A DNA stretch of 64,000 bases, taken from assembly GCA_007695285.1 (NCBI GenBank), contig REEC01000125.1, forward strand, positions 1 through 64,000. The letters run 5' to 3'. Both the position numbers and the translations under genes were made by a program. Source of the stretch: Spirochaetaceae bacterium (GTDB lineage Bacteria > Spirochaetota > Spirochaetia > DSM-27196 > PXBQ01). The notes below the pieces were generated by a model, which saw nothing but the letters and a program-made list of their open reading frames with translations, made no database searches and was not told the DNA's origin. This document shows positions 1 to 64,000 of the stretch, piece by piece (the stretch's first letter is position 1; the number at the start of each line of letters is the position of its first letter).

Positions 1-47
1 ACCTCTCGGTCCCGAACCGAGCGCGCTAGCCCCTGCGCTACAGCCCG
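1..47 (-). tRNA. tRNA-Pro (CGG), partial at window edge
   Basis: The reverse strand gives a tRNA 5' half: acceptor start CGGGCTG, a D-arm and an anticodon arm CTCGG-TTCGGGA-CCGAG. The loop carries anticodon CGG, which reads the proline codon CCG. The 3' half lies beyond the left edge. The 5' end directly abuts the T run of the hairpin that follows tRNA-Asp, so the two tRNAs may share one transcript. Confidence 0.9.
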
Positions 48-75
48 AAAAAAACATCCCCGCGATTGCGGGGAT
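48..75 (-). terminator. Hairpin plus T-run between tRNA-Asp and tRNA-Pro
   Basis: On the minus strand an 8-bp perfect stem (ATCCCCGC / GCGGGGAT, GATT-type tetraloop) is followed by one base and seven Ts. This has the form of a rho-independent terminator 5 nt downstream of tRNA-Asp. It is odd because the T run ends exactly where tRNA-Pro begins. It could instead be a partial terminator or a processing hairpin. Confidence 0.7.
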
Positions 76-80
76 CAGAA

Positions 81-154
81 CGGGAGCGACGGGGCTCGAA
101 CCCGCGACCTCCGGCTTGACAGGCCGGCGTGGTAACCAGCTCCACCACGCCCCC
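81..154 (-). tRNA. tRNA-Asp (GTC)
   Basis: A complete 74-nt cloverleaf on the minus strand. The 7-bp acceptor stem is GGGGGCG/CGCTCCC with one G-T pair, the anticodon loop CTGTCAA gives anticodon GTC, and the T-arm contains GGTTCGAGCC. CCA is not encoded. A strong promoter lies just upstream at 169-198. Confidence 0.96.
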
Positions 155-168
155 AACCGAACGCGGGT

Positions 169-198
169 ACTATAGCGGGTATCCGGTGCGAGTGTCAA
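169..198 (-). promoter_or_regulatory. sigma70 promoter of tRNA-Asp
   Basis: The minus strand reads TTGACA, 18 nt, TATAGT. The -10 box ends 14 nt before the mature tRNA-Asp 5' end. The match to the housekeeping consensus is close and the placement fits a tRNA promoter. Confidence 0.75.
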
Positions 199-338
199 GA
201 ACCCGGACGTTTGTTTTGCAGACGCGTGTCTGCGCTCCGACGAGGACGCAATCGTATGCGTTCATGAGTCTGAGGGATTCATGTTTTTCTCAGGTTTTCC
301 GATGATTATACAAGTATGGTGGGCCCGGATGTGAAGCT

Positions 339-1121
339 ATGATACGGCGGTATTTTTCCATTCTCCTGTGCATAACACTCCAGTGTTTGACGGCTGCGGT
401 CGTGTTCGCCGAAGCGACGCACGTACTCCAGCGCGGCGAGACGGCGTACTCGGTGGCACGGCGGTACAACGTCCCGATCGAAAGGTTGCTCGAAGCGAAC
501 GGGATCTCCGATCCGACACGGCTCTCGGTCGGCACGCGCCTCGTGATTCCCGAGTCGTATCGGGTGGAAAAGAACGATACGCTGTGGAGCATCGCTCGGC
601 GATACGGCATCACGGTTGACGAGCTGCGTCGCATGAACAACAAACGCGAGTCCGATGTCCTGCGCGTCGGCGAGTTGCTCGTGGTACCGCGCACCACGGA
701 AGTCACACCCGAGCTTCCACCGGTGCGCGAACCGCAGGTGCCGACCGACACGAACGGAGCCGCTCCGGCGGACGCCGGCCCGTGGCCGCATCCGGGCCCA
801 CGTGAACGCATGGACGGGAAATTTCCCGGTATTGCGATCCGAGGAACCGGTGGTGATGAGATATTGAGCGTTTCTTCGGGTAGAGTTATTTACGCCGGGA
901 CGTACTCGACGTTCGGCCGGGTCGTGTTTGTGCAGTCCGTCGACGGGTTCATTTACGTGTACGGAGGAACGCACGAAGTCAGCGTCAAAGTCGGCGATCT
1001 CGTCCGCCCGGGAACGGTGATCGGCAAACTTGGATCCAATGGGGAAATCGCGTCGCGTGTCTACTTCAGCGTCTGGAAGGACGACGCGTACATCAATCCG
1101 GAAACGGCGCCACGTGGCTGA
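339..1121 (+). CDS. LysM-domain protein with degenerate M23 (LytM-like) C-terminus
   Basis: A 260-aa exported cell-wall protein. Residues 1-25 form a signal peptide ([15 protein letters not shown]..., AFA-like cleavage site). Two LysM peptidoglycan-binding repeats follow (about 28-70 and 75-117), then a Pro-rich linker and a C-terminal beta-rich domain with the M23/LytM pattern (GRVIYAG...[12 protein letters not shown]). The metallopeptidase signatures HxxxD and HxH are absent; the positions read YFSVW where HxH is expected. It is therefore probably a non-catalytic LytM factor that binds peptidoglycan or activates an amidase, as EnvC/NlpD do. No strong Shine-Dalgarno is visible. The next gene is a sigma factor 95 nt downstream. 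Confidence 0.85.
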
Positions 1122-1216
1122 AAGCGAACGAATTTATCCGAATCTACGGGCCGGTACGAGCCGGTCAACGGACGGTGTACATGAAACGGCACACAGAGAC
1201 TCTTGGTGAAAAACGG

Positions 1217-2170
1217 ATGACTCACTCAATCAAAACGTACGCGGAGTTCGACGAGCCCGATCCTTTGGCGCTGTACCTGCGCCAGATCTCGGTTCACGCT
1301 TTGCTCTCCGCAACGGAAGAGCAGGCGATCGGCGAATCGATCCTCGAAATTCGCCAATCGATCGCGGAACTGTCAAAAAAGCGGGCCGAGTCAGAAATAA
1401 CCGACGACGAGTTCATCCGTGCCCAACATCAGGCCGAAGAAAGGTTGCGCGCGGAGAAAAACCGGCTCATAAATGCAAATCTGCGGCTCGTCGTGTCGAT
1501 CGCAAAAAAATACCAAAATCGGGGCCTCGGTTTACTCGATCTGATCGACGAAGGCAATATCGGTCTGATCGAAGCCGTTCAGAGATTTGACTACACACGC
1601 GGCTGCAGGTTCTCGACGTACGGAACATGGTGGATTCGGCAATCGATTATCAAGTCGCTCGCCGACAAAGGCCGCGTGATTCGGATCCCGGTGCACATGC
1701 TCAATACGATGAAGAAGTGCTTCTTCATCGCGAAGGAGCTAACGCAGGAGCTCGGACGCGATCCGACGGGCATCGAGATCTCCGAGTACCTTGCGATGTC
1801 GGTGTCGCGTTTGCGTGAGATCATGAGTTTGTCGCAGGAAACCACTTCGCTCGATATTACGGTCGATACGGACAACTTCACGAAACTTTCGGATTTGATC
1901 GAGGACGACCGATCGGAGCAGCCGTTCGATGTCGCGTTTCACTTGACGCTGCAAGACACACTTTCCGAGGTCTTGAAGCAACTAACCGATCGGGAGATGC
2001 GGATAATACAGCTCAGATTTGGACTCGACGGCGATGGTCCGTACACGCTCGAGGAGACCGGAAAATTCCTCGGGATTACGCGCGAACGCGTGCGACAGAT
2101 ACAGGAAAAGGCGCTCGAGAAACTCAGGCAGATCACGGTTATTCAAGAGTTTCAACAAACGTACGACTGA
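1217..2170 (+). CDS. RNA polymerase sigma factor, sigma70 family group 2 (RpoS-like)
   Basis: A 317-aa sigma factor. Region 1.2 ([10 protein letters not shown]) is followed by region 2 with the NLRLV core-binding helix, the [13 protein letters not shown] segment and the region 2.4 -10-binding helix ([14 protein letters not shown]). Region 3 begins [10 protein letters not shown] and region 4 carries the -35 helix-turn-helix ([19 protein letters not shown]). The large region 1.1 of a primary RpoD is missing, so this is an alternative factor like RpoS. The frame extends to a GTG at 1175. I prefer ATG 1217 because it has a nearby GGTGA and starts just before conserved sequence. A signalling gene begins 4 nt after its stop. 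Confidence 0.93.
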
Positions 2171-2174
2171 ACAC

Positions 2175-4337
2175 ATGGCCGAAGAGATTTCGTCGGAACA
2201 AGAGATCGATCTGACAAATGAACGCGCGTGGATCCGGACGGTTTCCGATCCGCACGAAGGGATTGCGCTGTCGAAAGACGCGTATCGTCGCGCGTTGGAG
2301 ACCGGTTACAACAAAGGCCAAGCCGCGGCACTATTGAATATCGGGTGGGGACACTGTTACACCGCACAGTACGAGAACGCCTTGACTTCGTTTCTTGACG
2401 CGCTCGATGTATTCCGGGGTGCACGCGACAGACGCGGTGAGACCTTTGCGACTCTCGCGATAGGGGTTGTTCATCACACGATCGGGCAGCTGAAAACCGC
2501 TCGCCGTCATTACGAGAAAAGCTTGAAAATCGCGCAAGAAATTCACGACCGCGACCGCGAAGCCGCCGCGATCAACAGCATCGGCGAGATCCGGCTCTCC
2601 GGCGGCGAGACGGAGAAGGCGCTCGAGGCGTTTGAGAGCGCAATCGCTATCGCTTCGCCCGACAACGCGGGGTTTCGTGCGTCGGTCATGATCAACCGCG
2701 CAACCGCGCTTCACTCGCTCGGACGTTCGGTAGACGCCGAAGGCGAACTGAGCCGAGCGCTCGCCTCGGCGCGGACGCTCGGGAATCGGGTCGGTGAAGC
2801 GAGAAGCCTCGTTGAATTGGGACGTTTTTTTCATGCGCAGCAACGGTGGGACGAAGCATACGACACGTATCGTGCGTGCGTAGGTGTGTGCGAAGAAAAC
2901 GGAAATAAACTCGGTCTTGTGGCGTGTTTGAAACATCTCGGGGCGCTCCACCGTGACCGAGGCGAAGACGGTGAGTCGCTCGGGTGTTACGAGTACGCTA
3001 TCGAGACAGCGACATCGATCGGCACACTCTCGAACGTTTGCGACTGTCTCTACGAGATCAGCGAGATTTACGAGAGACGCGGCGATTACCCACACGCGCT
3101 CGAGTATTCGCGGCGCTTTGCCGACGCGCAGCACGCGGTCATTACCTCCGAGACGACGAGCAAAGTCAAGACGCTGGTGCTTCAGCATGAGAAAGACTCT
3201 GTCGATCGGCAGTCGGAGATCTATCGCCTTAGAAACGTCGAGCTTGCGGAAGCGCACGCGAGGTTGTCTACGATCGTTCGTATCGGACGGGAGATAACTG
3301 CGAGTCTCGAGATCGGTCGTGTGGTCGCGACTTTGTATGCGGGAATACGCGAGGTTCTCGACGCACGGACCTTTGCGATTGGACTCGTCGATTCCGATAG
3401 CGGTGTGCTCGTGTATAAGTACGGGATCGAGAACGAACGGCCGGTCGAGCCGGTTTCGATTCCGCTCGATTCCGAAACGAGTTTCGGCGCGTACGTCGTG
3501 CGAACAAACTCGGAGGTCGTGTTCTCCGACTCGGACGTCGAAGCCGACCGCTTCGTGAAGAACTGGAACACGGGAAGATCCGGCAGAGTACGGTCCGGGT
3601 TGTATATGCCGCTGAACACCGGCAACACGACGATCGGTGTCGTCACGGTACAAAGCGAGCAGGTTAGTGCGTATGCGGACCATCACGTTGAGATAATCCG
3701 AGCTCTCGCGTCGTACGTCACGATCGCGATCGAGAACTCTCTTTTCGTCGAGAGGATAAACCAGCTCAACAGCGCGTTACAGAGCGAAAAAAACGACTTA
3801 CAACGCGCGAATCGAGAGATCAAGCACATGGCGAACCACGACAACTTGACTGGGCTTCCGAATCGACGGCTCGTGATGGAGTTGCTGTCCGATTCGCTCG
3901 AAATGGCTCGACGGCGTGGGAACTTGGTCGGAGTCGTATTCCTCGATCTGGATAACTTCAAACCGATAAACGACACGTACGGCCACACCGTAGGCGACGG
4001 TGTGCTTGCGCAGGTGGCGAAACGCGTGTCCGATGCTCTGCGACAGTCGGATATCATCGCGCGTGTCGGTGGTGATGAGTTTATTGCAGTCGTACGAGAT
4101 GTCGAGAGTCGGGACGCGGTCGAGACAGTCGTGAAAAAGATCCTCGCTGTGCTATCTGCACCGATCGAACTCGACGACGTGAAGTACCCTGTACACGCTA
4201 GTCTCGGGGTCGCCGTATTCCCGCACGACGCAGACCAAGTCGAGACCTTAATCACGCGTGCGGACGACGCGATGTATCGAGTAAAACAGCGCGAAAAGAA
4301 CGGCTATTCGTTCTACGCAGACACCGAGGGGCTGTAG
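2175..4337 (+). CDS. TPR-GAF-GGDEF diguanylate cyclase
   Basis: A 720-aa cytoplasmic signalling protein. Residues 30-390 are tetratricopeptide-type helical repeats (for example AALLNIGWGHCYTAQYENALTSF), 395-550 a GAF domain, followed by a short coiled coil and a GGDEF domain (about 560-715). The catalytic signature RVGGDEF is intact, and an inhibitory I-site RQSD sits five residues upstream, so it should make cyclic-di-GMP under product inhibition. The open frame extends upstream through the sigma gene, but ATG 2175, 4 nt after that stop, is the credible start and suggests co-transcription. The 3' end overlaps the convergent Nudix gene by 25 nt. Confidence 0.9.
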   Translation: MAEEISSEQEIDLTNERAWIRTVSDPHEGIALSKDAYRRALETGYNKGQAAALLNIGWGHCYTAQYENALTSFLDALDVFRGARDRRGETFATLAIGVVHHTIGQLKTARRHYEKSLKIAQEIHDRDREAAAINSIGEIRLSGGETEKALEAFESAIAIASPDNAGFRASVMINRATALHSLGRSVDAEGELSRALASARTLGNRVGEARSLVELGRFFHAQQRWDEAYDTYRACVGVCEENGNKLGLVACLKHLGALHRDRGEDGESLGCYEYAIETATSIGTLSNVCDCLYEISEIYERRGDYPHALEYSRRFADAQHAVITSETTSKVKTLVLQHEKDSVDRQSEIYRLRNVELAEAHARLSTIVRIGREITASLEIGRVVATLYAGIREVLDARTFAIGLVDSDSGVLVYKYGIENERPVEPVSIPLDSETSFGAYVVRTNSEVVFSDSDVEADRFVKNWNTGRSGRVRSGLYMPLNTGNTTIGVVTVQSEQVSAYADHHVEIIRALASYVTIAIENSLFVERINQLNSALQSEKNDLQRANREIKHMANHDNLTGLPNRRLVMELLSDSLEMARRRGNLVGVVFLDLDNFKPINDTYGHTVGDGVLAQVAKRVSDALRQSDIIARVGGDEFIAVVRDVESRDAVETVVKKILAVLSAPIELDDVKYPVHASLGVAVFPHDADQVETLITRADDAMYRVKQREKNGYSFYADTEGL

Positions 4338-4852
4338 GAAGCGGCGCGATCGCGAACCTGATAATCGAGCATTTTGTCGCCCGAAAAAATGAAGCGACCG
4401 TGAACCTTTTTGCCTGCGAGGACCGCCGGAAGCCAGAACTCATCGTCGGCCCACATCCGGCGGTACGGGATCGACCGGAGCGCGCACGAGAAAGGGCGGG
4501 CTTCATCGGTTTCGATCGGCAAACCTGACCATCGAAACGCGACGTACACTGTCGCCGATAGCGAGTATCCGTCGGTAAACACGAAGTCGAGTCGACCGTG
4601 TTCGACCGGATCGATCGGAGCGATTCCGGTCTCTTCTATCGTTTCCCGAATCGCAGCGTCAACGGCACGTTCACCTCGATGGATGCGACCGCCCGGACCG
4701 TTGACCTTTCCGTGTCCGAGGCCACGTTTTTTGTGAATAAGCCAGATATGCGTTCGCGAACGGACAAAACAGAGTACAGCGGTGTCAACCGGGGTCCACG
4801 TGTTCCACGGATATGTTTTAACAAATGTGGGTTCGGGTAAGCATTGACGCAT
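4313..4852 (-). CDS. MTH1-like Nudix hydrolase (oxidised purine NTPase)
   Basis: A 179-aa Nudix enzyme. The Nudix box is complete in the form Gx5Ex7REUxEExGU (GRIHRGE...RETIEETGI, about residues 56-78). Flanking blocks KKRGLGHGKVNGPGG, DEARPF and MWADDEFWLPAVLAGKKVHG match the pattern of human-type MTH1 (NUDT1) more than bacterial MutT. It is therefore likely to sanitise 8-oxo-dGTP or 2-hydroxy-ATP species. It has an N-terminal extension of about 20 residues relative to MTH1. It converges on, and overlaps, the diguanylate cyclase gene. Substrate is inferred from family resemblance. Confidence 0.85.
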   Translation of the reverse strand: MRQCLPEPTFVKTYPWNTWTPVDTAVLCFVRSRTHIWLIHKKRGLGHGKVNGPGGRIHRGERAVDAAIRETIEETGIAPIDPVEHGRLDFVFTDGYSLSATVYVAFRWSGLPIETDEARPFSCALRSIPYRRMWADDEFWLPAVLAGKKVHGRFIFSGDKMLDYQVRDRAASYSPSVSA

Positions 4853-4863
4853 AAACTTCGATC

Positions 4864-4893
4864 TTGAACGTAGATTAGCAATAGTGATACTAT
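4864..4893 (+). promoter_or_regulatory. Predicted promoter of hppA
   Basis: TTGAAC, 18 nt, TACTAT, placed about 100 nt before the hppA start and just outside the divergent Nudix gene. It supports a start at 4994 rather than the longer open frame beginning at 4892, which would overlap the -10 box. Confidence 0.55.
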
Positions 4894-4993
4894 GCCGTCA
4901 ATCCTGGCGACCGCGATCGAACGTTGGTTCATTGGATTCGGCGAAGGGCGTCGGTACCGGCACAGGAAAACTGACAAAACAAGGGGACGACAC

Positions 4994-7156
4994 ATGCTGG
5001 GTTTCGTCGTTATCGCGGTCGCCGGAGCGTTATCGCTCGCTGCGGTGAACTTCTACGCAGTCAAACGCCTTGGTACCGGTACCGCTCTGATGCAAGAGAT
5101 CGCCGGGGCTATCCAGGAAGGTTCGGACGCGTTTATTCGTCACGAGTATAAGGTTATTTTTTCTCTCGCGTTTTTCATTGCGATTTTACTCGGCGCCATA
5201 GTCGCCTGGTACACGGGCGTTGCGTTTATTCTCGGCGCAACGATGAGCGCGACCGCCGGATGGATCGGAATGAAGATTGCGACGATCGCGAACGTACGTG
5301 TGTCCAACCGTGCCCGCGAGACGTACAGCCTTGGGAGCACGCTCAAGGTAGCATTTCAAGGCGGAAGCGTGATGGGACTGAGCGTCGGCGGCTTTGCGCT
5401 ATTGGGACTTGTAATCGTGTACGTTGTGTTCGGTCACATCCTTGGGCAGCTCAGGATCGAAAACCTGGTGATCATCACGAACTGGATGGGAGTCAATTTC
5501 ATCCCGTTTACGATGACCGTTTCCGGTTACGCGTTGGGGTGTTCGATTATAGCGATGTTCGACCGCGTCGGCGGCGGCATTTACACAAAAGCGGCCGATA
5601 TGGGTGCGGACCTCGTCGGAAAAACTGAAGCGCACATCCCGGAAGACGATCCACGAAACCCCGCGACGATCGCGGATAATGTCGGGGATAACGTGGGCGA
5701 CGTCGCCGGACTCGGCGCCGACCTGCTCGAGAGTTACGTCGGAGCCTTGATTTCGGCGGTCGTTCTCGCAGCGTATCTGTACTACACAAACTCGCAATCG
5801 CCGAACCCGATATCTCCAGGGTTGACCGGGAAACTGATCAACTACCCGATCATGTTTGCAGGGGTCGGAGTTGTGTCGTGCATCTTTGGGATAATTTTCC
5901 TCACCGTCAAGAGAGTATCCGATCGGCCGCATCGCGAGCTTAACTTCGCGACGTGGAGTTCGGCGGCGCTTACGTTGATCGGTTCGGGCTTTGTGACGTA
6001 CTTCTTCTTCCGGGGTGAAAACATCGCGCCGGTCGGATTCAACCTGGGCGTGTTCTCTCCGTGGTTGGCCGCCGTTCTCGGCATCATCGCGGGGATCTTG
6101 ATCGGTCAGCTTGCCGAGTACTTCACCAGTTACGACTACGCTCCAACGCAAAAAATCTCCGCAGCCTCACGGGAAGGTACGGCCTTGACGATTACCGAGG
6201 GATTGGCGGTCGGCATGCAATCGACGTTTTTTCCGTTGATCGTGCTCGCGAGCGCAGTCATCGGTGCAAACGCGATCGCAGGGTTGTACGGCGTCGCGAT
6301 GGCCGCGGTCGGTATGTTGTCTTTTGTCGTCGCTACCGTCTCGGTCGATACGTACGGTCCTATCGCAGACAACGCGGGTGGAATCAGCGAGATGTCAAAG
6401 CTTGACCCTCGGGTTCGTGAGATCACGGACAAGCTCGACTCGGTCGGCAATACCACCGCTGCGATCGGAAAAGGGTTCGCGATCGGATCGGCAGCGCTTG
6501 CCGCTTTGTCCCTCTTTGCGTCGTACTTGTACTCTCAGGCCGGGCCGGAAAACGTCGAAGGGCTTTTCGAGCTGGTACTGAACATGATCGATACTATGAC
6601 GTTGGCCGGCGCGCTGGTCGGCGCTGCGCTTCCGTACCTTTTCTCGGGAATTTTGATCGAAGCGGTCGCGAAAGCCGCACGGAAAATGGTGCAGGAAGTC
6701 AGGCGCCAGTTCAAGGCAGACCCAAAAATCCTTACCGGAGAAAGCCGCCCGGACTACCGGTTGTGCATAGAAATCTCGTCGGCGGGGGCTCTCGCCGAGA
6801 TGAAAAAACCTGCGTTGATCGCGGTGCTTTCGCCGATCGTGAGTGGTTTCGTTTTTGGACCGGCTTTTGTCGGTGGGCTTTTGATCGGGACGACGCTTTC
6901 GGCGATTATGCTCGCTCTGTTTACGGCCAACTCGGGTGGTGCGTGGGACAATGCGAAGAAGTACATCGAGGAAGGTCATCACGGGGGCAAAGGCTCGGAG
7001 GCGCACGCGGCGGGTGTCATCGGCGACACCGTCGGCGATCCGCTGAAGGATACCGTCGGGCCATCCTTGGATATTTTGATCAAGATCATGGCGGTTGTGT
7101 CGCTGATCATGGTTTCGATCTTCCAGCGTTATAACTTGTTGTCGTTGTTCCAGTGA
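4994..7156 (+). CDS. hppA: Membrane-bound ion-pumping pyrophosphatase, K+-dependent type
   Basis: A 720-aa, 15-17-helix integral membrane protein that couples PPi hydrolysis to H+ and/or Na+ export. The substrate-site signatures are intact: EGSDAFIRHEY near residue 35, and DDPRNPATIADNVGDNVGD near 215, with paired DNVGD motifs. At the position that separates K+-dependent from K+-independent enzymes the sequence is GNTTAAIGKGF (Ala and Gly, not Lys and Thr), so it belongs to the K+-requiring class. Ion specificity (H+ or Na+) is not decided here. The start at ATG 4994 has AAGGGGA 6-7 nt upstream. A hairpin follows at 7223. Confidence 0.96.
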   Translation: MLGFVVIAVAGALSLAAVNFYAVKRLGTGTALMQEIAGAIQEGSDAFIRHEYKVIFSLAFFIAILLGAIVAWYTGVAFILGATMSATAGWIGMKIATIANVRVSNRARETYSLGSTLKVAFQGGSVMGLSVGGFALLGLVIVYVVFGHILGQLRIENLVIITNWMGVNFIPFTMTVSGYALGCSIIAMFDRVGGGIYTKAADMGADLVGKTEAHIPEDDPRNPATIADNVGDNVGDVAGLGADLLESYVGALISAVVLAAYLYYTNSQSPNPISPGLTGKLINYPIMFAGVGVVSCIFGIIFLTVKRVSDRPHRELNFATWSSAALTLIGSGFVTYFFFRGENIAPVGFNLGVFSPWLAAVLGIIAGILIGQLAEYFTSYDYAPTQKISAASREGTALTITEGLAVGMQSTFFPLIVLASAVIGANAIAGLYGVAMAAVGMLSFVVATVSVDTYGPIADNAGGISEMSKLDPRVREITDKLDSVGNTTAAIGKGFAIGSAALAALSLFASYLYSQAGPENVEGLFELVLNMIDTMTLAGALVGAALPYLFSGILIEAVAKAARKMVQEVRRQFKADPKILTGESRPDYRLCIEISSAGALAEMKKPALIAVLSPIVSGFVFGPAFVGGLLIGTTLSAIMLALFTANSGGAWDNAKKYIEEGHHGGKGSEAHAAGVIGDTVGDPLKDTVGPSLDILIKIMAVVSLIMVSIFQRYNLLSLFQ

Positions 7157-7222
7157 TCTCACCGAGACCTACGCGGTACGTCGCGTCGGAAAGGCAGCAG
7201 GATTGATGTTTTGAAAGGTACC

Positions 7223-7256
7223 GGGGGCGGCTCTTTGGAGCGTCCCCTGTATTTTT
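7223..7256 (+). terminator. Rho-independent-type terminator after hppA
   Basis: An interrupted stem (GGGG...GGCTC with GAGC...CCCC, TTTG-type loop) followed by TGTATTTTT, 67 nt downstream of the hppA stop. The stem has an internal mismatch loop, so strength is uncertain. It separates hppA from the next small gene. Confidence 0.55.
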
Positions 7257-7266
7257 GTGAGGCGTA

Positions 7267-7521
7267 ATGGCGGATCTTGACCCTACTTTGAGGAAGGCGG
7301 CGGAACTGATCGCCGAGATTTACAAGCAAAAACAGGAAGCCGTTCAGGCCGGCAAGTCTCCCCGCGGCGTCGTGATCGCCCCCGACGCGTACGATGCGAT
7401 TCAGGAATACCGAAAAGCACTCGGCGAACTGGAAAATTCCTCTTCCGACTACATGGATAAGTACTCCATTTTCGGACTCGAATTTTTTATCGAGCCCGAG
7501 TCGTCGTGTCGCGTTCATTGA
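7267..7521 (+). CDS. Small conserved-looking hypothetical protein
   Basis: An 84-aa soluble protein I do not recognise. It starts MADLDPTLRKAAELIAEIY, has an amphipathic helical N-terminal half and a beta-prone C-terminus (IFGLEFFIEPE). There is no signal peptide or membrane segment. GAGG lies 5 nt before the ATG. It begins just after the hppA terminator and may be read through from it or have its own promoter. No function can be assigned. Confidence 0.65.
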   Translation: MADLDPTLRKAAELIAEIYKQKQEAVQAGKSPRGVVIAPDAYDAIQEYRKALGELENSSSDYMDKYSIFGLEFFIEPESSCRVH

Positions 7522-7572
7522 GGTTCATGGAATAGAACGCGCGACAGACGCCACGCGAGCCACGCGGTGCAC

Positions 7573-7607
7573 AAAAAAACGCGCCGAGGGCAAACCCGAT
7601 CGACGCG
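7573..7607 (-). terminator. Terminator downstream of tRNA-Asn
   Basis: On the minus strand a GC-rich stem (CGCGTCGA with TCGGCGCG, plus inner GGG/CCC around a TTTG loop) is followed by seven Ts. It begins 8 nt past the 3' end of tRNA-Asn and is a standard factor-independent terminator. Confidence 0.75.
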
Positions 7608-7615
7608 TCACGTTT

Positions 7616-7688
7616 CTCCCCCGGCTGGACTCGAACCAACGACCTAATGGTTAACAGCCATCCGCTCTACCGACTGAGCTACAGGGGA
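7616..7688 (-). tRNA. tRNA-Asn (GTT)
   Basis: A complete 73-nt cloverleaf on the minus strand: acceptor TCCCCTG/CGGGGGA, D-arm AGCTCAGTCGGTAGAGC, anticodon loop CTGTTAA (anticodon GTT), T-arm GGTTCGAGTCC and discriminator G. CCA is not encoded. It has its own promoter (7707-7735) and terminator (7573-7607), so it is a single-gene transcription unit. Confidence 0.97.
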
Positions 7689-7706
7689 AAGCAATTTTCG
7701 TTCCAT

Positions 7707-7735
7707 AATTTAGACAATTGGTCTCAGGGTGTCAA
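7707..7735 (-). promoter_or_regulatory. sigma70 promoter of tRNA-Asn
   Basis: The minus strand reads TTGACA, 17 nt, TAAATT, ending 18 nt before the tRNA 5' end. Spacing is ideal for sigma70. Confidence 0.75.
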
Positions 7736-7787
7736 GTGCCGGTGTCGAATGTGTCGCTGATCCGTGTGAAACCGTTGCAGTAGCGAC

Positions 7788-8144
7788 TCAATACTCTAGA
7801 GTCACGGAGAGTGGGAAACTCGCGCCGGCAGTAACCTCGAAGGGTTGCATTGCGAGGCAGACACTTCCGTGTGCGATCCAAAGACCGATGATTTCGAGAC
7901 TCTCGCCGTCGACGGTGGCGACTCGATTGATCTCTTCGGCGTAGACGATATCCGCGAGTCGGATCTCGTAAAAAAAACGTGGTTGCTCGAGTGGATCGGG
8001 CAGGAAAAGGATCTTGTCGGAGTCGTACGGGTGTCTTCGCGGAGTTCCCGCGATGCGCGAGGCGTCCGTACTGCGCCTGCGGTCTCCGGCGTAACGAGTA
8101 ACCTCAAAAAGCGGAACAGCTTCCAGAAAGTTTATCGTATTCAT
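7788..8144 (-). CDS. Hypothetical protein, 118 aa
   Basis: I do not recognise this family. The protein begins MNTINFLEAVPLFEVTRYAG and is rich in beta-type segments (FFYEIRLADIVYAEEI, ESLEIIGLWIAHGSVCLAM), with no signal peptide or membrane helix. The open frame runs further up to 8324, but ATG 8144 is preferred: GAGGA lies about 8 nt upstream, and the extension is Pro/Arg/Cys-rich in a way that looks non-coding and overlaps the PilZ gene. It is probably the last gene of the 9927-to-7788 minus-strand run, 85 nt after the PilZ gene. Confidence 0.6.
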   Translation of the reverse strand: MNTINFLEAVPLFEVTRYAGDRRRSTDASRIAGTPRRHPYDSDKILFLPDPLEQPRFFYEIRLADIVYAEEINRVATVDGESLEIIGLWIAHGSVCLAMQPFEVTAGASFPLSVTLEY

Positions 8145-8229
8145 ACCGCCATCCTCTGTACAGTCATTATAGCACGGGGCAGGCACTTTTTGAAGGGCGT
8201 CGACGACACGGACAGGCAAAAACCCGGGA

Positions 8230-8964
8230 TCAGGCGGATGCGCGCGAGGCCCGTCGCAGATCGCGTGAAGGTTTCTCGGCGATGTAGGTCTTGACGGTTT
8301 GCAGCAGCGCGGGATCGGGCGCAAATGAAAGGCGAACGGTATCGGCGACGTCGACGATGTCAGCGTGAACGGTAATTACGGTCCGGCCGACTCGGAGCGA
8401 CCCGTCGATGCTCTGCTGGGGGTCAATTCCCGACAGGAGCGACGGTGTATCCGGCACAAATGCCAGCCCCGACGCGGAGATATTTCGCACGCGTCCCTTC
8501 ACCAGAGCGAGAGAAACCGGGTGATGAAAGATAAACTCTACTCTATCCTCGGTCTCGGGTTTCTGCCGTTTTTCTGCTCGGGAGTCGTGGACGGTTTTGT
8601 ACCGCGACAGGATCGCCGTCAGGCGGGCGATCTGTTGGGAACCCGTGATATCGTCGGAAAGAATCGCGTTCACGCCGAGGTACTCGGCTTTTGCCGCGTC
8701 GTCATGGGAAAAGTTGGGTCCCGTGAAAACAATAAAAACGACACGAGTCATAGGATACGACCCGCGCACGAACGCGATTAACGACTTCCAATGGCGAGGA
8801 AAATCTTGGGCGTTAACGAAGATCGCATCGGGTTCGATCTCGTCGATGTTGTCCATCGCTTTGATCGGGTCCCAGTACTGAACGATCTCGGCCCCAAGCG
8901 GTTCGAGGTGCCGCTGGAGTACACGCTTCATGTCGTCGCGCTCCGAGATAAGGATGATCTTCAT
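8230..8964 (-). CDS. Pseudo-receiver/PilZ-domain protein
   Basis: A 244-aa cytoplasmic protein. Residues 1-125 have the receiver fold pattern (MKIILISERDD...), but the phospho-acceptor Asp of the third strand reads FVNAQD, so it is probably not phosphorylated. Residues about 130-225 are PilZ-like, with RAEKR (RxxxR) and RNISASGLAF (NxSxxG), the cyclic-di-GMP contact motifs. It is therefore a plausible cyclic-di-GMP effector, possibly serving the GGDEF protein at 2175 or others. ATG 8964 is preferred to an in-frame TTG at 8973. It follows the secreted-protein gene by about 10 nt, so the two are likely co-transcribed. Confidence 0.75.
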   Translation of the reverse strand: MKIILISERDDMKRVLQRHLEPLGAEIVQYWDPIKAMDNIDEIEPDAIFVNAQDFPRHWKSLIAFVRGSYPMTRVVFIVFTGPNFSHDDAAKAEYLGVNAILSDDITGSQQIARLTAILSRYKTVHDSRAEKRQKPETEDRVEFIFHHPVSLALVKGRVRNISASGLAFVPDTPSLLSGIDPQQSIDGSLRVGRTVITVHADIVDVADTVRLSFAPDPALLQTVKTYIAEKPSRDLRRASRASA

Positions 8965-8973
8965 TGCCGCCAA

Positions 8974-9927
8974 TCACTCCGTGCCCATATTCCGTACGGT
9001 GTATCCGGTAATGTACCATATTCCGGCGCGGCGGTGTAGCGTATACGTGTACCGTTTCAGTTCGGTGTACGTTGGGTACGTGAAGCGTTTGTCGACAATG
9101 ACGGTGCCTTCGTCACGCCCATACGTCGTCCGTATGATCTCGTACGCCGACGGAGTGAACGTGATTTCCGGATCTTCGGTCCCCTCGCGAAGGCGCGTCC
9201 TGAAACGTTCGAGCGCCGCGCGGCGGTTCTCGTCGGAGAGCCGTAAGTACTCGCGCTCGCGCTGAGGCGCGCTCCGATAAAGCGCTTCGATATCGAGGTA
9301 CAGAAAAAACCGCTCCCATCTCTCCGCACGCCGCGCGTCGATGGTGTAGGCGACGACTTCGTCGGGAGGGCGCGCGACGGCTCGCAGAATCTCTCCGGTC
9401 TCGTGATCGATGCGCGTCGCAATCTCTTCGGTTCGATCGATTGCCGGTCGTACCGACACCATCAAACGATCGGAGAGGATCGTCGCTGAGCGGTCCCGCG
9501 AGACGAGGTCCGGGTAGAAGACCGCCGATACGACGAACATACCCGACTCATCGATCGAGACATAACGCGAGAGATTTTCGACAAAGGAGAAACGTTCGCC
9601 GGGTTCGATAGCGACCTCGCGAAAATACACAGGTTGATTGCTGTTTCTCTGTGTGATAAAGTGCTCCGCGGGCGCGAGGCGCATGTTGGTCAGCGTTCGC
9701 ACATCGAATTCCACGTTGAAGACACGGTTCTCCGCGAGCCGGAACCGGAAGGTTTGCGCAGAATCGTTCATGATCGTGACCAGAATCATTATGTCGCTTT
9801 CGGGGTAATAAATCGTCGTGTCGTATAGACGAATCGATACGTCCACGCCGTCGATGGCGACGGCAGATAAAGCGGTCACGACACCGACAAAAAAAACTAT
9901 GAGTGTTATTCGGCGAGAACCTGCCAT
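8974..9927 (-). CDS. Secreted hypothetical protein with BsuPI-like beta domain
   Basis: A 317-aa exported protein. It starts MAGSRRITLIVFFVGVV with a signal peptide and cleavage after an ALSAVA-type segment. A beta-sandwich region (about 25-140; IYYPESDIMILVTIMNDS...TFRFRLAENRVFNVEFDVR) resembles the BsuPI/intracellular proteinase inhibitor fold. An Arg/Glu-rich helical region follows, and the C-terminal strands (YTYTLHRRAGIWYITGYTV) look like an NTF2-type module. The ATG at 9927 has AGGGG 5-6 nt upstream; the longer frame to 10143 would overlap mfd. It is divergent from mfd by 63 nt. The function is unknown. Confidence 0.65.
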   Translation of the reverse strand: MAGSRRITLIVFFVGVVTALSAVAIDGVDVSIRLYDTTIYYPESDIMILVTIMNDSAQTFRFRLAENRVFNVEFDVRTLTNMRLAPAEHFITQRNSNQPVYFREVAIEPGERFSFVENLSRYVSIDESGMFVVSAVFYPDLVSRDRSATILSDRLMVSVRPAIDRTEEIATRIDHETGEILRAVARPPDEVVAYTIDARRAERWERFFLYLDIEALYRSAPQREREYLRLSDENRRAALERFRTRLREGTEDPEITFTPSAYEIIRTTYGRDEGTVIVDKRFTYPTYTELKRYTYTLHRRAGIWYITGYTVRNMGTE

Positions 9928-9990
9928 ATCAACCCCTAAGATACTGACTCCCCGAGGAGATGTCACGCGCTGCGCGCCGGCGAAATTCGC

Positions 9991-12900
9991 ATGAACGAAC
10001 AATTCTACACCGAACTCGGGCGACGCTTGAAGCTTTACGATCCGTTCAAGCGCTGTCTCGCACGTATTATCGCACGTGACTTTCCGCTCGACATCGTCGG
10101 ACCCCGCGGGGGCTTGGTTTCGGTTCTCACTTCGCTGTTCCAAGCGCGTGCAAACCGGCCCTTCTTGATTATCGTCCCGACCGACGTCGAAGCTGAGCAG
10201 CTTCTCACCGATCTCGAGACATTCGGTGCGTCACCGGCTTTTTTCCCGTGGTCCGGGACCGCTCCGTACGCACCTCCACCGCGAAACTCGACCGCCTTTG
10301 GGCGCCGATGCCGCGTACTAAACGATCTCGCGGCCGGTCGGGTGGAGATTGTGGTCGCTCCGTTGCGCGCCGCGATCTCACCTGTGCCGCCGCCGGAGTA
10401 TCTTCGAGCCCGAACGATCGACCTTGTCGTCGGTGGGACGCTCGATCCAATTGCCGTTGCGGATCGGCTCACTACTTTCGGATACACGCGTGTTCCCCGC
10501 GTCTCGGTTCGTGGTGAGTTCGCGCTGCGCGGTGAGGTTCTCGATGTTTTCTGTCCGGGCGACGATCATCCGATTCGGACCGTTTTCGAGTTCGATACGG
10601 TCGAGGAGATTCGGAGTTTCGAGACGGGCTCGCAGTCGTCGGTGCAAAAGTACCGGAACGCGACGATCGTTCCGTGCCGTGAAGTGGTATGGGACCCGGA
10701 AACGATTGCCTCGTTCCAGGAGAATATCGCGAGTGCTCACGAGATCGACGCGGCGGTCCGTTCGGAAGTGCTTGAAAGTCTCACGACGCGAGGAACGTTC
10801 GACGGTGAGGAAGTCTATTATCCTCTCGTCGGGACGCGTTCGGCGTCGATACACGAGTACCTGCCCGAGCAGGGTGTCGTTGTGTACGTCGGGTTCGAAA
10901 AACTTGTCAATACCGCCGTGACGGTCGAAAAGGAATTCTCGGCCGCGTATCGTACCGTTCGCGTCGAGAAAAGGTATCCGCGTCCGGAGCGTTTAATACT
11001 TCCGGTTGACGACGTAACGAGCGTCGAGAGTCGGGCGATCCGGTTCCACTCACTGGTTCCCGAACAGAACGTCAAATCGGTCGTTTTCTCGTACGAACCC
11101 GCGCAGTCATACTTCGGAAACGTGACATTTCTGAAAGAAGAGCTCGGTGCTCTCGAGAAAGCCGGTTATACCGTCGCAGTGTACGCCGAGTCGGAGAGTC
11201 AGCGCATGCGCGTCGCGCATCTTCTGAACGATTTCTCGGTGATCGTCGTCGCGGACGGAATCTCAAGTGGTTTTGCGATCCCCGAGTTGAAGATCCGGGT
11301 AATCGCGGAGAACGAGATTTTTGGCCGTCGCAGACACGTTCCTCGTTCGGTTCACAAGACCGAAAGTGCCGCGATCGATACGTTTGTCGAGCTCGACGAG
11401 GGAGATTACGTCGTTCACGTCAGTTACGGAATCGGGCGATACTGCGGCATAAAGCGGATCGCCGCGGCCGGCAACGAACGCGATTACATTCAGCTCGAGT
11501 ACGCCGGTGAAGAGTTCATCTACATTCCGATCGAGCAGGTGAACCTGATACAGCGGTACATCGGCCAGAGCGGAAACGCCCCGCGGCTCGATACGATCGG
11601 CGGAAAGAGCTGGGAGAACCGAAAGAGCAAGGTCAAGAAGAACGTCGAGGATCTCGCGGACCGGTTGATCGCGCTGTACTCGAGGAGGAAACGCGCGCAA
11701 GGGCACGCGTTTCCCGCCGACGCAGAGTGGCAGTACGACTTCGAGGCGACTTTCCCGTACGAAGAGACCGAGGACCAGCTTCAATGTATCGCCGACGTGA
11801 AGCACGATATGGAGGCTCCGATGCCGATGGATCGGCTCATCTGCGGCGACGTCGGATACGGCAAAACGGAGGTAGCCCTGCGCGCCGCGTTCAAAGCGGT
11901 CACGTCAGGGAAGCAAGTGGCGATTCTCGCTCCTACGACGATTCTCGCCGAACAGCACTACGAGACGTTTATCGAACGTGTTCAGCGGTTTCCTGTTCGC
12001 GTCGGAATGTTGTCGCGATTCGTCGCCAAGCCCGAACAGAAAGCAACCCTGACCGGGCTCGCCGACGGATCGGTGGAAGTTGTCGTCGGTACGCACCGTA
12101 TTCTCCAGAAGGACGTGGATTTCCGGGACCTCGGCCTGATCGTCGTCGATGAAGAACAACGATTCGGAGTGAAAGACAAGGAACGGCTGAAAGAACTCAA
12201 AGCGTCGGTCGACTGTCTCACGTTAACCGCGACACCGATCCCCCGTACTCTACACATGGCACTGTTGAAAATCCGTGACATGTCCGTGTTGAAGACACCG
12301 CCGCACAACCGGCTTCCGATCGAGACGTTCATCCAGGAGTTCTCGGAGGAACTTGTCGCCGACGCGGTTCGGAAAGAAGTCGCGCGTGGTGGGCAGGTGT
12401 ATTATCTCCACAATCGCATCGAGTCGCTCGACGAAATCCGCTCTTTCCTCGAGAAAATGCTGCCCGAAGTCATGGTCGAAACCGCTCACGGGAAAATGGC
12501 CGCGCACGAGCTCGAGAACATTATGCATAGGTTCATCCATGGTGGGTTTCACGTTCTCGTCGCGACGACCATAATCGAGAACGGGATCGATATTCCGAAC
12601 GTCAACACAATTGTGATCGACCGGGCGGACATGTACGGAATATCGCAGCTCTACCAGCTCCGGGGGCGCGTCGGACGGTCCGACCGGCCGGCGTACGCGT
12701 ATCTCTTTTACCCGGAACGCCGGGCTCTCTCGGAACTTGCGATGAAACGTCTGCAGATCATCTCCGACTACACCGAGCTTGGATCCGGGTTCAAGATAGC
12801 GCTGAAAGACATGGAAGTACGCGGTGCCGGGAACCTGCTCGGCGCCGAACAAAGCGGCGACATCCTCTCGGTCGGTTTCGACATGTACCTGCGGTTGCTC

Positions 12901-13392
12901 GATGAAGCGATGCGCAAGCGCGATGCGGATAGCGCCGACGCGGACGAACCTCCTGAAGTGTATCTCGAACTCGAGTATTCCGGGTTCATCCCAGATTCGT
13001 ACATCGACACGCCGTCCGAAAAAATGGAAGTGTACAAAAAGATCGCTTCGATCGGAAACGAGGAGGAACTCGAAGCCGTGTACGCCGAAGTCGTCGACCG
13101 GTACGGTCCGTTACCCGACGAGGTATTGAGCCTGTTGTCACTCGCTGAGATTCGGATTATCGCACGAAAATTGTACATTTCTACCGTACGCGAGCGCGCC
13201 GGACGGACAACCGTCGAGTTCGGGCGAGTCGCGAAAGTCTCGGTTCAAAAGATACTCCGGTTGATCGAGACGAGCGGCGGAAAGGTTCGACTCGATCCGA
13301 AGAGCCCGAACGTACTCACGATGGACACCGGGACGGTCGGGTTGAAAGAAAAATCGGAATTTCTCCGCGGAAAGCTTTCGACACTTCTGTGA
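9991..13392 (+). CDS. mfd: Transcription-repair coupling factor Mfd
   Basis: A 1,133-aa DNA translocase that removes RNA polymerase stalled at lesions and recruits UvrA. The domains in order are the UvrB-homology module (1-about 340), a linker domain, the CarD-like polymerase-interacting domain (about 465-530; DYVVHVSYGIGRYCGI), and superfamily 2 motors with Walker A GDVGYGKTEVA near 615-625, Walker B DEEQRFG near 720 and motif III TATPIPRTL. The C-terminal TRCF domain carries RGAGNLLGAEQSG. Length is normal for the family. The stop overlaps the ptsP start by 4 nt, an unusual partnership. Confidence 0.97.
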   Translation: MNEQFYTELGRRLKLYDPFKRCLARIIARDFPLDIVGPRGGLVSVLTSLFQARANRPFLIIVPTDVEAEQLLTDLETFGASPAFFPWSGTAPYAPPPRNSTAFGRRCRVLNDLAAGRVEIVVAPLRAAISPVPPPEYLRARTIDLVVGGTLDPIAVADRLTTFGYTRVPRVSVRGEFALRGEVLDVFCPGDDHPIRTVFEFDTVEEIRSFETGSQSSVQKYRNATIVPCREVVWDPETIASFQENIASAHEIDAAVRSEVLESLTTRGTFDGEEVYYPLVGTRSASIHEYLPEQGVVVYVGFEKLVNTAVTVEKEFSAAYRTVRVEKRYPRPERLILPVDDVTSVESRAIRFHSLVPEQNVKSVVFSYEPAQSYFGNVTFLKEELGALEKAGYTVAVYAESESQRMRVAHLLNDFSVIVVADGISSGFAIPELKIRVIAENEIFGRRRHVPRSVHKTESAAIDTFVELDEGDYVVHVSYGIGRYCGIKRIAAAGNERDYIQLEYAGEEFIYIPIEQVNLIQRYIGQSGNAPRLDTIGGKSWENRKSKVKKNVEDLADRLIALYSRRKRAQGHAFPADAEWQYDFEATFPYEETEDQLQCIADVKHDMEAPMPMDRLICGDVGYGKTEVALRAAFKAVTSGKQVAILAPTTILAEQHYETFIERVQRFPVRVGMLSRFVAKPEQKATLTGLADGSVEVVVGTHRILQKDVDFRDLGLIVVDEEQRFGVKDKERLKELKASVDCLTLTATPIPRTLHMALLKIRDMSVLKTPPHNRLPIETFIQEFSEELVADAVRKEVARGGQVYYLHNRIESLDEIRSFLEKMLPEVMVETAHGKMAAHELENIMHRFIHGGFHVLVATTIIENGIDIPNVNTIVIDRADMYGISQLYQLRGRVGRSDRPAYAYLFYPERRALSELAMKRLQIISDYTELGSGFKIALKDMEVRGAGNLLGAEQSGDILSVGFDMYLRLLDEAMRKRDADSADADEPPEVYLELEYSGFIPDSYIDTPSEKMEVYKKIASIGNEEELEAVYAEVVDRYGPLPDEVLSLLSLAEIRIIARKLYISTVRERAGRTTVEFGRVAKVSVQKILRLIETSGGKVRLDPKSPNVLTMDTGTVGLKEKSEFLRGKLSTLL

Positions 13393-15653
13393 GTCTTGTG
13401 GTAAAATCATCAACCGTGCGGAAAAACACAGTAGATTTAATTTGGAGCATCGGAGAACTCTCGTCACTTTTCGAGCATAGTACGAACGTTGGGGGTTTCC
13501 TTCAGGACGTTGTCGATCGTATCGCGCGACACATGGAGTCCGACGTCTGCTCGATCTATCTATTCGATGAGAAGGACGATCAGCTTGTCCTGCGCGCGAC
13601 GCGCGGCCTCAAGCCGGATTCGGTCGGAAAAGTCCGTCTATCTCTCGGAGAAGGCATCACCGGCAGTGCACTCAAGGAACTCAGACCGATCCGTGAAGCG
13701 CACGCGGAGAAAAACCCTCACTTTAAGTCGATTCCCGGAATCGATGAAGAGAAATACCGTTCGTTCCTTGCAGTTCCGATCAAACGTGGTCTCTCTCGCA
13801 TCGGCGTAATGGTCCTGCAACATAGACGCGCCGATTATTTTACGATCGAAGATACACGAGCGATCCAGGCGATCGCGTCGCATCTCGCGGCTACCCTGGA
13901 GAACGCCGAGATCCTAATGGAGCTCCATCGTGTTGACTACGGTCCCGAAAAGGAGCGCGGCGCAGTCGAACCTATTCACGGAACAGTCAGTTCCGCGGGA
14001 ATCGCGATCGGAACGGCCGTCGGAATTCGGACGGTCGGAGAGGGCGGTGAGTCGGTCGGCTACGACACGACTTCCGAGGCTCGTGAAGCGTACGAGTCGG
14101 CGTTAGGAAAGACCCGTTCGCAACTCGAGAGACTTCAAAACGAAGCGGGCGATCGGCTCGCCGACGTTGCGTCGCTGATTTTCAGTTCGCACTTGTTGAT
14201 GCTGAAAGACGGTTCTTTTACCGGCAAGATGCAGTCGAAAATCGACGACGGCGTGTCGCCGGGCCAAGCCGTTCGAGCTGTCGTTCACGAGTACGTCACG
14301 TTGTTCTCGCGCAGCACGAACCCTCGCGTCCGGGAGAAGACCCAGGACGTGGAGGACCTCGGCCACCGCATATTGCGGAATCTCGAGGGCGCCGCCGATG
14401 CCGACGGCGATTATCGTGGACAGATCGTCGTCGCGAGAAACATCTTTCCATCGGAACTCCTGAAGATCGCGCTTCAGCACGTCGAGGGCGTCGTGTTGAA
14501 CGAGGGCGGGGTCACTGCGCATATTTCGATTCTCGCACGTTCGCTCGAGGTTCCGCTTATTCTGGTCGGGGAATCAAATCTCTCGGAAATTCCGGACGGA
14601 ACACTTTTGGTTCTCGACGGAGAACACGGAATGGTGTTCGTGCATCCGTCGGAAGAGCTCATCGAACGATATAGCGAAATTCTGGCAACACGAACACGCG
14701 TGTTGGCCACACCGGCCGCCATTCCCGACCGGACGGCGACCGCAGACGCAGTCCCGATCGAAGTTCACGCGAATATCAACATTCTCCGCGACGTCGAACA
14801 CGCGATTCACGTAAAAGCGGAGGGAATAGGGCTTTACCGCAGCGAGTTCCCGTTCATCGTGCGAAACGATTTTCCGAGCGAAGAGGAACAGTACCGGATC
14901 TATCGTCGGATCGTGAAAGAGATGAACGGGAAAGAGGTTACTCTTCGGACTCTTGACGTCGGTGGCGACAAACTCCTGCCGAACGACTCGAACAACGAGT
15001 CGAATCCATTTCTTGGACTCCGTGGCATCAGGTTTTCGCTCTCGCATCCTGACATCTTCCGCGATCAACTCCGTGCGATGTTGCGCGCCGGTGCCGGAAC
15101 TCGACTGCGCATCATGCTACCGATGGTTTCCTCGAAGGACGAGTTCCTCGCGACACGGGAGTTGATTCGCGAGTGTTCCGAACAGCTCTCGAGCGACGGC
15201 GTTGCTCACAACACATCACCGGAGCTCGGCACCATGATCGAGCTTCCCGCGGCCGTCGAAGCCGCCGAGACGCTCGCCGCGACTTCTGATTTTCTGAGCA
15301 TCGGTACGAACGATCTCGTGATGTACCTGCTTGCGGTCGATCGCACGAACGAGCACGTCGGGAAGATGTACAAGCATCATCACCCGTCGGTCCTTCACGC
15401 GCTCAAACGAATCGTCGCTGCGGCGCGTGCGAATGACAAAGACGTCTCGATCTGCGGTGACGCGGCATCCGACGAGAGCCTTTTCCCGTTTCTCGTCGGG
15501 ATTGGGCTGCGTAAGTTCAGCGTCGAGCCGCGTAATGTTCCTGTCTTAAAACGTGAGGTTCTCAAGATCGACACCCGAGAAGCATCCAAGACGGCAGAAA
15601 AATTGCTGTCGTTCACGACAATCCGCGAGATCGAGACATACCTGAATATTTGA
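13389..15653 (+). CDS. ptsP: GAF-domain phosphoenolpyruvate-protein phosphotransferase (EI-Ntr)
   Basis: A 754-aa enzyme I of the nitrogen-type phosphotransferase system, which autophosphorylates from PEP and passes phosphate to an HPr/NPr protein. Residues about 20-175 form a GAF sensor domain (SDVCSIYLFD, ...FLAVPIKRG...). The EI part begins near 195; its phospho-His is in GGVTAHISILA (about residue 376). The PEP barrel has LRTLDVGGDK, GLRGIRFSL, GTNDLVMYLLAVDR and the catalytic Cys in SICGDAASDE (about 691). It starts at GTG 13389, overlapping mfd by 4 nt. The only HPr-like protein in the window is at 45294. Confidence 0.95.
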   Translation: MSLVVKSSTVRKNTVDLIWSIGELSSLFEHSTNVGGFLQDVVDRIARHMESDVCSIYLFDEKDDQLVLRATRGLKPDSVGKVRLSLGEGITGSALKELRPIREAHAEKNPHFKSIPGIDEEKYRSFLAVPIKRGLSRIGVMVLQHRRADYFTIEDTRAIQAIASHLAATLENAEILMELHRVDYGPEKERGAVEPIHGTVSSAGIAIGTAVGIRTVGEGGESVGYDTTSEAREAYESALGKTRSQLERLQNEAGDRLADVASLIFSSHLLMLKDGSFTGKMQSKIDDGVSPGQAVRAVVHEYVTLFSRSTNPRVREKTQDVEDLGHRILRNLEGAADADGDYRGQIVVARNIFPSELLKIALQHVEGVVLNEGGVTAHISILARSLEVPLILVGESNLSEIPDGTLLVLDGEHGMVFVHPSEELIERYSEILATRTRVLATPAAIPDRTATADAVPIEVHANINILRDVEHAIHVKAEGIGLYRSEFPFIVRNDFPSEEEQYRIYRRIVKEMNGKEVTLRTLDVGGDKLLPNDSNNESNPFLGLRGIRFSLSHPDIFRDQLRAMLRAGAGTRLRIMLPMVSSKDEFLATRELIRECSEQLSSDGVAHNTSPELGTMIELPAAVEAAETLAATSDFLSIGTNDLVMYLLAVDRTNEHVGKMYKHHHPSVLHALKRIVAAARANDKDVSICGDAASDESLFPFLVGIGLRKFSVEPRNVPVLKREVLKIDTREASKTAEKLLSFTTIREIETYLNI

Positions 15654-15696
15654 CCGAGCGACTCAAAATCGAGCGACTCACCACGGAAGGCGGACC

Positions 15697-16401
15697 ATGC
15701 AGTCATTGAATAGGGGTATCCGGACGTACGCGTTGCGGACGATGAGAATGAGCGAGTTTCAGAAAAGGTCGCTCGCGGAGCTCAGCGAGCGGTACTGTGT
15801 CGCGTTTCGGCCGAGGCCGTACCATCCTGCCGAAGCGTTTGGACACGATCCGGTGGACCCGCCCGTCGAAGACGCGGAGTTTGTGCTCGAGATCGGCTTC
15901 GGAATGGGGGAGTCGTTCGTCGCGCTTGCCGAAGCCAACCCGGGAACAAACTATGTCGGAATCGAAGTCCACAAACCGGGCGTCGGTCGGGTACTCGGAG
16001 AACTCGAAAAGAGGGAGATCAAAAACGTTCGGATCGTGTGGCACGACGCGATCGAGACGGTCGGCGCGATGTTTGCGCCGCGGGTGTTCGCGGGTGTTCA
16101 CATTTTTTTCCCCGACCCATGGCCGAAAAAACGGCACCATAAACGCAGGATGGTTCAGGACGGGTTCCCGGAGTTCATAGCGCCGATCGTGAAGCCGCAC
16201 GGATACGTGTACATCGTCACCGATTGGGCCGAGTACGCCGAGCAGATCCTCGCCGTGTTCACGGGCAGCGAGTCTTTCGCGAATGAGTTTGGGGGATTTG
16301 CACCGCCGCGGCCGTGGCGCCCCGAAACTGCATTCGAGCGTAAGGCGCGCGCGGCCGGCCGGTCGGTGTACGAACTGTTCGTCGAGAGAACCTACGCGTG
16401 A
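15697..16401 (+). CDS. trmB: tRNA (guanine-N7-)-methyltransferase
   Basis: A 234-aa Rossmann methyltransferase that modifies G46 of tRNA variable loops. The SAM-binding loop is EIGFGMGES (about 65-73); the family signature FFPDPWPKKRHHKRR lies near 138-152 and VTDWAEY near 175. GAAGG is 6 nt upstream of the ATG; a shorter start at MRMSEFQ is possible. It ends tail to tail with the EF-G-like gene, and the coding regions overlap by 10 nt. Confidence 0.95.
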   Translation: MQSLNRGIRTYALRTMRMSEFQKRSLAELSERYCVAFRPRPYHPAEAFGHDPVDPPVEDAEFVLEIGFGMGESFVALAEANPGTNYVGIEVHKPGVGRVLGELEKREIKNVRIVWHDAIETVGAMFAPRVFAGVHIFFPDPWPKKRHHKRRMVQDGFPEFIAPIVKPHGYVYIVTDWAEYAEQILAVFTGSESFANEFGGFAPPRPWRPETAFERKARAAGRSVYELFVERTYA

Positions 16402-18476
16402 GCGGCCTCAGCGGCCTCCTGCGATGCCTTAATCACGTCCTCGGCGATCTTGCCCGAGATCGGGCTGTAATGGTCAAAATCCATCTCGAAACCGCCGGTT
16501 CCCGACGTTATCGACTTGAGGTCGATCGAGTACCGCAGAAGCTCGGCTTGTGGAACCTGCGCTTTGATTTCGACAATCCCACCACCGACCGGTTCCTGTC
16601 CAAGCACACGACCTCGCCGTGCGCTTAGGTCCGAGAGAATATCTCCGACGTACTGCTCCTCGATGAATACGCTCAGGTGCACGATCGGTTCGAGTAATGT
16701 GGCCCCCGCGCGTCCCATCGCGTCGCGCAGAGCGCCTCGAGCGGCGAGTTTGAACGCCATTTCCGACGAGTCTACCGGGTGTTCCTTCCCGTCGAGCAGA
16801 GCGATCGAGACGTCGACCACCGGATAACCCGCGAGGATTCCCGATTCCATCGCTTCGTGGAATCCTTTCTCGATTCCGGGAATGAAGCCCCGCGAGACCG
16901 ATCCCCCTTTGATCGCGTTCGTGAACTCGTAGTGTTTACCGCGTTCGATCGGTTTGACGTCGATCACGACGCGCCCGTACTGCCCGTGTCCGCCGGTCTG
17001 TTTCTTATGCGTATACTCGGCGTTCGCTGGTTTCGTTATCGTTTCCCGGTATGCAACTTTTGGGATTTTCGTCTCGATCTCGATTTTTTGCGCCTCGCGA
17101 ACCTTGTCGAGGATCATGTTCAGGTGAACCTCTCCCATGGACGATATGACCGTCTCTTTGGTCTCAGGGTTGAAACGGATCATGAACGTCGGGTCTTCTT
17201 CCATCGCACGGTGCAGCAACTGCGCGAGTTTGTCTTCGTCTTTTTTGTTCACCGCTTCGATCGCGACCGAGTGCACGGGTTGCGGTAACTGCAGTGGTCT
17301 GAATCGTCTGGGCGCGTCCGACGTCGAGAACGAGTCATTCGTGTGCGCCAAGGTCATTTTTGAGAGAATTCCGATGTCACCGGCGACGAGTTCCGGCTGT
17401 TCGTCGAGTTTCTTTCCGGTTGCCGAGTAGATCTTGCCGATTTTGTCTTTTTTCTGCTCGCGAACGTTGTAGAAGTCAGTTTCTCCGTTGAGGATACCCG
17501 TCACAACCTTCACGTACGTGAGCTTGCCGGAAAACTGATCGATCGTCGTCTTGAAAGCAAAACCCGAGAACGGAGCGTCGGCGTTGATCGCGACTTTTTC
17601 TTCCTCGCCGGCGTCGTTGACGGTAATCTCATTCGTGCCGTTGGGTGACGGGGCCGCGAGCGCGACGAACTCGAGGAAAGACGCGACGCCCGAGTTCTGC
17701 AGCGCGGAGCCGCACATAACTGGAACGATTTTGTTCTCGCGAAGTGCTTGAGCGAGACCTCGTTTCATCTCCGCGGGGGACAGGTTCTCGTCCTCGAGGA
17801 ACTTCTCCATGAGCTCGTCGTCACCTTCGGCAGCCGCTTCGATCAGCGCGGCGCGAGCTTCGTCGGCGGCCGTCTTGTACTCTTCCGGAATTTCCGTGGG
17901 AGTTTCGGAGGCGCCGGCGTCGGGAATCATGTACGCTTTCATCGTCACAAGATCGATGATCCCTTTGAAGTCGGCGCTATCGCCCATCGGTATCGTTACA
18001 GGAAACGCCGGGACCTTGAACTTCTCCCTGATATCCTCGAGCGCGGTCTGGAAATCGGCCCGTTCTTCCTCAAGCTTGTTCACGAAGATCATCCGCGGCA
18101 TTTCCCGGGTATTCAAACGGCGCCAGAGTTTCAAAGTCTCGATCTGGACACCAGATCGCGCCGCGACGAGCAGAACCGCAGACTCGGTTGCGCGGAACGC
18201 GGCGACGACTTCACCAATGAAGTCAGGAGAGCCCGGCGTGTCGAGAATGTTTATTTTTGCGTCACTCCACGAAACGTGGGAGAGACTCGTCCGGATCGAG
18301 ATCTTGTGCGCGATCTCCTCTTCTGTGAAGTCGCTTACCGTTTTTCCGGACTCGACGAGTTCGGCCTTCTTGATGACGCCTGCGCAAAAGAGAATCTGCT
18401 CAACGAAAGAGGTTTTGCCGGTTCCGCCGTGACCGGCAATTGCGATGTTGCGAATTTGTGCAGTCTGAGTGCTCAT
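16392..18476 (-). CDS. EF-G-like GTPase (FusA paralogue) with altered G motifs
   Basis: A 694-aa protein with the full EF-G domain order I-V. G1 is GHGGTGKT (15-22). The G3 motif reads DTPGSPDF (79-86), so the catalytic His of DTPGHVDF is Ser. The G4 motif is NKLE (133-136) in place of NKxD, and the RGITI switch region is replaced by HKISI. These are features of the EF-G-like family (relatives of Thermus EF-G-2), which bind the ribosome and turn over GTP poorly or differently. It has AGGAG 8 nt before the start and its own strong promoter at 18553-18581. It is not simply a duplicate of the neighbouring EF-G. The specific role is unknown. Confidence 0.9.
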   Translation of the reverse strand: MSTQTAQIRNIAIAGHGGTGKTSFVEQILFCAGVIKKAELVESGKTVSDFTEEEIAHKISIRTSLSHVSWSDAKINILDTPGSPDFIGEVVAAFRATESAVLLVAARSGVQIETLKLWRRLNTREMPRMIFVNKLEEERADFQTALEDIREKFKVPAFPVTIPMGDSADFKGIIDLVTMKAYMIPDAGASETPTEIPEEYKTAADEARAALIEAAAEGDDELMEKFLEDENLSPAEMKRGLAQALRENKIVPVMCGSALQNSGVASFLEFVALAAPSPNGTNEITVNDAGEEEKVAINADAPFSGFAFKTTIDQFSGKLTYVKVVTGILNGETDFYNVREQKKDKIGKIYSATGKKLDEQPELVAGDIGILSKMTLAHTNDSFSTSDAPRRFRPLQLPQPVHSVAIEAVNKKDEDKLAQLLHRAMEEDPTFMIRFNPETKETVISSMGEVHLNMILDKVREAQKIEIETKIPKVAYRETITKPANAEYTHKKQTGGHGQYGRVVIDVKPIERGKHYEFTNAIKGGSVSRGFIPGIEKGFHEAMESGILAGYPVVDVSIALLDGKEHPVDSSEMAFKLAARGALRDAMGRAGATLLEPIVHLSVFIEEQYVGDILSDLSARRGRVLGQEPVGGGIVEIKAQVPQAELLRYSIDLKSITSGTGGFEMDFDHYSPISGKIAEDVIKASQEAAEAAHA

Positions 18477-18552
18477 TCTCTGTCTCCTCGTTTTACAGTC
18501 TCAACCGATGCTGCGGATGAAGCTGCTGTGGTGTATTTGGGTTCGATCCTCC

Positions 18553-18581
18553 ACTATACGGTCGCCGATTTGCTGTGTCAA
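18553..18581 (-). promoter_or_regulatory. sigma70 promoter of the EF-G-like gene
   Basis: The minus strand reads TTGACA, 17 nt, TATAGT, about 75 nt upstream of the start at 18476. This is one of the best promoter matches in the window. It shows that the paralogue is transcribed independently of the upstream EF-G gene. Confidence 0.75.
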
Positions 18582-18602
18582 GAAATTAATGTGAATTTGG
18601 CT

Positions 18603-20636
18603 CTATGTCTTCGGCGTGCAGCGGGCAAAGTGCGAAAACTCCATCGCGTATGTGCCACGGCCTTGCGTTTGGCTGCGAAGCGACGTCGAGTACCCGAACA
18701 TTTTCTCCATCGGTGCTTCTCCTCTGATGTGTTCGACACCCGGCCGCGATTCGATACCGTGGATCAATCCTCCGCGCATCGTAATCGCCGAGATAACGTC
18801 ACCGAGAAACTCCTTTGGACACATGACGTCAAGCCGCATGATCGGTTCGAGCAGAATTGGATCGGCAGCGCGGCACGCGTTGTCGAACCCCAGAGACCCC
18901 GCGGCCTCGAACGCGAATTCGGTCGCGGTAAGCTCGTTGTACCGTGCGTCGACGAGTATCACGCCGATATCGGTCGTCGGGTATCCGTACACGATTCCGG
19001 AACCGAATGCGCCTTCGACACCGCGTCGTACGGCTTCGATGAACTGCTCGGGAAGCAGCGAAGGTTTTACCTTCGACGCGAACTCATTTCCCGTCCCGCG
19101 TGGACGCGGTGCGACCTCGAGCGTAATCTCGGCGGCGTTCTCTTTATTCGCGATGACGCGCTGGAACTTCTCGGTGTGCGTCGCCGTGGCGCCGACCGAT
19201 TCTCGGTACGTTACCTGCGGTCGGCCGACGCGCGCCGAGACCTTGAAGTCGTCGATGATCCGCGTTACGAGCACGTCGAGATGTAACTCCCCCATGCCGG
19301 AGATGATCAGCTGTCCGGTGTCGGTGTCCTCTTTCGTGATGAAAGTCGGGTCTTCTCGCGAGAGAATCGAGAGCACGTCTTTGAGCTTCTGTCGCTCCGA
19401 GAGCGTCTGTGGTTCGATCGCGACCGAAATGACGGGTTCCGGGAAGTGCATCCTCTCGAGAAGAATCGGCACGCCCTCGCTTCCGATCGTGTCGCCGGTC
19501 TGCGCGAGTTTGAAACCGACGACGACCGCGATGTCACCCGCGGTGATTTTGTCGATCTGCTCGGGGCGATTCGCGTGCATCCGGAGCAGACGGTTGATAC
19601 GTTCGCGCTTTTTTTTATTGATATTGAAGATCGCGACCCCGGCCTTGATCGTCCCCGAGTAACAGCGGATGAAACAAAGCGATCCGGCCTCGCGGTCGGT
19701 TTGGATTTTGAACACGAGCGCAAGCGGCTGACCGTCGGGGTCGTGCGGGACCTCGACGTCGGCGTCTTTCTTCTGATGATGCGCGATAATCGGGGGAAGA
19801 TCACCCGGCGCGGGCAGATATCGGATTATCGCGTCGATGAGCGGCTGCACACCGATGTTCTTGAGACTCGCACCGCAGAAGACCGGCTGGTGGACACGAT
19901 CGATCGTGCCCCGGCGGATCGTCTCGTCGATCAGCTGAAGCGGCAGTTCTTCGCCTGAGAGGTACTTGTCGGTCAGTTCGTCGGACAGCGCGGTGAGCTG
20001 ATCGAGCATCGTTTCGCGCCACTGTTCGGCGATCGGCCGGAGCTCGTCGCGGATCGGACGGGCATCGTACTCGGCGCCTTTTTTTTCGCTTCTCCAGTGG
20101 AACTCTTCCATCGTGCGAAGGTCGATGATCCCCTCGAACTCGCTCTCGCGTCCGATCGGGATCTGGACGACAAGCGGCGCGGCCACGAGTTTTTCCTTCA
20201 TCTCATCGAGCACCGCAAAAAAATCCGCGCCGACGCGGTCCATCTTGTTCACGTAACAAATCCGCGGGACGCGGTAGCTGTTCGCTTGTCGCCACACGGT
20301 TTCCGACTGCGGTTCGACACCTCCGACCGCGCAGAAAATCCCGACGGCTCCGTCGAGCACGCGGAGCGAACGCTCAACCTCGGCCGTGAAGTCGACGTGT
20401 CCCGGCGTGTCGATGATGTTTATCTGATGATCCTTCCAGAAGCACGTCGTCGCGGCCGACGTGATCGTGATGCCGCGGTTCTGCTCCTGCGTCATCCAGT
20501 CCATCGTCGCCTCACCGTCGTCGACCTCTCCAATCCGGTGGCTCTTCCCGGTGTAAAAGAGAATTCTCTCGGTCGTGGTAGTTTTACCGGCATCGATGTG
20601 TGCCATTATCCCGATGTTGCGCATCCGTCCCGTCAT
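18603..20636 (-). CDS. fusA: Elongation factor G
   Basis: A 677-aa canonical translational GTPase: G1 AHIDAGKT, switch [12 protein letters not shown]3 DTPGHVDF, G4 NKMD and all five domains. It promotes tRNA-mRNA translocation and/or ribosome recycling. Spirochaetes commonly divide these jobs between two EF-G proteins, and which type this one is cannot be settled by eye. The start at ATG 20636 (MTGRMRN) has GGAG 6-7 nt upstream; the frame extends to 20687, but the extension crosses the predicted -10 box. It stands alone rather than in a str operon with rpsL/rpsG/tuf. Confidence 0.93.
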
Positions 20637-20675
20637 GTTTGCTCCGTGTCCTTTATCTCGAATAACGTGGCGCGA

Positions 20676-20704
20676 ATAGTACCACAAAAAGTCCGGCGTT
20701 TGAA
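20676..20704 (-). promoter_or_regulatory. Promoter of fusA
   Basis: The minus strand reads TTCAAA, 17 nt, TACTAT with an upstream TGG (extended -10 form). It lies about 40 nt before the fusA start codon. Confidence 0.55.
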
Positions 20705-20720
20705 CACGCGAGCGTCGATA

Positions 20721-20749
20721 TTGACATCGAGTACCGTGCGTGATAGCGT
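20721..20749 (+). promoter_or_regulatory. Promoter of tRNA-Val
   Basis: A perfect TTGACA is followed after 17 nt by TAGCGT, a weak -10; GATAGC with 15-nt spacing is an alternative. It ends about 10 nt before the tRNA. Confidence 0.45.
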
Positions 20750-20758
20750 GACGCGCAC

Positions 20759-20830
<72 letters not shown>

Positions 20831-20873
20831 AATCATCTTTCGTCGTCCACTTGCCGGTCATAAGGATCACGTC

Positions 20874-22061
20874 TTGAGCATTGTCGCGACCGCGTCCGGC
20901 GGTCTTGAAGAAGCTTTAAAAGCGGAACTCGCAGAACTCGGAATGTCCGGAATCACGATTCGCGGACGTACGGTCCGATTCGAAGGCGGAACGCGCGAGC
21001 TGTACCGCGCGAACGCGATGAGCCGCGTCGCGTCGCGGTTTCTCGTTCCGATAGCACGATTCAAGGCGACGAGCCGCGACGAGTTGTACGAAGCGGCTCG
21101 CGAGATTCCCTGGCATACTTTTATCGACCCCGACATGACGTTCAGCGTCGACTCGTGGGCACGGTCCGACGTGTGGCGCGACACGAGATTTCTCGCGCTC
21201 AAAGTCAAAGACGCGCTCGTCGACCGCGTGCGCGAAGTACGCGGCCGACGGCCGTCGGTCAACTCGACGTCGCCGGACTTGCACATCGAGGTTCACGCCG
21301 AAGACACAATGGTTACGATCTCGCGCGACTCGACCGGCGCGGGTCTGCACGTCCGCGGGTACCGGAACGAGACGGGCGAGGCACCGTTGCGCGAGAACAT
21401 CGCGGCGGGGCTTGTGCGGCTCTCGGAGTACTCGCGCGACTCGGTCCTGATCGATCCGATGTGCGGCTCCGGTACGATCGCGATCGAGGCCGCTTTGATC
21501 GCGCGTTCGGTTCCGCCCGGCATCCTGCGTAGATCATGGGCGTTCATGCGGTGGAAGGACTTTGATCCGGTCGTGTGGAGCTCGGTCCGGCGCGAGATGG
21601 AAGACGTGATGGCCGAATCTCGGTCGCTGCCGGTCGCACCGATCATCGCCGCCGACCGTGACTCGGCCGTTCTTTCGGTCGCGAAACGAAATGCATCACG
21701 AGCCGGAGTCGGTGAGTTGATCGAGTTCCGCAAAGAGGACCTCTCGTGGTCGGTCGCCGGAGCGCGTGAGAGGCATCGAGATCACCTCGGAAAAAATCCG
21801 GTCATCGTGATGAACCCGCCGTACGGCGAGAGGATGACCGAGAACGAGATAACGTCGACGTATACCGCGATCGGCGACACGTTGAAACGACACGGCGCGG
21901 GGTTCACCGCGTGGATTCTGACCGGCTCCAAGGAAGGCGTGAAGTCGATCGGGCTGCGCGCCTCGCGGAGGCACCCGATCATGAACGGCGGGATCGATTG
22001 CCGATTCCTCAAGTACGAGCTGTACGAGGGGACCGGCGCCGATTCGACGGAGGACCAATGA
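20874..22061 (+). CDS. THUMP-domain rRNA guanine-N2 methyltransferase (RlmL/RlmK family)
   Basis: A 395-aa class I methyltransferase. An N-terminal ferredoxin-like/THUMP RNA-binding region (about 1-160) precedes a Rossmann domain with SAM motif DPMCGSGTIAIEA (about 195-207) and catalytic motif NPPYGERM (about 314-321), typical of N2-guanine methylation. It resembles the N-terminal half of E. coli RlmL (m2G2445 of 23S rRNA) and Firmicute YpsC. The start is a TTG with AAGGA 7 nt upstream. It overlaps the aminopeptidase gene by 4 nt. The exact rRNA position is inferred. Confidence 0.88.
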   Translation: MSIVATASGGLEEALKAELAELGMSGITIRGRTVRFEGGTRELYRANAMSRVASRFLVPIARFKATSRDELYEAAREIPWHTFIDPDMTFSVDSWARSDVWRDTRFLALKVKDALVDRVREVRGRRPSVNSTSPDLHIEVHAEDTMVTISRDSTGAGLHVRGYRNETGEAPLRENIAAGLVRLSEYSRDSVLIDPMCGSGTIAIEAALIARSVPPGILRRSWAFMRWKDFDPVVWSSVRREMEDVMAESRSLPVAPIIAADRDSAVLSVAKRNASRAGVGELIEFRKEDLSWSVAGARERHRDHLGKNPVIVMNPPYGERMTENEITSTYTAIGDTLKRHGAGFTAWILTGSKEGVKSIGLRASRRHPIMNGGIDCRFLKYELYEGTGADSTEDQ

Positions 22062-23389
22062 AAAACGATTCTTCCCCGAGCCCGATTACGGGATTTCTCG
22101 ACGCGTCGGTCACGCCGTACCACACCGCCGCGGCGATCGTCGACCGGCTGAAAGACGCGGGTTTCACGGAACTCGACGAGCGCGAGCGCTGGGACGTCAC
22201 CCCCGGCGCCGGGTACTTTGTGCGGCGGAACGGCTCGGCGGTGCTCGCGTTCGTGCCGGGGGCCAAGTCGCCGGCCGAAGTGGGCTTCCGGATCGTCGGA
22301 GCGCACACCGACAGCCCGGCGCTGAAGCTCAAAACCTCGGCCGAGTCCGACGCGCACGGGTACCGCGTGGTTCCGGTCGAGGTGTACGGTTCGCCGATCG
22401 TCTCGACGTGGCTCGACCGGGATCTCGTCGTCGCGGGACGACTCGTGACCGAACGCGACGGGGCGCTGCAGTCGGTACTCGCGCGCCTGCCGGGCACGCC
22501 CGCCCGCGTGCCGAATCTCGCGATTCACCTGAACCGGAACGTGAACGACGGCTTCAAGTACAACAACCAGGATCACCTTCGAGCGATCATCGGTGCTGCC
22601 GCGAGCGGCGAAAACACCGAGAGCGGAAAAGCCGATAACTCGAGCCGGCTCGTAGAAGCACTCGCTTCCGGGATTGGGGTCCCGGTCGATTCCGTTCGCG
22701 GCGCCGATGTATTCCTCACCGACGGGCAACCCGCGGCACGAACGGGGCTCGCTTCGGAGTTTCTCGTCTCCGGGCGAATCGATAACGCCGCGGGCTGTTT
22801 CACGACGCTTGAAGCGTTCCTTCGTTCACCACGCGGCGATTCGACGGCCGTCGCGTTTTTTGCCGACACCGAGGAGGTCGGAAGCAAGACGGCTACCGGC
22901 GCGGACTCGCCTTTCCTTCGCGATACCCTCGACCGGATCGTCGCGCTCGCGGGCGCCGGTGGGCCGGAAGAAGCGTTTCGCGCCCGCGCGCGCTCGATCG
23001 TCGTTTCGAACGACGCGACAAACGCGGTGCACCCGAACTTCGCCGAGAAACACGACTCGTCGTACCGCCCGGTCGCGAATCGTGGTCCGGTCGTGAAACT
23101 CAGCGCGCAGCACCGCTACGCGACGACCGGCGCGACGCACGGCTTTTTTGCCGACGCGTGCCGCGCCGCGGGTGTACCGGTGCAGGTGATCGTTCCGCGT
23201 TCGGACATCCCGAGCGGCAGTACGATCGGGCCGATGACCGCCGCGTGGACCGGTATCCCGACCGTCGACGTCGGAATTCCGATCATCGCGATGCACTCGA
23301 TCCGCGAGACTGCGGGGTACGACGACATCGATTTCATGATCCGCGCTCTCGTCGGCTTTTACTCGTCGGACGTTCGAATCGACCCGTAG
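22058..23389 (+). CDS. apeB: M18 family aminopeptidase (aspartyl aminopeptidase type)
   Basis: A 443-aa cytosolic dinuclear-zinc aminopeptidase, of the family that trims acidic or neutral N-terminal residues from peptides. Metal-site motifs are present in order: GAHTDSP (about 82-88), GRIDNAAG, DTEEVGS, VSNDATNAVHPNF and the closing VGIPIIAMHSIRE. Length fits M18. ATG 22058 has GGAGG 5 nt upstream and overlaps the preceding stop by 4 nt; the longer frame starting at 21911 is a read-in through the methyltransferase gene. Confidence 0.94.
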   Translation: MKNDSSPSPITGFLDASVTPYHTAAAIVDRLKDAGFTELDERERWDVTPGAGYFVRRNGSAVLAFVPGAKSPAEVGFRIVGAHTDSPALKLKTSAESDAHGYRVVPVEVYGSPIVSTWLDRDLVVAGRLVTERDGALQSVLARLPGTPARVPNLAIHLNRNVNDGFKYNNQDHLRAIIGAAASGENTESGKADNSSRLVEALASGIGVPVDSVRGADVFLTDGQPAARTGLASEFLVSGRIDNAAGCFTTLEAFLRSPRGDSTAVAFFADTEEVGSKTATGADSPFLRDTLDRIVALAGAGGPEEAFRARARSIVVSNDATNAVHPNFAEKHDSSYRPVANRGPVVKLSAQHRYATTGATHGFFADACRAAGVPVQVIVPRSDIPSGSTIGPMTAAWTGIPTVDVGIPIIAMHSIRETAGYDDIDFMIRALVGFYSSDVRIDP

Positions 23390-23423
23390 AAACACTTTCC
23401 CACCGACACGACTGAAAAAAAAC

Positions 23424-24326
23424 CTACGCCGGAAACACGCCGGTCGAGAGATACCGGTCGCCGCGATCGCAGATGATCGTAACGATGACCGCGTTTCGTG
23501 TATTTGCGGCCGCGAGCTCGCGCGCGAGGCCGACCGCGACGTGAACATTGCCCCCTGACGAGATACCCGCAAAAATGCCCTCGACTGCTGCGAGCTCGCG
23601 CGTCGTGTTCTCGGCGTCGGCCTGCGACACGACGCGACGTTCGTCGATTCGCGTCTCGTCGTAGATCGCGGGCCGGTACTCGATCGGCCAGTCGCGTATC
23701 CCCGGTATGCCTCCCGCGGCGTCAGGCGCGACGCCGATAATCCGGACCGCGGGATTCTTTTCCTTGAGATACCGCGAACAGCCCATCAAGGTCCCGGTCG
23801 TGCCGGTCGACGCGACGAAGTGCGTGATCGTCCCGTCGGTGTCGTCCCAGATCTCGGGACCGGTCGATTCGTAGTGCGAGAGCGGATTGTCGGGATTCCC
23901 GAACTGGTCGAGAATCACGCCCTTGCCGTCGGCCTCGAGCTTGCGCGCGGTGTCGATCGCGGCTTCCATGCTGCCGTCGCGCGGCGTAAGGATCAACTCG
24001 GCGCCGTACGCTTTCATCGCCGCGCGGCGTTCGATGCTCATGTGTTCCGGCATCACGATGATCATTCGGTACCCGAGCACCGCGGCGGCCATCGCGAGAG
24101 CGATCCCGGTGTTTCCGCTCGTCGCTTCGATCAATGTATCGCCGGGTTTGATCCGGCCCGAACGCTGTGCGGAGCGGATCATCCAGCACGCGGGCCGGTC
24201 TTTCACGGAACCCGCCGGGTTGTTCCCTTCGAGTTTGCACAGCACCGTGACACCGTCCGGCGCGAGCCGGCGGAGTTCGACCAGAGGAGTACTTCCGATG
24301 CACTGTTCTATCGTCTTGACATTCAT
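23424..24326 (-). CDS. cysM: Cysteine synthase B (O-acetylserine sulfhydrylase)
   Basis: A 300-aa fold-type II PLP enzyme making cysteine from O-acetylserine and sulfide or thiosulfate. The PLP lysine is K42 in NPAGSVKDRPA, the PLP phosphate loop is near STGTTGT, and substrate loop SGNTGIALA follows. ISSGGN lies near the C-terminus. Gaps and the N-terminal block resemble CysM rather than CysK. The start has no Shine-Dalgarno and sits 6 nt after a -10 box, so the mRNA is probably leaderless. It is divergent from osmC-metZ. Confidence 0.93.
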   Translation of the reverse strand: MNVKTIEQCIGSTPLVELRRLAPDGVTVLCKLEGNNPAGSVKDRPACWMIRSAQRSGRIKPGDTLIEATSGNTGIALAMAAAVLGYRMIIVMPEHMSIERRAAMKAYGAELILTPRDGSMEAAIDTARKLEADGKGVILDQFGNPDNPLSHYESTGPEIWDDTDGTITHFVASTGTTGTLMGCSRYLKEKNPAVRIIGVAPDAAGGIPGIRDWPIEYRPAIYDETRIDERRVVSQADAENTTRELAAVEGIFAGISSGGNVHVAVGLARELAAANTRNAVIVTIICDRGDRYLSTGVFPA

Positions 24327-24332
24327 GCGATG

Positions 24333-24361
24333 ATTGTAATTTGATCAATTGAAATACTCAA
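24333..24361 (-). promoter_or_regulatory. Promoter of cysM, leaderless type
   Basis: The minus strand reads TTGAGT, 17 nt, TACAAT; then 6 nt and the ATG of cysM. Transcription should start at or within a base or two of the start codon. The 8-bp palindrome TTGATCAA (24341-24348) lies in the spacer. Confidence 0.65.
24341..24348. promoter_or_regulatory. Palindrome in the cysM/osmC divergent region
   Basis: TTGATCAA, a perfect 8-bp palindrome extended imperfectly by AAT/ATT on the flanks. It lies in the spacer of the cysM promoter and close to a TTGACA (24316-24321) that could serve osmC. It is a candidate operator for a sulfur- or redox-responsive regulator; the regulator is not in the window. 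Confidence 0.35.
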
Positions 24362-24376
24362 GATTGGGAGCGTGCG

Positions 24377-24814
24377 ATGCGGGTTACTTTGGAAAGAGTA
24401 AACGACGCGGTGCATTTCCGCGCGACGAACGAGCAGGGCGTTTTGTTTGATATCGATGGGTCGCCGGAGATCGGTGGAACCGACGCCGGATTCCGGCCGA
24501 TGCAGCTTGTGCTCGCGGCGGTCGCGTCGTGCTCGGCGATGGACGTCGTCACGATCCTGAAGAAACAGCGCCAGCGTGTCGACGACGTCCGGATCGAAGC
24601 GACCGGTGCCCGCGCGGAAGGCGTCTACCCGGCGCCGTTCCTCGAGATTCAACTCGATTACCATGTGGTCGGTGACGTCGATCCGGAAAAGGCGCGGAAG
24701 GCCGTCGAGCTCGGCGTCGATAAGTACTGTTCGGTCGCCGAGATGCTCCGGCCCGGTGTAAAGGTGAAACACACGTGCACGGTACTGCCGCGGAACGACG
24801 GAGCGGCGACATGA
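24377..24814 (+). CDS. OsmC family peroxiredoxin-like protein
   Basis: A 145-aa OsmC/YhfA-type protein. The two conserved cysteines are in ASCSAMDV (about Cys55) and KYCSV (about Cys118), within the expected GGTDAGFRPMQLVLAAVASC context. OsmC/Ohr proteins reduce organic hydroperoxides; the YhfA-like branch is less well defined. It starts with GGGAG 6 nt upstream of the ATG. It overlaps metZ by 4 nt, linking it to sulfur-amino-acid synthesis. Confidence 0.88.
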   Translation: MRVTLERVNDAVHFRATNEQGVLFDIDGSPEIGGTDAGFRPMQLVLAAVASCSAMDVVTILKKQRQRVDDVRIEATGARAEGVYPAPFLEIQLDYHVVGDVDPEKARKAVELGVDKYCSVAEMLRPGVKVKHTCTVLPRNDGAAT

Positions 24815-26001
24815 ACGAAAGCTCCGGCCACGAGCGGCGCGGTTTTGAGACCGACGCGATCCGGATTCAGGCCGAGCGGAGCGTGCACCGTGAACACAGC
24901 GTTCCGGTGTACCTGACGTCGAGTTTTCTGTTCGACGACGCCGAGCACGGGAGAGCGCTTTTCGCCGAGGAAGCCGACGGCGCGATTTACTCGCGGTACA
25001 GCAATCCGAACGTCGACGAATTTGTCCGGAAGCTCTGCGTCATGGAGAACTGCGACGACGGTGTCGCGACCGCGACCGGCATGGCGGCGATGTTCGCGAC
25101 GTTTGCGTCGTTCCTGAACGCCGGTGACCACGTCGTCGCCTCGCGCGCGGTGTTTGGATCGAGCCGGCAGATCCTGACGCGGATCCTGCCGAGGTGGGGG
25201 ATCGAGCACACGTACGTGGATCCGACCGATCCCCGTGAATGGAAGCGCGCGGTGAAGCCGAACACAAAGATGTTTTTCGCCGAGACGCCGTCGAACCCGG
25301 GACTCGAGCTCGTGGACCTCGAGCAGGTCGGTGTACTCGCCGCCGAGAACAAGGCCCTGTTCGCGGTCGACAACTGCTTTGCGACGCCGTACATCCAGAC
25401 GCCACGCGCATTCGGAGCCGACATCGTCGCACACTCGGCGACAAAACTCATCGACGGCCAGGGGCGCGTGCTCGGAGGCGCGGTTCTCGGGACCGAAAAA
25501 GCTATGGTCGAGGCCCGGTTTTTCGCGCGACAGACCGGCCCGGCGCTCTCTCCGTTCAACGCGTGGTTGTTGTCGAAGAGCCTCGAGACTCTGGGTGTGC
25601 GGCTCGACCGGCACTGCGCGAACGCGGCCGCGGTCGCCGAGTTCCTCGAGTCTCACCCGAAGGTCACGTGGGTTCGGTATCCGTTTCTCGCCTCTCATCC
25701 GCAATACGAGCTTGCGCGGAAACAGATGCGGCTCGGCGGCGCGCTCGTGACGTTTGAACTGTCCGGCGGAATAGACGGCGGCAAACGTTTCCTCGACGCG
25801 CTTCGGTTGTTTTCGCTCACGGCGAATCTTGGCGACACGCGCAGCATCGCGACGCATCCGGCTTCGACGACTCACTCGAAACTCACCGAACAAGAGCGCC
25901 TGGCTGTGAACATCACGCCCGGTACGGTCCGCCTGTCGGTCGGGATCGAAACGCTCGAGGACATCCTTACGGACCTCGACCGCGCACTCTCGTCGGTATA
26001 G
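24811..26001 (+). CDS. metZ: O-succinylhomoserine sulfhydrylase / trans-sulfuration enzyme
   Basis: A 396-aa Cys/Met-metabolism PLP enzyme. PLP lysine is in HSATKLIDGQGR (about residue 212), and DGQGR is characteristic of MetZ-type sulfhydrylases. Other family blocks are YSRYSNPNV, ATATGMAAM, FAETPSNPGLELVDL and the closing TPGTVRLSVGIE. It should form homocysteine from activated homoserine and sulfide. Cystathionine gamma-synthase or O-acetylhomoserine sulfhydrylase are alternatives. GGAG is 7 nt upstream of the ATG, within the osmC end. Confidence 0.88.
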   Translation: MNESSGHERRGFETDAIRIQAERSVHREHSVPVYLTSSFLFDDAEHGRALFAEEADGAIYSRYSNPNVDEFVRKLCVMENCDDGVATATGMAAMFATFASFLNAGDHVVASRAVFGSSRQILTRILPRWGIEHTYVDPTDPREWKRAVKPNTKMFFAETPSNPGLELVDLEQVGVLAAENKALFAVDNCFATPYIQTPRAFGADIVAHSATKLIDGQGRVLGGAVLGTEKAMVEARFFARQTGPALSPFNAWLLSKSLETLGVRLDRHCANAAAVAEFLESHPKVTWVRYPFLASHPQYELARKQMRLGGALVTFELSGGIDGGKRFLDALRLFSLTANLGDTRSIATHPASTTHSKLTEQERLAVNITPGTVRLSVGIETLEDILTDLDRALSSV

Positions 26002-26018
26002 GTCTGCGCGCGCGGCTC

Positions 26019-26047
26019 TTGCGACGGAGCGCCGAGTGCTTTATCAT
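26019..26047 (+). promoter_or_regulatory. Predicted promoter of gpmI
   Basis: TTGCGA, 17 nt, TATCAT, about 35 nt before the gpmI start. It gives gpmI transcription independent of metZ. Confidence 0.45.
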
Positions 26048-26082
26048 CGTGTTATTCCTAATTGAAACGACCTGGAGGCAGT

Positions 26083-27722
<1,640 letters not shown>

Positions 27723-27726
<4 letters not shown>

Positions 27727-28289
27727 AGAACGCGCTGATCGTAAGCTCGAGTCCAAACACCGACGGTTTGACCGCCGCGTGCGCGCGTGCAGCCGCCGAC
27801 GGCTTGACCGCCGCGGGGGTTCGGTCGGATGAGATCCGGCTGACCGAGTATACCATCGGCGTATGCCTTCAATGCGCGAACGGGTGGGGGACGTGCCTCG
27901 GGCAGCACCGGTGCCAGGTCATCGACGACTTTCAGAGCCTGCACGAGCGCTTCTGTTCCGCCGAAACGATCGTGTTCGTGACGCCGGTATACTGGGGTGA
28001 GATGTCGGAGTCGATGAAGGCGTTCACCGACCGGCTGCGGCGGTGCGAGGCGACTCGGAGCGTCGACCGCGTACTCACGGGGCGCAAAGTGCTCGCGGTC
28101 GCGGCGGCCGGTGGCGGTGGCGGCGGAATCGTGACGTGCCTCGAGCAGATCGAGAGGCTTGTGTCGCACCTCGGCATGAAACGGTTCGACCTGATCGGTG
28201 TGACCCGGTGGACCCGCGAAGCCAAGCTCGCGGCGATAACGGGTTCGGCACGATTGCTCGGCGAGACGATGTCCGAAGAGACGACGTAA
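27723..28289 (+). CDS. Flavodoxin-fold NAD(P)H-dependent oxidoreductase
   Basis: A 188-aa FMN-reductase/flavodoxin-like protein. It has an N-terminal P-loop-like FMN site (IVSSSPNTDGLTAA), cysteines in CLQCANGWGTCLGQHRC as in iron-sulfur flavoproteins or multimeric flavodoxin WrbA-like NADPH oxidoreductases, and TPVYWGEMSESMKAFTDR for the second FMN loop. The Cys spacing could hold a cluster or simply be redox active. It starts at GTG 27723, overlapping gpmI by 4 nt, with AGGGGAG upstream. Confidence 0.82.
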
Positions 28290-28317
28290 CACGGAAAATC
28301 GGAATAAAAGGCGTGAT

Positions 28318-30591
28318 ATGAACAAGACACTTACGTGGAATTTCCCGCTGCGCCGAACGCACGCGGGTGTTCCGGTCGGGAACGGCCGGACCGGGTTGTT
28401 GATCTGGGGTGAAAACGAGAATCTGCGGCTCACGATCGGCCGCGCTGATCTCTGGGATCACCGCGGCGGTATGGCGTGGACCGCGAAGCAGAACTACCGC
28501 GATATACGCGCGTGCCTCGAGAACGACGACGCAGCCGGAATCGCCGCGATCTTCCGACCCGATACCGAAGGCCGGCCCGGCGTGCCTGCCCGCCCGAGTG
28601 TTCTCCCGCTCGGGCGGATCGACGTCAAACTGAAGACAGGATGCCGGCTCAAACGCGCAAAACTCGTGATGGGGAAGGGGCTCGTCGCGGTCGAGTACGA
28701 CGACGGCGACGCGGAAAAAACGATTCATGTCGGGCTTCATCCTTCGGCGGATCGTGCGTGGATCCGCGGCACTCACGACGTCGCGGAGATCAATGCGGTT
28801 CCGTCGTGGCAGATCATGCGTGATAACCTCGCGGCGCTGAGCTTCGAAGAGCCGTCCGCGATCAGTTCCGACGGTGTCGAGGGATGGAGCTGGTCTCTGC
28901 CGACTGACCCCGGTGTTTTTGTCGCGTGGCATCGCGACGAGAGTTCCGACGTGGTGCCGATCGTCGTCGAGCGCTTCACGAACGAAGACCCGAGTACAGT
29001 CGCTCGTACGCTTCTTGCGGCGGCCGCTCCGTCGCGCGATGAGTCTGAAACGGTCGCGTGGTGGTACGCGTACTGGAAGACCGTTCCTCCGGTAGATCTC
29101 CCGAACCCCGTGGTACAGGAGATCTACGACTACGGCATGTACTGTTTCGCGGGACTGACGAATCCCGCAGGCGTCGCCGCGACTTTACAGGGGCCGTGGA
29201 TTGAGGAGTACGCGTTTCCACCGTGGTCGAGCGACTACCACTTCAACATCAACGTTCAGATGTGTTACTCGCCCGCGTTTCGGTCCGGGCTTTTCGATCA
29301 CTTGAAACCGTTGTTCGATCTCGTGTGGTCGTGGCGCGACCGGCTCCGCGAGAACGCGCGGAACTTCATCGGCATCGACGACGGCTACATGCTTCCCCAC
29401 GCGGTCGACGACCGGTGTACGTGCATGGGGTCGTTCTGGACCGGCACGATCGATCACGCGTGCACCGCGTGGGTCGCGCAGATGATGTACGACTACGCCG
29501 ATTACTCGGGCGACGTGGAGTTTCTGCGCGACGTCGCGTACCCGTTCATGCATGGCACGTTCGCCGTGTATCTCGCGATGCTCGAGCGGGATCCAAAAAC
29601 CGACGGATTACGCCTTCCTGTGAGCGTTTCACCCGAGTATCGGGGCTCGGCGATGAACGCGTGGGGAGCAAACGCGAGTTTTCAGTTGGCCGCGCTTCAT
29701 CGGCTCGCCGAAAACCTTCTCTCCGCTGCCGAACTTCTCGGCGAAAAACCCGAACACGAGTGGCGCGACACGATCGACCGCCTCCCGAAAGCGTGCGTGC
29801 AGTCGATCGGGCCGGACGGTGCACGCCGCGAGCGGATCATGCTCTGGGAAGGCGTCGACCTCGAAGAGAGCCACCGTCACCACTCGCACCTCGGGGGAAT
29901 CGCTCCGTTCGACACGATCGACACCGCGGATCCCGCGTGGCGACCGATCGTAGAAAACTCGCTGCGTCACTGGATCGGGCAGGGCATGGGGCTCTGGTCG
30001 GGATGGTGCATGTCGTGGGCGTCGCAGCTCCACTCGCGCGTCGACAACGGCGACGGCGCGGAGTTACTGCTCGAGATCTGGCAGCGTGTCTTCACGAACG
30101 AGGGCCGCGGTTCGATGCACGACGTCGTGATGAACGGCTTCACTCTGATGGGCGCGTCGCCGATTCTCCGTGACTCCACGAACACGGTATCGACGTCGCG
30201 CGCGCGCGCGGCAACCGGAACACCGATTCTCGCCCAAGCCGAGCGAATGCAGATGGACGGCAGAATGGGCGGCGTCGCCGCGGTTCAAGAGATGCTCCTA
30301 CACTCGCGCCGCGGTGTCTTGCACGTCTTCGCGGGCCTTCCGACCCACGCCGAATCCGCCTCGTTCGAGCGCATGCGCGCTCCGGGTGGTTTCCTCGTCT
30401 CCGCCTGGCACCGCCCCGAAGGCCGAACCGTCGAGATCACCGCGACGCGTGACGGAAACCTCTCGCTCGCCCCAGTCGCCGACCGCTACTCGGTCACGGT
30501 GAACGGCTCGGCGAAGGAAAACTTGCGGACAGGCGCGCTGGAAATACCGACGCGGACCGGCGATGTCGTGTGTGTTCGGTCTGTTCGGTGA
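28318..30591 (+). CDS. GH95-like glycoside hydrolase (alpha-L-fucosidase family)
   Basis: A 757-aa enzyme. The N-terminal beta domain begins WNFPLRRTHAGVPVGNGRTG, typical of GH95. The (alpha/alpha)6 barrel has SSDYHFNINVQMCYSPAF, SVSPEYRGS and ESHRHHSHLGGIAPFD, matching the order of GH95 catalytic-site blocks. The C-terminal beta domain ends near residue 757. No signal peptide is visible, so it should act on imported oligosaccharides. Substrate could be alpha-L-fucosyl, alpha-L-galactosyl or a related sugar. AAAGG lies about 8 nt before the ATG. No sugar transporter is adjacent apart from a possible MFS gene 450 nt away. Confidence 0.8.
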   Translation: MNKTLTWNFPLRRTHAGVPVGNGRTGLLIWGENENLRLTIGRADLWDHRGGMAWTAKQNYRDIRACLENDDAAGIAAIFRPDTEGRPGVPARPSVLPLGRIDVKLKTGCRLKRAKLVMGKGLVAVEYDDGDAEKTIHVGLHPSADRAWIRGTHDVAEINAVPSWQIMRDNLAALSFEEPSAISSDGVEGWSWSLPTDPGVFVAWHRDESSDVVPIVVERFTNEDPSTVARTLLAAAAPSRDESETVAWWYAYWKTVPPVDLPNPVVQEIYDYGMYCFAGLTNPAGVAATLQGPWIEEYAFPPWSSDYHFNINVQMCYSPAFRSGLFDHLKPLFDLVWSWRDRLRENARNFIGIDDGYMLPHAVDDRCTCMGSFWTGTIDHACTAWVAQMMYDYADYSGDVEFLRDVAYPFMHGTFAVYLAMLERDPKTDGLRLPVSVSPEYRGSAMNAWGANASFQLAALHRLAENLLSAAELLGEKPEHEWRDTIDRLPKACVQSIGPDGARRERIMLWEGVDLEESHRHHSHLGGIAPFDTIDTADPAWRPIVENSLRHWIGQGMGLWSGWCMSWASQLHSRVDNGDGAELLLEIWQRVFTNEGRGSMHDVVMNGFTLMGASPILRDSTNTVSTSRARAATGTPILAQAERMQMDGRMGGVAAVQEMLLHSRRGVLHVFAGLPTHAESASFERMRAPGGFLVSAWHRPEGRTVEITATRDGNLSLAPVADRYSVTVNGSAKENLRTGALEIPTRTGDVVCVRSVR

Positions 30592-30635
30592 AAACCAGGT
30601 CGATATCGGTAAATCGTGAATGATGAGGAGCGGCG

Positions 30636-30860
30636 ATGACCTCTAAACGACTGATAGAAGAGATCGTGACGCGACCGGTGGACGAAAGGATCGCAGTCGC
30701 GGAATCAGTCCTGAAGAGCCTGAACGCACCTTATGCTGATTCCGACTCGGCGTGGGTGAAGATTGCCGAAAGGCGACGGCACGATCAGCACGAAGGACGG
30801 ATTGAGTCAGTCCCACTCGAGGCCGTGAAGGAATCAGTGGCCCGCCGTTTTTCCTCGTGA
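30636..30860 (+). CDS. Addiction-module antitoxin (PF09720-type)
   Basis: A 74-aa protein matching the putative addiction module component family: VTRPVDERIAVAESVLKSLN, then SAWVKIAERRRHDQHEGRI, the usual D..W..RR...G pattern. Such antitoxins neutralise a RelE/ParE-fold toxin encoded immediately downstream with a short overlap. GAGGAG lies 5-8 nt before the ATG. Here the downstream reading frame begins like a toxin but is truncated (30857-31006), so the antitoxin is an orphan in this locus. Confidence 0.8.
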   Translation: MTSKRLIEEIVTRPVDERIAVAESVLKSLNAPYADSDSAWVKIAERRRHDQHEGRIESVPLEAVKESVARRFSS

Positions 30861-30885
30861 ATATTCGATTCCATCCTGAAGCCCA

Positions 30886-30915
30886 GTCCTCCGGGCCAAA
30901 AAAAGCCCGTGGGAC
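30886..30915. repeat. Stem-loop at the toxin break point
   Basis: An imperfect inverted repeat: GTCC..CGGGC, a CAAAAAAA loop, GCCCG..GGAC. It begins exactly where toxin similarity is lost. It may be a mobile palindromic element end or a transcription terminator-like hairpin. Confidence 0.5.
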
Positions 30916-30932
30916 ACGATTCGCGGTCCACC

Positions 30933-30979
30933 GCCGGAAAACCAGGGGAAAACGCTGGTGTCTATCCGAGTCTTCCGGC
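30933..30979. repeat. Nested inverted repeat upstream of the MFS gene
   Basis: An outer perfect arm GCCGGAA / TTCCGGC (30933-30939, 30973-30979) encloses CCAG / CTGG. The 10-bp palindrome AGGCCGGCCT (30994-31003) follows and touches the -35 box of the MFS promoter. Together they make 30886-31003 a dense palindromic stretch without a convincing gene. Confidence 0.5.
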
Positions 30980-31002
30980 AAGGCGTCCAAGTCAGGCCGG
31001 CC

Positions 31003-31031
31003 TTGAACCTCGGGAATCCATCGTGCATAGT
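31003..31031 (+). promoter_or_regulatory. Promoter of the MFS gene, leaderless type
   Basis: TTGAAC, 17 nt, CATAGT, then 6 nt and the ATG at 31038. No Shine-Dalgarno is present, so transcription probably starts at the start codon. Confidence 0.55.
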
Positions 31032-31037
31032 GACTCG

Positions 31038-32291
31038 ATGAGTTCTACCGACACGAAAAATACGACTGAAAGCAATCGGAACGGGCTTCCGCTGCTTCTT
31101 ATCATTGCGACCGCGTACATCGCCGCGCTTCTGAACATTCAAGGCTTTGTCGCGATGATGCCGCTCGTGCAGGCGGAGTTCGGCATAACACGCGCGCAGG
31201 CAGGGTTGTACTCGAGCTTTTATTTTTTGAGCGCAACGATCATCGCGATATTCGCCGGGCGGATCGTTGACCGTATAGGATCGAAGGCGGGCATGCTGAT
31301 AGGATGTTCTTCGATCGGTGCGATGATGGTTCTGCACGGAGTCGCGCCGACCTTCACCGTGATCCTCGGCTTCGCGTTCGTAACCGGAATCGGGTTCAGT
31401 CTGATTACGCCCGCGGTCAACAGCGCCGTGATCCGCAACGTTGCTCCGACAAAACGCGCGGGTTCGATGGGGATAGCGCACGGAGTCGGAGGCAGTGGAG
31501 CTCTGATCGGGACGATGGTGTTGCCGGCGCTCGGCGAGAGAGTCGGGTGGCGACCGGTGATGCTCGGGGCAGGGCTGCTCGCGATAGCGATCGGGGTGTT
31601 CATTCATGTGACGTTCGGGCGTTTTTCGGCGACGACGAGAACCACCGAGAACGCGAGCGACGCCGAGACAACCGGTTCGTTTACCGGAAGCATCGGCGCG
31701 CTTCTGTCACGACGCGCATTTCTCTGCGCGTGCATCATGGGGCTATCGTTCGGAATAAGCATCGCGTCGGTGACCGGACACTTTGCGCTTTTCATGAACC
31801 AGGACCTCGGGTACTCTCCCGCGCTCGCGGGGATCGGTCTCGGGGCGTTTCACATCGGCGGGATGCTCGGCCAACCGACATGGGGCGTCGTGAACGACAA
31901 AATGTACCGTGGCAGGCGGCACGCGGGCCTCTTCACGTTGGCGGTCTTAACCGGCATCACGGCTCTTGTGTTCGGTCTCGTCGTCGCGCGCGGCGGCGTC
32001 GGGTTTCCGTTAATCGTCGGACTCTCGTCTCTGATGGGGTTCTTTGTGCTCGGTACGCCGAGCCTGTACTTCACAACCGTGACCGAGATCGCGCCGATCG
32101 GGAGCGCCGGTATCGCGACCGGAGTCGCGCTCGTCTTTTCCCGAATCGGCGTCGTTCTTGCGCCGCCGATATTCGGGTACATCGCCGATATCACGGGCCG
32201 GTACGCGACGAGCTGGATCGTTCTCGCTGCAGCGGTCGTGGTGATCCCGGGGATAGCGATGCTCTGGCGGTCCGGGAAAGCCGGCTCATGA
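31038..32291 (+). CDS. Major facilitator superfamily transporter
   Basis: A 417-aa inner-membrane protein with 12 predicted helices in two halves. The loop between helices 2 and 3 has the MFS motif A form GRIVDRIGSKAG, echoed in the second half (WGVVNDKMYRGRR), and a central cytoplasmic loop (FSATTRTTENASDAETT) joins the halves. It resembles the oxalate/formate-antiporter-like and CynX/NreB-type drug or metabolite carriers. The substrate is unknown. ATG 31038 is chosen over the longer frame from 30909, which would run through the palindromic region and promoter. Confidence 0.85.
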   Translation: MSSTDTKNTTESNRNGLPLLLIIATAYIAALLNIQGFVAMMPLVQAEFGITRAQAGLYSSFYFLSATIIAIFAGRIVDRIGSKAGMLIGCSSIGAMMVLHGVAPTFTVILGFAFVTGIGFSLITPAVNSAVIRNVAPTKRAGSMGIAHGVGGSGALIGTMVLPALGERVGWRPVMLGAGLLAIAIGVFIHVTFGRFSATTRTTENASDAETTGSFTGSIGALLSRRAFLCACIMGLSFGISIASVTGHFALFMNQDLGYSPALAGIGLGAFHIGGMLGQPTWGVVNDKMYRGRRHAGLFTLAVLTGITALVFGLVVARGGVGFPLIVGLSSLMGFFVLGTPSLYFTTVTEIAPIGSAGIATGVALVFSRIGVVLAPPIFGYIADITGRYATSWIVLAAAVVVIPGIAMLWRSGKAGS

Positions 32292-32337
32292 CCGCCGACA
32301 CCGTGTTCGTCAAAACGTAGACCGTGGTGTCGGCGGT
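32291..32337. repeat. 12-bp inverted repeat at the MFS stop codon
   Basis: A perfect inverted repeat ACCGCCGACACC / GGTGTCGGCGGT with a 23-nt loop. The left arm starts on the last base of the MFS stop codon. There is no T run on either side, so it is more like an mRNA-stabilising 3' hairpin or a bidirectional stop between the convergent MFS and small basic gene than a standard terminator. Confidence 0.65.
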
Positions 32338-32377
32338 TGATCCACTCTACCCATTTCCGGGACGACTCGCAGGTCGG

Positions 32378-32482
32378 TTACGCGCGGTTTTGTTTTTTCT
32401 CGCGCTTCTCGGCCTTTTTCTCTTTTTGAGTCTTCGCAGGTTTTTTCTTCTCTTCTTTTCGCGAGTCTCGTGTTTTCGCCAT
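32378..32482 (-). CDS. 34-aa highly basic Lys/Glu-rich small protein
   Basis: A tiny frame starting MAKTRDSRKEEKKKPAKTQK and ending KREKKQNRA, almost wholly charged and predicted to be a single helix or disordered. GGAGA lies about 8 nt upstream of the ATG. Short Lys-rich proteins of this form (MAK...PAKT.KEKKAEKREKK) recur in diverse bacteria, which with the good ribosome site makes coding likely. RNA or ribosome binding is a guess from charge. The overlapping frame 32310-32498 on the same strand is a shadow. Confidence 0.65.
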   Translation of the reverse strand: MAKTRDSRKEEKKKPAKTQKEKKAEKREKKQNRA

Positions 32483-32576
32483 AGTATGTTTCTCCCATTC
32501 GATCGGTCGGACTGTGCCGAATTTAAGACGACTCAGTGTCCGGAGTCAAGTTGATTATTCCGAACGTCCGACCGGA

Positions 32577-33506
32577 CTACCGGGCGGCCTGCACTTTCTC
32601 GATGATATCACGAAAGAAGCCGACAAAGTCGAAATCCACGTTCCTGTTGAGCGGATTTCCCCCGATCAAGTCGTTGTGGCTCAATCCGTCGAGCCCGTAG
32701 ATTTCGTTCACCAGACCACCGAACTCGCCCCATTTCGCGGACTCGACCGGCACAAGGCCGTCGTTTGGCCCGGCTTCGTCGTATACCGCTTTCCCGATCG
32801 TTCTATACAAGAAATTCGGATAGTCTTCGCCGAGATCGGCGGCGTAGCTCAGGTAAAAGACGTCCGGATGATCCGGTGTGTCGGCGTTAAACTGTTCTAG
32901 ATACTTAGGGGTGAGTTGGGACACCGCGGCCTCCGAGTCGGGATCGACGTCGCCGAGTAGCGTACCGACCGCGTTCGCGACCGCCGCGGCGATTATGCGC
33001 CCGCCGTCTCCCGAGTCGTCGATCAGAAACTCGGCAACGGGAGACCCCCTGTGCGGTGTCGAGAGAGTCGTGAGGCTCGCGACGTGCTCGGCCATGCCGA
33101 GGTGCGTTATCATGTATCGCGCCTCGAGACCACCTTTCGAGTGCGCGATGATATCGATTTTTTTGTGCTCGGGGTTCTCGGACAGATACGCGAGGATCTC
33201 ATCGCGCATGACGCGGGCGTTGTCCTCGATCGTCGCGAACGCCTCTTTTGCCGTGATGATCGACGGAACGTCTATGAGCAGCAGATCCTCCTGGATCTCG
33301 CGCAATGAACCCATCAGGAAATCGACGTTCTGGTACGCGAGACCGTACGCAAGCAGAACCGGCCGGACCGTCGCTTCGCGTCCGGCAGGCTCGGCCGGCG
33401 CGGCGACGCGCGCTTCGGTACGCGCTTGCACCCCCGCGGCGAACGCGGGAGTACCGATCACGATACCGAGGCAGATAAAAACACACGTCGTGGTACGTCG
33501 AATCAT
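32577..33506 (-). CDS. Secreted alpha/beta-hydrolase lipase
   Basis: A 309-aa exported esterase/triacylglycerol lipase. A signal peptide (MIRRTTTCVFICLGIVIG...AFA) is followed by an alpha/beta-hydrolase core. The nucleophile Ser123 lies in AHSKGG (GxSxG variant common in family I lipases), Asp in GPNDGLVPVESAKWG, and His in GLSHNDLI. It acts outside the cytoplasmic membrane. GGAG is 8 nt before the ATG. It follows the glycosidase gene by 24 nt, so the pair is probably an operon for polymer or lipid scavenging. Confidence 0.85.
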   Translation of the reverse strand: MIRRTTTCVFICLGIVIGTPAFAAGVQARTEARVAAPAEPAGREATVRPVLLAYGLAYQNVDFLMGSLREIQEDLLLIDVPSIITAKEAFATIEDNARVMRDEILAYLSENPEHKKIDIIAHSKGGLEARYMITHLGMAEHVASLTTLSTPHRGSPVAEFLIDDSGDGGRIIAAAVANAVGTLLGDVDPDSEAAVSQLTPKYLEQFNADTPDHPDVFYLSYAADLGEDYPNFLYRTIGKAVYDEAGPNDGLVPVESAKWGEFGGLVNEIYGLDGLSHNDLIGGNPLNRNVDFDFVGFFRDIIEKVQAAR

Positions 33507-33530
33507 CGTTTTCTCCGGTACGCCGTCGCG

Positions 33531-34766
33531 TTACTCGACAAGGAACGGTAGATTCGCGGTCGCGACGCGTTGGGAATCGTCGGTCACGTACGCGAACAGC
33601 CGGTACGCTCCGGGTTTCACGGGCGCCTCAAACTCGATACCGTCGCCGTGTGTTCTCTTGATCGCATTTTGAACCGCTTCAGGGCGCGGTTCAAAATCTC
33701 CGCCTTCGCCGACGACCGTCGCTTCGGGTAGAACTTCGGCCCGGATGAAAATCGGTGAGGAAGTAGGGGACGTCGTCGTTACCTCCGCTCGCGCCGATGC
33801 ACCGGCCGTCAACTTAACGCCGTCGTACCGCGTCTTGCCGTCGATCGCGATTTCCGTCAGACGTGGTGCGCGCTGCTCGGGCCACGAGCCGGTCCAGACG
33901 TACTGCATTACGTCGATCGCCTCGGTCTGTTCGCCGGCTTCGGTGAATAAACCGTACCAGGTCGGCGTCCGTTCTTGTTTTTGTCCCCACAGAAAGACGT
34001 ACGAGCCCATGCAGTTATCGGGATCACCGAGTACTGCCGCGGTGTACCTTTCGAGGATCGCGTCGGCCTTCTCGCTCGAAGTCTGTTCGATCGGCGCGTT
34101 CCACGGCGTGAGCGGTACTTCCCAATGGCCGGTCGCTCCCCACTCGGTAATCAGGTACGGTCCGGTGTACCCCGCAGCCGATATTTTCTCTTTCGCGTGT
34201 CCGACGTCGCCGTACATCTGAACCGACAAGAAATCGACGTCTTTGCACCGTGCGTTGAACTCGTCGACCACGGTCTTGTTCGCTCCGGCAAGCATCGTCG
34301 TCGCGGGGTGGTTACCGTCGAGTCCGTGGATCATCGTGGCGATTTCGTTCACTGCGTTCCAGACCGCGGGGTTCTTAGCGCCAAGATTCAGCTCGTTGCC
34401 GATGCCCCACGCGAGCAGCGCGGGATGGTTCTTGAACTCGCGAACCTGTGCGGCGAGCGTGTCGAGTTGCTGTTTGACCGCGTCCCGATCATCGTAATCA
34501 AAACCGTGACGCTCCCGCGCGACGTCCAGACCCATCAGGACTTTGAGACCGACCGCGTGCGCCTCGTCAAGAACCCTCATCGCGTTTTTTGTGCTCCACG
34601 TCCGGATCGAGTTGCCGCCGCGGCGTGCGAGAGTCTCTGTATGCCCGAAGCCGCCCCCGGCACCTTTCACAAAAAACGGTTCGCCGTCGACGGCGAGGCG
34701 GTGTTTACCGTCGATACGTTCAACCGCGACGCGCACGGGTGACGACGTGTTTGAGTTCTTATCCAT
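33531..34766 (-). CDS. GH2/GH5-like TIM-barrel glycosidase
   Basis: A 411-aa clan-A-type glycosidase without an obvious signal peptide. The barrel (about 15-300) has the acid/base Glu125 in WGIGNELNLG and the nucleophile Glu208 in YLITEWGATGHWE, the NE..E arrangement of GH2 and GH5. N-terminal sequence FFVKGAGGGFGHTETLARRGGNSIRTW resembles GH2 catalytic domains. A C-terminal beta domain (about 310-411) ends the protein. The start codon is 6 nt after a -10 box with no Shine-Dalgarno, and a CRP-like palindrome sits in the promoter spacer. Confidence 0.78.
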   Translation of the reverse strand: MDKNSNTSSPVRVAVERIDGKHRLAVDGEPFFVKGAGGGFGHTETLARRGGNSIRTWSTKNAMRVLDEAHAVGLKVLMGLDVARERHGFDYDDRDAVKQQLDTLAAQVREFKNHPALLAWGIGNELNLGAKNPAVWNAVNEIATMIHGLDGNHPATTMLAGANKTVVDEFNARCKDVDFLSVQMYGDVGHAKEKISAAGYTGPYLITEWGATGHWEVPLTPWNAPIEQTSSEKADAILERYTAAVLGDPDNCMGSYVFLWGQKQERTPTWYGLFTEAGEQTEAIDVMQYVWTGSWPEQRAPRLTEIAIDGKTRYDGVKLTAGASARAEVTTTSPTSSPIFIRAEVLPEATVVGEGGDFEPRPEAVQNAIKRTHGDGIEFEAPVKPGAYRLFAYVTDDSQRVATANLPFLVE

Positions 34767-34772
34767 GCGCGA

Positions 34773-34801
34773 ATAATACCGTGACGGCGGTCACAACGCA
34801 A
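34773..34801 (-). promoter_or_regulatory. Promoter of the GH2/GH5-like gene, leaderless type
   Basis: The minus strand reads TTGCGT, 17 nt, TATTAT, then 6 nt and the ATG at 34766. A CRP-like palindrome fills the spacer. Confidence 0.55.
34780..34795. promoter_or_regulatory. CRP/FNR-like palindrome
   Basis: CGTGA-CGGCGG-TCACA, one mismatch from the TGTGA-N6-TCACA consensus of CRP-family regulators. It is centred between the -35 and -10 boxes of the glycosidase promoter, a position where binding would normally repress. A regulator of this family is not in the window. Confidence 0.45.
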
Positions 34802-34883
34802 GCACAAGCCGCCCGCGTATCGGGCCGCGTGATTGCTTGCCATTATCCGGTCGTGTCGATACTCTTCCAACAAGGAGCCGAGC

Positions 34884-35651
34884 GTGGAAAAAACCGTACG
34901 GATCATGCCGTGCCTCGATATGCAGAACGGGCGCGTCGTAAAGGGCATTCGGTTCGTCGATATCGCCGACGCGGGTGACCCGGTCGCGTGCGCACGCGCG
35001 TACTGCGAGGCGGGCGCCGATGAAATCGCTCTTTTGGACATCACGGCGACGGTTGAAGGGCGCTCGACGATGCTCGATGTTGTCTCCCGTGTGGCTCGAG
35101 TCACGACGGTCCCGTTTACCGTCGGCGGAGGTATTTCCGATGTCGGGGCGGCCGCGGCGGTGATCGAGGCGGGAGCAAACCGAGTCTCGACGTCGAGCGC
35201 CGCGTTTCGGAAACCCGAGCTGATCCGCGAGCTCGTCCACGAACTCGGATCGGACGCGGTCACCGTCGCGATCGACGCGGACGTCAACCCCAAGCTCCCG
35301 TCGGGGTATGAGGTTTTCATCGACGGAGGCCGAACCGCAACCGGCGTCGACGCGGTCGAGTGGGCAAAAACCGTCGAGAGTTTCGGCGTGAACCTGATTC
35401 TCCCGACGAGCCGCGCGACCGACGGGGCACGAACGGGGTACGATCTTCCGTTGATCCGCTTGTTGAAGGACGCGGTATCGGCGGAGGTTGTCGCATCGGG
35501 CGGAGCCGGAACGATGGAGCATTTTCTCGAAGCCGCGCGGGCCGGTGCGACGGTTCTTCTCGCGGCTTCGGTCTTCCACTACCACGTAATCGATATTTCC
35601 GCGCTCAAGTCCTACCTCGACGCCGCGGGAGTTCCGGTCCGACTACACTAG
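34884..35651 (+). CDS. hisF: Imidazole glycerol phosphate synthase cyclase subunit HisF (orphan)
   Basis: A 255-aa (beta/alpha)8 barrel. The two catalytic Asp residues are present (Asp12 in MPCLDMQNG and the Asp in VAIDADV), with phosphate-binding loops VGGGISD and ASGGAGTMEH. It normally cyclises PRFAR to IGP and AICAR using ammonia from HisH. The usual DRDGT loop reads SRATDGARTGYD. No hisH or other his gene lies nearby, so it may serve histidine synthesis from a dispersed set or be a HisF-like variant. GTG 34884 has AGGAG 6 nt upstream. It overlaps the convergent VOC gene by 9 nt. Confidence 0.88.
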   Translation: MEKTVRIMPCLDMQNGRVVKGIRFVDIADAGDPVACARAYCEAGADEIALLDITATVEGRSTMLDVVSRVARVTTVPFTVGGGISDVGAAAAVIEAGANRVSTSSAAFRKPELIRELVHELGSDAVTVAIDADVNPKLPSGYEVFIDGGRTATGVDAVEWAKTVESFGVNLILPTSRATDGARTGYDLPLIRLLKDAVSAEVVASGGAGTMEHFLEAARAGATVLLAASVFHYHVIDISALKSYLDAAGVPVRLH

Positions 35652-36647
35652 CCCCCGCGTCGACACCGGCGGTAACGCAGCCTCGATTCGGTCTCGGTAC
35701 GGCTCAAACCGCGGAGGAAGGATCAATTTTTCACCGAGCGTCTCGACGGGTTCGTCGATCGAAAACCCGGGGCCGTCGGTCGCGACTTCGAGCAAGGCTC
35801 CGCTCGGTTCGGTGAAGTAAATCGACTTGAACCAGAAACGGTCGATCACATCGGTCGGTCGTGCACCTGCCGATGTGATTCGCTCGCGCAGCGCGAGTTG
35901 TGAGTCGGAGTCGCGCGTACGCCACGCGACGTGATGCACGGTGCCGACGCCTTGAGTGCCGCGCGGTGCGTCGGGATCTACCGTGATGTCGATGCGTTGC
36001 CCCGCCGCGCCGTCGCCGACGACAAACCGCCTGAAACCATCGTGTTCGCTCGTTTCACGAAAGCCGAGAGCCGCCGACAAGAAGCGGGAAACCGGTTCGA
36101 TATCACCGACGGTGATCCGGATTCCCGCGAGCGATCGTACCTGGTTTTCGGCCGCCACCGGCGATCCGGTCCATGGGGCGAACGGCAAACCGTCGTAAGA
36201 CTCCGACTCGACGAGCGCAACCCGCATACCGTTCGGATCAACGAAGCTCAGCGTCGGTTCGCCGAATCGTTCTTCGGTGGAGATCGCGAGATTTTCCGCT
36301 CCGAACCGTGATTGTGACAGTCTTTCCAGCCAGAACCCGAGCGAGCCGGCGGGAACTCCGAGCGCGATCTCGCCCCATTGGCCGGCGCCCGCTCGAACCG
36401 GCGGCAGGTTCGGCCATGGGAAAAACGTCAGATCGGTACCGGGGTTGCCCACGCCGTCTGCGAAGAAAAGGTGATACGTGTCGGGGGAGTCCTGGTTCAC
36501 CGACTTCTTTACGAGTCGCATGCCAAGGACCCCGACGTAGAACTCAACCGTTTTCTGTGGATCGCCCGAGACCGCGGTAATATGGTGGATTCCGGGAGTA
36601 GAGGCCGCGGCCGTTTCACGCTCGACGCCGGGAACATGTTTACTCAT
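35643..36647 (-). CDS. VOC-family ring-cleaving dioxygenase-like protein
   Basis: A 334-aa protein with two vicinal-oxygen-chelate halves (about 15-150 and 165-300). Metal-site residues are recognisable: His in GIHHITAVSGD, His in VGTVHHVAWRT and Glu in SGALLEVATDGPGF. The pattern matches MhqO/CatE-type extradiol dioxygenases of quinone and catechol resistance. AAGGTGA precedes the ATG. It is third in a minus-strand run after two aldo-keto reductases (40-nt gap), suggesting a carbonyl/quinone detoxification operon. Confidence 0.85.
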   Translation of the reverse strand: MSKHVPGVERETAAASTPGIHHITAVSGDPQKTVEFYVGVLGMRLVKKSVNQDSPDTYHLFFADGVGNPGTDLTFFPWPNLPPVRAGAGQWGEIALGVPAGSLGFWLERLSQSRFGAENLAISTEERFGEPTLSFVDPNGMRVALVESESYDGLPFAPWTGSPVAAENQVRSLAGIRITVGDIEPVSRFLSAALGFRETSEHDGFRRFVVGDGAAGQRIDITVDPDAPRGTQGVGTVHHVAWRTRDSDSQLALRERITSAGARPTDVIDRFWFKSIYFTEPSGALLEVATDGPGFSIDEPVETLGEKLILPPRFEPYRDRIEAALPPVSTRGLV

Positions 36648-36687
36648 GACTTATTCACCTTTTACGCCCCGCCGGCCGATGTCGGCT

Positions 36688-37662
36688 TTACGCGAGGTCT
36701 TTCGCGAGCTGCTCGAGAAGCGGTTCGATGCGCTGAAGAGCGTCGTCGGGAACCGTCCAGTCGCCGGCCTGCGCTGTCTCGGTGATCTGCCCCGCGCGTC
36801 GTGCTCCGGCAATAGCCGAGGTGACTTCGGGGAGCCGGAGCACCCACGCGAGCGCGAGCTGAGCGGCGGTCCGGTCGTACTCGGCCGCGATTGCGCCGAG
36901 CTTCTCGACGAAAGCCGATATCGCGCTGAACTTCGGCTCGTTGAACATCGGATCTCGCCGTCGGTGATCGCTTTCGGGGAAGTTGGCGACGCGTTCCTTC
37001 GTAATCGCTCCCGTGAGCAGTCCTTTCTGCATCGGGCTGTACGCGACGACACCGATGCTGTTGGTTCGGCAGTACGGCAGCAACTCACTCTCGAACTCTC
37101 GGCGCAACATACTGTACGGCGGTTGAAGCGAAGCGACGGGGTGGATCGCGTGGATGCGGTCGAGCTGTGCGACCGAGAAGTTACAAACACCGGCGTACCG
37201 GATCGTGCCGGCGCGAACGTGCTTTGCGATCACTTCCCAGCCTTCTTCGATCTGCTCGTCGGGGTCGGGCCAGTGAATCTGGTAGAGATCGATCGTCTCG
37301 ACGTCGAGTCGCTTGAGGCTGTCGGTGATCTCCTGTTCGATCCGGCCCGCCGAAGGATCACCACGAAGGCTGCCGTCCGAGCTCCAGTTGCGGCCGCACT
37401 TGGTCGCGACGTACGGCCTTTCGCTGCGCGGGACGTCGCGAAGCGCCCGCGCGACGACTTCTTCGGAGTGCCCGAGGCCGTACACCGCAGCCGTGTCGAT
37501 CCAGTTGATCCCGGCCGAGACGGCCTCGCGGATCGCCGCGATCGAGTCGTTATCGTCCTGCGGGCCCCATCCCGCCTTCCATCCTCCGCCGCCGATCGCC
37601 CACGATCCGAATCCGATCGTTGTAAACTCCAGTTCGGTTGATCCCAGTTTTCTTTTTTTCAT
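36688..37662 (-). CDS. Aldo/keto reductase (first paralogue)
   Basis: A 324-aa NAD(P)H-dependent AKR barrel. The catalytic tetrad is visible: Asp in WIDTAAVYG with Tyr in AVYGLGHSE, Lys in VATKCG, and His in YQIHWPDP. The C-terminal cofactor segment is SAIAGARRAGQITET. Length is typical. GGAGGGGG lies 5-8 nt before the ATG. It sits 15 nt after the second AKR gene and 40 nt before the VOC gene in the same run. Substrate is unknown. Confidence 0.92.
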   Translation of the reverse strand: MKKRKLGSTELEFTTIGFGSWAIGGGGWKAGWGPQDDNDSIAAIREAVSAGINWIDTAAVYGLGHSEEVVARALRDVPRSERPYVATKCGRNWSSDGSLRGDPSAGRIEQEITDSLKRLDVETIDLYQIHWPDPDEQIEEGWEVIAKHVRAGTIRYAGVCNFSVAQLDRIHAIHPVASLQPPYSMLRREFESELLPYCRTNSIGVVAYSPMQKGLLTGAITKERVANFPESDHRRRDPMFNEPKFSAISAFVEKLGAIAAEYDRTAAQLALAWVLRLPEVTSAIAGARRAGQITETAQAGDWTVPDDALQRIEPLLEQLAKDLA

Positions 37663-37677
37663 GGTTTCCCCCTCCGG

Positions 37678-38724
37678 TTACGGTAACCGGACCTCGTGTC
37701 GCGGCATCATCTCGGCTGTGCCGAACGTGCCCGGGAACGTGCCGTCCATCCACTCTTTCGGGTATCCGTGTTTGATCGGCATCGCTTCGGTAAGTTTCTC
37801 GACGTCGTCGGCCGGTAAGTCCCAGTCGCCCGCGACAAGGTTGTCCTCGATTTGTTTCACGCTCCGCGCGCCGACGATCGGGGCCGTGACACGATCGTCC
37901 GCGAGCAGCCACGCGAGCGCGACCTGCGCGGGCGTCTTGCCGTGTTTCTCGGCGGTCTCGACGACGCGTTCAACGAGCGCGAGAGACTCATCCCACCAGT
38001 ACCGCGGCAGGTACAGTTTGGCCTGAACGCCGAAACGCGTGTCACCGGCCGGTGTCTCCTGGCCGCGATACTTACCCGTGAGCAGTCCACTCGCGAGTGG
38101 GCTCCAGCAGATCATGCCCATGCCCTGATCGTCGCACGCCGGCAGAATCTCGCGTTCGATGTCGCGCCGGACAAGGTTGTAGAGGTGTTGCGCGGAGATA
38201 AATCGTGTTGAACCCATCGAATCGGCGGCGGCGTTCGCCTTGACGATCTGCCACCCGTACAAATTGCTGCATCCGACGTATCGGACCTTTCCGGCTCTCA
38301 CGAGGTCGTCGAGCGCCCGCATCGTCTCTTCGATCGGAGTTGTGGGGTCAGGACCGTGAATCTGGTACAGATCGATATAATCGAGGTTGAGCCGTTTCAG
38401 ACTCGCCTCACACGCCTCGATGATATGTTTCCGGGACAAGCCACGCGCGTTGACCCCGGTGCCGGTTGGGAACCAGCACTTGGTCGCGAGCACGAGATTG
38501 TCGCGGCTCATCCCTTCGATCGCGTTTTTGAGCATCTCCTCCGAGACGCCCGCGCTGTAAAGATCGGCGGTATCGATGAAATTTCCACCCGCCTCGACGA
38601 ATCGGCGCGTGATTTTGGTTGCCGCGTCCTGATCGCAACCCCACTCCTTGTTCCCGAACGTCATCGTCCCAAGGCAAACGCGCGATACCAACAGTCCGGA
38701 TTTTCCGAGATATCTGTACTTCAT
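37678..38724 (-). CDS. Aldo/keto reductase (second paralogue)
   Basis: A 348-aa AKR. The tetrad is Asp and Tyr in FIDTADLYSAGVSE, Lys in LATKCWF and His in YQIHGPDP; the cofactor segment is PIVGARSVKQIEDN. It is close to YajO/Tas-like and AKR11/12-type reductases. ATG 38724 has AGGAGG 5 nt upstream; the frame reaches 38910, but that extension crosses the promoter. It is the first gene of the AKR-AKR-VOC operon. The two AKRs are only distantly alike, so they are not a recent duplication. Confidence 0.92.
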   Translation of the reverse strand: MKYRYLGKSGLLVSRVCLGTMTFGNKEWGCDQDAATKITRRFVEAGGNFIDTADLYSAGVSEEMLKNAIEGMSRDNLVLATKCWFPTGTGVNARGLSRKHIIEACEASLKRLNLDYIDLYQIHGPDPTTPIEETMRALDDLVRAGKVRYVGCSNLYGWQIVKANAAADSMGSTRFISAQHLYNLVRRDIEREILPACDDQGMGMICWSPLASGLLTGKYRGQETPAGDTRFGVQAKLYLPRYWWDESLALVERVVETAEKHGKTPAQVALAWLLADDRVTAPIVGARSVKQIEDNLVAGDWDLPADDVEKLTEAMPIKHGYPKEWMDGTFPGTFGTAEMMPRHEVRLP

Positions 38725-38760
38725 GAAGGCCTCCTGTGAGTACATGTGTCTGGCGCGGAA

Positions 38761-38789
38761 ATTGTAAAGAAAATACTTCGTGTAGGGAA
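38761..38789 (-). promoter_or_regulatory. Promoter of the AKR-AKR-VOC operon
   Basis: The minus strand reads TTCCCT, 17 nt, TACAAT, giving a 5' leader of about 30 nt with an AGGAGG ribosome site. Confidence 0.5.
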
Positions 38790-38858
38790 GGCAGACGATT
38801 GGGCTACGAGGACTCGACGGAAATGTTGCCGTTCTTGTCCAAAACGCGATCGGGCGCA

Positions 38859-38887
38859 TTTCCGAACGACCGAAACCGGTGTACAAT
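38859..38887 (+). promoter_or_regulatory. Promoter of fhs
   Basis: TTTCCG, 17 nt, TACAAT, about 40 nt before the fhs start. It supports the start at 38928 over the longer frame from 38736. Confidence 0.5.
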
Positions 38888-38927
38888 GGGCCGAAATTCC
38901 GAACAAACATCGTCGAGGAGGATCACC

Positions 38928-40691
38928 ATGAAACTCGATCCAGGAAAGATGTCCGATTGGGAGATCTCGGAAGCCGCGTCACAAGACGCGAAAACGGTAC
39001 ACGAGTTAGCCGAGAGTCTCGGTGTCCAGCCTGAGGAAGTTATTCCGTACGGTCCGATGTACGGTAAACTCGATTACCGGACAATTCTCGATCGGGTCGG
39101 GAGTTCGAACCGGGGAAAGTATATCGACGTCACCGCGATTACCCCGACTCCGCTCGGCGAAGGAAAAACTACGACGACGATCGGGCTCGTCGAAGGACTC
39201 GGAGCGCTCGGCAAGAGAGTAACCGGCGCGATTCGTCAGCCGTCGGGAGGGCCGACGTTTAACATCAAGGGATCCGGCGCCGGAGGCGGAATCGCGCAAT
39301 GTATCCCGTTGACCGACCTGAGCCTCGGGCTCACCGGTGATATCGACGCGGTCACGAACGCGCATAACCTCGCGATGGTCGCCGTTACGAGCCGTCTTCA
39401 ACACGAGTTCAACTACTCCGATAAACGGCTCGAACGCAGGGGGCTAAAACGGCTCGACATCGATCCGCGTAACCCGGCAATCGGTTGGGCTATAGACCTA
39501 TGCGCGCAGGCACTGCGCGACATCGTGATAGGCAACGGAGGCTCGACGGACGGATTCATGATGAGGAGTGGTTTCCAGATCACGGTCTCATCGGAAATCA
39601 TGGCGATTCTCGCGGTTGCGAGTGATCTCGCCGATTTCCGATCGCGTATCGCAAAGATGACGGTCGCGTACGATAAGCGCGGCAATGCGGTCTCCGCGGC
39701 CGACCTCGAAGTCGACGGCGCGATGACCGCGATCATGGCGCGCGCCATCAACCCGAACCTCATGCAGACGGCCGAGGGGCAGCCGGTGTTCGTGCACGCC
39801 GGCCCTTTTGCGAACATATCGATCGGGCAGTCTTCGATCGTCGCCGACCGACTCGGTCTTGCGCTTTCGGATTACCACGTGACCGAAAGCGGGTTCGGTG
39901 CGGACATCGGATTTGAAAAGTTCTGGAACCTCAAATGCCGCATGAGCGGGCTCGCTCCCGATGCTGCGGTCATCGTGTGCACTATTCGTGCGCTGAAACT
40001 GCACGGTGGCGGACCGGATGCGCAACCCGGAAAGAAGCTCGACCGGGTGTATCGTGAAAAAAACGTCGAGCTCGTCGAGCGAGGGGTCGAAAATCTGCTC
40101 GCGCACATCGAAACGGTCAAGAAGAGCGGGATTACGCCGGTCGTGTGTCTGAACCATTTCGTGACCGACGACGATGACGAGATTCGGGTCGTTCGAGAGG
40201 CCGCGTCGTCCGGCGGCGCACGCATGGCCGTCGGACGGCACTGGCAGAGCGGTGGTGAAGGAGCCCGCGAGCTCGCCGAAGCGGTCATCGACGCAACGCA
40301 GGAGAACACGAAGTTCTCGTACTTATACTCATCGGACTCGAGTATAAAGCAGCGAATCGAGACGATAGCTCGTGAGGTGTACGGGGCGTCCGGCGTCGAG
40401 TACTCGGCACCGGCCGAACAGCGCATAAAAGCCGTCTCGGCAGATCCGACCACGAACGCGTACGGAGTGTGCATCGTAAAGACACACTTGAGCCTCTCAG
40501 CCGACCCGACCGCGAAAGGGCGGCCGGTCGGATGGACTCTTCCTGTTCGCGACATTTTTGTGTATAACGGCGCCGAGCTTATCGTCCCCGTCGCGGGTGA
40601 GATTAAGCTCATGCCCGGCACCGGATCCGATCCTTCGTACCGCCGAATCGACGTCGACGTGAAAACCGGCCGAGTCACGGGGCTATCGTGA
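38928..40691 (+). CDS. fhs: Formate-tetrahydrofolate ligase
   Basis: A 587-aa ATP-dependent enzyme making 10-formyl-THF from formate, feeding one-carbon metabolism. The P-loop PTPLGEGKTTTTIGL (about 66-80) and the signatures QPSGGPTFNIKGSGAGGG, FVHAGPFANIS and LPVRDIFVYNGAELIVP are all present. It is slightly longer than the usual 556 aa, with an N-terminal extension. GAGGAGGATCACC precedes the ATG, a strong ribosome site. It overlaps the isomerase gene by 4 nt. Confidence 0.96.
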   Translation: MKLDPGKMSDWEISEAASQDAKTVHELAESLGVQPEEVIPYGPMYGKLDYRTILDRVGSSNRGKYIDVTAITPTPLGEGKTTTTIGLVEGLGALGKRVTGAIRQPSGGPTFNIKGSGAGGGIAQCIPLTDLSLGLTGDIDAVTNAHNLAMVAVTSRLQHEFNYSDKRLERRGLKRLDIDPRNPAIGWAIDLCAQALRDIVIGNGGSTDGFMMRSGFQITVSSEIMAILAVASDLADFRSRIAKMTVAYDKRGNAVSAADLEVDGAMTAIMARAINPNLMQTAEGQPVFVHAGPFANISIGQSSIVADRLGLALSDYHVTESGFGADIGFEKFWNLKCRMSGLAPDAAVIVCTIRALKLHGGGPDAQPGKKLDRVYREKNVELVERGVENLLAHIETVKKSGITPVVCLNHFVTDDDDEIRVVREAASSGGARMAVGRHWQSGGEGARELAEAVIDATQENTKFSYLYSSDSSIKQRIETIAREVYGASGVEYSAPAEQRIKAVSADPTTNAYGVCIVKTHLSLSADPTAKGRPVGWTLPVRDIFVYNGAELIVPVAGEIKLMPGTGSDPSYRRIDVDVKTGRVTGLS

Positions 40692-41527
40692 TGATACGAC
40701 TCGGTGGACCGGTATACGGCTACGACGGTGATCCCGACAAATGGGCGTCCGCGGTTAAGGCAAAGAAATACACCGCCGCGGTCTGTCCGGTCGATACGAC
40801 CGCGGACGACTCGATCGTCGCGCGATTCGCCGAGACTGCCCGGCGGGAAAGAATTGTGATCGCCGAGGTCGGTGCCTGGAGCAATCCATTGAGCCCTGAC
40901 ATCGCGACGCGCCGCGCAGCGATCGAAAAATGCACCGAGAGCCTTCGACTCGCCGATGAGATCGGCGCTCTGTGTTGCGTGAATATCGCGGGTTCGCGCG
41001 GGGACAAATGGGACGGGCCGTCGGAGTTGGACATGCTCGAAGAAACGTTCGAGATGATCGTCGAGACCGTGCGATCGATTATCGACGCGGTCAAGCCGAA
41101 ACGGACCCGGTACGCGATCGAGGCGATGCCGTGGATGTATCCCGACTCGCCGGAGTGTTACGATTCGCTGCTTAAGGCGATCGACCGCGAGGCATCGGGA
41201 GTTCATCTCGATCCGGTAAACATGATCAACTCTCCGTCGCGTTACTTCAACAACGCCGCGTTTCTCAAAGGTTGTTTCTCGGTTCTCGGCGCCCGGATCG
41301 TGTCGTGCCACGCAAAAGACATCATTCTCGGTCCGGAACTCACGGTTCACCTTGACGAGTGCGCCCCCGGTCTCGGACACCTTCGATACGATGTGTATCT
41401 GTCGGAGCTCACGCGGCTCGGTCGTGATGTTCCCTTGATCCTCGAACATCTCCAAACCGAGACCGAGTACGACGCGGCGGCGGAGTATGTCCGTCGCGTC
41501 GCCGATGCGAATGGTATCGATCTGTAG
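40688..41527 (+). CDS. Sugar phosphate isomerase/epimerase-like TIM barrel
   Basis: A 279-aa xylose-isomerase-like (AP endonuclease 2 superfamily) barrel. Likely metal ligands include Glu in RYAIEAMPWMYPDS, Asp in GVHLDPVNMIN, His in IVSCHAKDI and Glu in VPLILEHLQTE. Family members are epimerases or isomerases for sugars, inositol derivatives or hydroxypyruvate. The start is GTG 40688, or ATG 40691, with no clear ribosome site, so translation probably depends on coupling to fhs. The substrate is unknown; the link to fhs is only positional. Confidence 0.8.
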   Translation: MMIRLGGPVYGYDGDPDKWASAVKAKKYTAAVCPVDTTADDSIVARFAETARRERIVIAEVGAWSNPLSPDIATRRAAIEKCTESLRLADEIGALCCVNIAGSRGDKWDGPSELDMLEETFEMIVETVRSIIDAVKPKRTRYAIEAMPWMYPDSPECYDSLLKAIDREASGVHLDPVNMINSPSRYFNNAAFLKGCFSVLGARIVSCHAKDIILGPELTVHLDECAPGLGHLRYDVYLSELTRLGRDVPLILEHLQTETEYDAAAEYVRRVADANGIDL

Positions 41528-41556
41528 GTCGCGACAGTCAGGGAGGCTGATCCGTT

Positions 41557-42417
41557 ATGAGATGCGATGATGTCCTGACATGGAGAACGCGCGACGGTGA
41601 GACCGTGTTCGCGTGGCATCGCGGCGCCGAGCATCGTGCACGAGCAGCACTCTGTCTTGTTCATGGGATAGGAGAGCACTCCGGACGGTACGAAGAAGTT
41701 GTCGGCAAATTCAACGCGGCCGGGATCTCGGTATACTCGTTTGATCTGCGTGGCCACGGCGAGTCGGGTGGAAGACGCGGCCATACGCCGTCGTACGCAA
41801 GCCTTCTCGACGATCTCGCCCGGATCATCGAGAAGGCTCGCGGAGCGGAAGGCGAAACGTGTCCTGTCTTTGTGTGGGGCCACAGCATGGGTGGGAACAT
41901 CGCGCTCAACCACGCGCTGCTCCGCAACCCGCCGATCGCGGGCTTGGTCGTGACGGCGCCGTACCTCCGGCTCGGATTTGAACCGTCGAAACTCGATACT
42001 TTGCTCGCGCGATTCATGAACGTGATCGCCCCGAGGTACAGTATCGAGACGGCGCTCGATACGGATGCGCTTTCGCGTGTTCCCGGCGTCGGCGAGGCGT
42101 ACCGGGCAGACCCACTCACGCACGGTTTCGTTTCCGCGCGATGGTTCGTCACGGCGCAGAAGGCGGCAGCCTTCGCGCTCTCACACGCCGCGGAGTTACG
42201 ATACCCGCTTCTCTTGATGCACGGCAACGCAGACAGGATCACGTCGGTCGGCGGTTCGCGCGAGTTTGCGGCATCGCTCGGTGATCGGTGTACGTACCGT
42301 GAGTTTGACGGCGCGTACCATGAACTGCACAACGATACCGTGAAGGACGAGGCGTACCGCGAAATTCTGTCGTTCATAGAACGCGTGAGCGCGCTTCCGT
42401 CCGTACACGCGCCTTAA
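41557..42417 (+). CDS. Alpha/beta hydrolase, monoacylglycerol lipase-like
   Basis: A 286-aa cytoplasmic serine hydrolase. It has the oxyanion block HGIGEHSGRY, nucleophile Ser about 109 in GHSMGG, Asp in HGNADRITS and His in GAYHELHND, and the RGHGES block of the monoglyceride-lipase/lysophospholipase group. GGAGG lies 11 nt before the ATG. It follows the isomerase gene by 29 nt in the same direction. Confidence 0.87.
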   Translation: MRCDDVLTWRTRDGETVFAWHRGAEHRARAALCLVHGIGEHSGRYEEVVGKFNAAGISVYSFDLRGHGESGGRRGHTPSYASLLDDLARIIEKARGAEGETCPVFVWGHSMGGNIALNHALLRNPPIAGLVVTAPYLRLGFEPSKLDTLLARFMNVIAPRYSIETALDTDALSRVPGVGEAYRADPLTHGFVSARWFVTAQKAAAFALSHAAELRYPLLLMHGNADRITSVGGSREFAASLGDRCTYREFDGAYHELHNDTVKDEAYREILSFIERVSALPSVHAP

Positions 42418-42425
42418 CTGCCGGA

Positions 42426-42454
42426 TTGTCCAACGCGGATGTTTCTGCGATGAT
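42426..42454 (+). promoter_or_regulatory. Possible promoter of ychF, leaderless type
   Basis: TTGTCC, 17 nt, GATGAT, then 8 nt and the ATG. The -10 is weak; it is listed because spacing to the start repeats the pattern seen at five other genes. Confidence 0.35.
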
Positions 42455-42462
42455 GCGTTGAT

Positions 42463-43545
42463 ATGAACATTGGACTCATCGGTCTCCGGAAATCGGGGAA
42501 AACAACTATCTTCAACGCATTGACGGGGCGTGCCGAGGAAGTCTCGGAGTACGTTACTCAGAAAATGGAGCCGAACATGGCCGTTGTCGACGTGCTCGAT
42601 CCTCGCGTTACCGAACTTTCGGCGATGTATCAACCGAAGAAGACCGTGTACGCGAACATCGAGGTTGTCGATTTCGCCGGGCTTTCAGCGGGAGCAGCCG
42701 AACACGGTGTATTCTCCGGTGAAGCGATGGCGCGAGTGAAGACCACGGACGCTCTCGCGATCGTGTTGCGAAACTACACCGATCCCGTCGTCGACGAGAC
42801 GTACGGAACGCCGAATCCGGCGGCGGATATCGAGAGTATCACGACCGAGCTGATTCTCGCCGACCAGATCGTCGCCGAGCGTCGTCTCGAGCGAATTCGG
42901 TCGGATTTGAAGCGGGGCAAAAAAACGCCGACGCTCGCGGCTGAAGAGAAAACGATCGAACGCCTCGTCGCGCGGCTCAACGACGGACTGCCTGTCGCCG
43001 GCATCGAGCTTACCGAAGAAGAGAACCGTCTGATTTCGGGATTCCAGTTCGTCTCGGCAAAACCCGTTTTTGTCGTGCTCAACTCGAGCGAAGACCGATA
43101 CGGCAAGTCGGCCGAGTTCATCGAGTCGCTTTCAGGAAAGCACGACGTCGTCGAGTTTGCCGGGAAGTTCGAGATGGAGCTCACGAACATCGACGACGCA
43201 GACGAACGCCAGGTCTTCATGGACGATATCGGGATTACCGAATCGGCGATATCGCGGCTCACGACGTTTGCGTACGAGAAACTCGGGTATATCAGTTTTT
43301 TCACCGTCGGATCGGACGAAGTGCGCGCGTGGACGATTCGTGTCGGCGAGACCGCACTCGACGCGGCAGGAACGATCCACTCCGACCTTGCGCGCGGTTT
43401 CATCCGCGCCGAGGTTTTTTCGTACGAAGACGTGATCAACTTAGGATCCGAGAAAGCGGTCAAGGAAAAAGGGAAGTTCCGTCTCGAAGGTAAGTCGTAC
43501 GTCGTCCACGACGGGGACATCCTTCACGTTCGCTTCAGCGTGTGA
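42463..43545 (+). CDS. ychF: Ribosome-associated OBG-family ATPase YchF
   Basis: A 360-aa TRAFAC NTPase. G1 is GLRKSGKTTIFN, G3 is DFAGLSAG, and the G4 position reads VVLNSSED (NxxE), the change that makes YchF an ATPase. A coiled-coil arm (about 130-190) and a C-terminal TGS/DUF933 domain (FFTVGSDEVRAW ... GKSYVVHDGDILHVRFSV) complete it. The ATG has no Shine-Dalgarno and lies 8 nt from a weak -10, so a leaderless mRNA is possible. It overlaps the convergent amidohydrolase gene by 11 nt. Confidence 0.94.
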   Translation: MNIGLIGLRKSGKTTIFNALTGRAEEVSEYVTQKMEPNMAVVDVLDPRVTELSAMYQPKKTVYANIEVVDFAGLSAGAAEHGVFSGEAMARVKTTDALAIVLRNYTDPVVDETYGTPNPAADIESITTELILADQIVAERRLERIRSDLKRGKKTPTLAAEEKTIERLVARLNDGLPVAGIELTEEENRLISGFQFVSAKPVFVVLNSSEDRYGKSAEFIESLSGKHDVVEFAGKFEMELTNIDDADERQVFMDDIGITESAISRLTTFAYEKLGYISFFTVGSDEVRAWTIRVGETALDAAGTIHSDLARGFIRAEVFSYEDVINLGSEKAVKEKGKFRLEGKSYVVHDGDILHVRFSV

Positions 43546-45100
43546 CGTTCAGTTCTCGCGCGTACACGACCTTGCCGCCGACCACCGTATAGAGTACCTC
43601 GGTATCACGGATCTTTGCGGGATCGATCGAGGTTATGTCGTGGCTTAAGACCGTGAAATCCGCGACCTTGCCGGGCGTAATCGAGCCTTTGATCTCGTCG
43701 GTTCCCTCCGCGTACGCGCTCTCGATCGTGTAACACCGTAATGCCTCATCGGCGGTAATGCGTTCGGGGCTCGTCCGATTCACGGCCATATGGATTATCT
43801 CGATCGGCTTGTAGACGCGTTCGCCGGGGTAATCGGAGCCGAACGAAAGACGGACACCCGCGTCGATCAAAGACCGATACGGGTACGCCGATCGAGCCCT
43901 CTCGGTTCCTAGTAACCCGATGTCCTTGTCCGGGTCGGTCAAAGCCGCCGGCTGCGCCGAGATCAGGAGCCCGAGGTCGCGTATGCGCGCGATGTCGGAC
44001 GGCGAGATCAGTTGGGCGTGCTCGACTCGAACCGATCGCCGAACGCGTATGCCTTTTTGTGTGAGCATCTCGGCGGCATCGCATATCTCTCGGACCGCTC
44101 GGTCTCCTATCGCATGAATCGCACACGACCGGCCGAGCCGGAGGTGGGGTTTGATTTTCTTGGCGATCTGAGTCGCCGACTTCCCGCTTCCCGAATTTCC
44201 ATTCTCATCGGCGTACGGTTCGATGAGCCAGGCAGAACGACTCGAGAAAGCGCCGTCGGCGAAGAACTTGACGGGACCGCGACGGTACCATTCCGAGTTG
44301 AATTTCTTCATCCGGAACAACTCGTTCATCACGAACGACTCACCGTACGACCAACACGATAACCGGCATGTCAGTTCACCCGCGGCGTGCATACGACGGA
44401 TCGCCGCGAGTGTTTGCGGGAGCCACGTATTGTCCTGAACCGATGTCACTCCCGCCGCGCGCAACGCCGCGAGCGCCGCGCGCAACGCCGTAGTGTTGAA
44501 TCGCGGGTCCGTGAGGCGTTTGAAGTAGAACTTTCGGATCCGGGGATGTGCCGCGGGTTCGCGCAAGACGCCGGTCGGTTCTCCGTCCGGATCTTTCACA
44601 ACAGTGCCCCCAGGCCAGTCGGGTGTTGTGCGGTCTATGCGAAAAAACTCGAGCGCGCGAGAGTTCAGCCACGCGGCGTGTCCTGAGAATTGAGTAAGCA
44701 GAACCGGCGTGTCCGGGTATGCTTCATCGAGAAAGCGGCGATGGGGATGAGGACAGGAAGTGTAGTCCCACATCGAGCCGTACACCCATTCGTTCGGTCG
44801 CTGGTCTCCGTAAAACTCGCGTAGGGCAGCGATGATCTCCGGCGTGTCGAGTCCGACAAGGCGTACTCTGTTTTCCTGGTCCCCCATGTGAACGACATGA
44901 ATGTGATTGTCGTGAAAGCCGGGAATCAACGTTGCGCCGTGAAGGTCGAGTACCTCGTGTTTCCGTCCACCGGCGGCGTGTCTGGACGCATCCTCTCCAA
45001 TCGCAACGACCTTTCCGTCCGCGACGTATACCGAACTCACGCGTGGATTCTCCGCGTCCATCGTAAGAACCGTCGCGTTCGTGTAAAGTGTTTCATCCAT
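43535..45100 (-). CDS. YtcJ-like metal-dependent amidohydrolase
   Basis: A 521-aa amidohydrolase of the YtcJ/N-substituted formamide deformylase group. It begins with the composite beta domain (TNATVLTMDAENPRVSSVYVADGKVVAIG). Metal-site motifs are PGFHDNHIHVVHMG, His in CAIHAIGDRA, His in RVEHAQLIS and Asp in FGSDYPGE. No signal peptide is present. ATG 45100 is chosen because AAAGGA lies 6 nt upstream; ATG 45106 is too close to it. The substrate is unknown. It is divergent from the HPr-domain gene. Confidence 0.85.
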   Translation of the reverse strand: MDETLYTNATVLTMDAENPRVSSVYVADGKVVAIGEDASRHAAGGRKHEVLDLHGATLIPGFHDNHIHVVHMGDQENRVRLVGLDTPEIIAALREFYGDQRPNEWVYGSMWDYTSCPHPHRRFLDEAYPDTPVLLTQFSGHAAWLNSRALEFFRIDRTTPDWPGGTVVKDPDGEPTGVLREPAAHPRIRKFYFKRLTDPRFNTTALRAALAALRAAGVTSVQDNTWLPQTLAAIRRMHAAGELTCRLSCWSYGESFVMNELFRMKKFNSEWYRRGPVKFFADGAFSSRSAWLIEPYADENGNSGSGKSATQIAKKIKPHLRLGRSCAIHAIGDRAVREICDAAEMLTQKGIRVRRSVRVEHAQLISPSDIARIRDLGLLISAQPAALTDPDKDIGLLGTERARSAYPYRSLIDAGVRLSFGSDYPGERVYKPIEIIHMAVNRTSPERITADEALRCYTIESAYAEGTDEIKGSITPGKVADFTVLSHDITSIDPAKIRDTEVLYTVVGGKVVYARELNVTR

Positions 45101-45190
45101 GTTCATTCCTTTGGGCAAAACTCATGTTTCGGGGTAATAATTACAGAACGACGCCCAACCTGTCCAGCATTGACATCCGGTATCGACGGC

Positions 45191-45219
45191 TTGACAGTTT
45201 GCGTCCGCAGTTCTAAATT
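45191..45219 (+). promoter_or_regulatory. Promoter of the HPr-domain protein gene
   Basis: TTGACA, 17 nt, TAAATT, an excellent sigma70 match, giving a leader of about 68 nt. An 8-bp inverted repeat (45200-45227) brackets the -10 box. Confidence 0.65.
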
Positions 45220-45227
45220 CGGACGCA
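45200..45227. promoter_or_regulatory. Candidate operator: TGCGTCCG-N12-CGGACGCA
   Basis: A perfect 8-bp inverted repeat with 12-nt spacing, one arm in the promoter spacer and the other covering the transcription start. It is symmetric around the -10 box, as expected for a repressor dimer, or it could form a hairpin in DNA only since the left arm is upstream of the start. Confidence 0.5.
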
Positions 45228-45293
45228 CTATGTTCTGCGTCGATGCGTGGCTGTCGGTGCGGCCGAACGAGAGGTATATGGTAACCGTAACAC

Positions 45294-46820
45294 ATGCCGG
45301 GTAAAGATTTCATCGAGGTCCTTTCGCATCGGTGCGCGGGACTCCTTCGCATCGCGACCTCCGTCGACCGGTGTGACGACCCGAGTGCATGTTTCACGCG
45401 TTCTCTTCTCGGCGAGATGTTGTACGAGGCATCGAGCGTAGAGGAGTTACTCGACGCGTGTGGAGCGCGCCGAAACCTGAAATGGGGACCGTTCCGTCAG
45501 GCGGTCGCCGCGACCAAACTCTTTTCGCACGTCGCGTACGTTCTGCTTCACATCAAATTGTTTTATCCTAGTTACAAGCTGCTTCCGATCGGCGACGATT
45601 TTGAGTCTGCGACCGATGAAGTTTTTGCGTTCACACGCAGAACGCTGACAGGAATCGCCGGCTGCATCCTGTCCGAGGCGACCGACCTCGGGATGACGCT
45701 ACCCGAACTCGACTCGTCGTGTTGCGTACCGGAGGATGAAGTTCCTACCGGTGCGCTTCCCGCGAACAAACCGAGCACCAAAGAGGCGTCGGCCGAAAAA
45801 ACAGTTGTGTACCTTGCAACGGCGTTTCTGAACCTCGCCGAAGATTCGAAGTTTCTGCGCGTAACACCCGGGCTCAACGAGGATTTCGGTCGGTTCATCC
45901 CCGAGCCGATCAACGAAGAGCGCCTCAGAAATACCGAAGAGAAATTTCATAATCTTCAGGCGCGCTACGACACGTACGTCTCCGATACCAACCTGGAGCT
46001 GCTCGATGAGAACCTGCCGGTGCTTCGGGGCCATATCTCGGTTATCTACCACTTGCTGCAAACCGCGACGGCGTTTACGCACTATATAGAGCGACACATA
46101 TACTACAGCGACTCCGAGCCGTTTCCTGAAGCGCAAAAATGTCTGAATGAAAAAGAATTACTCGCTGCTCTCGGCGAATACTCCATAAATTTCGTCGTGA
46201 GGTACATCGCGCTCGCGCGAGAGCTCTGTCGCGAAATGTTGAAAAAATACGCCGTGCGTGGAGAGATCAAAGTCCCGGCGCCGCGATACCGTGGTTTTCA
46301 CGTGCGACCGTCCACCATGATCGCAAAGATCGCGAACCACTACGGGAGCGACGTCGAGATGGAACTCAACGGTGACGCCTACGACGCGTCGGTCGCGCTC
46401 GAGCTCTTCCGGGCAAACGAAAAACTCAACGCTAGAAAAAGGCGGGTTCTCGCGGCCGACATCGGCGCGATTCTGACCGAGAACGTTGCCGCTGATCTAG
46501 ACGATTACCATGAGTTCATCCGCAACGTCGCGCGGCTATTGTTCGAGAACAAAAAGATCGTTCTGTACGAGCGAGCGCCGATCGTCGACTCCGACATCGT
46601 CCCGGCCGAGGAAGAGACACCGATCCAGTTTGCGGTGCGTGCGTTTTACCGTCTCTTCACGATGGGGAAGATCGACGTTGAACTCAACTCCACGGTTACT
46701 TTTCGCGGTGATATGCGCGTCCTTGATGACATTCGGTTACTCGCGGAGAACGGTTACGGTGAAGACGATTTTGGGAATAACCTGCCGCTCCCGCCTGAGC
46801 TGCGGTACCTACGGACCTGA
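45294..46820 (+). CDS. Large protein with embedded HPr-like phosphocarrier domain
   Basis: A 508-aa soluble protein of unusual architecture. The first 320 residues are helical and unfamiliar. Residues about 322-410 match HPr: the active-site block is RGFHVRPST with His336 where HPr has GLHARPA, followed by the helix AKIANHYGS and strand VEMELNGDAYDASVALELF. A helical C-terminal tail (410-508) follows. It could accept phosphate from the PtsP encoded at 13389, but the Ser46 region is not conserved. No Shine-Dalgarno is obvious at 45294. I know of no function for this arrangement. Confidence 0.75.
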   Translation: MPGKDFIEVLSHRCAGLLRIATSVDRCDDPSACFTRSLLGEMLYEASSVEELLDACGARRNLKWGPFRQAVAATKLFSHVAYVLLHIKLFYPSYKLLPIGDDFESATDEVFAFTRRTLTGIAGCILSEATDLGMTLPELDSSCCVPEDEVPTGALPANKPSTKEASAEKTVVYLATAFLNLAEDSKFLRVTPGLNEDFGRFIPEPINEERLRNTEEKFHNLQARYDTYVSDTNLELLDENLPVLRGHISVIYHLLQTATAFTHYIERHIYYSDSEPFPEAQKCLNEKELLAALGEYSINFVVRYIALARELCREMLKKYAVRGEIKVPAPRYRGFHVRPSTMIAKIANHYGSDVEMELNGDAYDASVALELFRANEKLNARKRRVLAADIGAILTENVAADLDDYHEFIRNVARLLFENKKIVLYERAPIVDSDIVPAEEETPIQFAVRAFYRLFTMGKIDVELNSTVTFRGDMRVLDDIRLLAENGYGEDDFGNNLPLPPELRYLRT

Positions 46821-46886
46821 GGGCCCGACAGTAACGGTTGCGATTACGCGGAACCCGTCGGCTTCGGCGTTCATTTCACCGGCCGA

Positions 46887-47663
46887 TCACTCTTTCCACG
46901 GGAATATCATTCCGCGGAGCGTTCGTTTTCCGACGCGTTCTTTGTCGTCGATCAACAAGGCGTCCCACGGGATCTTGCGTCTATTTGCGTCGGGGTTTTC
47001 TTCCAGATAGTCGTACTTGTACATCCGTAATTTGAATCCCGCCTGATACCACAACAAAAACCCACCAATACCCGGAATCAGAAATGCCGTTGCCGCGGAG
47101 ATCACGACGATTGCGATCGCCGCGATCGCCGCGAAGAGCGCGAACATCGTGTTGTCAAAAAAAATCACGAAACATTTTCGAAGGACTTTTCCGATTTTTG
47201 TGTCGAGGCGGGCGCGAATTGGAAAGAAAAACTGCGACGAGAGAAGCCATACGACGCTGGCCCAGAACAGGAACACCATCGCCGCGAGTCCCATGAGGTT
47301 CTGCATCGAGCTGTACACCGGGAACGCGACGTTCAAGATGAAGAAGTGCAGAAGGAAGATTGCGGCGAGAATTGCACTCGACACCCATGACTCGCGGATA
47401 TACCCGAAAAATTCTTTTATTTCCGGAGCTTTGTAATCGGCGATGTCACGCGCGCTGAGCGATGCCGCGCCCGCGTAGATAAAAAACAGAAAAACGCCGA
47501 GTATCAACGAGAACAGCGACAACGCAGGACTCGCCTCGATCAGGAGTTCCGGGATGAAAACCGGAAACGCAAGAATCACGATGAAGCCGAGATTCAAGAG
47601 AATGATCGCGAGAAAATTATCCCAGAGATCGAAGAACCATTTTTTTATCAGGAATAACGCCAT
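46887..47663 (-). CDS. Polytopic membrane protein of unknown function
   Basis: A 258-aa inner-membrane protein with five or six helices (LAIILLNLGFIVILAFPVF, LFSLILGVFLFFIYAGA, SSAILAAIFLLHFFILN, LMGLAAMVFLFWASVVW, MFALFAAIAAIAIVVIS). The C-terminal 55 residues are basic and cytoplasmic. It resembles the loose DUF624/YesL-like class, but I cannot place it. The ATG is 8 nt from a consensus -10 and lacks a ribosome site, so the mRNA is probably leaderless. Confidence 0.75.
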   Translation of the reverse strand: MALFLIKKWFFDLWDNFLAIILLNLGFIVILAFPVFIPELLIEASPALSLFSLILGVFLFFIYAGAASLSARDIADYKAPEIKEFFGYIRESWVSSAILAAIFLLHFFILNVAFPVYSSMQNLMGLAAMVFLFWASVVWLLSSQFFFPIRARLDTKIGKVLRKCFVIFFDNTMFALFAAIAAIAIVVISAATAFLIPGIGGFLLWYQAGFKLRMYKYDYLEENPDANRRKIPWDALLIDDKERVGKRTLRGMIFPWKE

Positions 47664-47671
47664 ATGGGGCG

Positions 47672-47700
47672 ATTATAGTGTCTGCCTCGTTCACGTTCAA
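47672..47700 (-). promoter_or_regulatory. Consensus promoter of the 258-aa membrane protein, leaderless type
   Basis: The minus strand reads TTGAAC, 17 nt, TATAAT, a perfect -10. Only 8 nt separate it from the ATG at 47663, leaving a leader of about 0-2 nt. Confidence 0.7.
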
Positions 47701-47783
47701 GCGCCTCTCTGCGGTTCCGCGGCGCAGTTCGGAAGATTCCTGAATACGCCTTTGAGTGGGCGCCGGTACACACCCTCAGAGGG

Positions 47784-47796
47784 TTGTCGACGACAA
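47784..47796. promoter_or_regulatory. Candidate operator TTGTCG-A-CGACAA
   Basis: A perfect 6-bp inverted repeat with a single central base, 33 nt before the XRE regulator gene. Its left arm coincides with a possible -35 (TTGTCG). It is a plausible autoregulatory site for the XRE protein. Confidence 0.4.
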
Positions 47797-47829
47797 GACA
47801 TCGTACCATTCTTCTGACTTGAGTTTGAA

Positions 47830-48153
47830 ATGACGGAAATTCAACACCTTCTCGCGCTGAATATGAAACGTGCCCGGCAGAAACGGGAACTGTCGCAGAT
47901 GAAACTCGCCGAGCTGTGCGATGTCTCGACAAGCTTCATCGGCGAGATCGAGAGCGAACGCAAGTTCCCGTCGGCACACACGCTGCAAAAAATAACAAAC
48001 GCGCTCGGTTTACGTCCGTATCAGCTTTTCGCCGAGCAGGACGACTGGCAGGTGTACGAGAAGTACGACTCGATGACCGGTTTTGTTCAGGATGTCAAAC
48101 ACCGAATCGACGCCGTGCTCGACGAAGCGTTGCGTTCTCATCTCCCGCGCTAA
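47830..48153 (+). CDS. XRE-family transcriptional regulator
   Basis: A 107-aa DNA-binding protein. The lambda-repressor-type helix-turn-helix covers about residues 8-62 (MKRARQKRELSQMKLAELCDV, then SFIGEIESERKFPSAHTLQKI). The remaining 45 residues are short and helical and could mediate dimerisation; no sensor domain is visible. A palindrome immediately upstream suggests autoregulation. Neighbours are a membrane protein on the opposite strand and a TIR-like/ankyrin gene downstream. Confidence 0.85.
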   Translation: MTEIQHLLALNMKRARQKRELSQMKLAELCDVSTSFIGEIESERKFPSAHTLQKITNALGLRPYQLFAEQDDWQVYEKYDSMTGFVQDVKHRIDAVLDEALRSHLPR

Positions 48154-48251
48154 GCGCGCCGATACTCAATAACAGTAAAACTCTTCAGGATTCACGGTGA
48201 GCCACACGTGCACGGCTCGCGGTGGATCAAAAAGGTACGGTGAGCCGGGTG

Positions 48252-49145
48252 ATGGCAGCGGTTTTTTTCGGAGCAGACAGCGAGCAGATCGCGGAAAACG
48301 TTCTTCTCGCGCTTAAGAATCTAAAGTTTCCCGCGACCGCGTATCGATTCGGTCGTACGTGGGAGAAACACGACGGAGCACAACTGTGTTCACGTTTCGA
48401 TCACGCGACGCATTTCGTGCTTATCGTCGATAGCGATGCGGCTCGTTCGCGATGGTTGCCGTTTTCGCTTGGCATTGCCTTCGGCCGTTCGATGCCGGTC
48501 TATTTCTTTCTGAAATCAGAGCATGCTGTGCCGCGGTACGCACAACACATCGTGGGATTCGAACGTGTCGCGGATCTCACCGCGGTTTTCACGTCCGAGC
48601 GAAAGACGTTTGAGGCTGCGGAGATAGTTTCGAGTGCACGGAAGGCTCTTCGCGAATCGGGGGTTTTGGTGACCGACGAGTCGTACGCGCAGTGTGCTGT
48701 CGACGGCGATATCAACGCGGTTAAAAATTTTCTGCGCGCCGGGTTCAGTCCGGATACCAAGGACGATCGCGACGTACCGATTATCTCGCTCGCGATTCAG
48801 AATCGTCACACTTCGATAGTCGAGCTGCTTCTCGCTCACGGCGCGGACGTGAACGCCTCGAGCGATGCACGGAAGAACACACCGTTGATCGAAGCCGCAG
48901 CTCGCTGCGAGGTGTCGATCATGGCTCGCCTGCTCGCCGAAGGAGCACGGCTCGACGACCGGAATAACACCGGCCAGACAGCGCTCATGGTGGCGGTCGG
49001 AGAGGGATGCACCGAGGCGGTAGAACTGCTGCTCACGCACGGGGCCGATGTCACGGTCGTCGATCAACTCGGTATGACCGCGATGAAGTACGCTGCGCTG
49101 TTTCGACACGAACGAATCCGTGAGGCCCTGGAATCACACAGATAG
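48252..49145 (+). CDS. TIR-like domain fused to ankyrin repeats
   Basis: A 297-aa cytoplasmic protein. Residues 1-100 have a TIR-like flavodoxin fold pattern: strand MAAVFFGAD, a helix, THFVLIVDSDAARSRWLPF, then LGIAFGRSMPVYFFL. At the position of the NADase catalytic Glu (WxxFEL) there is Ser (WLPFSL, about residue 72), so it is unlikely to cleave NAD. Residues 140-297 hold four ankyrin repeats (SLAIQNRHTSIVELLLAHGADVN, TALMVAVGEGCTEAVELLLTHGADV). In-frame GTGs at 48222 and 48240 are alternative starts. Probably a protein-interaction scaffold. Confidence 0.72.
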   Translation: MAAVFFGADSEQIAENVLLALKNLKFPATAYRFGRTWEKHDGAQLCSRFDHATHFVLIVDSDAARSRWLPFSLGIAFGRSMPVYFFLKSEHAVPRYAQHIVGFERVADLTAVFTSERKTFEAAEIVSSARKALRESGVLVTDESYAQCAVDGDINAVKNFLRAGFSPDTKDDRDVPIISLAIQNRHTSIVELLLAHGADVNASSDARKNTPLIEAAARCEVSIMARLLAEGARLDDRNNTGQTALMVAVGEGCTEAVELLLTHGADVTVVDQLGMTAMKYAALFRHERIREALESHR

Positions 49146-49163
49146 CACCGTCACGGACGCGGC

Positions 49164-49193
49164 TTGACAGGGTGAATCGTACGACGGTATCGT
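49164..49193 (+). promoter_or_regulatory. Promoter of the 258-aa two-helix protein, leaderless type
   Basis: TTGACA, 18 nt, TATCGT, then 7 nt and the ATG at 49201. There is no Shine-Dalgarno, so transcription likely begins at the start codon. Confidence 0.6.
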
Positions 49194-49200
49194 CGCGTAT

Positions 49201-49977
49201 ATGCCCGAGAGCGCCACGATCCATATCTTTCATCTTGCACGTAAAGACGACAAAGTGCTTTTCCTCCATACCTCCGACGGTTCGCACCTCGTTCAAGCGC
49301 TCGAGGCCGGGACCGTACGCGGTGTGTACGGGCGCGAACCGAAGGTGGAGTCTCTCACGGAGTTGCGAACGCGGCTATACGGGATCATCGAGTCCGAGAT
49401 TCGCAGGTGGATCGGCGAGAAGAACTTCCTGACTCGCTTTGTGATCTCGGCGGCGATCTTTCTCGTGTCGTTTCTCGTTCTCTCGTTCGCGGTCCCGACG
49501 CCTATCCCGATACTCGATGAACTCATCTTCTCGCTGGTCGCCGCCGGTGCGGTTTATGTCGCCCTTGGGCGACGCGATATGAAGTCGGAGCTGGTGTTGT
49601 CGCGACGGGTTGCGTTGCGCTCGAAACTCGACCGAGTCGTATTCGAGGAGGACAGCGCGGTCCACCAGATCGAGGCGATCCTGGATGAGATGGAGGATAT
49701 CGGACCGGCGGCGGTTTTGTCGTCGATGGACTCTACCGATGTACCGGTTTTCCGCGATGATGAGATTCCGATCGCGCGAGAAGCGGTTTCGTACCTTCAC
49801 GCGATGTTCGCAAAAAGAGAGCTACGACGCGCCGAGAGAAGAATGGCGCGCGCACGGCGGAAGGATTCGGTCAAGGACGTGAGCGCAATCAAGAAAAAGG
49901 TCATGAACGCGACGGGCGACGTCCCGCTATTCCTATCTTACCTGAAACTCAAAACGACGGTCACCGAACGGCGATAA
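49201..49977 (+). CDS. Membrane-anchored hypothetical protein with two helices
   Basis: A 258-aa protein I do not recognise. An N-terminal cytoplasmic region (1-75; MPESATIHIFHLARKDDKVLF) precedes two adjacent transmembrane segments (FVISAAIFLVSFLVLSFAV and LDELIFSLVAAGAVYVAL) separated by a short Pro-rich turn. The rest (about 125-258) is cytoplasmic, charged and helical (RRAERRMARARRKDS). It follows the TIR-like/ankyrin gene by 55 nt but has its own promoter. It ends 31 nt from the convergent UPF0164 gene. Confidence 0.7.
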   Translation: MPESATIHIFHLARKDDKVLFLHTSDGSHLVQALEAGTVRGVYGREPKVESLTELRTRLYGIIESEIRRWIGEKNFLTRFVISAAIFLVSFLVLSFAVPTPIPILDELIFSLVAAGAVYVALGRRDMKSELVLSRRVALRSKLDRVVFEEDSAVHQIEAILDEMEDIGPAAVLSSMDSTDVPVFRDDEIPIAREAVSYLHAMFAKRELRRAERRMARARRKDSVKDVSAIKKKVMNATGDVPLFLSYLKLKTTVTERR

Positions 49978-50008
49978 TCTTGAATTGCGTTCTGTCGCGG
50001 GTGGCTCG

Positions 50009-51262
50009 TCAAAGCTCATCCTCCGGGGCGATGGATTCGTCGAACCGGAGCGTATCCATCCTCTCCTGCAGCGAAAGCATCGTTTTGGCCGTATCTCGGG
50101 TCTCGGCCGCGGGTTGAAACCGTGGGTCGAGTTCGAGCGCCTTTTCGGCGAGGTCGATCGTGAGTTCGATGTTGCCTTCGGCGAACGCGACAAGCGCATC
50201 GAGATAGAGCTCTTCGACCTGCTGCTCAACCGCGCGGCGCCCGCGATCGCCGAACGCGAATCCGGCTTGTACGCTGAATCTGTCGAACCGATCAAGCTGC
50301 GTCGTCATGTCGAGCGTGTAGTTGACCGCGAGCCGTACCGGTTGGAGGTCGATGACCGTTCCGAGGGAAAACCTCGGGTTGTTCCCTCGCCAGAGGAATC
50401 CAGCCTGGCTCGTGATGAAGTCGGTCACCCGTACGCGTGTACCGATCGCGAATCCCGGCATCTCGCGCTCGTGGTCGGTGAAGAGCGAGAGTGGTACGTT
50501 GTAGTCGAACGCGACAAGAACGGGTCGGAACGGCGAGTACGCGAGGCCCACCGAAAGCATCGTCGGAACGGGGTCCCCGCCCACCGGCGGCCCCACGTTT
50601 CGAACCGTGACACCGACCGCGGTGTTTCGTTCGCGCGCGGAGTACAACTTGAGGAAGTCGAATCGCGTCAACGCGCCGATATCGGCCATTACCGCAACGG
50701 CGCTTTGGTCAGGATAGATCGAGTCGGGGATGTAGCGATACGCGAGCTTGGCGTTGGCCCCGATACTCACGCCGGAAAAATAAAACCCGCGCAGGAAGTT
50801 GTACGCCGCGTTCACCCCGACGACCGACTCGGAGTACCGAAAAGACCCGATGTTGTAGCCGTACGCGTCGTAATGCGTAAACGGCACGTGGAGCATTTTG
50901 GCCGCAAATCCGAGCCCGAGGTCGTCCTGCCGTATGGTGTACGCGAACCCTTCCATACTCGTATCGGCGATCAAATTGGTGTGGTAAAACGCCGCCTCGG
51001 TGTTCACGAGCGATGCGCTGGCGGCCGGATTGCCGTCGAGGAAGCTCAAGTCCCGCCCGACAGCCGTGTACGCGGTTCCCATCGCTTCGGCTTCCCCCCC
51101 CATCGATATAAGGAGAGTCGGGAACGTGCGTAGACCGGTGGCTTCATCGAGGCCGAGGCCGTTCGAGATCCGGTGTAGGAACTCAAACACCTGGTCCGCA
51201 GGCGCGCGCGGAGCAGCGAGAACAAGCGCAAAAACGACAAGAAAAACGCGCCACTTTTTCAT
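50009..51262 (-). CDS. UPF0164 / FadL-like outer-membrane protein
   Basis: A 417-aa exported beta-barrel protein. A signal peptide (MKKWRVFLVVFALVLA...) is followed by the PorV/UPF0164 block SMGGEAEAMGTAYTAVGRDLSFLDGNPAA and many short amphipathic strands, as in the treponemal FadL-like family. The C-terminal 60 residues are helical and TPR-like (ALVAFAEGNIELTIDLAEKALELDPRFQPA) and would face the periplasm. It probably moves long-chain fatty acids or other hydrophobic molecules. ATG 51262 has GGTGG 5 nt upstream. Confidence 0.85.
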   Translation of the reverse strand: MKKWRVFLVVFALVLAAPRAPADQVFEFLHRISNGLGLDEATGLRTFPTLLISMGGEAEAMGTAYTAVGRDLSFLDGNPAASASLVNTEAAFYHTNLIADTSMEGFAYTIRQDDLGLGFAAKMLHVPFTHYDAYGYNIGSFRYSESVVGVNAAYNFLRGFYFSGVSIGANAKLAYRYIPDSIYPDQSAVAVMADIGALTRFDFLKLYSARERNTAVGVTVRNVGPPVGGDPVPTMLSVGLAYSPFRPVLVAFDYNVPLSLFTDHEREMPGFAIGTRVRVTDFITSQAGFLWRGNNPRFSLGTVIDLQPVRLAVNYTLDMTTQLDRFDRFSVQAGFAFGDRGRRAVEQQVEELYLDALVAFAEGNIELTIDLAEKALELDPRFQPAAETRDTAKTMLSLQERMDTLRFDESIAPEDEL

Positions 51263-51511
51263 TTCACCACCAAATATACTACGCATCGCATGGTTTTACT
51301 ATCGGCCACGCGTTTCTCGCGTTTCTTGCGTCGGCCGGCACAAGAAACGCGGAATCGATTACAGTATCGACCTAAAGCGATCGTTCGTTCACCGAAACGC
51401 CGCACGTCGCAAGGGGTTCGGCGTGTTTTTTTCGCAGTGTGCGATGACGGGTGTTTTTTTGCCGATCATTATAGTACTATTCCTGTAGCGTCACTGGGGG
51501 GTTCGGATCAG

Positions 51512-54500
51512 GTGGAGACGACCTGTTCTGCAAGCAAAAAACGGTTAGTTTTTCTTCTCTTTTTTTTCGCCGTCGGCGTTATGGCCTTTGGTGCGGGTAG
51601 GCGCGAAGACCCGGTCGAGACTGCCCGTTCTCTCATCGCACGGAATCAACTCAATGAGGCGATTTTGGTGCTCGAGAACGTCATTCGAAACGACCCGGAA
51701 CGGATTCGCGAAGCGGAAAACCTGCTCAGAACTATTCGGCGAATCCGTGGGGAGTACAATCTCCTTTTTGAAGAGCTGATAGAACACATAATCAACAATC
51801 CGGACGATCTCGAGAGAACGCTCGAGATCATCGCCGAGATGGAAGCCCTCGACGAGTTTCCGAACCCACGCGTGAGGCGCCAGATCGACGAGGCGCGAGT
51901 CACCGCGCAGCTCGCGTACGACCGTACGGTGCTCACGGGTATTCTCGAGACTGCACGAGAATCGCTCGCGGCCGGCCGGCATGCAGAGGCGGTCAGGACG
52001 TACCTGACCGGTTTTTCGCTTCAGAGACGGGAGTTCGAGGAACGTGGATACGGCGAAATTTTCCAGAATGCGGTCGAGTCTGCTCGCGCGGAGATCGTGG
52101 CACAGGCGACGGACTTTGCCTCGCGAGCCGACGACGTGGTCCTAACCGCGCGTCGGCTCGCGACCGATATCCGCGAGGGAGAGTTGGAGCGAGCCGACGC
52201 GGGTTTCGCCGCTCTGATGGAAGATATTGTCGCTCTCGACGAAGCGCGGAGCGCCGTCGTCGCGGCTCACGCAGTTCTCGTGCGACAGCGCTCCCAAGTG
52301 GGGCTTCAATTTCCCGACAGCCCGGTAGATTGGCACCTAGTTTTCCTTAATACGCTGACGACCGGTCGCCAGGATATCGAAGCACGAGAGGGAATCGTTT
52401 CGATCATCGACACGGCGTGGGACACCGTAGCTACCGAACTTTCCGATACGATCGCTACACGACTCGCTGAGAAGACGCAAGAGTATGAGCGGTTCATCGA
52501 ACAGGCCGAGTGGTCACGAGTCACAGCCGAAACGGAATCGATTGTTCAACTGAACAAACTCGCACAACGAGCGTTGTTGCTCGCCGAGCGACGGGTCGAT
52601 GTGCCCGAGATGACGATTACCGAGATCCGGGAACTCGAGCTAACCGATGCGGCAACCGTCGCGTTCGCACGGTACGATGTCGGCGCCGAGTCGGCGCGCG
52701 TGTTTGCCGATCTGTCCGCGATCGTCGTGCAGACGGACGAGGCCGAATCGCTGGAAACCGAGGATCTTGAAGACTTAAGGATTCGTCGCCGTGTATTCGA
52801 GTCGCTTCACGACGAACTCGATATTCTGTTCGCCGGCTGGACCGACTCGGCGAATCTGTATCGCGACTTCGTTTCGGACGCGATACAGACCGAAGACGCG
52901 ACCCGAATTTCCTCGGTAATCGAGTTTACGACGACGCGCCTCGGAGACGAATTTATCCGTGCACGCGATGGAGAAATCCGCGCGGTCGTGCGCGCGATCG
53001 AGATCGAAGCGGAACGAATCGAAGGAACCGTCGATCCGATAGCGGAACGAATTACGGATATCGATACGCTACTCGAAGGCGTCGACGAGTCGGACGACCC
53101 TGAGTCGGTTGTTGTGTTTCGCTATCCCGATCGCGCACTCGAAGAGTACGAAGAACTCCGCGTAGAGGCAGTCGAAGTGCGCGATGCACACCGGGCGATT
53201 GTCGAGACATACGCCGAGGAGAAGCCCTACGTCTTGGGGGACGATCGGTTTGCCGAGGTGTTGTCGGTCGTCGATTCGCAGTTTGAGCGCGTGAGCGAGG
53301 CTCTCGCGAGGATCGATGATGGAATCGCGCGAGCGGAATCCGCGATCGACGAAGCTGTCGCTTTGATCGCCGAAGGGCGTGAGTTGGTTATGCAGGCACG
53401 GAGCGCGATCGCCGCGGCCCAGCTGAACCCGGCCGAGACCGCGTGGTCGAACGCGCGTGACCGTTTTTTTGAAGCACTGGAACTGCGGGAGGACCCGAAT
53501 ACACGGTCTGAAACCGACGCGTTGATCCGGGACGTCGGTCTCGAGCTTCAGGATCTGCGCAACCGATTGGTCGTTCAGGAGGTCCGTGAACTCGTGACGG
53601 AAGCCCGGGCTTTGTACGGTCGCGACGACTACTATTCGGCAAGGGAGTATCTCCTGACCGCGCGCGAACTCTGGGCCCAGACGAACCCGACCGACCCGAA
53701 CAGCGAGGTCGAGAGTCTGTTGCGGCTCGTCAGCGCGGCGATCGCGTTTGCCGATGAACGCGACGTAACGGAGACACATCCGCTTTTCCCGATCGTCGGA
53801 AACTACCTGAGTCTTGCGCGGTCCGATTTTGAACGCGGTCGAAATCTGTATAACTCAAACAATGTGGCTGAAGGTGATATCCTGTTGCGTCGGGCGCTCG
53901 AAAACCTTCGCGCCGTACGAGACATCCAGGCGAATAACTGGACAGCTAAACTGCTCGAGCTGCAGATTACGCGGCTGCGTGAACCCGATAACTTCGGGGA
54001 GATTTTTCAGGCACGGTACGAGGAAGCCGTCTCACGGCGTTCGGACGACGCGGTCGCCGCGCTGACCGATCTGCAGGCGCTTCGCGAGATTCAACCCGGA
54101 TATCGGGACATCGAGGCGCTGATCGTCGAACTCGAAATCGAGCTTGGGCTGCGTCCCGACCCGATAACACAAGCGCGAATCGCCGAGTCGAACCGTCTCT
54201 TGAACCAGGCGCGCGGGATCGCCGACACGACCGACCGAAACGCTTTGACTGTAGCGGCAAGTTTGCTCGAACAAGCCCTCGAGGCAAATCCCGAGAACAC
54301 TGCCGCGCGAAATCTACTCGACACCGTGCGTGTGACGCTCGGCGGTCGGGCAACCGTCGCGTTATCATCCGCCGATGAACAACAGTATCGGAGGGCAGAA
54401 GCACAGTTCATCGAGGGCAACATCGCGCAAGCGTTCGTCATTGTCGAGCGTTTGTTTCTCGACGAGAACAACCGTGCGTACCCACCACTCATCGATTTGC

Positions 54501-54532
54501 GGAGGCGAATATCGACACGACTCGGGATTTGA
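51512..54532 (+). CDS. Large secreted coiled-coil/TPR-like protein
   Basis: A 1,006-aa exported protein. After a short basic start comes a hydrophobic signal segment (RLVFLLFFFAVGVMAFGAG), then almost entirely Glu/Ala/Arg-rich helices. TPR-like pairs occur at both ends (ARSLIARNQLNEAILVLENVIRNDP; AEAQFIEGNIAQAFVIVERLF). No enzyme motif is visible. It probably forms a long periplasmic scaffold. GTG 51512 is preferred to the 51290 frame, which runs over a TATAGT/TACTAT -10 region and has no signal peptide at its start. It overlaps the phosphatase gene, so the two are translationally coupled. Confidence 0.75.
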   Translation: METTCSASKKRLVFLLFFFAVGVMAFGAGRREDPVETARSLIARNQLNEAILVLENVIRNDPERIREAENLLRTIRRIRGEYNLLFEELIEHIINNPDDLERTLEIIAEMEALDEFPNPRVRRQIDEARVTAQLAYDRTVLTGILETARESLAAGRHAEAVRTYLTGFSLQRREFEERGYGEIFQNAVESARAEIVAQATDFASRADDVVLTARRLATDIREGELERADAGFAALMEDIVALDEARSAVVAAHAVLVRQRSQVGLQFPDSPVDWHLVFLNTLTTGRQDIEAREGIVSIIDTAWDTVATELSDTIATRLAEKTQEYERFIEQAEWSRVTAETESIVQLNKLAQRALLLAERRVDVPEMTITEIRELELTDAATVAFARYDVGAESARVFADLSAIVVQTDEAESLETEDLEDLRIRRRVFESLHDELDILFAGWTDSANLYRDFVSDAIQTEDATRISSVIEFTTTRLGDEFIRARDGEIRAVVRAIEIEAERIEGTVDPIAERITDIDTLLEGVDESDDPESVVVFRYPDRALEEYEELRVEAVEVRDAHRAIVETYAEEKPYVLGDDRFAEVLSVVDSQFERVSEALARIDDGIARAESAIDEAVALIAEGRELVMQARSAIAAAQLNPAETAWSNARDRFFEALELREDPNTRSETDALIRDVGLELQDLRNRLVVQEVRELVTEARALYGRDDYYSAREYLLTARELWAQTNPTDPNSEVESLLRLVSAAIAFADERDVTETHPLFPIVGNYLSLARSDFERGRNLYNSNNVAEGDILLRRALENLRAVRDIQANNWTAKLLELQITRLREPDNFGEIFQARYEEAVSRRSDDAVAALTDLQALREIQPGYRDIEALIVELEIELGLRPDPITQARIAESNRLLNQARGIADTTDRNALTVAASLLEQALEANPENTAARNLLDTVRVTLGGRATVALSSADEQQYRRAEAQFIEGNIAQAFVIVERLFLDENNRAYPPLIDLRRRISTRLGI

Positions 54533-57500
54533 TGAGCCGGCGGGTTGCCGTGATTGCCACGTTTCTCGTGGTACTCGCGTCGGGCTTTGCAGCCGCGATA
54601 GACCTTTTCTTTGAACCTCCGCGGAACCTGACCGCCGACAACATACGGTTTCCAACCGCCGTGAGCGACGGCCGGACGATCGGGGTCGTTTTTCAGGAGG
54701 TCGATCGTCGCAGCGACGAATCGGGCGAGATATTCCTTTCGGTAGCGACGTCGACCGACGGAAGAGAGTGGACGGAAAACTCCCGATTTGTCGGTCCGAT
54801 CGAGTACAGCGGCGAGAACGTACCGTTCATCTACTCGGCACGAGTGAGAAACGACGGCACGTTTTTTGTCGCGTACGCTGCGACCGGAGAAGAGACGCGG
54901 ATTCTTCGGTCGGACGACGGCGGGGAGTCGTTCATCGAGACCGCACGGATTCAGACCGACGTGACTACGGTTGCGCCTCGACTTTTTGTCCGCGGCGACG
55001 GCGGCCTTTTCCTGTTCGTGAATCAGAGCATCGGGATCGCACAGAGGATTTTACTCGCGCGGTCCGACGACGGCGCCGTCTGGACCGAGTTCGAGCGGCT
55101 CGAGGATGACGAAGTATTGTCGTTGAATTTCTTGCCGCACCATACGTCGCACGAAGGTCGCGAGTACGTCGTGTTCCAGAGCCTGGTTTCGCGCGACGAT
55201 GTGCTTTCGTTCCAGCTCTACCTGAAATTCAGTGCAGACGCCGGTGCAACGTGGAGCGACGCGATTCCACTTACCGAGACGTTATTCAACCCGAATGAAG
55301 CTCAGTCGGGGTTCATGTACGACAATCAGAGGCCGTTTATCTCGGTCGTGGGCGGGCGGCTTACGGTCGTCTGGGAGCGTCGATTTCAGATCTCGGCATT
55401 CAACCAGGTTTACATCGCCGAGATCGATGCGGATGGGCGGATCGTCGAGGGCGAGCCTGTGACCGAGCGTACGGGTACCGTCGCGTCGCCGAGTTTCACG
55501 TCGCTCGATGGTGAGCCGTACGTCCTTTGGTTCACAAATCCCGCGGGAAACTCACGCGTCGCGATAGCGCGGAGAGAACGCGGGTTTTGGTCTTCCCGGT
55601 TTCTTTCTCCGGTCTCGGGTCGCGCAACCTTCACTCATGTGCTTGCGCACCGCGGTCGATTACACGTTCTGTGGCAGAACCGGCTTGCCGAGACTCGGGC
55701 CGAACTCGTATATCTCGAACCCGACCAGCGAGTTCTGCCTCCGACGGTTCGGCCCGTCAATTTCGCGCGTGGTCGGCGATCGGGTGAAGACACGGCGGTG
55801 ATCGCGTGGGACCCGCCCCCGGACCCGAGTGGAATCCGCGGATACTCGTACGTCTGGAGCCGCGACCCGGAAGCCGAGCCCGTTGAAGAGCTGCTCGTCG
55901 GCGCCGACGTGCGTTCTCGGAGCTTCGACGCGGACACCGACGGCCCGTGGTATCTTCGTATCATCGCGACAGACCTTGCCGGAAACTGGTCGGATCCCAG
56001 CACGATCGAATTCTACCGCGATACGACGCCTCCCGAACCTGTCGTATTCCGACGTCCTCGACTCGACGAGCTCGGATACCTCGCGTCGAACACGTTCAGA
56101 ATCGAGTGGGCACCGCCCGATGACGACGATGTCGCCGGGTATAGCTATACGGTGAGGCTTGTTGGTGACCCGGGTGAGGAGGTCTCGGCCGACGATATCT
56201 CGATGCCGGCACCGCCGCGGACGATCATCACGACCGAACCCGCGATATCGCGTCAGAACGTCGACGACGGCGTCTGGGCTATCTCGGTCGCGCCGATCGA
56301 TACGGTCGGGAACGTCGGAGAGCCGACGACGCTCATCTACCGCACCAACAAGTACGTGCCTATCACGCAGGTGCAGTCGATCGAGGTTCAGCAGGACATC
56401 CTCGGTAGGTACTCATTGACTGTCCTTGGACGCGGGTACACTGCGAACGGTCGCATACGGCGCGTTCTACTCGACCGCGACGGCGTTCCGCCGTACGACT
56501 ACGAGTTCCTCGCTGCCGACGGGGATTTTATGGTTCGAAACGACCGACGCCTTGAAGGACCTGTCATCGATCTGATCCGGACCGGCGAGTATCGAGTCGG
56601 GCTCGACCATCCCGAAAGAGGAATATTCTTCACACAATCCAGACTCTCGTTCCGCGCCTCCGGCACGATCACGTTCGGAGACTTCACGTTGCGGCACGCG
56701 CCGACGTTTGTGACCTCACCGCCTCGGTTCCTTATTCTGCCGACCGGCGGTGCCGCGATGTGGCTTGTTCTGATTCTACTCGGCGTCACGGTCGTGTTCT
56801 CGAGCACAAGAATCGTCGCGATCGTCGGTGAGGCTACGGTGCTCAAGACCGAGGCGCGTGAGCTCATCACCGGTCGCGGCGAAACGGCCGAAAGGCAAAA
56901 GGAAAGGATTCGACGTATGCGTATAAAAGGTATCGGGCTACGCCTCAAGTTCACGTTCTTTGTCGTCGTTCTGGTGATCTCGATCGTCGTGTTCGTCGCG
57001 GTGATCCTCGGAAACACCGCGCTCGAGCGGCAAGAAGATACGCTGGGACTCGCGCTCGTGCAGAGAATCGAAGTCTTGATGGAGAGCGTGGCGTCGAGCG
57101 CGCGGCAGTTTCTACCGACAGCAGATCAAAACGCGATCGAACTTTCGGTGATTCCCGCGCAGAGCGACGCGATGGCCGAGGCAACGTATATCACGATAAC
57201 CGGAGCGCGTCCCGGAGACGCGGATTTTTCGTTCATCTGGGGCACAAACGACCCGGTTCTACGGTCTATCGGAACGCCGGATGAGCTGCCCGACGACGAT
57301 TTTCCACGCGAGATAGATACCGAACGGTACCAACCGGCCGGTCGTACCCGCCTGACCGATCCGATCAGTGAATTGATCCCTGATCTCGAGGATGAACTCA
57401 ATACACGCGCGCGCGAGTTGATCGGTGCCCGGGCGTCGGACATCGACGAGTTGAACCGGAACATCGTGAATCTCCGCGAAGCTCTGATTTTCACGACCGA

Positions 57501-59151
57501 TCAGGAGCGCCTCGCCGAGCTCGAGCAGGAGCTCGAACAGTACGATACGACGCGTCGCCAACTCGAGAACGAGATCACGATGATTCTGTCCGAGCTCAGC
57601 GCAACCGTTATGAGTTACCCTGAGTTCGATCCGCTTGAGATCGATCGCGACGTCACGCAGTACGTCTTCTACAAACCGATCCTGTTCCGTGTTCCCGGTG
57701 AACCCGCCGAGGACGCACGGTACTACCGCGGAATGATCCGGATGGGAGTCACAACGCAACTGATTCTCGAGGAGATCGCCGCGACGACGCAGAACCTCAT
57801 CGTTTCGACCGCCGGCGTCGCGATCGTCGCGGTCGTGCTCGGTGTGATCGGAGCGTTGATTCTTGCGACGATCGTCGTCATTCCGATAAACCGCCTGGTT
57901 CGCGGCGTCGAGCTGATTCGCGACACCGACGACAAGGAGCAGCTCGCCGAGCATGTAATCCGGATCAAAAGCCGCGACGAGCTCTCGGTTCTCGCGGACA
58001 CCGTCAACACGATGACGCAGGGGCTCGTCCGCGCGGCGATAGCGAGCAAGGACCTTACCGTTGGAAAAGAGGTCCAGAAGATGTTCATCCCACTCGAGCT
58101 CAACAAGGTGGGTGATAAGAGTACATTCGGCCGACTCGACAACGAACGAATAGAGTTTTTTGGGTACTACGAAGGCGCCAAGGGCGTATCGGGGGATTAC
58201 TTTGACTACCGGAGACTCGACGAGGAGCATTACGCGATCATCAAGTGCGACGTCGCGGGCAAGGGTGTCGCAGCGGCGTTGATCATGGTCGAGGTCGCTA
58301 CATTGTTTCTGAACTACTTCCGCGCGTGGAACGCGAAGACGGTCGGATTCGACCTTACCCCGCTCGTGACGACGATAAACGATCTCGTTGAGGAGCGTGG
58401 TTTCAAGGGCCGCTTCGCCGCGTTCACGCTCGCGCTCGTCAACGAACGAACCGGCGTCGCGCAGTTGTGCAACGCCGGTGACAAAGAGCTTCACATCTAC
58501 CGAGCCGCCGAGCGAAAGGTCGTGCAGACATCGTTGCCGCCGGCCCCCGCGGCGGGTGTATTCTCGTCGGACATGATGCGGGACGGTTTTCAACAAGTCT
58601 CGATGACGATCGATCCCGGCGACGTAATGGTTCTGTTCACCGACGGAATCGAGGAGGCAAAGCGCGTGTTCCTCGACTCGGCGCTCCGACCGTATCAAGT
58701 TACCGAGGAAGACGTGCAACAGAAACGATTCCCCGACGGTGTGATCGTCGGAACCGGAGACGAGGAACTCGGGATACCACGCATTCACGCGGTTATTAAT
58801 GCGTTGATGAGCCGGCGCACGTATCGCCTTGAGAAAATCGTCGATCCATTCGACGATGTCCTCGAATTTGACTTCACGGCCTGCGAACCGACCGCCGATA
58901 ATTTAGTTCTCGCGATGACGGCCGTCGAGAAAGTGTTCCGTGTATATCCGGACCCACGCGCCGGAGAGAACGATAGGATCCACGTCGACAAGGTCGTTGA
59001 TTCATTTCTGAAGAAGACATTTCTCGCGTACGACAAGTACTTTGGGAAACCGTTGCCGGAAGATCCTGAGTCCGATTATCGCGAGTATTCACACATCAAA
59101 GAGGACGATCAGTACGATGACTTGACTATTCTCGCGATTCGGAAAAAGTGA
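54532..59151 (+). CDS. Asp-box sensor / HAMP / SpoIIE-type PP2C phosphatase
   Basis: A 1,539-aa transmembrane signalling protein. In order: a signal peptide; an extracytoplasmic beta-propeller-like region (about 25-400) with Asp-box repeats (TSTDGREW, RSDDGGESF, RSDDGAVW, SADAGATW); FN3-like modules (about 410-620); a helix near 740; a second helix at 802-830; a periplasmic loop with a coiled coil; a third helix near 1090; a HAMP domain (1110-1165); and a SpoIIE PP2C phosphatase domain (GVSGDYFDY, KCDVAGKGVAAAL, NAGDKELHIY, VLFTDGIEEAK, DDLTILAI). It should dephosphorylate an anti-sigma-antagonist-type Ser/Thr protein in response to an external ligand. No such partner is in the window. Confidence 0.88.
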   Translation: MSRRVAVIATFLVVLASGFAAAIDLFFEPPRNLTADNIRFPTAVSDGRTIGVVFQEVDRRSDESGEIFLSVATSTDGREWTENSRFVGPIEYSGENVPFIYSARVRNDGTFFVAYAATGEETRILRSDDGGESFIETARIQTDVTTVAPRLFVRGDGGLFLFVNQSIGIAQRILLARSDDGAVWTEFERLEDDEVLSLNFLPHHTSHEGREYVVFQSLVSRDDVLSFQLYLKFSADAGATWSDAIPLTETLFNPNEAQSGFMYDNQRPFISVVGGRLTVVWERRFQISAFNQVYIAEIDADGRIVEGEPVTERTGTVASPSFTSLDGEPYVLWFTNPAGNSRVAIARRERGFWSSRFLSPVSGRATFTHVLAHRGRLHVLWQNRLAETRAELVYLEPDQRVLPPTVRPVNFARGRRSGEDTAVIAWDPPPDPSGIRGYSYVWSRDPEAEPVEELLVGADVRSRSFDADTDGPWYLRIIATDLAGNWSDPSTIEFYRDTTPPEPVVFRRPRLDELGYLASNTFRIEWAPPDDDDVAGYSYTVRLVGDPGEEVSADDISMPAPPRTIITTEPAISRQNVDDGVWAISVAPIDTVGNVGEPTTLIYRTNKYVPITQVQSIEVQQDILGRYSLTVLGRGYTANGRIRRVLLDRDGVPPYDYEFLAADGDFMVRNDRRLEGPVIDLIRTGEYRVGLDHPERGIFFTQSRLSFRASGTITFGDFTLRHAPTFVTSPPRFLILPTGGAAMWLVLILLGVTVVFSSTRIVAIVGEATVLKTEARELITGRGETAERQKERIRRMRIKGIGLRLKFTFFVVVLVISIVVFVAVILGNTALERQEDTLGLALVQRIEVLMESVASSARQFLPTADQNAIELSVIPAQSDAMAEATYITITGARPGDADFSFIWGTNDPVLRSIGTPDELPDDDFPREIDTERYQPAGRTRLTDPISELIPDLEDELNTRARELIGARASDIDELNRNIVNLREALIFTTDQERLAELEQELEQYDTTRRQLENEITMILSELSATVMSYPEFDPLEIDRDVTQYVFYKPILFRVPGEPAEDARYYRGMIRMGVTTQLILEEIAATTQNLIVSTAGVAIVAVVLGVIGALILATIVVIPINRLVRGVELIRDTDDKEQLAEHVIRIKSRDELSVLADTVNTMTQGLVRAAIASKDLTVGKEVQKMFIPLELNKVGDKSTFGRLDNERIEFFGYYEGAKGVSGDYFDYRRLDEEHYAIIKCDVAGKGVAAALIMVEVATLFLNYFRAWNAKTVGFDLTPLVTTINDLVEERGFKGRFAAFTLALVNERTGVAQLCNAGDKELHIYRAAERKVVQTSLPPAPAAGVFSSDMMRDGFQQVSMTIDPGDVMVLFTDGIEEAKRVFLDSALRPYQVTEEDVQQKRFPDGVIVGTGDEELGIPRIHAVINALMSRRTYRLEKIVDPFDDVLEFDFTACEPTADNLVLAMTAVEKVFRVYPDPRAGENDRIHVDKVVDSFLKKTFLAYDKYFGKPLPEDPESDYREYSHIKEDDQYDDLTILAIRKK

Positions 59152-59183
59152 AGAGGAAAATACGGTGTGCCGATAGGGGGAGT

Positions 59184-60182
59184 ATGAACGCGATTCGACT
59201 GAGGTTTGTGATGATGGTCGTGGCCGTGCTCGCGGGCGTCGCCGGCGCCGGAAGCGCGCGTGAGATCGTCAATGCGCACGACGCGGTGCTTCGCTACGTC
59301 GTCGTTCCGACCGATCAAGCGACGCACGACAGAAACATCGCCGATCCGGCGAGAATTGTAGAGATAATCGCGGCACAAACGGATCTCCGGTATGTCCCAC
59401 CCGCGGGGCTCGACGTTCTGCCGTCGCAACCGGCCGACGGTGCGGCCATTTACGGCGTGTACGCGTACGCGGGAGATATTCGATGGCACGTCCTCGCGCG
59501 GTACGTTCCGGTCTGGACGCGTCCGATTCGGTTGAGCGCGAACGACATCATCGTCCGAGACTCGCAGCCCGTCACGACGGCCGGATGGACCGTCCCGCCT
59601 CTCGCGACGAGCATCGTAATCGACAACCGTTATCTCGATTGGGAACATATTCCGTACCACGTGTATTTTGACCAGCGTGCACGGCCGGAGACCTTCGTGC
59701 GCGATGACGGACGAAGTCGTACGACGGTTCCGATCGATTCATCGCTTTTCTGGGCTCGCGCCGGAAGCAACCTCGAAGGGATAAAACTAGCCGTAAACTC
59801 CGGTATGGTGTATACCATGGTTTCCGCGTACAGTGCATTTGCCGAACAGAGTTTGGTAGTAGCGTACGCGTACCTCGACCGAAGAGAACCCGCGGTTTTC
59901 TCGATCGAGCTTCCGGTAACACGGCCGGGGATCGTTTTCCTTTGGTGGTCGACAGCCGAGAAACCGGCGGCGATCGGCAGGTTCGTGTACGACAGATTCC
60001 ATCTTGAAGCCGAGATCGAGTTGCACGCGCTTGAAACGGTTTTCGGCCCTATTGACGAGCTCGATCCGGATATCCTTGCGAGATTGTCGTTTGATTTTGC
60101 CGTGGTCGTGCCGGGGTCAGGGGTGTACGAAGAATTTTTCGGCGGCACGGTTTTTGCCCGGGATATAGTCGGGTTTCGGTGA
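59184..60182 (+). CDS. Secreted hypothetical protein
   Basis: A 332-aa exported protein. The signal peptide is MNAIRLRFVMMVVAVLAGVAGAGSA. The mature part is beta-rich (YGVYAYAGDIRWHVLARYVPVW, LVVAYAYLDRREPAVFSIELPV) with an Asp-rich C-terminal strand region. I recognise no family. ATG 59184 has GGGGGAG directly upstream; a GTG at 59148 overlapping the phosphatase stop would lengthen the start but hide the signal peptide. It lies between the phosphatase and zinc-ribbon genes and shares their operon. Confidence 0.68.
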   Translation: MNAIRLRFVMMVVAVLAGVAGAGSAREIVNAHDAVLRYVVVPTDQATHDRNIADPARIVEIIAAQTDLRYVPPAGLDVLPSQPADGAAIYGVYAYAGDIRWHVLARYVPVWTRPIRLSANDIIVRDSQPVTTAGWTVPPLATSIVIDNRYLDWEHIPYHVYFDQRARPETFVRDDGRSRTTVPIDSSLFWARAGSNLEGIKLAVNSGMVYTMVSAYSAFAEQSLVVAYAYLDRREPAVFSIELPVTRPGIVFLWWSTAEKPAAIGRFVYDRFHLEAEIELHALETVFGPIDELDPDILARLSFDFAVVVPGSGVYEEFFGGTVFARDIVGFR

Positions 60183-60535
60183 ATCAGACGTCGGTGAAAA
60201 CGAGCCGTTTTTTTTGCGAAAACTGCGGGCGTGAAGTCAAACACGACGCGAAGGTTTGTCCCGGTTGCGGGCGGTTTTTCTCATCGGTGCGCTGTCCGCG
60301 GTGTTCGTTCAGCGGTGAAGCCGACTTGTTCGTGTTCGGGTGCCCGAACTGTGGGTACGACGGCGCGATCGGTGACCACGGCCGATTCGAGATGTACGAA
60401 CTCGCGGAACTCAACGGGCGTTCGACTCGAAGCGGTCGTCGACGTTTGGTATGGCCGGTTTTCCTTTTTTGGCTTGCGATGGCGTTTCTCGGACTCGCGT
60501 TTATCGTCCTTCTCGTACTGTACTCAAATTTATAA
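60179..60535 (+). CDS. Double zinc-ribbon membrane-anchored protein
   Basis: A 118-aa protein. Two zinc ribbons are defined by four Cys pairs (CENC...CPGC and CPRC...CPNC, about residues 13-58). A linker and one C-terminal transmembrane helix (WPVFLFWLAMAFLGLAFIVLLVLY) anchor it with the zinc domain in the cytoplasm. It begins at GTG 60179, overlapping the previous stop by 4 nt. It could be an adaptor for the phosphatase complex, which is only a positional inference. Confidence 0.75.
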   Translation: MNQTSVKTSRFFCENCGREVKHDAKVCPGCGRFFSSVRCPRCSFSGEADLFVFGCPNCGYDGAIGDHGRFEMYELAELNGRSTRSGRRRLVWPVFLFWLAMAFLGLAFIVLLVLYSNL

Positions 60536-60552
60536 GTCGCGACCATGAGTCG

Positions 60553-62193
60553 TCAATACAGTACTCCAAACCCCGCGGCCCCGCCCCACGAGATCCGCTC
60601 GGCGGGCTCGAGCGCCGAGAAAACTAACCCGGAGACGACGAGATACGTCCCGGGAATCAACCAATGAAGCTCCGCGCCCGAATGGATAGTCCGAGACGGT
60701 GTCGAGTCGCCGGGAAGTGGAACGGGAAACGTGGCCGAGGCCGCGGTGACTATCCGGCCGAAATCGAGCAGCGTCCCCGCGCGAACTCGCGCCGAATACG
60801 TCGGAGAAAACCCGTCTGGCGTACCTCCGACTCGATCGTACGGCGCGATCGCGAGTTCTGGGCCGACCGTAATCCTCAACGCGCCTATTCCGAGCTGGAC
60901 GGGCAGAAGTGCGGAGACACCGAAAGGTGAGGAGAACCTGTCCCGCGATTCCGGCCCCGAGACCGGTGCCGATTGGTACCCTGCCGCCATAATTGCCGAC
61001 GCGGATACGCGAACACGATGCCCCTTATCGTAGAAACCGAACGACCCGTATCCAAAAATACCGTATCGGTCGGTTCCGTCGGCCTCGGCAGCCTCGATCC
61101 GCCCGAGAACTCCCAGTTCAAGGCCGCTGCCGAGACCGAACCGTGCCGCGGCCGTAATCGGAACAAAAGCCGGCGCGAGCGCCGACCTGGCTCGCCGCCC
61201 CGCCGAGAAGCTAAGCTGTGTTCCAAAACGCGGGAGGGTATCGGTCGTCGGCGCGTACATCGATCCGGCGCCGACACTCCAGAGCGACCGTGCCGCGATG
61301 ACCGCGGACCGGTCGACGTGAAACGATAGGGTGCGCGAAAGTACGGTGTCGTCGTCGCGGACGGTCAAAACCACCGTATACGGCCCGTCGGGAACCGCAG
61401 CGCCGGCGTCATCGGCGCCGCGCCAGGACGTCGATTGTGCCCACGTCGTGAATCGAGGAACATGGGTGCTCCAAATCTTCGTGCCGCCGGCGTCATGGAT
61501 TTCGACTTCGGCGGTGCCGGGGGCGGTCACCTCGAACGATATACCGAGCGTGCCGGTCAACCCGGGATTAGCCGGGTTCAGAATGCGGCGCGAGACACGA
61601 AACGATGTCACCGCGAGCGGTGCGGGCTCGAACACCGGCGAGACGTACGTTGTAGCACTGTCGTTCACGTCGACGAGCCGTGTGAAGTCGCGATACCCGA
61701 ACTTCCGGGCGCGGAAAAAATACGACCCGACCGACAGTTCGACGATCGGCTCCTCGACGGCTGTGCCCGCGATTGCGTACTCGACGTCGCGCTCGAAAGG
61801 AGCGATCGCGAGGTAACCCGTAATGAGCCGCAGAGTCACGTCTAATGTCGTACGCGACCCGGACCGAAGCCTTACGACGTGCCTATACGGACGGTACCCC
61901 GGACCCGATACGGTGATGGTGTACTCTCCCGGTTTCACGTTGTCGACAACGAGAGGAGTGCGTCCGACAAACCGTGAGTCAAGCATCACACGAGCTCCGG
62001 ACGGCTCAGATTTAACGATCAGAACGGGATCTTCGGATAAGTCGTCATCCGAAATCGACTCGTGCGATACGACGACCGATTCGGCGCTTCCGCCGTCCAC
62101 GGTAACGCCGAGACGGAGTGTCCCCGTGCCCGTGGCGCACGCCGTCGCGAAAATAACCAAAATCGTAACTAAACCGGCGCCGATCGACTTCAT
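60553..62193 (-). CDS. PEGA-domain lipoprotein with C-terminal beta-barrel-like region
   Basis: A 546-aa probable lipoprotein: MKSIGAGLVTILVIFATAC has a lipobox ending at Cys19. Residues 55-120 form a PEGA domain (VKSEPSGARVMLDSRFVGRTPL, VKPGEYTITVSGPGYRPY). A second PEGA-like repeat (AIAGTAVEEPIVELSVGSYFFRARKFGYRDF) and a FlgD-type Ig module (DDAGAAVPDGPYTVVLTVRDD) follow. The last 230 residues alternate like outer-membrane strands. It is probably a surface or periplasmic structural protein. The gene converges with the zinc-ribbon gene at a 17-nt gap. Confidence 0.75.
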   Translation of the reverse strand: MKSIGAGLVTILVIFATACATGTGTLRLGVTVDGGSAESVVVSHESISDDDLSEDPVLIVKSEPSGARVMLDSRFVGRTPLVVDNVKPGEYTITVSGPGYRPYRHVVRLRSGSRTTLDVTLRLITGYLAIAPFERDVEYAIAGTAVEEPIVELSVGSYFFRARKFGYRDFTRLVDVNDSATTYVSPVFEPAPLAVTSFRVSRRILNPANPGLTGTLGISFEVTAPGTAEVEIHDAGGTKIWSTHVPRFTTWAQSTSWRGADDAGAAVPDGPYTVVLTVRDDDTVLSRTLSFHVDRSAVIAARSLWSVGAGSMYAPTTDTLPRFGTQLSFSAGRRARSALAPAFVPITAAARFGLGSGLELGVLGRIEAAEADGTDRYGIFGYGSFGFYDKGHRVRVSASAIMAAGYQSAPVSGPESRDRFSSPFGVSALLPVQLGIGALRITVGPELAIAPYDRVGGTPDGFSPTYSARVRAGTLLDFGRIVTAASATFPVPLPGDSTPSRTIHSGAELHWLIPGTYLVVSGLVFSALEPAERISWGGAAGFGVLY

Positions 62194-62291
62194 TTTTTTA
62201 TCTTAAAGGAATAGAGCGTCGCGCGTCGATAGTTAACAAGAGGGCGCCGGGATGCGCCGATAGTCGTCGCCGATCTACAAGGAGTTCACGA

Positions 62292-62855
62292 ATGGCAATG
62301 CAGGTTCGGTTCGGGAGCGACGCACGGATAGTATTTTTCGTGTTGATTATCCGCGCGGCGACGGCGGGTTTTGCTCAGCAGCCCGAAGACGTCTCGCTGC
62401 CGCGGGGTTTCTCGGATGTTCGACTCGGGATGAACCTGTCCGACGTCAAGACGGCATTGGAACGCGACATGAATTTCGACTACCGGGGTGACCCCGATGT
62501 GTCACTCACGCCTTCTTCCCTGCAACCCGTGATCGAAACCGCCGGGTTTCGCTTCATCGACCGTGGTTTTTTTCAGTTTCACGACGACTCTCTCTACATC
62601 ATAACGTTGCGGTTGAACGCCGCGCAGATAGATCACTACACGATGTTCCAGCGACTCAGCGATCAGTACGGCCCGCCGTCCGACATCACGCCTCAGCGAA
62701 TCACGTGGCAAGACGAAGAAGTTCGGCTTGTGCTCGAGAAGCCCGTGGTGGTAAAGTACATAGACCGCACGGTTTTTGAGCAGCTTAAGGAAGAGGCAGG
62801 ACGTGAGCAAGCTTTCAGCACATTATCGCGTAGCATTTTTCTTGATCAGTTTTAA
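62292..62855 (+). CDS. Exported hypothetical protein
   Basis: A 187-aa exported protein. The N-terminus MAMQVRFGSDARIVFFVLIIRAATAGFA is a signal peptide. The mature part has the alpha/beta pattern GFSDVRLGMNLSDVKTALE followed by strands, as in small secreted proteins that follow MltA or DUF-type folds, but no known family is recognised. AAGGAG is 7 nt before the ATG. The 3' end overlaps the DUF192 gene by about 50 nt in another frame. Confidence 0.7.
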   Translation: MAMQVRFGSDARIVFFVLIIRAATAGFAQQPEDVSLPRGFSDVRLGMNLSDVKTALERDMNFDYRGDPDVSLTPSSLQPVIETAGFRFIDRGFFQFHDDSLYIITLRLNAAQIDHYTMFQRLSDQYGPPSDITPQRITWQDEEVRLVLEKPVVVKYIDRTVFEQLKEEAGREQAFSTLSRSIFLDQF

Positions 62856-63261
62856 CGTTCTGGTGTCCGGCGTGATCGTGGGCTGCGCCGATGACCGCCC
62901 GGAAACGGTACAGCTACGCGTCAACTCGCATACGTTTGACGTTGAAGTGGCGATGACCGACGAGGAACGCGCGCGTGGACTTATGCACCGCGACTCGATT
63001 CCTGAAACCGGAGGAATGCTTTTTGTGTTCGAGTCCGAACGTCGGTTGTCGTTCTGGATGAAAGACACTCGCATCCCGTTGAGCATCGCGTTCATCCGCG
63101 ACGACGGTTTAATCATGGAGATGTACGACATGGAACCGTTCTCGCTCGAAACGATAGAGTCGCGGTTTCCGGCGCGTTACGCGCTCGAGGTGAACAAGGG
63201 GACGTTCGGTAACCTCGGAATTCGGCCCGGCGATCGGGTTCAGATCCCCGAAGAATTTTGA
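62803..63261 (+). CDS. DUF192-family lipoprotein
   Basis: A 152-aa exported DUF192 protein. The N-terminal hydrophobic segment ends in VSGVIVGC, a lipobox. The conserved core is GLMHRDSIPETGGMLFVFE, FWMKDTRIPLSIAFI and the closing ALEVNKGTFGNLGIRPGD. The biochemical role of DUF192 is not established. GTG 62803 has AGGCAGGA just upstream; TTG 62776 is an alternative. It overlaps the preceding gene by 53 nt, an unusually long same-strand overlap. Confidence 0.85.
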   Translation: MSKLSAHYRVAFFLISFNVLVSGVIVGCADDRPETVQLRVNSHTFDVEVAMTDEERARGLMHRDSIPETGGMLFVFESERRLSFWMKDTRIPLSIAFIRDDGLIMEMYDMEPFSLETIESRFPARYALEVNKGTFGNLGIRPGDRVQIPEEF

Positions 63262-63285
63262 GACGCGCGTCGAGTATTGCTCGTA

Positions 63286-63537
63286 TTACGTGCCGTTCGG
63301 TCGAAGATCGTTGAGTTCGGGGAAGAGTTCTAGAATCGGCGGTTCTTCCGGTGTATCGGGCTTGTTTATCAGGATCTCTATTCTTTTCTCGATCTTCCCG
63401 AGATCTTTTTCGAGGTCACGCGCGAGTTTCACGCCTTCCTCAAAACTTGCCGTCGCCTCGTGAAGCGGTATCTCGCCGTCTCGAAGCTTCTCGGCGAGTT
63501 CCTCGAGTCGGGCCAGACGTTCCTCAAAGTTTTTCAT
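63286..63537 (-). CDS. xseB: Exodeoxyribonuclease VII small subunit
   Basis: An 83-aa helical protein, MKNFEERLARLEELAEKLRDG, with the family core IPLHEATASFEEGVKLARDLEKDL. It binds XseA to form exonuclease VII, which degrades single-stranded DNA in both directions. ATG 63537 is preferred (AGGA about 10 nt upstream) over in-frame ATG 63549. It overlaps the xseA end by 14 nt. Confidence 0.92.
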   Translation of the reverse strand: MKNFEERLARLEELAEKLRDGEIPLHEATASFEEGVKLARDLEKDLGKIEKRIEILINKPDTPEEPPILELFPELNDLRPNGT

Positions 63538-64000
63538 CGTTTTGCACATCCTGAATTAGCGCACCGGCGGTACCGTCGACAAAACGCATCGTGACGTTTT
63601 CATCTTTCCTGAGCTCACGGCTTCTGTTCACAACCAAACCTTTATCGTTGTACACCACCGCGTATCCCCGCTTCAAGATCTCGTACGGCGAGCACGCCTC
63701 GAGTCTCGCTCCCGCGAGACTCACGCGGTGACGCGCCGTCGTGACGACCCGGCGCATTCCGTCGGTGATGCCCTCGGTTGCGTCATCGAGACGCTGTAGA
63801 TACGGCTGCACGATCGCGCGGTACGTACGCTCGAGATTCTGTGGTGTGAACTGTGCTTGGATCATGCGGGCGCGTCCCAGAATACCCGCAAACGAGTGGA
63901 TGACCGATCGTCCGACGTCGTGAATACGCCGTTTGATCTCGTCCCGGTTCGCTGTCACAATCTCAGCGGCGGCCGACGGTGTCGCGGCCCTGAGGTCTGC
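63524..64000 (-). CDS. xseA: Exodeoxyribonuclease VII large subunit, 3' part
   Basis: The C-terminal 158 residues of XseA; the frame runs off the right edge. The visible start, ADLRAATPSAAAEIV, is the conserved block at the centre of the protein. A long coiled coil follows (RDEIKRRIHDVGR ... RTYRAIVQPYLQRLDD), then the C-terminal YEILKRGYAVVYNDKGLVVN segment. The catalytic and OB-fold parts lie outside the window. It is the first gene of the xseA-xseB pair. Confidence 0.93.
   Translation of the reverse strand, partial: ADLRAATPSAAAEIVTANRDEIKRRIHDVGRSVIHSFAGILGRARMIQAQFTPQNLERTYRAIVQPYLQRLDDATEGITDGMRRVVTTARHRVSLAGARLEACSPYEILKRGYAVVYNDKGLVVNRSRELRKDENVTMRFVDGTAGALIQDVQNDEKL

Follow-up and report, generated by a model that had tools for sequence, protein, structure and literature searches.

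A TIR-like/ankyrin protein family of the Spirochaetia that lacks the catalytic glutamate, a candidate adaptor outside defence

It is easy to assume that a bacterial TIR domain marks a defence enzyme, and a spirochaete gene that joins a TIR-like domain to ankyrin repeats beside an XRE-type regulator raises the question of whether its product serves a small defence system or has been put to other work. The gene lies in the window, the whole stretch of 64,000 nucleotides analysed here, on a contig from a 4.4 Mb Spirochaetaceae genome in 283 contigs; the closest named record found is the Spirochaetaceae metagenome assembly PXBQ01000072.1 (93% identical). An earlier note, made from the sequence alone, had placed the open reading frame at 48252-49145 on the plus strand, where we also find it, encoding 297 amino acids counted from the ATG at 48252. 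Three further in-frame starts (GTG at 48222, 48240 and 48249) precede this ATG. A Shine-Dalgarno-like AAAAAGG immediately 5' of 48240 favours the GTG at that position, and the usual start of the family in our alignment, MKVGIFF, is compatible with 48249 or 48252; the protein may begin at any of the four.

The protein is predicted to fold as a TIR-like domain (residues 1-105, 48252-48566, plus strand), a long linking helix (residues 106-137, 48567-48662) in which A129, L133 and G137 are conserved across the 99-member alignment, and an ankyrin stack (residues 138-297, 48663-49142). Pfam Ank_2 matches the window's protein with an E-value of 2.5e-23, ankyrin models of Pfam match all 18 members tested, and the AlphaFold2 model places five helix pairs between residues 142 and 296, so the four ankyrin repeats proposed earlier were right in kind and one short in number. 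The proposed fusion itself holds throughout the family, as a profile of the N domain and one of the ankyrin part each find their target in all 99 usable members, which come from many families, a co-occurrence of two domains that is beyond chance. The PADLOC models PDC-M72A, 'Ankyrin' and MzaA were rejected as a defence identity because their matches span the ankyrin part only; the NCBIfam effector models AnkH and AnkG, as well as MzaA, likewise match the ankyrin repeats only, far below their cut-offs.

These members come from 101 loci, namely the window, 60 matches (52 from the phylum searches and 8 from the order search) and 40 of 48 further matches; six class matches (G209, G217, G315, G329, G356 and G423) and two from outside the class (G050 and G185) were not fetched. 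The latter two are not counted as members, and the place of the G050 match is also matched by TIR_2. One hundred of the 101 loci hold family members, and dropping L278, a free-standing TIR protein, and L279, which is cut by a contig end, leaves the 99 members used below.

A first profile matched 62 of 392 phylum genomes and a wider one 100 of 392, 98 of them in the same class; these presence counts are lower bounds, and the absences upper bounds, because G413 proved to hold a member, and G036 an ankyrin-part match, that the searches had missed. Within the window's order, where every candidate was scored, 21 of 46 genomes match, each once, and 25 have no match; among the 20 genomes of best quality the corresponding numbers are 11 and 9. 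The gene is nearly always present once: one phylum genome has two matches, one of them a free-standing TIR. Since the phylum searches scored at most 10 candidates per genome, the single-copy statement is limited accordingly there. None of the seven listed genomes (1.0-1.8 Mb) of family f12, by their size presumably the Borreliaceae, matches the wider profile. The family is widespread in the class Spirochaetia but patchy.

In an IQ-TREE tree of the 99 members, rooted at the midpoint only, the 18 GTDB family labels can be explained by 18 changes, against a minimum of 17 and a mean of 45.9 for shuffled labels. This grouping of labels argues for mostly vertical inheritance with losses. Families f10 and f14 form single clades (support 98/90). 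Families f2 and f23 require two origins each even when only well-supported branches are considered, with f22 nested inside f2, and the tree does not unite f11, f3 or f18 into one clade each.

The earlier note had assigned the N-terminus to a TIR-type fold, and structure comparison points the same way. Two AlphaFold2 models, computed from nine-row alignments, have a mean pLDDT of 90 (whole protein) and 87 (residues 1-137 by themselves); strands alternate with helices in residues 2-103, and the long helix spans residues 106-135. The best Foldseek match in the Protein Data Bank, and the sole one at E < 0.001, is EcThsB (8wcf, E 8.7e-5), followed at E 1e-3 to 2e-3 by another ThsB (6lhy), NanR and flavodoxin-like proteins. 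VIA-align ranks the RPS4/RRS1 TIR structure first (Z 12.5, 118 residues, r.m.s.d. 2.5 Å), with SPARTA TIR-APAZ (12.1), deoxyribosyltransferase 7o62 (11.9), SARM1 (11.6), ThsB (11.5) and PurE (10.5) close behind; the rows from Z 12.5 to 10.5 are a mixture of TIR, nucleoside deoxyribosyltransferase (NDT), DNPH1, STING and PurE structures. Because many of these scores are near ties, the fold alone indicates a TIR-like or NDT-like domain without separating the two, and on the predicted model the fold test by itself separates TIR poorly, since NanR and flavodoxin-like proteins (Foldseek E 1.5e-3 to 3e-3) and PurE match too.

Profile comparisons give more detail. A 61-row alignment of the family N domain, used as the common query, reached hhalign probabilities of 92.0% with ThsB_TIR, 90.3% with TIR_2 and 91.6% with NDT, compared with 0.16% for a receiver domain, 5.1% and 0.37% for the N and C domains of MurG, 0.27% for a hydrolase and 0.27% for HolB, a contrast that is partly one of depth because the control alignments are shallower (Neff 2.0-3.9 versus 4.4-5.2). 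The target alignments came from phylum genomes (15 rows for ThsB_TIR, 13 for TIR_2 and 13 for NDT), with some listed matches unused and three chosen proteins dropped as unreadable. Against profile A6, built from family members alone, single sequences reached at least 10 bits in 2 of 15 cases for ThsB_TIR, 2 of 13 for TIR_2, 3 of 13 for NDT and 0 of 84 for controls, so that most TIR proteins score low when taken singly.

The exception is the free-standing 176-residue TIR protein of locus L278 (5953-6480), which A6 finds at E 5.8e-16 and 59 bits, which Pfam TIR_2 matches at E 1.6e-11, and in which the ankyrin-part profile finds nothing. As judged by these sequence scores, it is the one strong link between the family and TIR domains, and it is the nearest Glu-bearing relative found here. 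At L278:5612-6480 (genome G311), a ThsB_TIR protein lies upstream of this Glu-keeping TIR_2 protein and overlaps it, an arrangement that resembles a Thoeris-type TIR pair. No curated TIR profile of Pfam matches any of 18 members at E-values up to 5, the PADLOC ThsB models match the N domain weakly, at best with E 6.9e-5, and a Pfam TIR_2 search of the window's order matched 2 of 46 genomes, none of them at family loci. Against the Protein Data Bank, the N-domain profile matched nothing significantly (best E 0.15, to a designed Rossmann protein; ThsB E 0.8); the full-length profile matched 520 sequences, the best 60 of which match through the ankyrin part. With Foldseek, VIA-align and the profile comparisons in agreement, a TIR-type fold of residues 1-121 is supported by the predicted model and the sequence profiles.

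What sets this domain apart is the residue at its expected active site. The WVPFEIG of the L278 protein aligns with WLPFSLG in the window, which assigns Ser72 (codon 48465-48467, plus strand) to the slot of the catalytic Glu. In that alignment the Glu of W-V-P-F-E-I-G stands over the family pattern W-x-x-F-x-x-G, and the ThsB, TIR_2 and NDT profile alignments, which share one query profile, also put the Ser in the Glu slot. Across the 99 members, including the window, the slot holds Leu in 22, Ala in 20, Val in 18, Ile in 17, Phe in 12, Met in 4, Thr in 4, Ser in 1 and Tyr in 1, and never Glu, as also in an alignment of 61 members. The replacement of the NAD-cleaving Glu by Ser, as first proposed for the window's copy, is thus borne out by the profile registers, by the L278 alignment and by the count of 0 of 99. 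All examined enzymatic TIRs are reported to need this Glu (PMC10022894), and since the slot is never Glu, the known TIR chemistry appears to be lost across the family and not in the window's copy alone. In this respect the earlier suggestion, a scaffold or sensor without catalysis, stands as the probable way of working.

One alternative places the domain nearer to the nucleoside deoxyribosyltransferases and lets it keep enzyme activity, its catalytic residue having moved to another position. The hhalign probability to NDT is as high as that to TIR, F-S-L-G here stands over F-E-V-G, the Z-score to 7o62 falls among those to TIR structures, and the share of single sequences that attain 10 bits is similar for NDT and TIR. 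Against this, no position in residues 1-137 is acidic in at least 60% of the 99 members; moreover, the best single NDT sequence scores 13.7 bits against the family profile, compared with 23.8 and 59 bits for TIR proteins. We regard this alternative as highly improbable.

A second alternative keeps the pocket and gives up the chemistry: a pseudoenzyme sensor would bind a nucleotide such as NAD or ADP-ribose without turnover and report through the ankyrin stack. Loss of the Glu may be compatible with continued ligand binding, the TIR/NDT-type fold is in place, and the glycines that follow the lost Glu are kept (G74 in 97 of 99 and G78 in 79 of 99), as is H54 (73 of 99). H54 is, however, the sole polar residue kept in at least 60% of members within residues 1-137, and mean pairwise identity is 16% over residues 1-105, unlike what a conserved ligand pocket would lead one to expect, so that we hold a sensor to be unlikely.

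Identity rises to 23% in residues 106-137 and to 42% in the ankyrin part, where part of the value is generic ankyrin consensus. Most polar positions of the kind considered here vary in generic ankyrin repeats. In this family six of them are nearly fixed among the 99 members: R183 (98), D206 (97), R207 (98), Q242 (99), D271 (99) and Y280 (99). Of the 27 positions with the strongest conservation, the window's copy deviates at 5, including R183 to Q and D206 to A, so that its genus may have a different binding site. A sister genome also carries these two departures.

We next consider the partners. The earlier note had described an XRE regulator upstream and a two-helix membrane protein downstream, and both are present in the window: a 107-residue XRE-type helix-turn-helix protein at 47830-48153 (plus strand; HTH_3, E 1.5e-9) and a 258-residue membrane-type protein at 49201-49977 (plus strand), whose two hydrophobic stretches were identified by eye and which has a weak DUF6116 match below the cut-off. 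Beyond them lies a recurring flanking block, consisting of a UPF0164 protein at 50009-51286 (minus strand; PF03687, E 1.5e-41) and a large TPR-like protein at 51290-54532 (plus strand; cluster c3, with TPR in Pfam at sub-threshold level only). Further upstream, a 508-residue protein at 45294-46820 contains an HPr-like segment at about residues 333-370 (TIGR01003 E 4.1e-5 and PF00381 E 0.0025, both below the cut-off) and is unassigned over the rest of its length, and a 258-residue hydrophobic protein at 46887-47663 belongs to cluster c9, with members in 13 of 61 loci; neither Pfam (E up to 1) nor NCBIfam (E up to 0.1) has a model that matches it. By eye, from the list of open reading frames, the rest of the window resembles house-keeping genes.

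Of the 101 loci, counting genes within 400 bases, 37 have a same-strand murG downstream, 21 have the membrane protein downstream (excluding L159 and L160, where it follows after one more gene), 10 have a DnaE-family polymerase upstream and 9 the XRE regulator upstream, and in 32 none of the profiles used matched; the neighbour counts are lower bounds because several loci end near the gene. Pfam and NCBIfam gave the names of neighbours in selected examples (one MurG, for instance, by TIGR01133); the others were assigned by profile or by eye. One of the contexts is murG-cvpA-holB; the MurG loci come from two GTDB families, 34 from f10 and 3 from f14. At L122, one of the 32 loci, the order is mreB-mreC-mreD-pbp2-rodA followed directly by the family gene, and other settings include queA, prfA and flgE. 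The neighbours that were named belong to house-keeping and vary from lineage to lineage, and with contexts that change in this way no one partner is singled out.

The membrane protein also leads a life of its own. It occurs in 153 of 297 class genomes, and at 20 of its sites, in genomes that were new or had no family match, a family member lies beside it in 6 and is absent in 14, which argues that the membrane protein can do without the pseudo-TIR gene. In one of the 6 the match is to the full profile and not to that of the N domain. At L313 the polymerase gene is followed directly by that of the membrane protein. At L303:2951-3895 an ankyrin protein upstream of the membrane protein is matched by the full profile and not by the N-domain profile, and its TIR-like part may, to go by the sequence, have eroded further. 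The polymerase, pseudo-TIR, membrane protein, UPF0164 and TPR genes look like an old neighbourhood and not like a module.

These observations bear on the reading with which the locus was introduced, a small antiphage system in which the XRE gene would be the regulator and the membrane protein a partner. Its TIR ancestry with ThsB-like relatives, the recurrence of both partners beside the gene in part of the window's order, and the patchy presence in that order, which would also suit a defence gene, speak for it. The low frequency of the XRE gene and the independence of the membrane protein, which is often found alone, speak against it, and so do the house-keeping contexts that vary by lineage, mostly vertical inheritance and retention of the gene in a 1.14 Mb genome. 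No defence gene or island was recognised at the 101 loci with our own profiles, with Pfam and NCBIfam in selected examples or by eye, and no ThsA was noticed among the neighbours as sorted by these means. The earlier note had itself named orthologues always found in conserved house-keeping contexts without these partners as the outcome that would count against it, and this is largely what the neighbourhoods show, even though both partners recur within the order. Given the neighbourhoods, the inheritance and the independence of the partner, we set the defence reading aside as having very little chance of being right.

A third alternative takes the MurG and rod-elongation loci at face value and makes the protein a cell-wall scaffold working alongside the machinery of peptidoglycan synthesis or rod elongation (MurG, MreB-RodA). 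The same-strand murG gene directly downstream at more than a third of the loci and the position after mreB-mreC-mreD-pbp2-rodA at L122 are both cell-wall contexts and speak for such a scaffold. Yet the MurG loci represent two GTDB families and the mre context is a single locus, counts from related genomes are dependent, and polymerase, queA, prfA and flgE contexts stand beside them, which leaves this specific assignment doubtful.

The reading that we prefer is a domesticated, non-catalytic TIR-ankyrin adaptor, inherited largely vertically in the class Spirochaetia and working outside defence, to which we assign a probability of about 0.5. A ThsB-like TIR domain would have been domesticated to give the ancestor of the family; with its Glu lost, the TIR-like part would no longer cleave NAD and would persist as a fold-only, fast-changing module for self-association or docking. 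The ankyrin finger tips would hold a single conserved partner in the cytoplasm, one that does not change across the class. The adaptor's likeliest workplace would be the cell envelope or its synthesis, because two different neighbourhoods, murG and mre-rodA, are cell-wall loci, although these amount to few independent events. More tentatively, and with clearly less confidence than in the adaptor itself, we propose a fuller history, in which a TIR enzyme of immunity came to be domesticated at an early stage of the Spirochaetia, lost its Glu, gained ankyrins, became a vertically inherited adaptor of envelope or cell-wall synthesis, and survives in the syphilis spirochaete with its reduced genome.

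Many families of one class carry a Glu-less, TIR-derived domain among house-keeping genes, and a TIR-like fold with an XRE gene nearby is insufficient grounds for calling a defence system. The L122 genome (1,139,633 bases) is probably that of Treponema pallidum, and its family gene would be the orthologue of TPASS_0502, a defined gene that a small spirochaete genome has retained and that is open to testing. A table row in PMC4403809 and its correction PMC5951579 names TPASS_0502 'Ankyrin repeat protein(protein binding)' and TPASS_0496 a TPR protein. As listed there, the name covers the ankyrin part only, without the TIR likeness, and a defence-type domain turned to other work would thus be hidden under the label 'ankyrin repeat protein'. 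We found no account of the function or the TIR likeness of the family in searches of the open-access literature, including PMC5956850 and these two papers.

Compared with known systems, the family resembles the nucleoside 2-deoxyribosyltransferases (PF05014) in its related fold and in an F-x-x-G followed by a second Gly, and differs from them in lacking the nucleophile Glu (0 of 99) and in single-sequence scores that stay below those of the best TIR proteins. TIR domains are described as canonically scaffolds that act through multimerisation (PMC8494770); the scaffold role of innate-immunity TIR proteins would be alike by analogy, whereas the family here has no immune setting and its multimerisation is putative. 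From the ThsB and TIR_2 proteins of Thoeris (PF08937, PF13676) the family is set apart by the missing Glu in 99 of 99 members, the ankyrin fusion, the house-keeping neighbours and largely vertical inheritance, yet it shares with them the fold, the profile similarity, the Trp/Glu register and the 59-bit protein that bridges the two.
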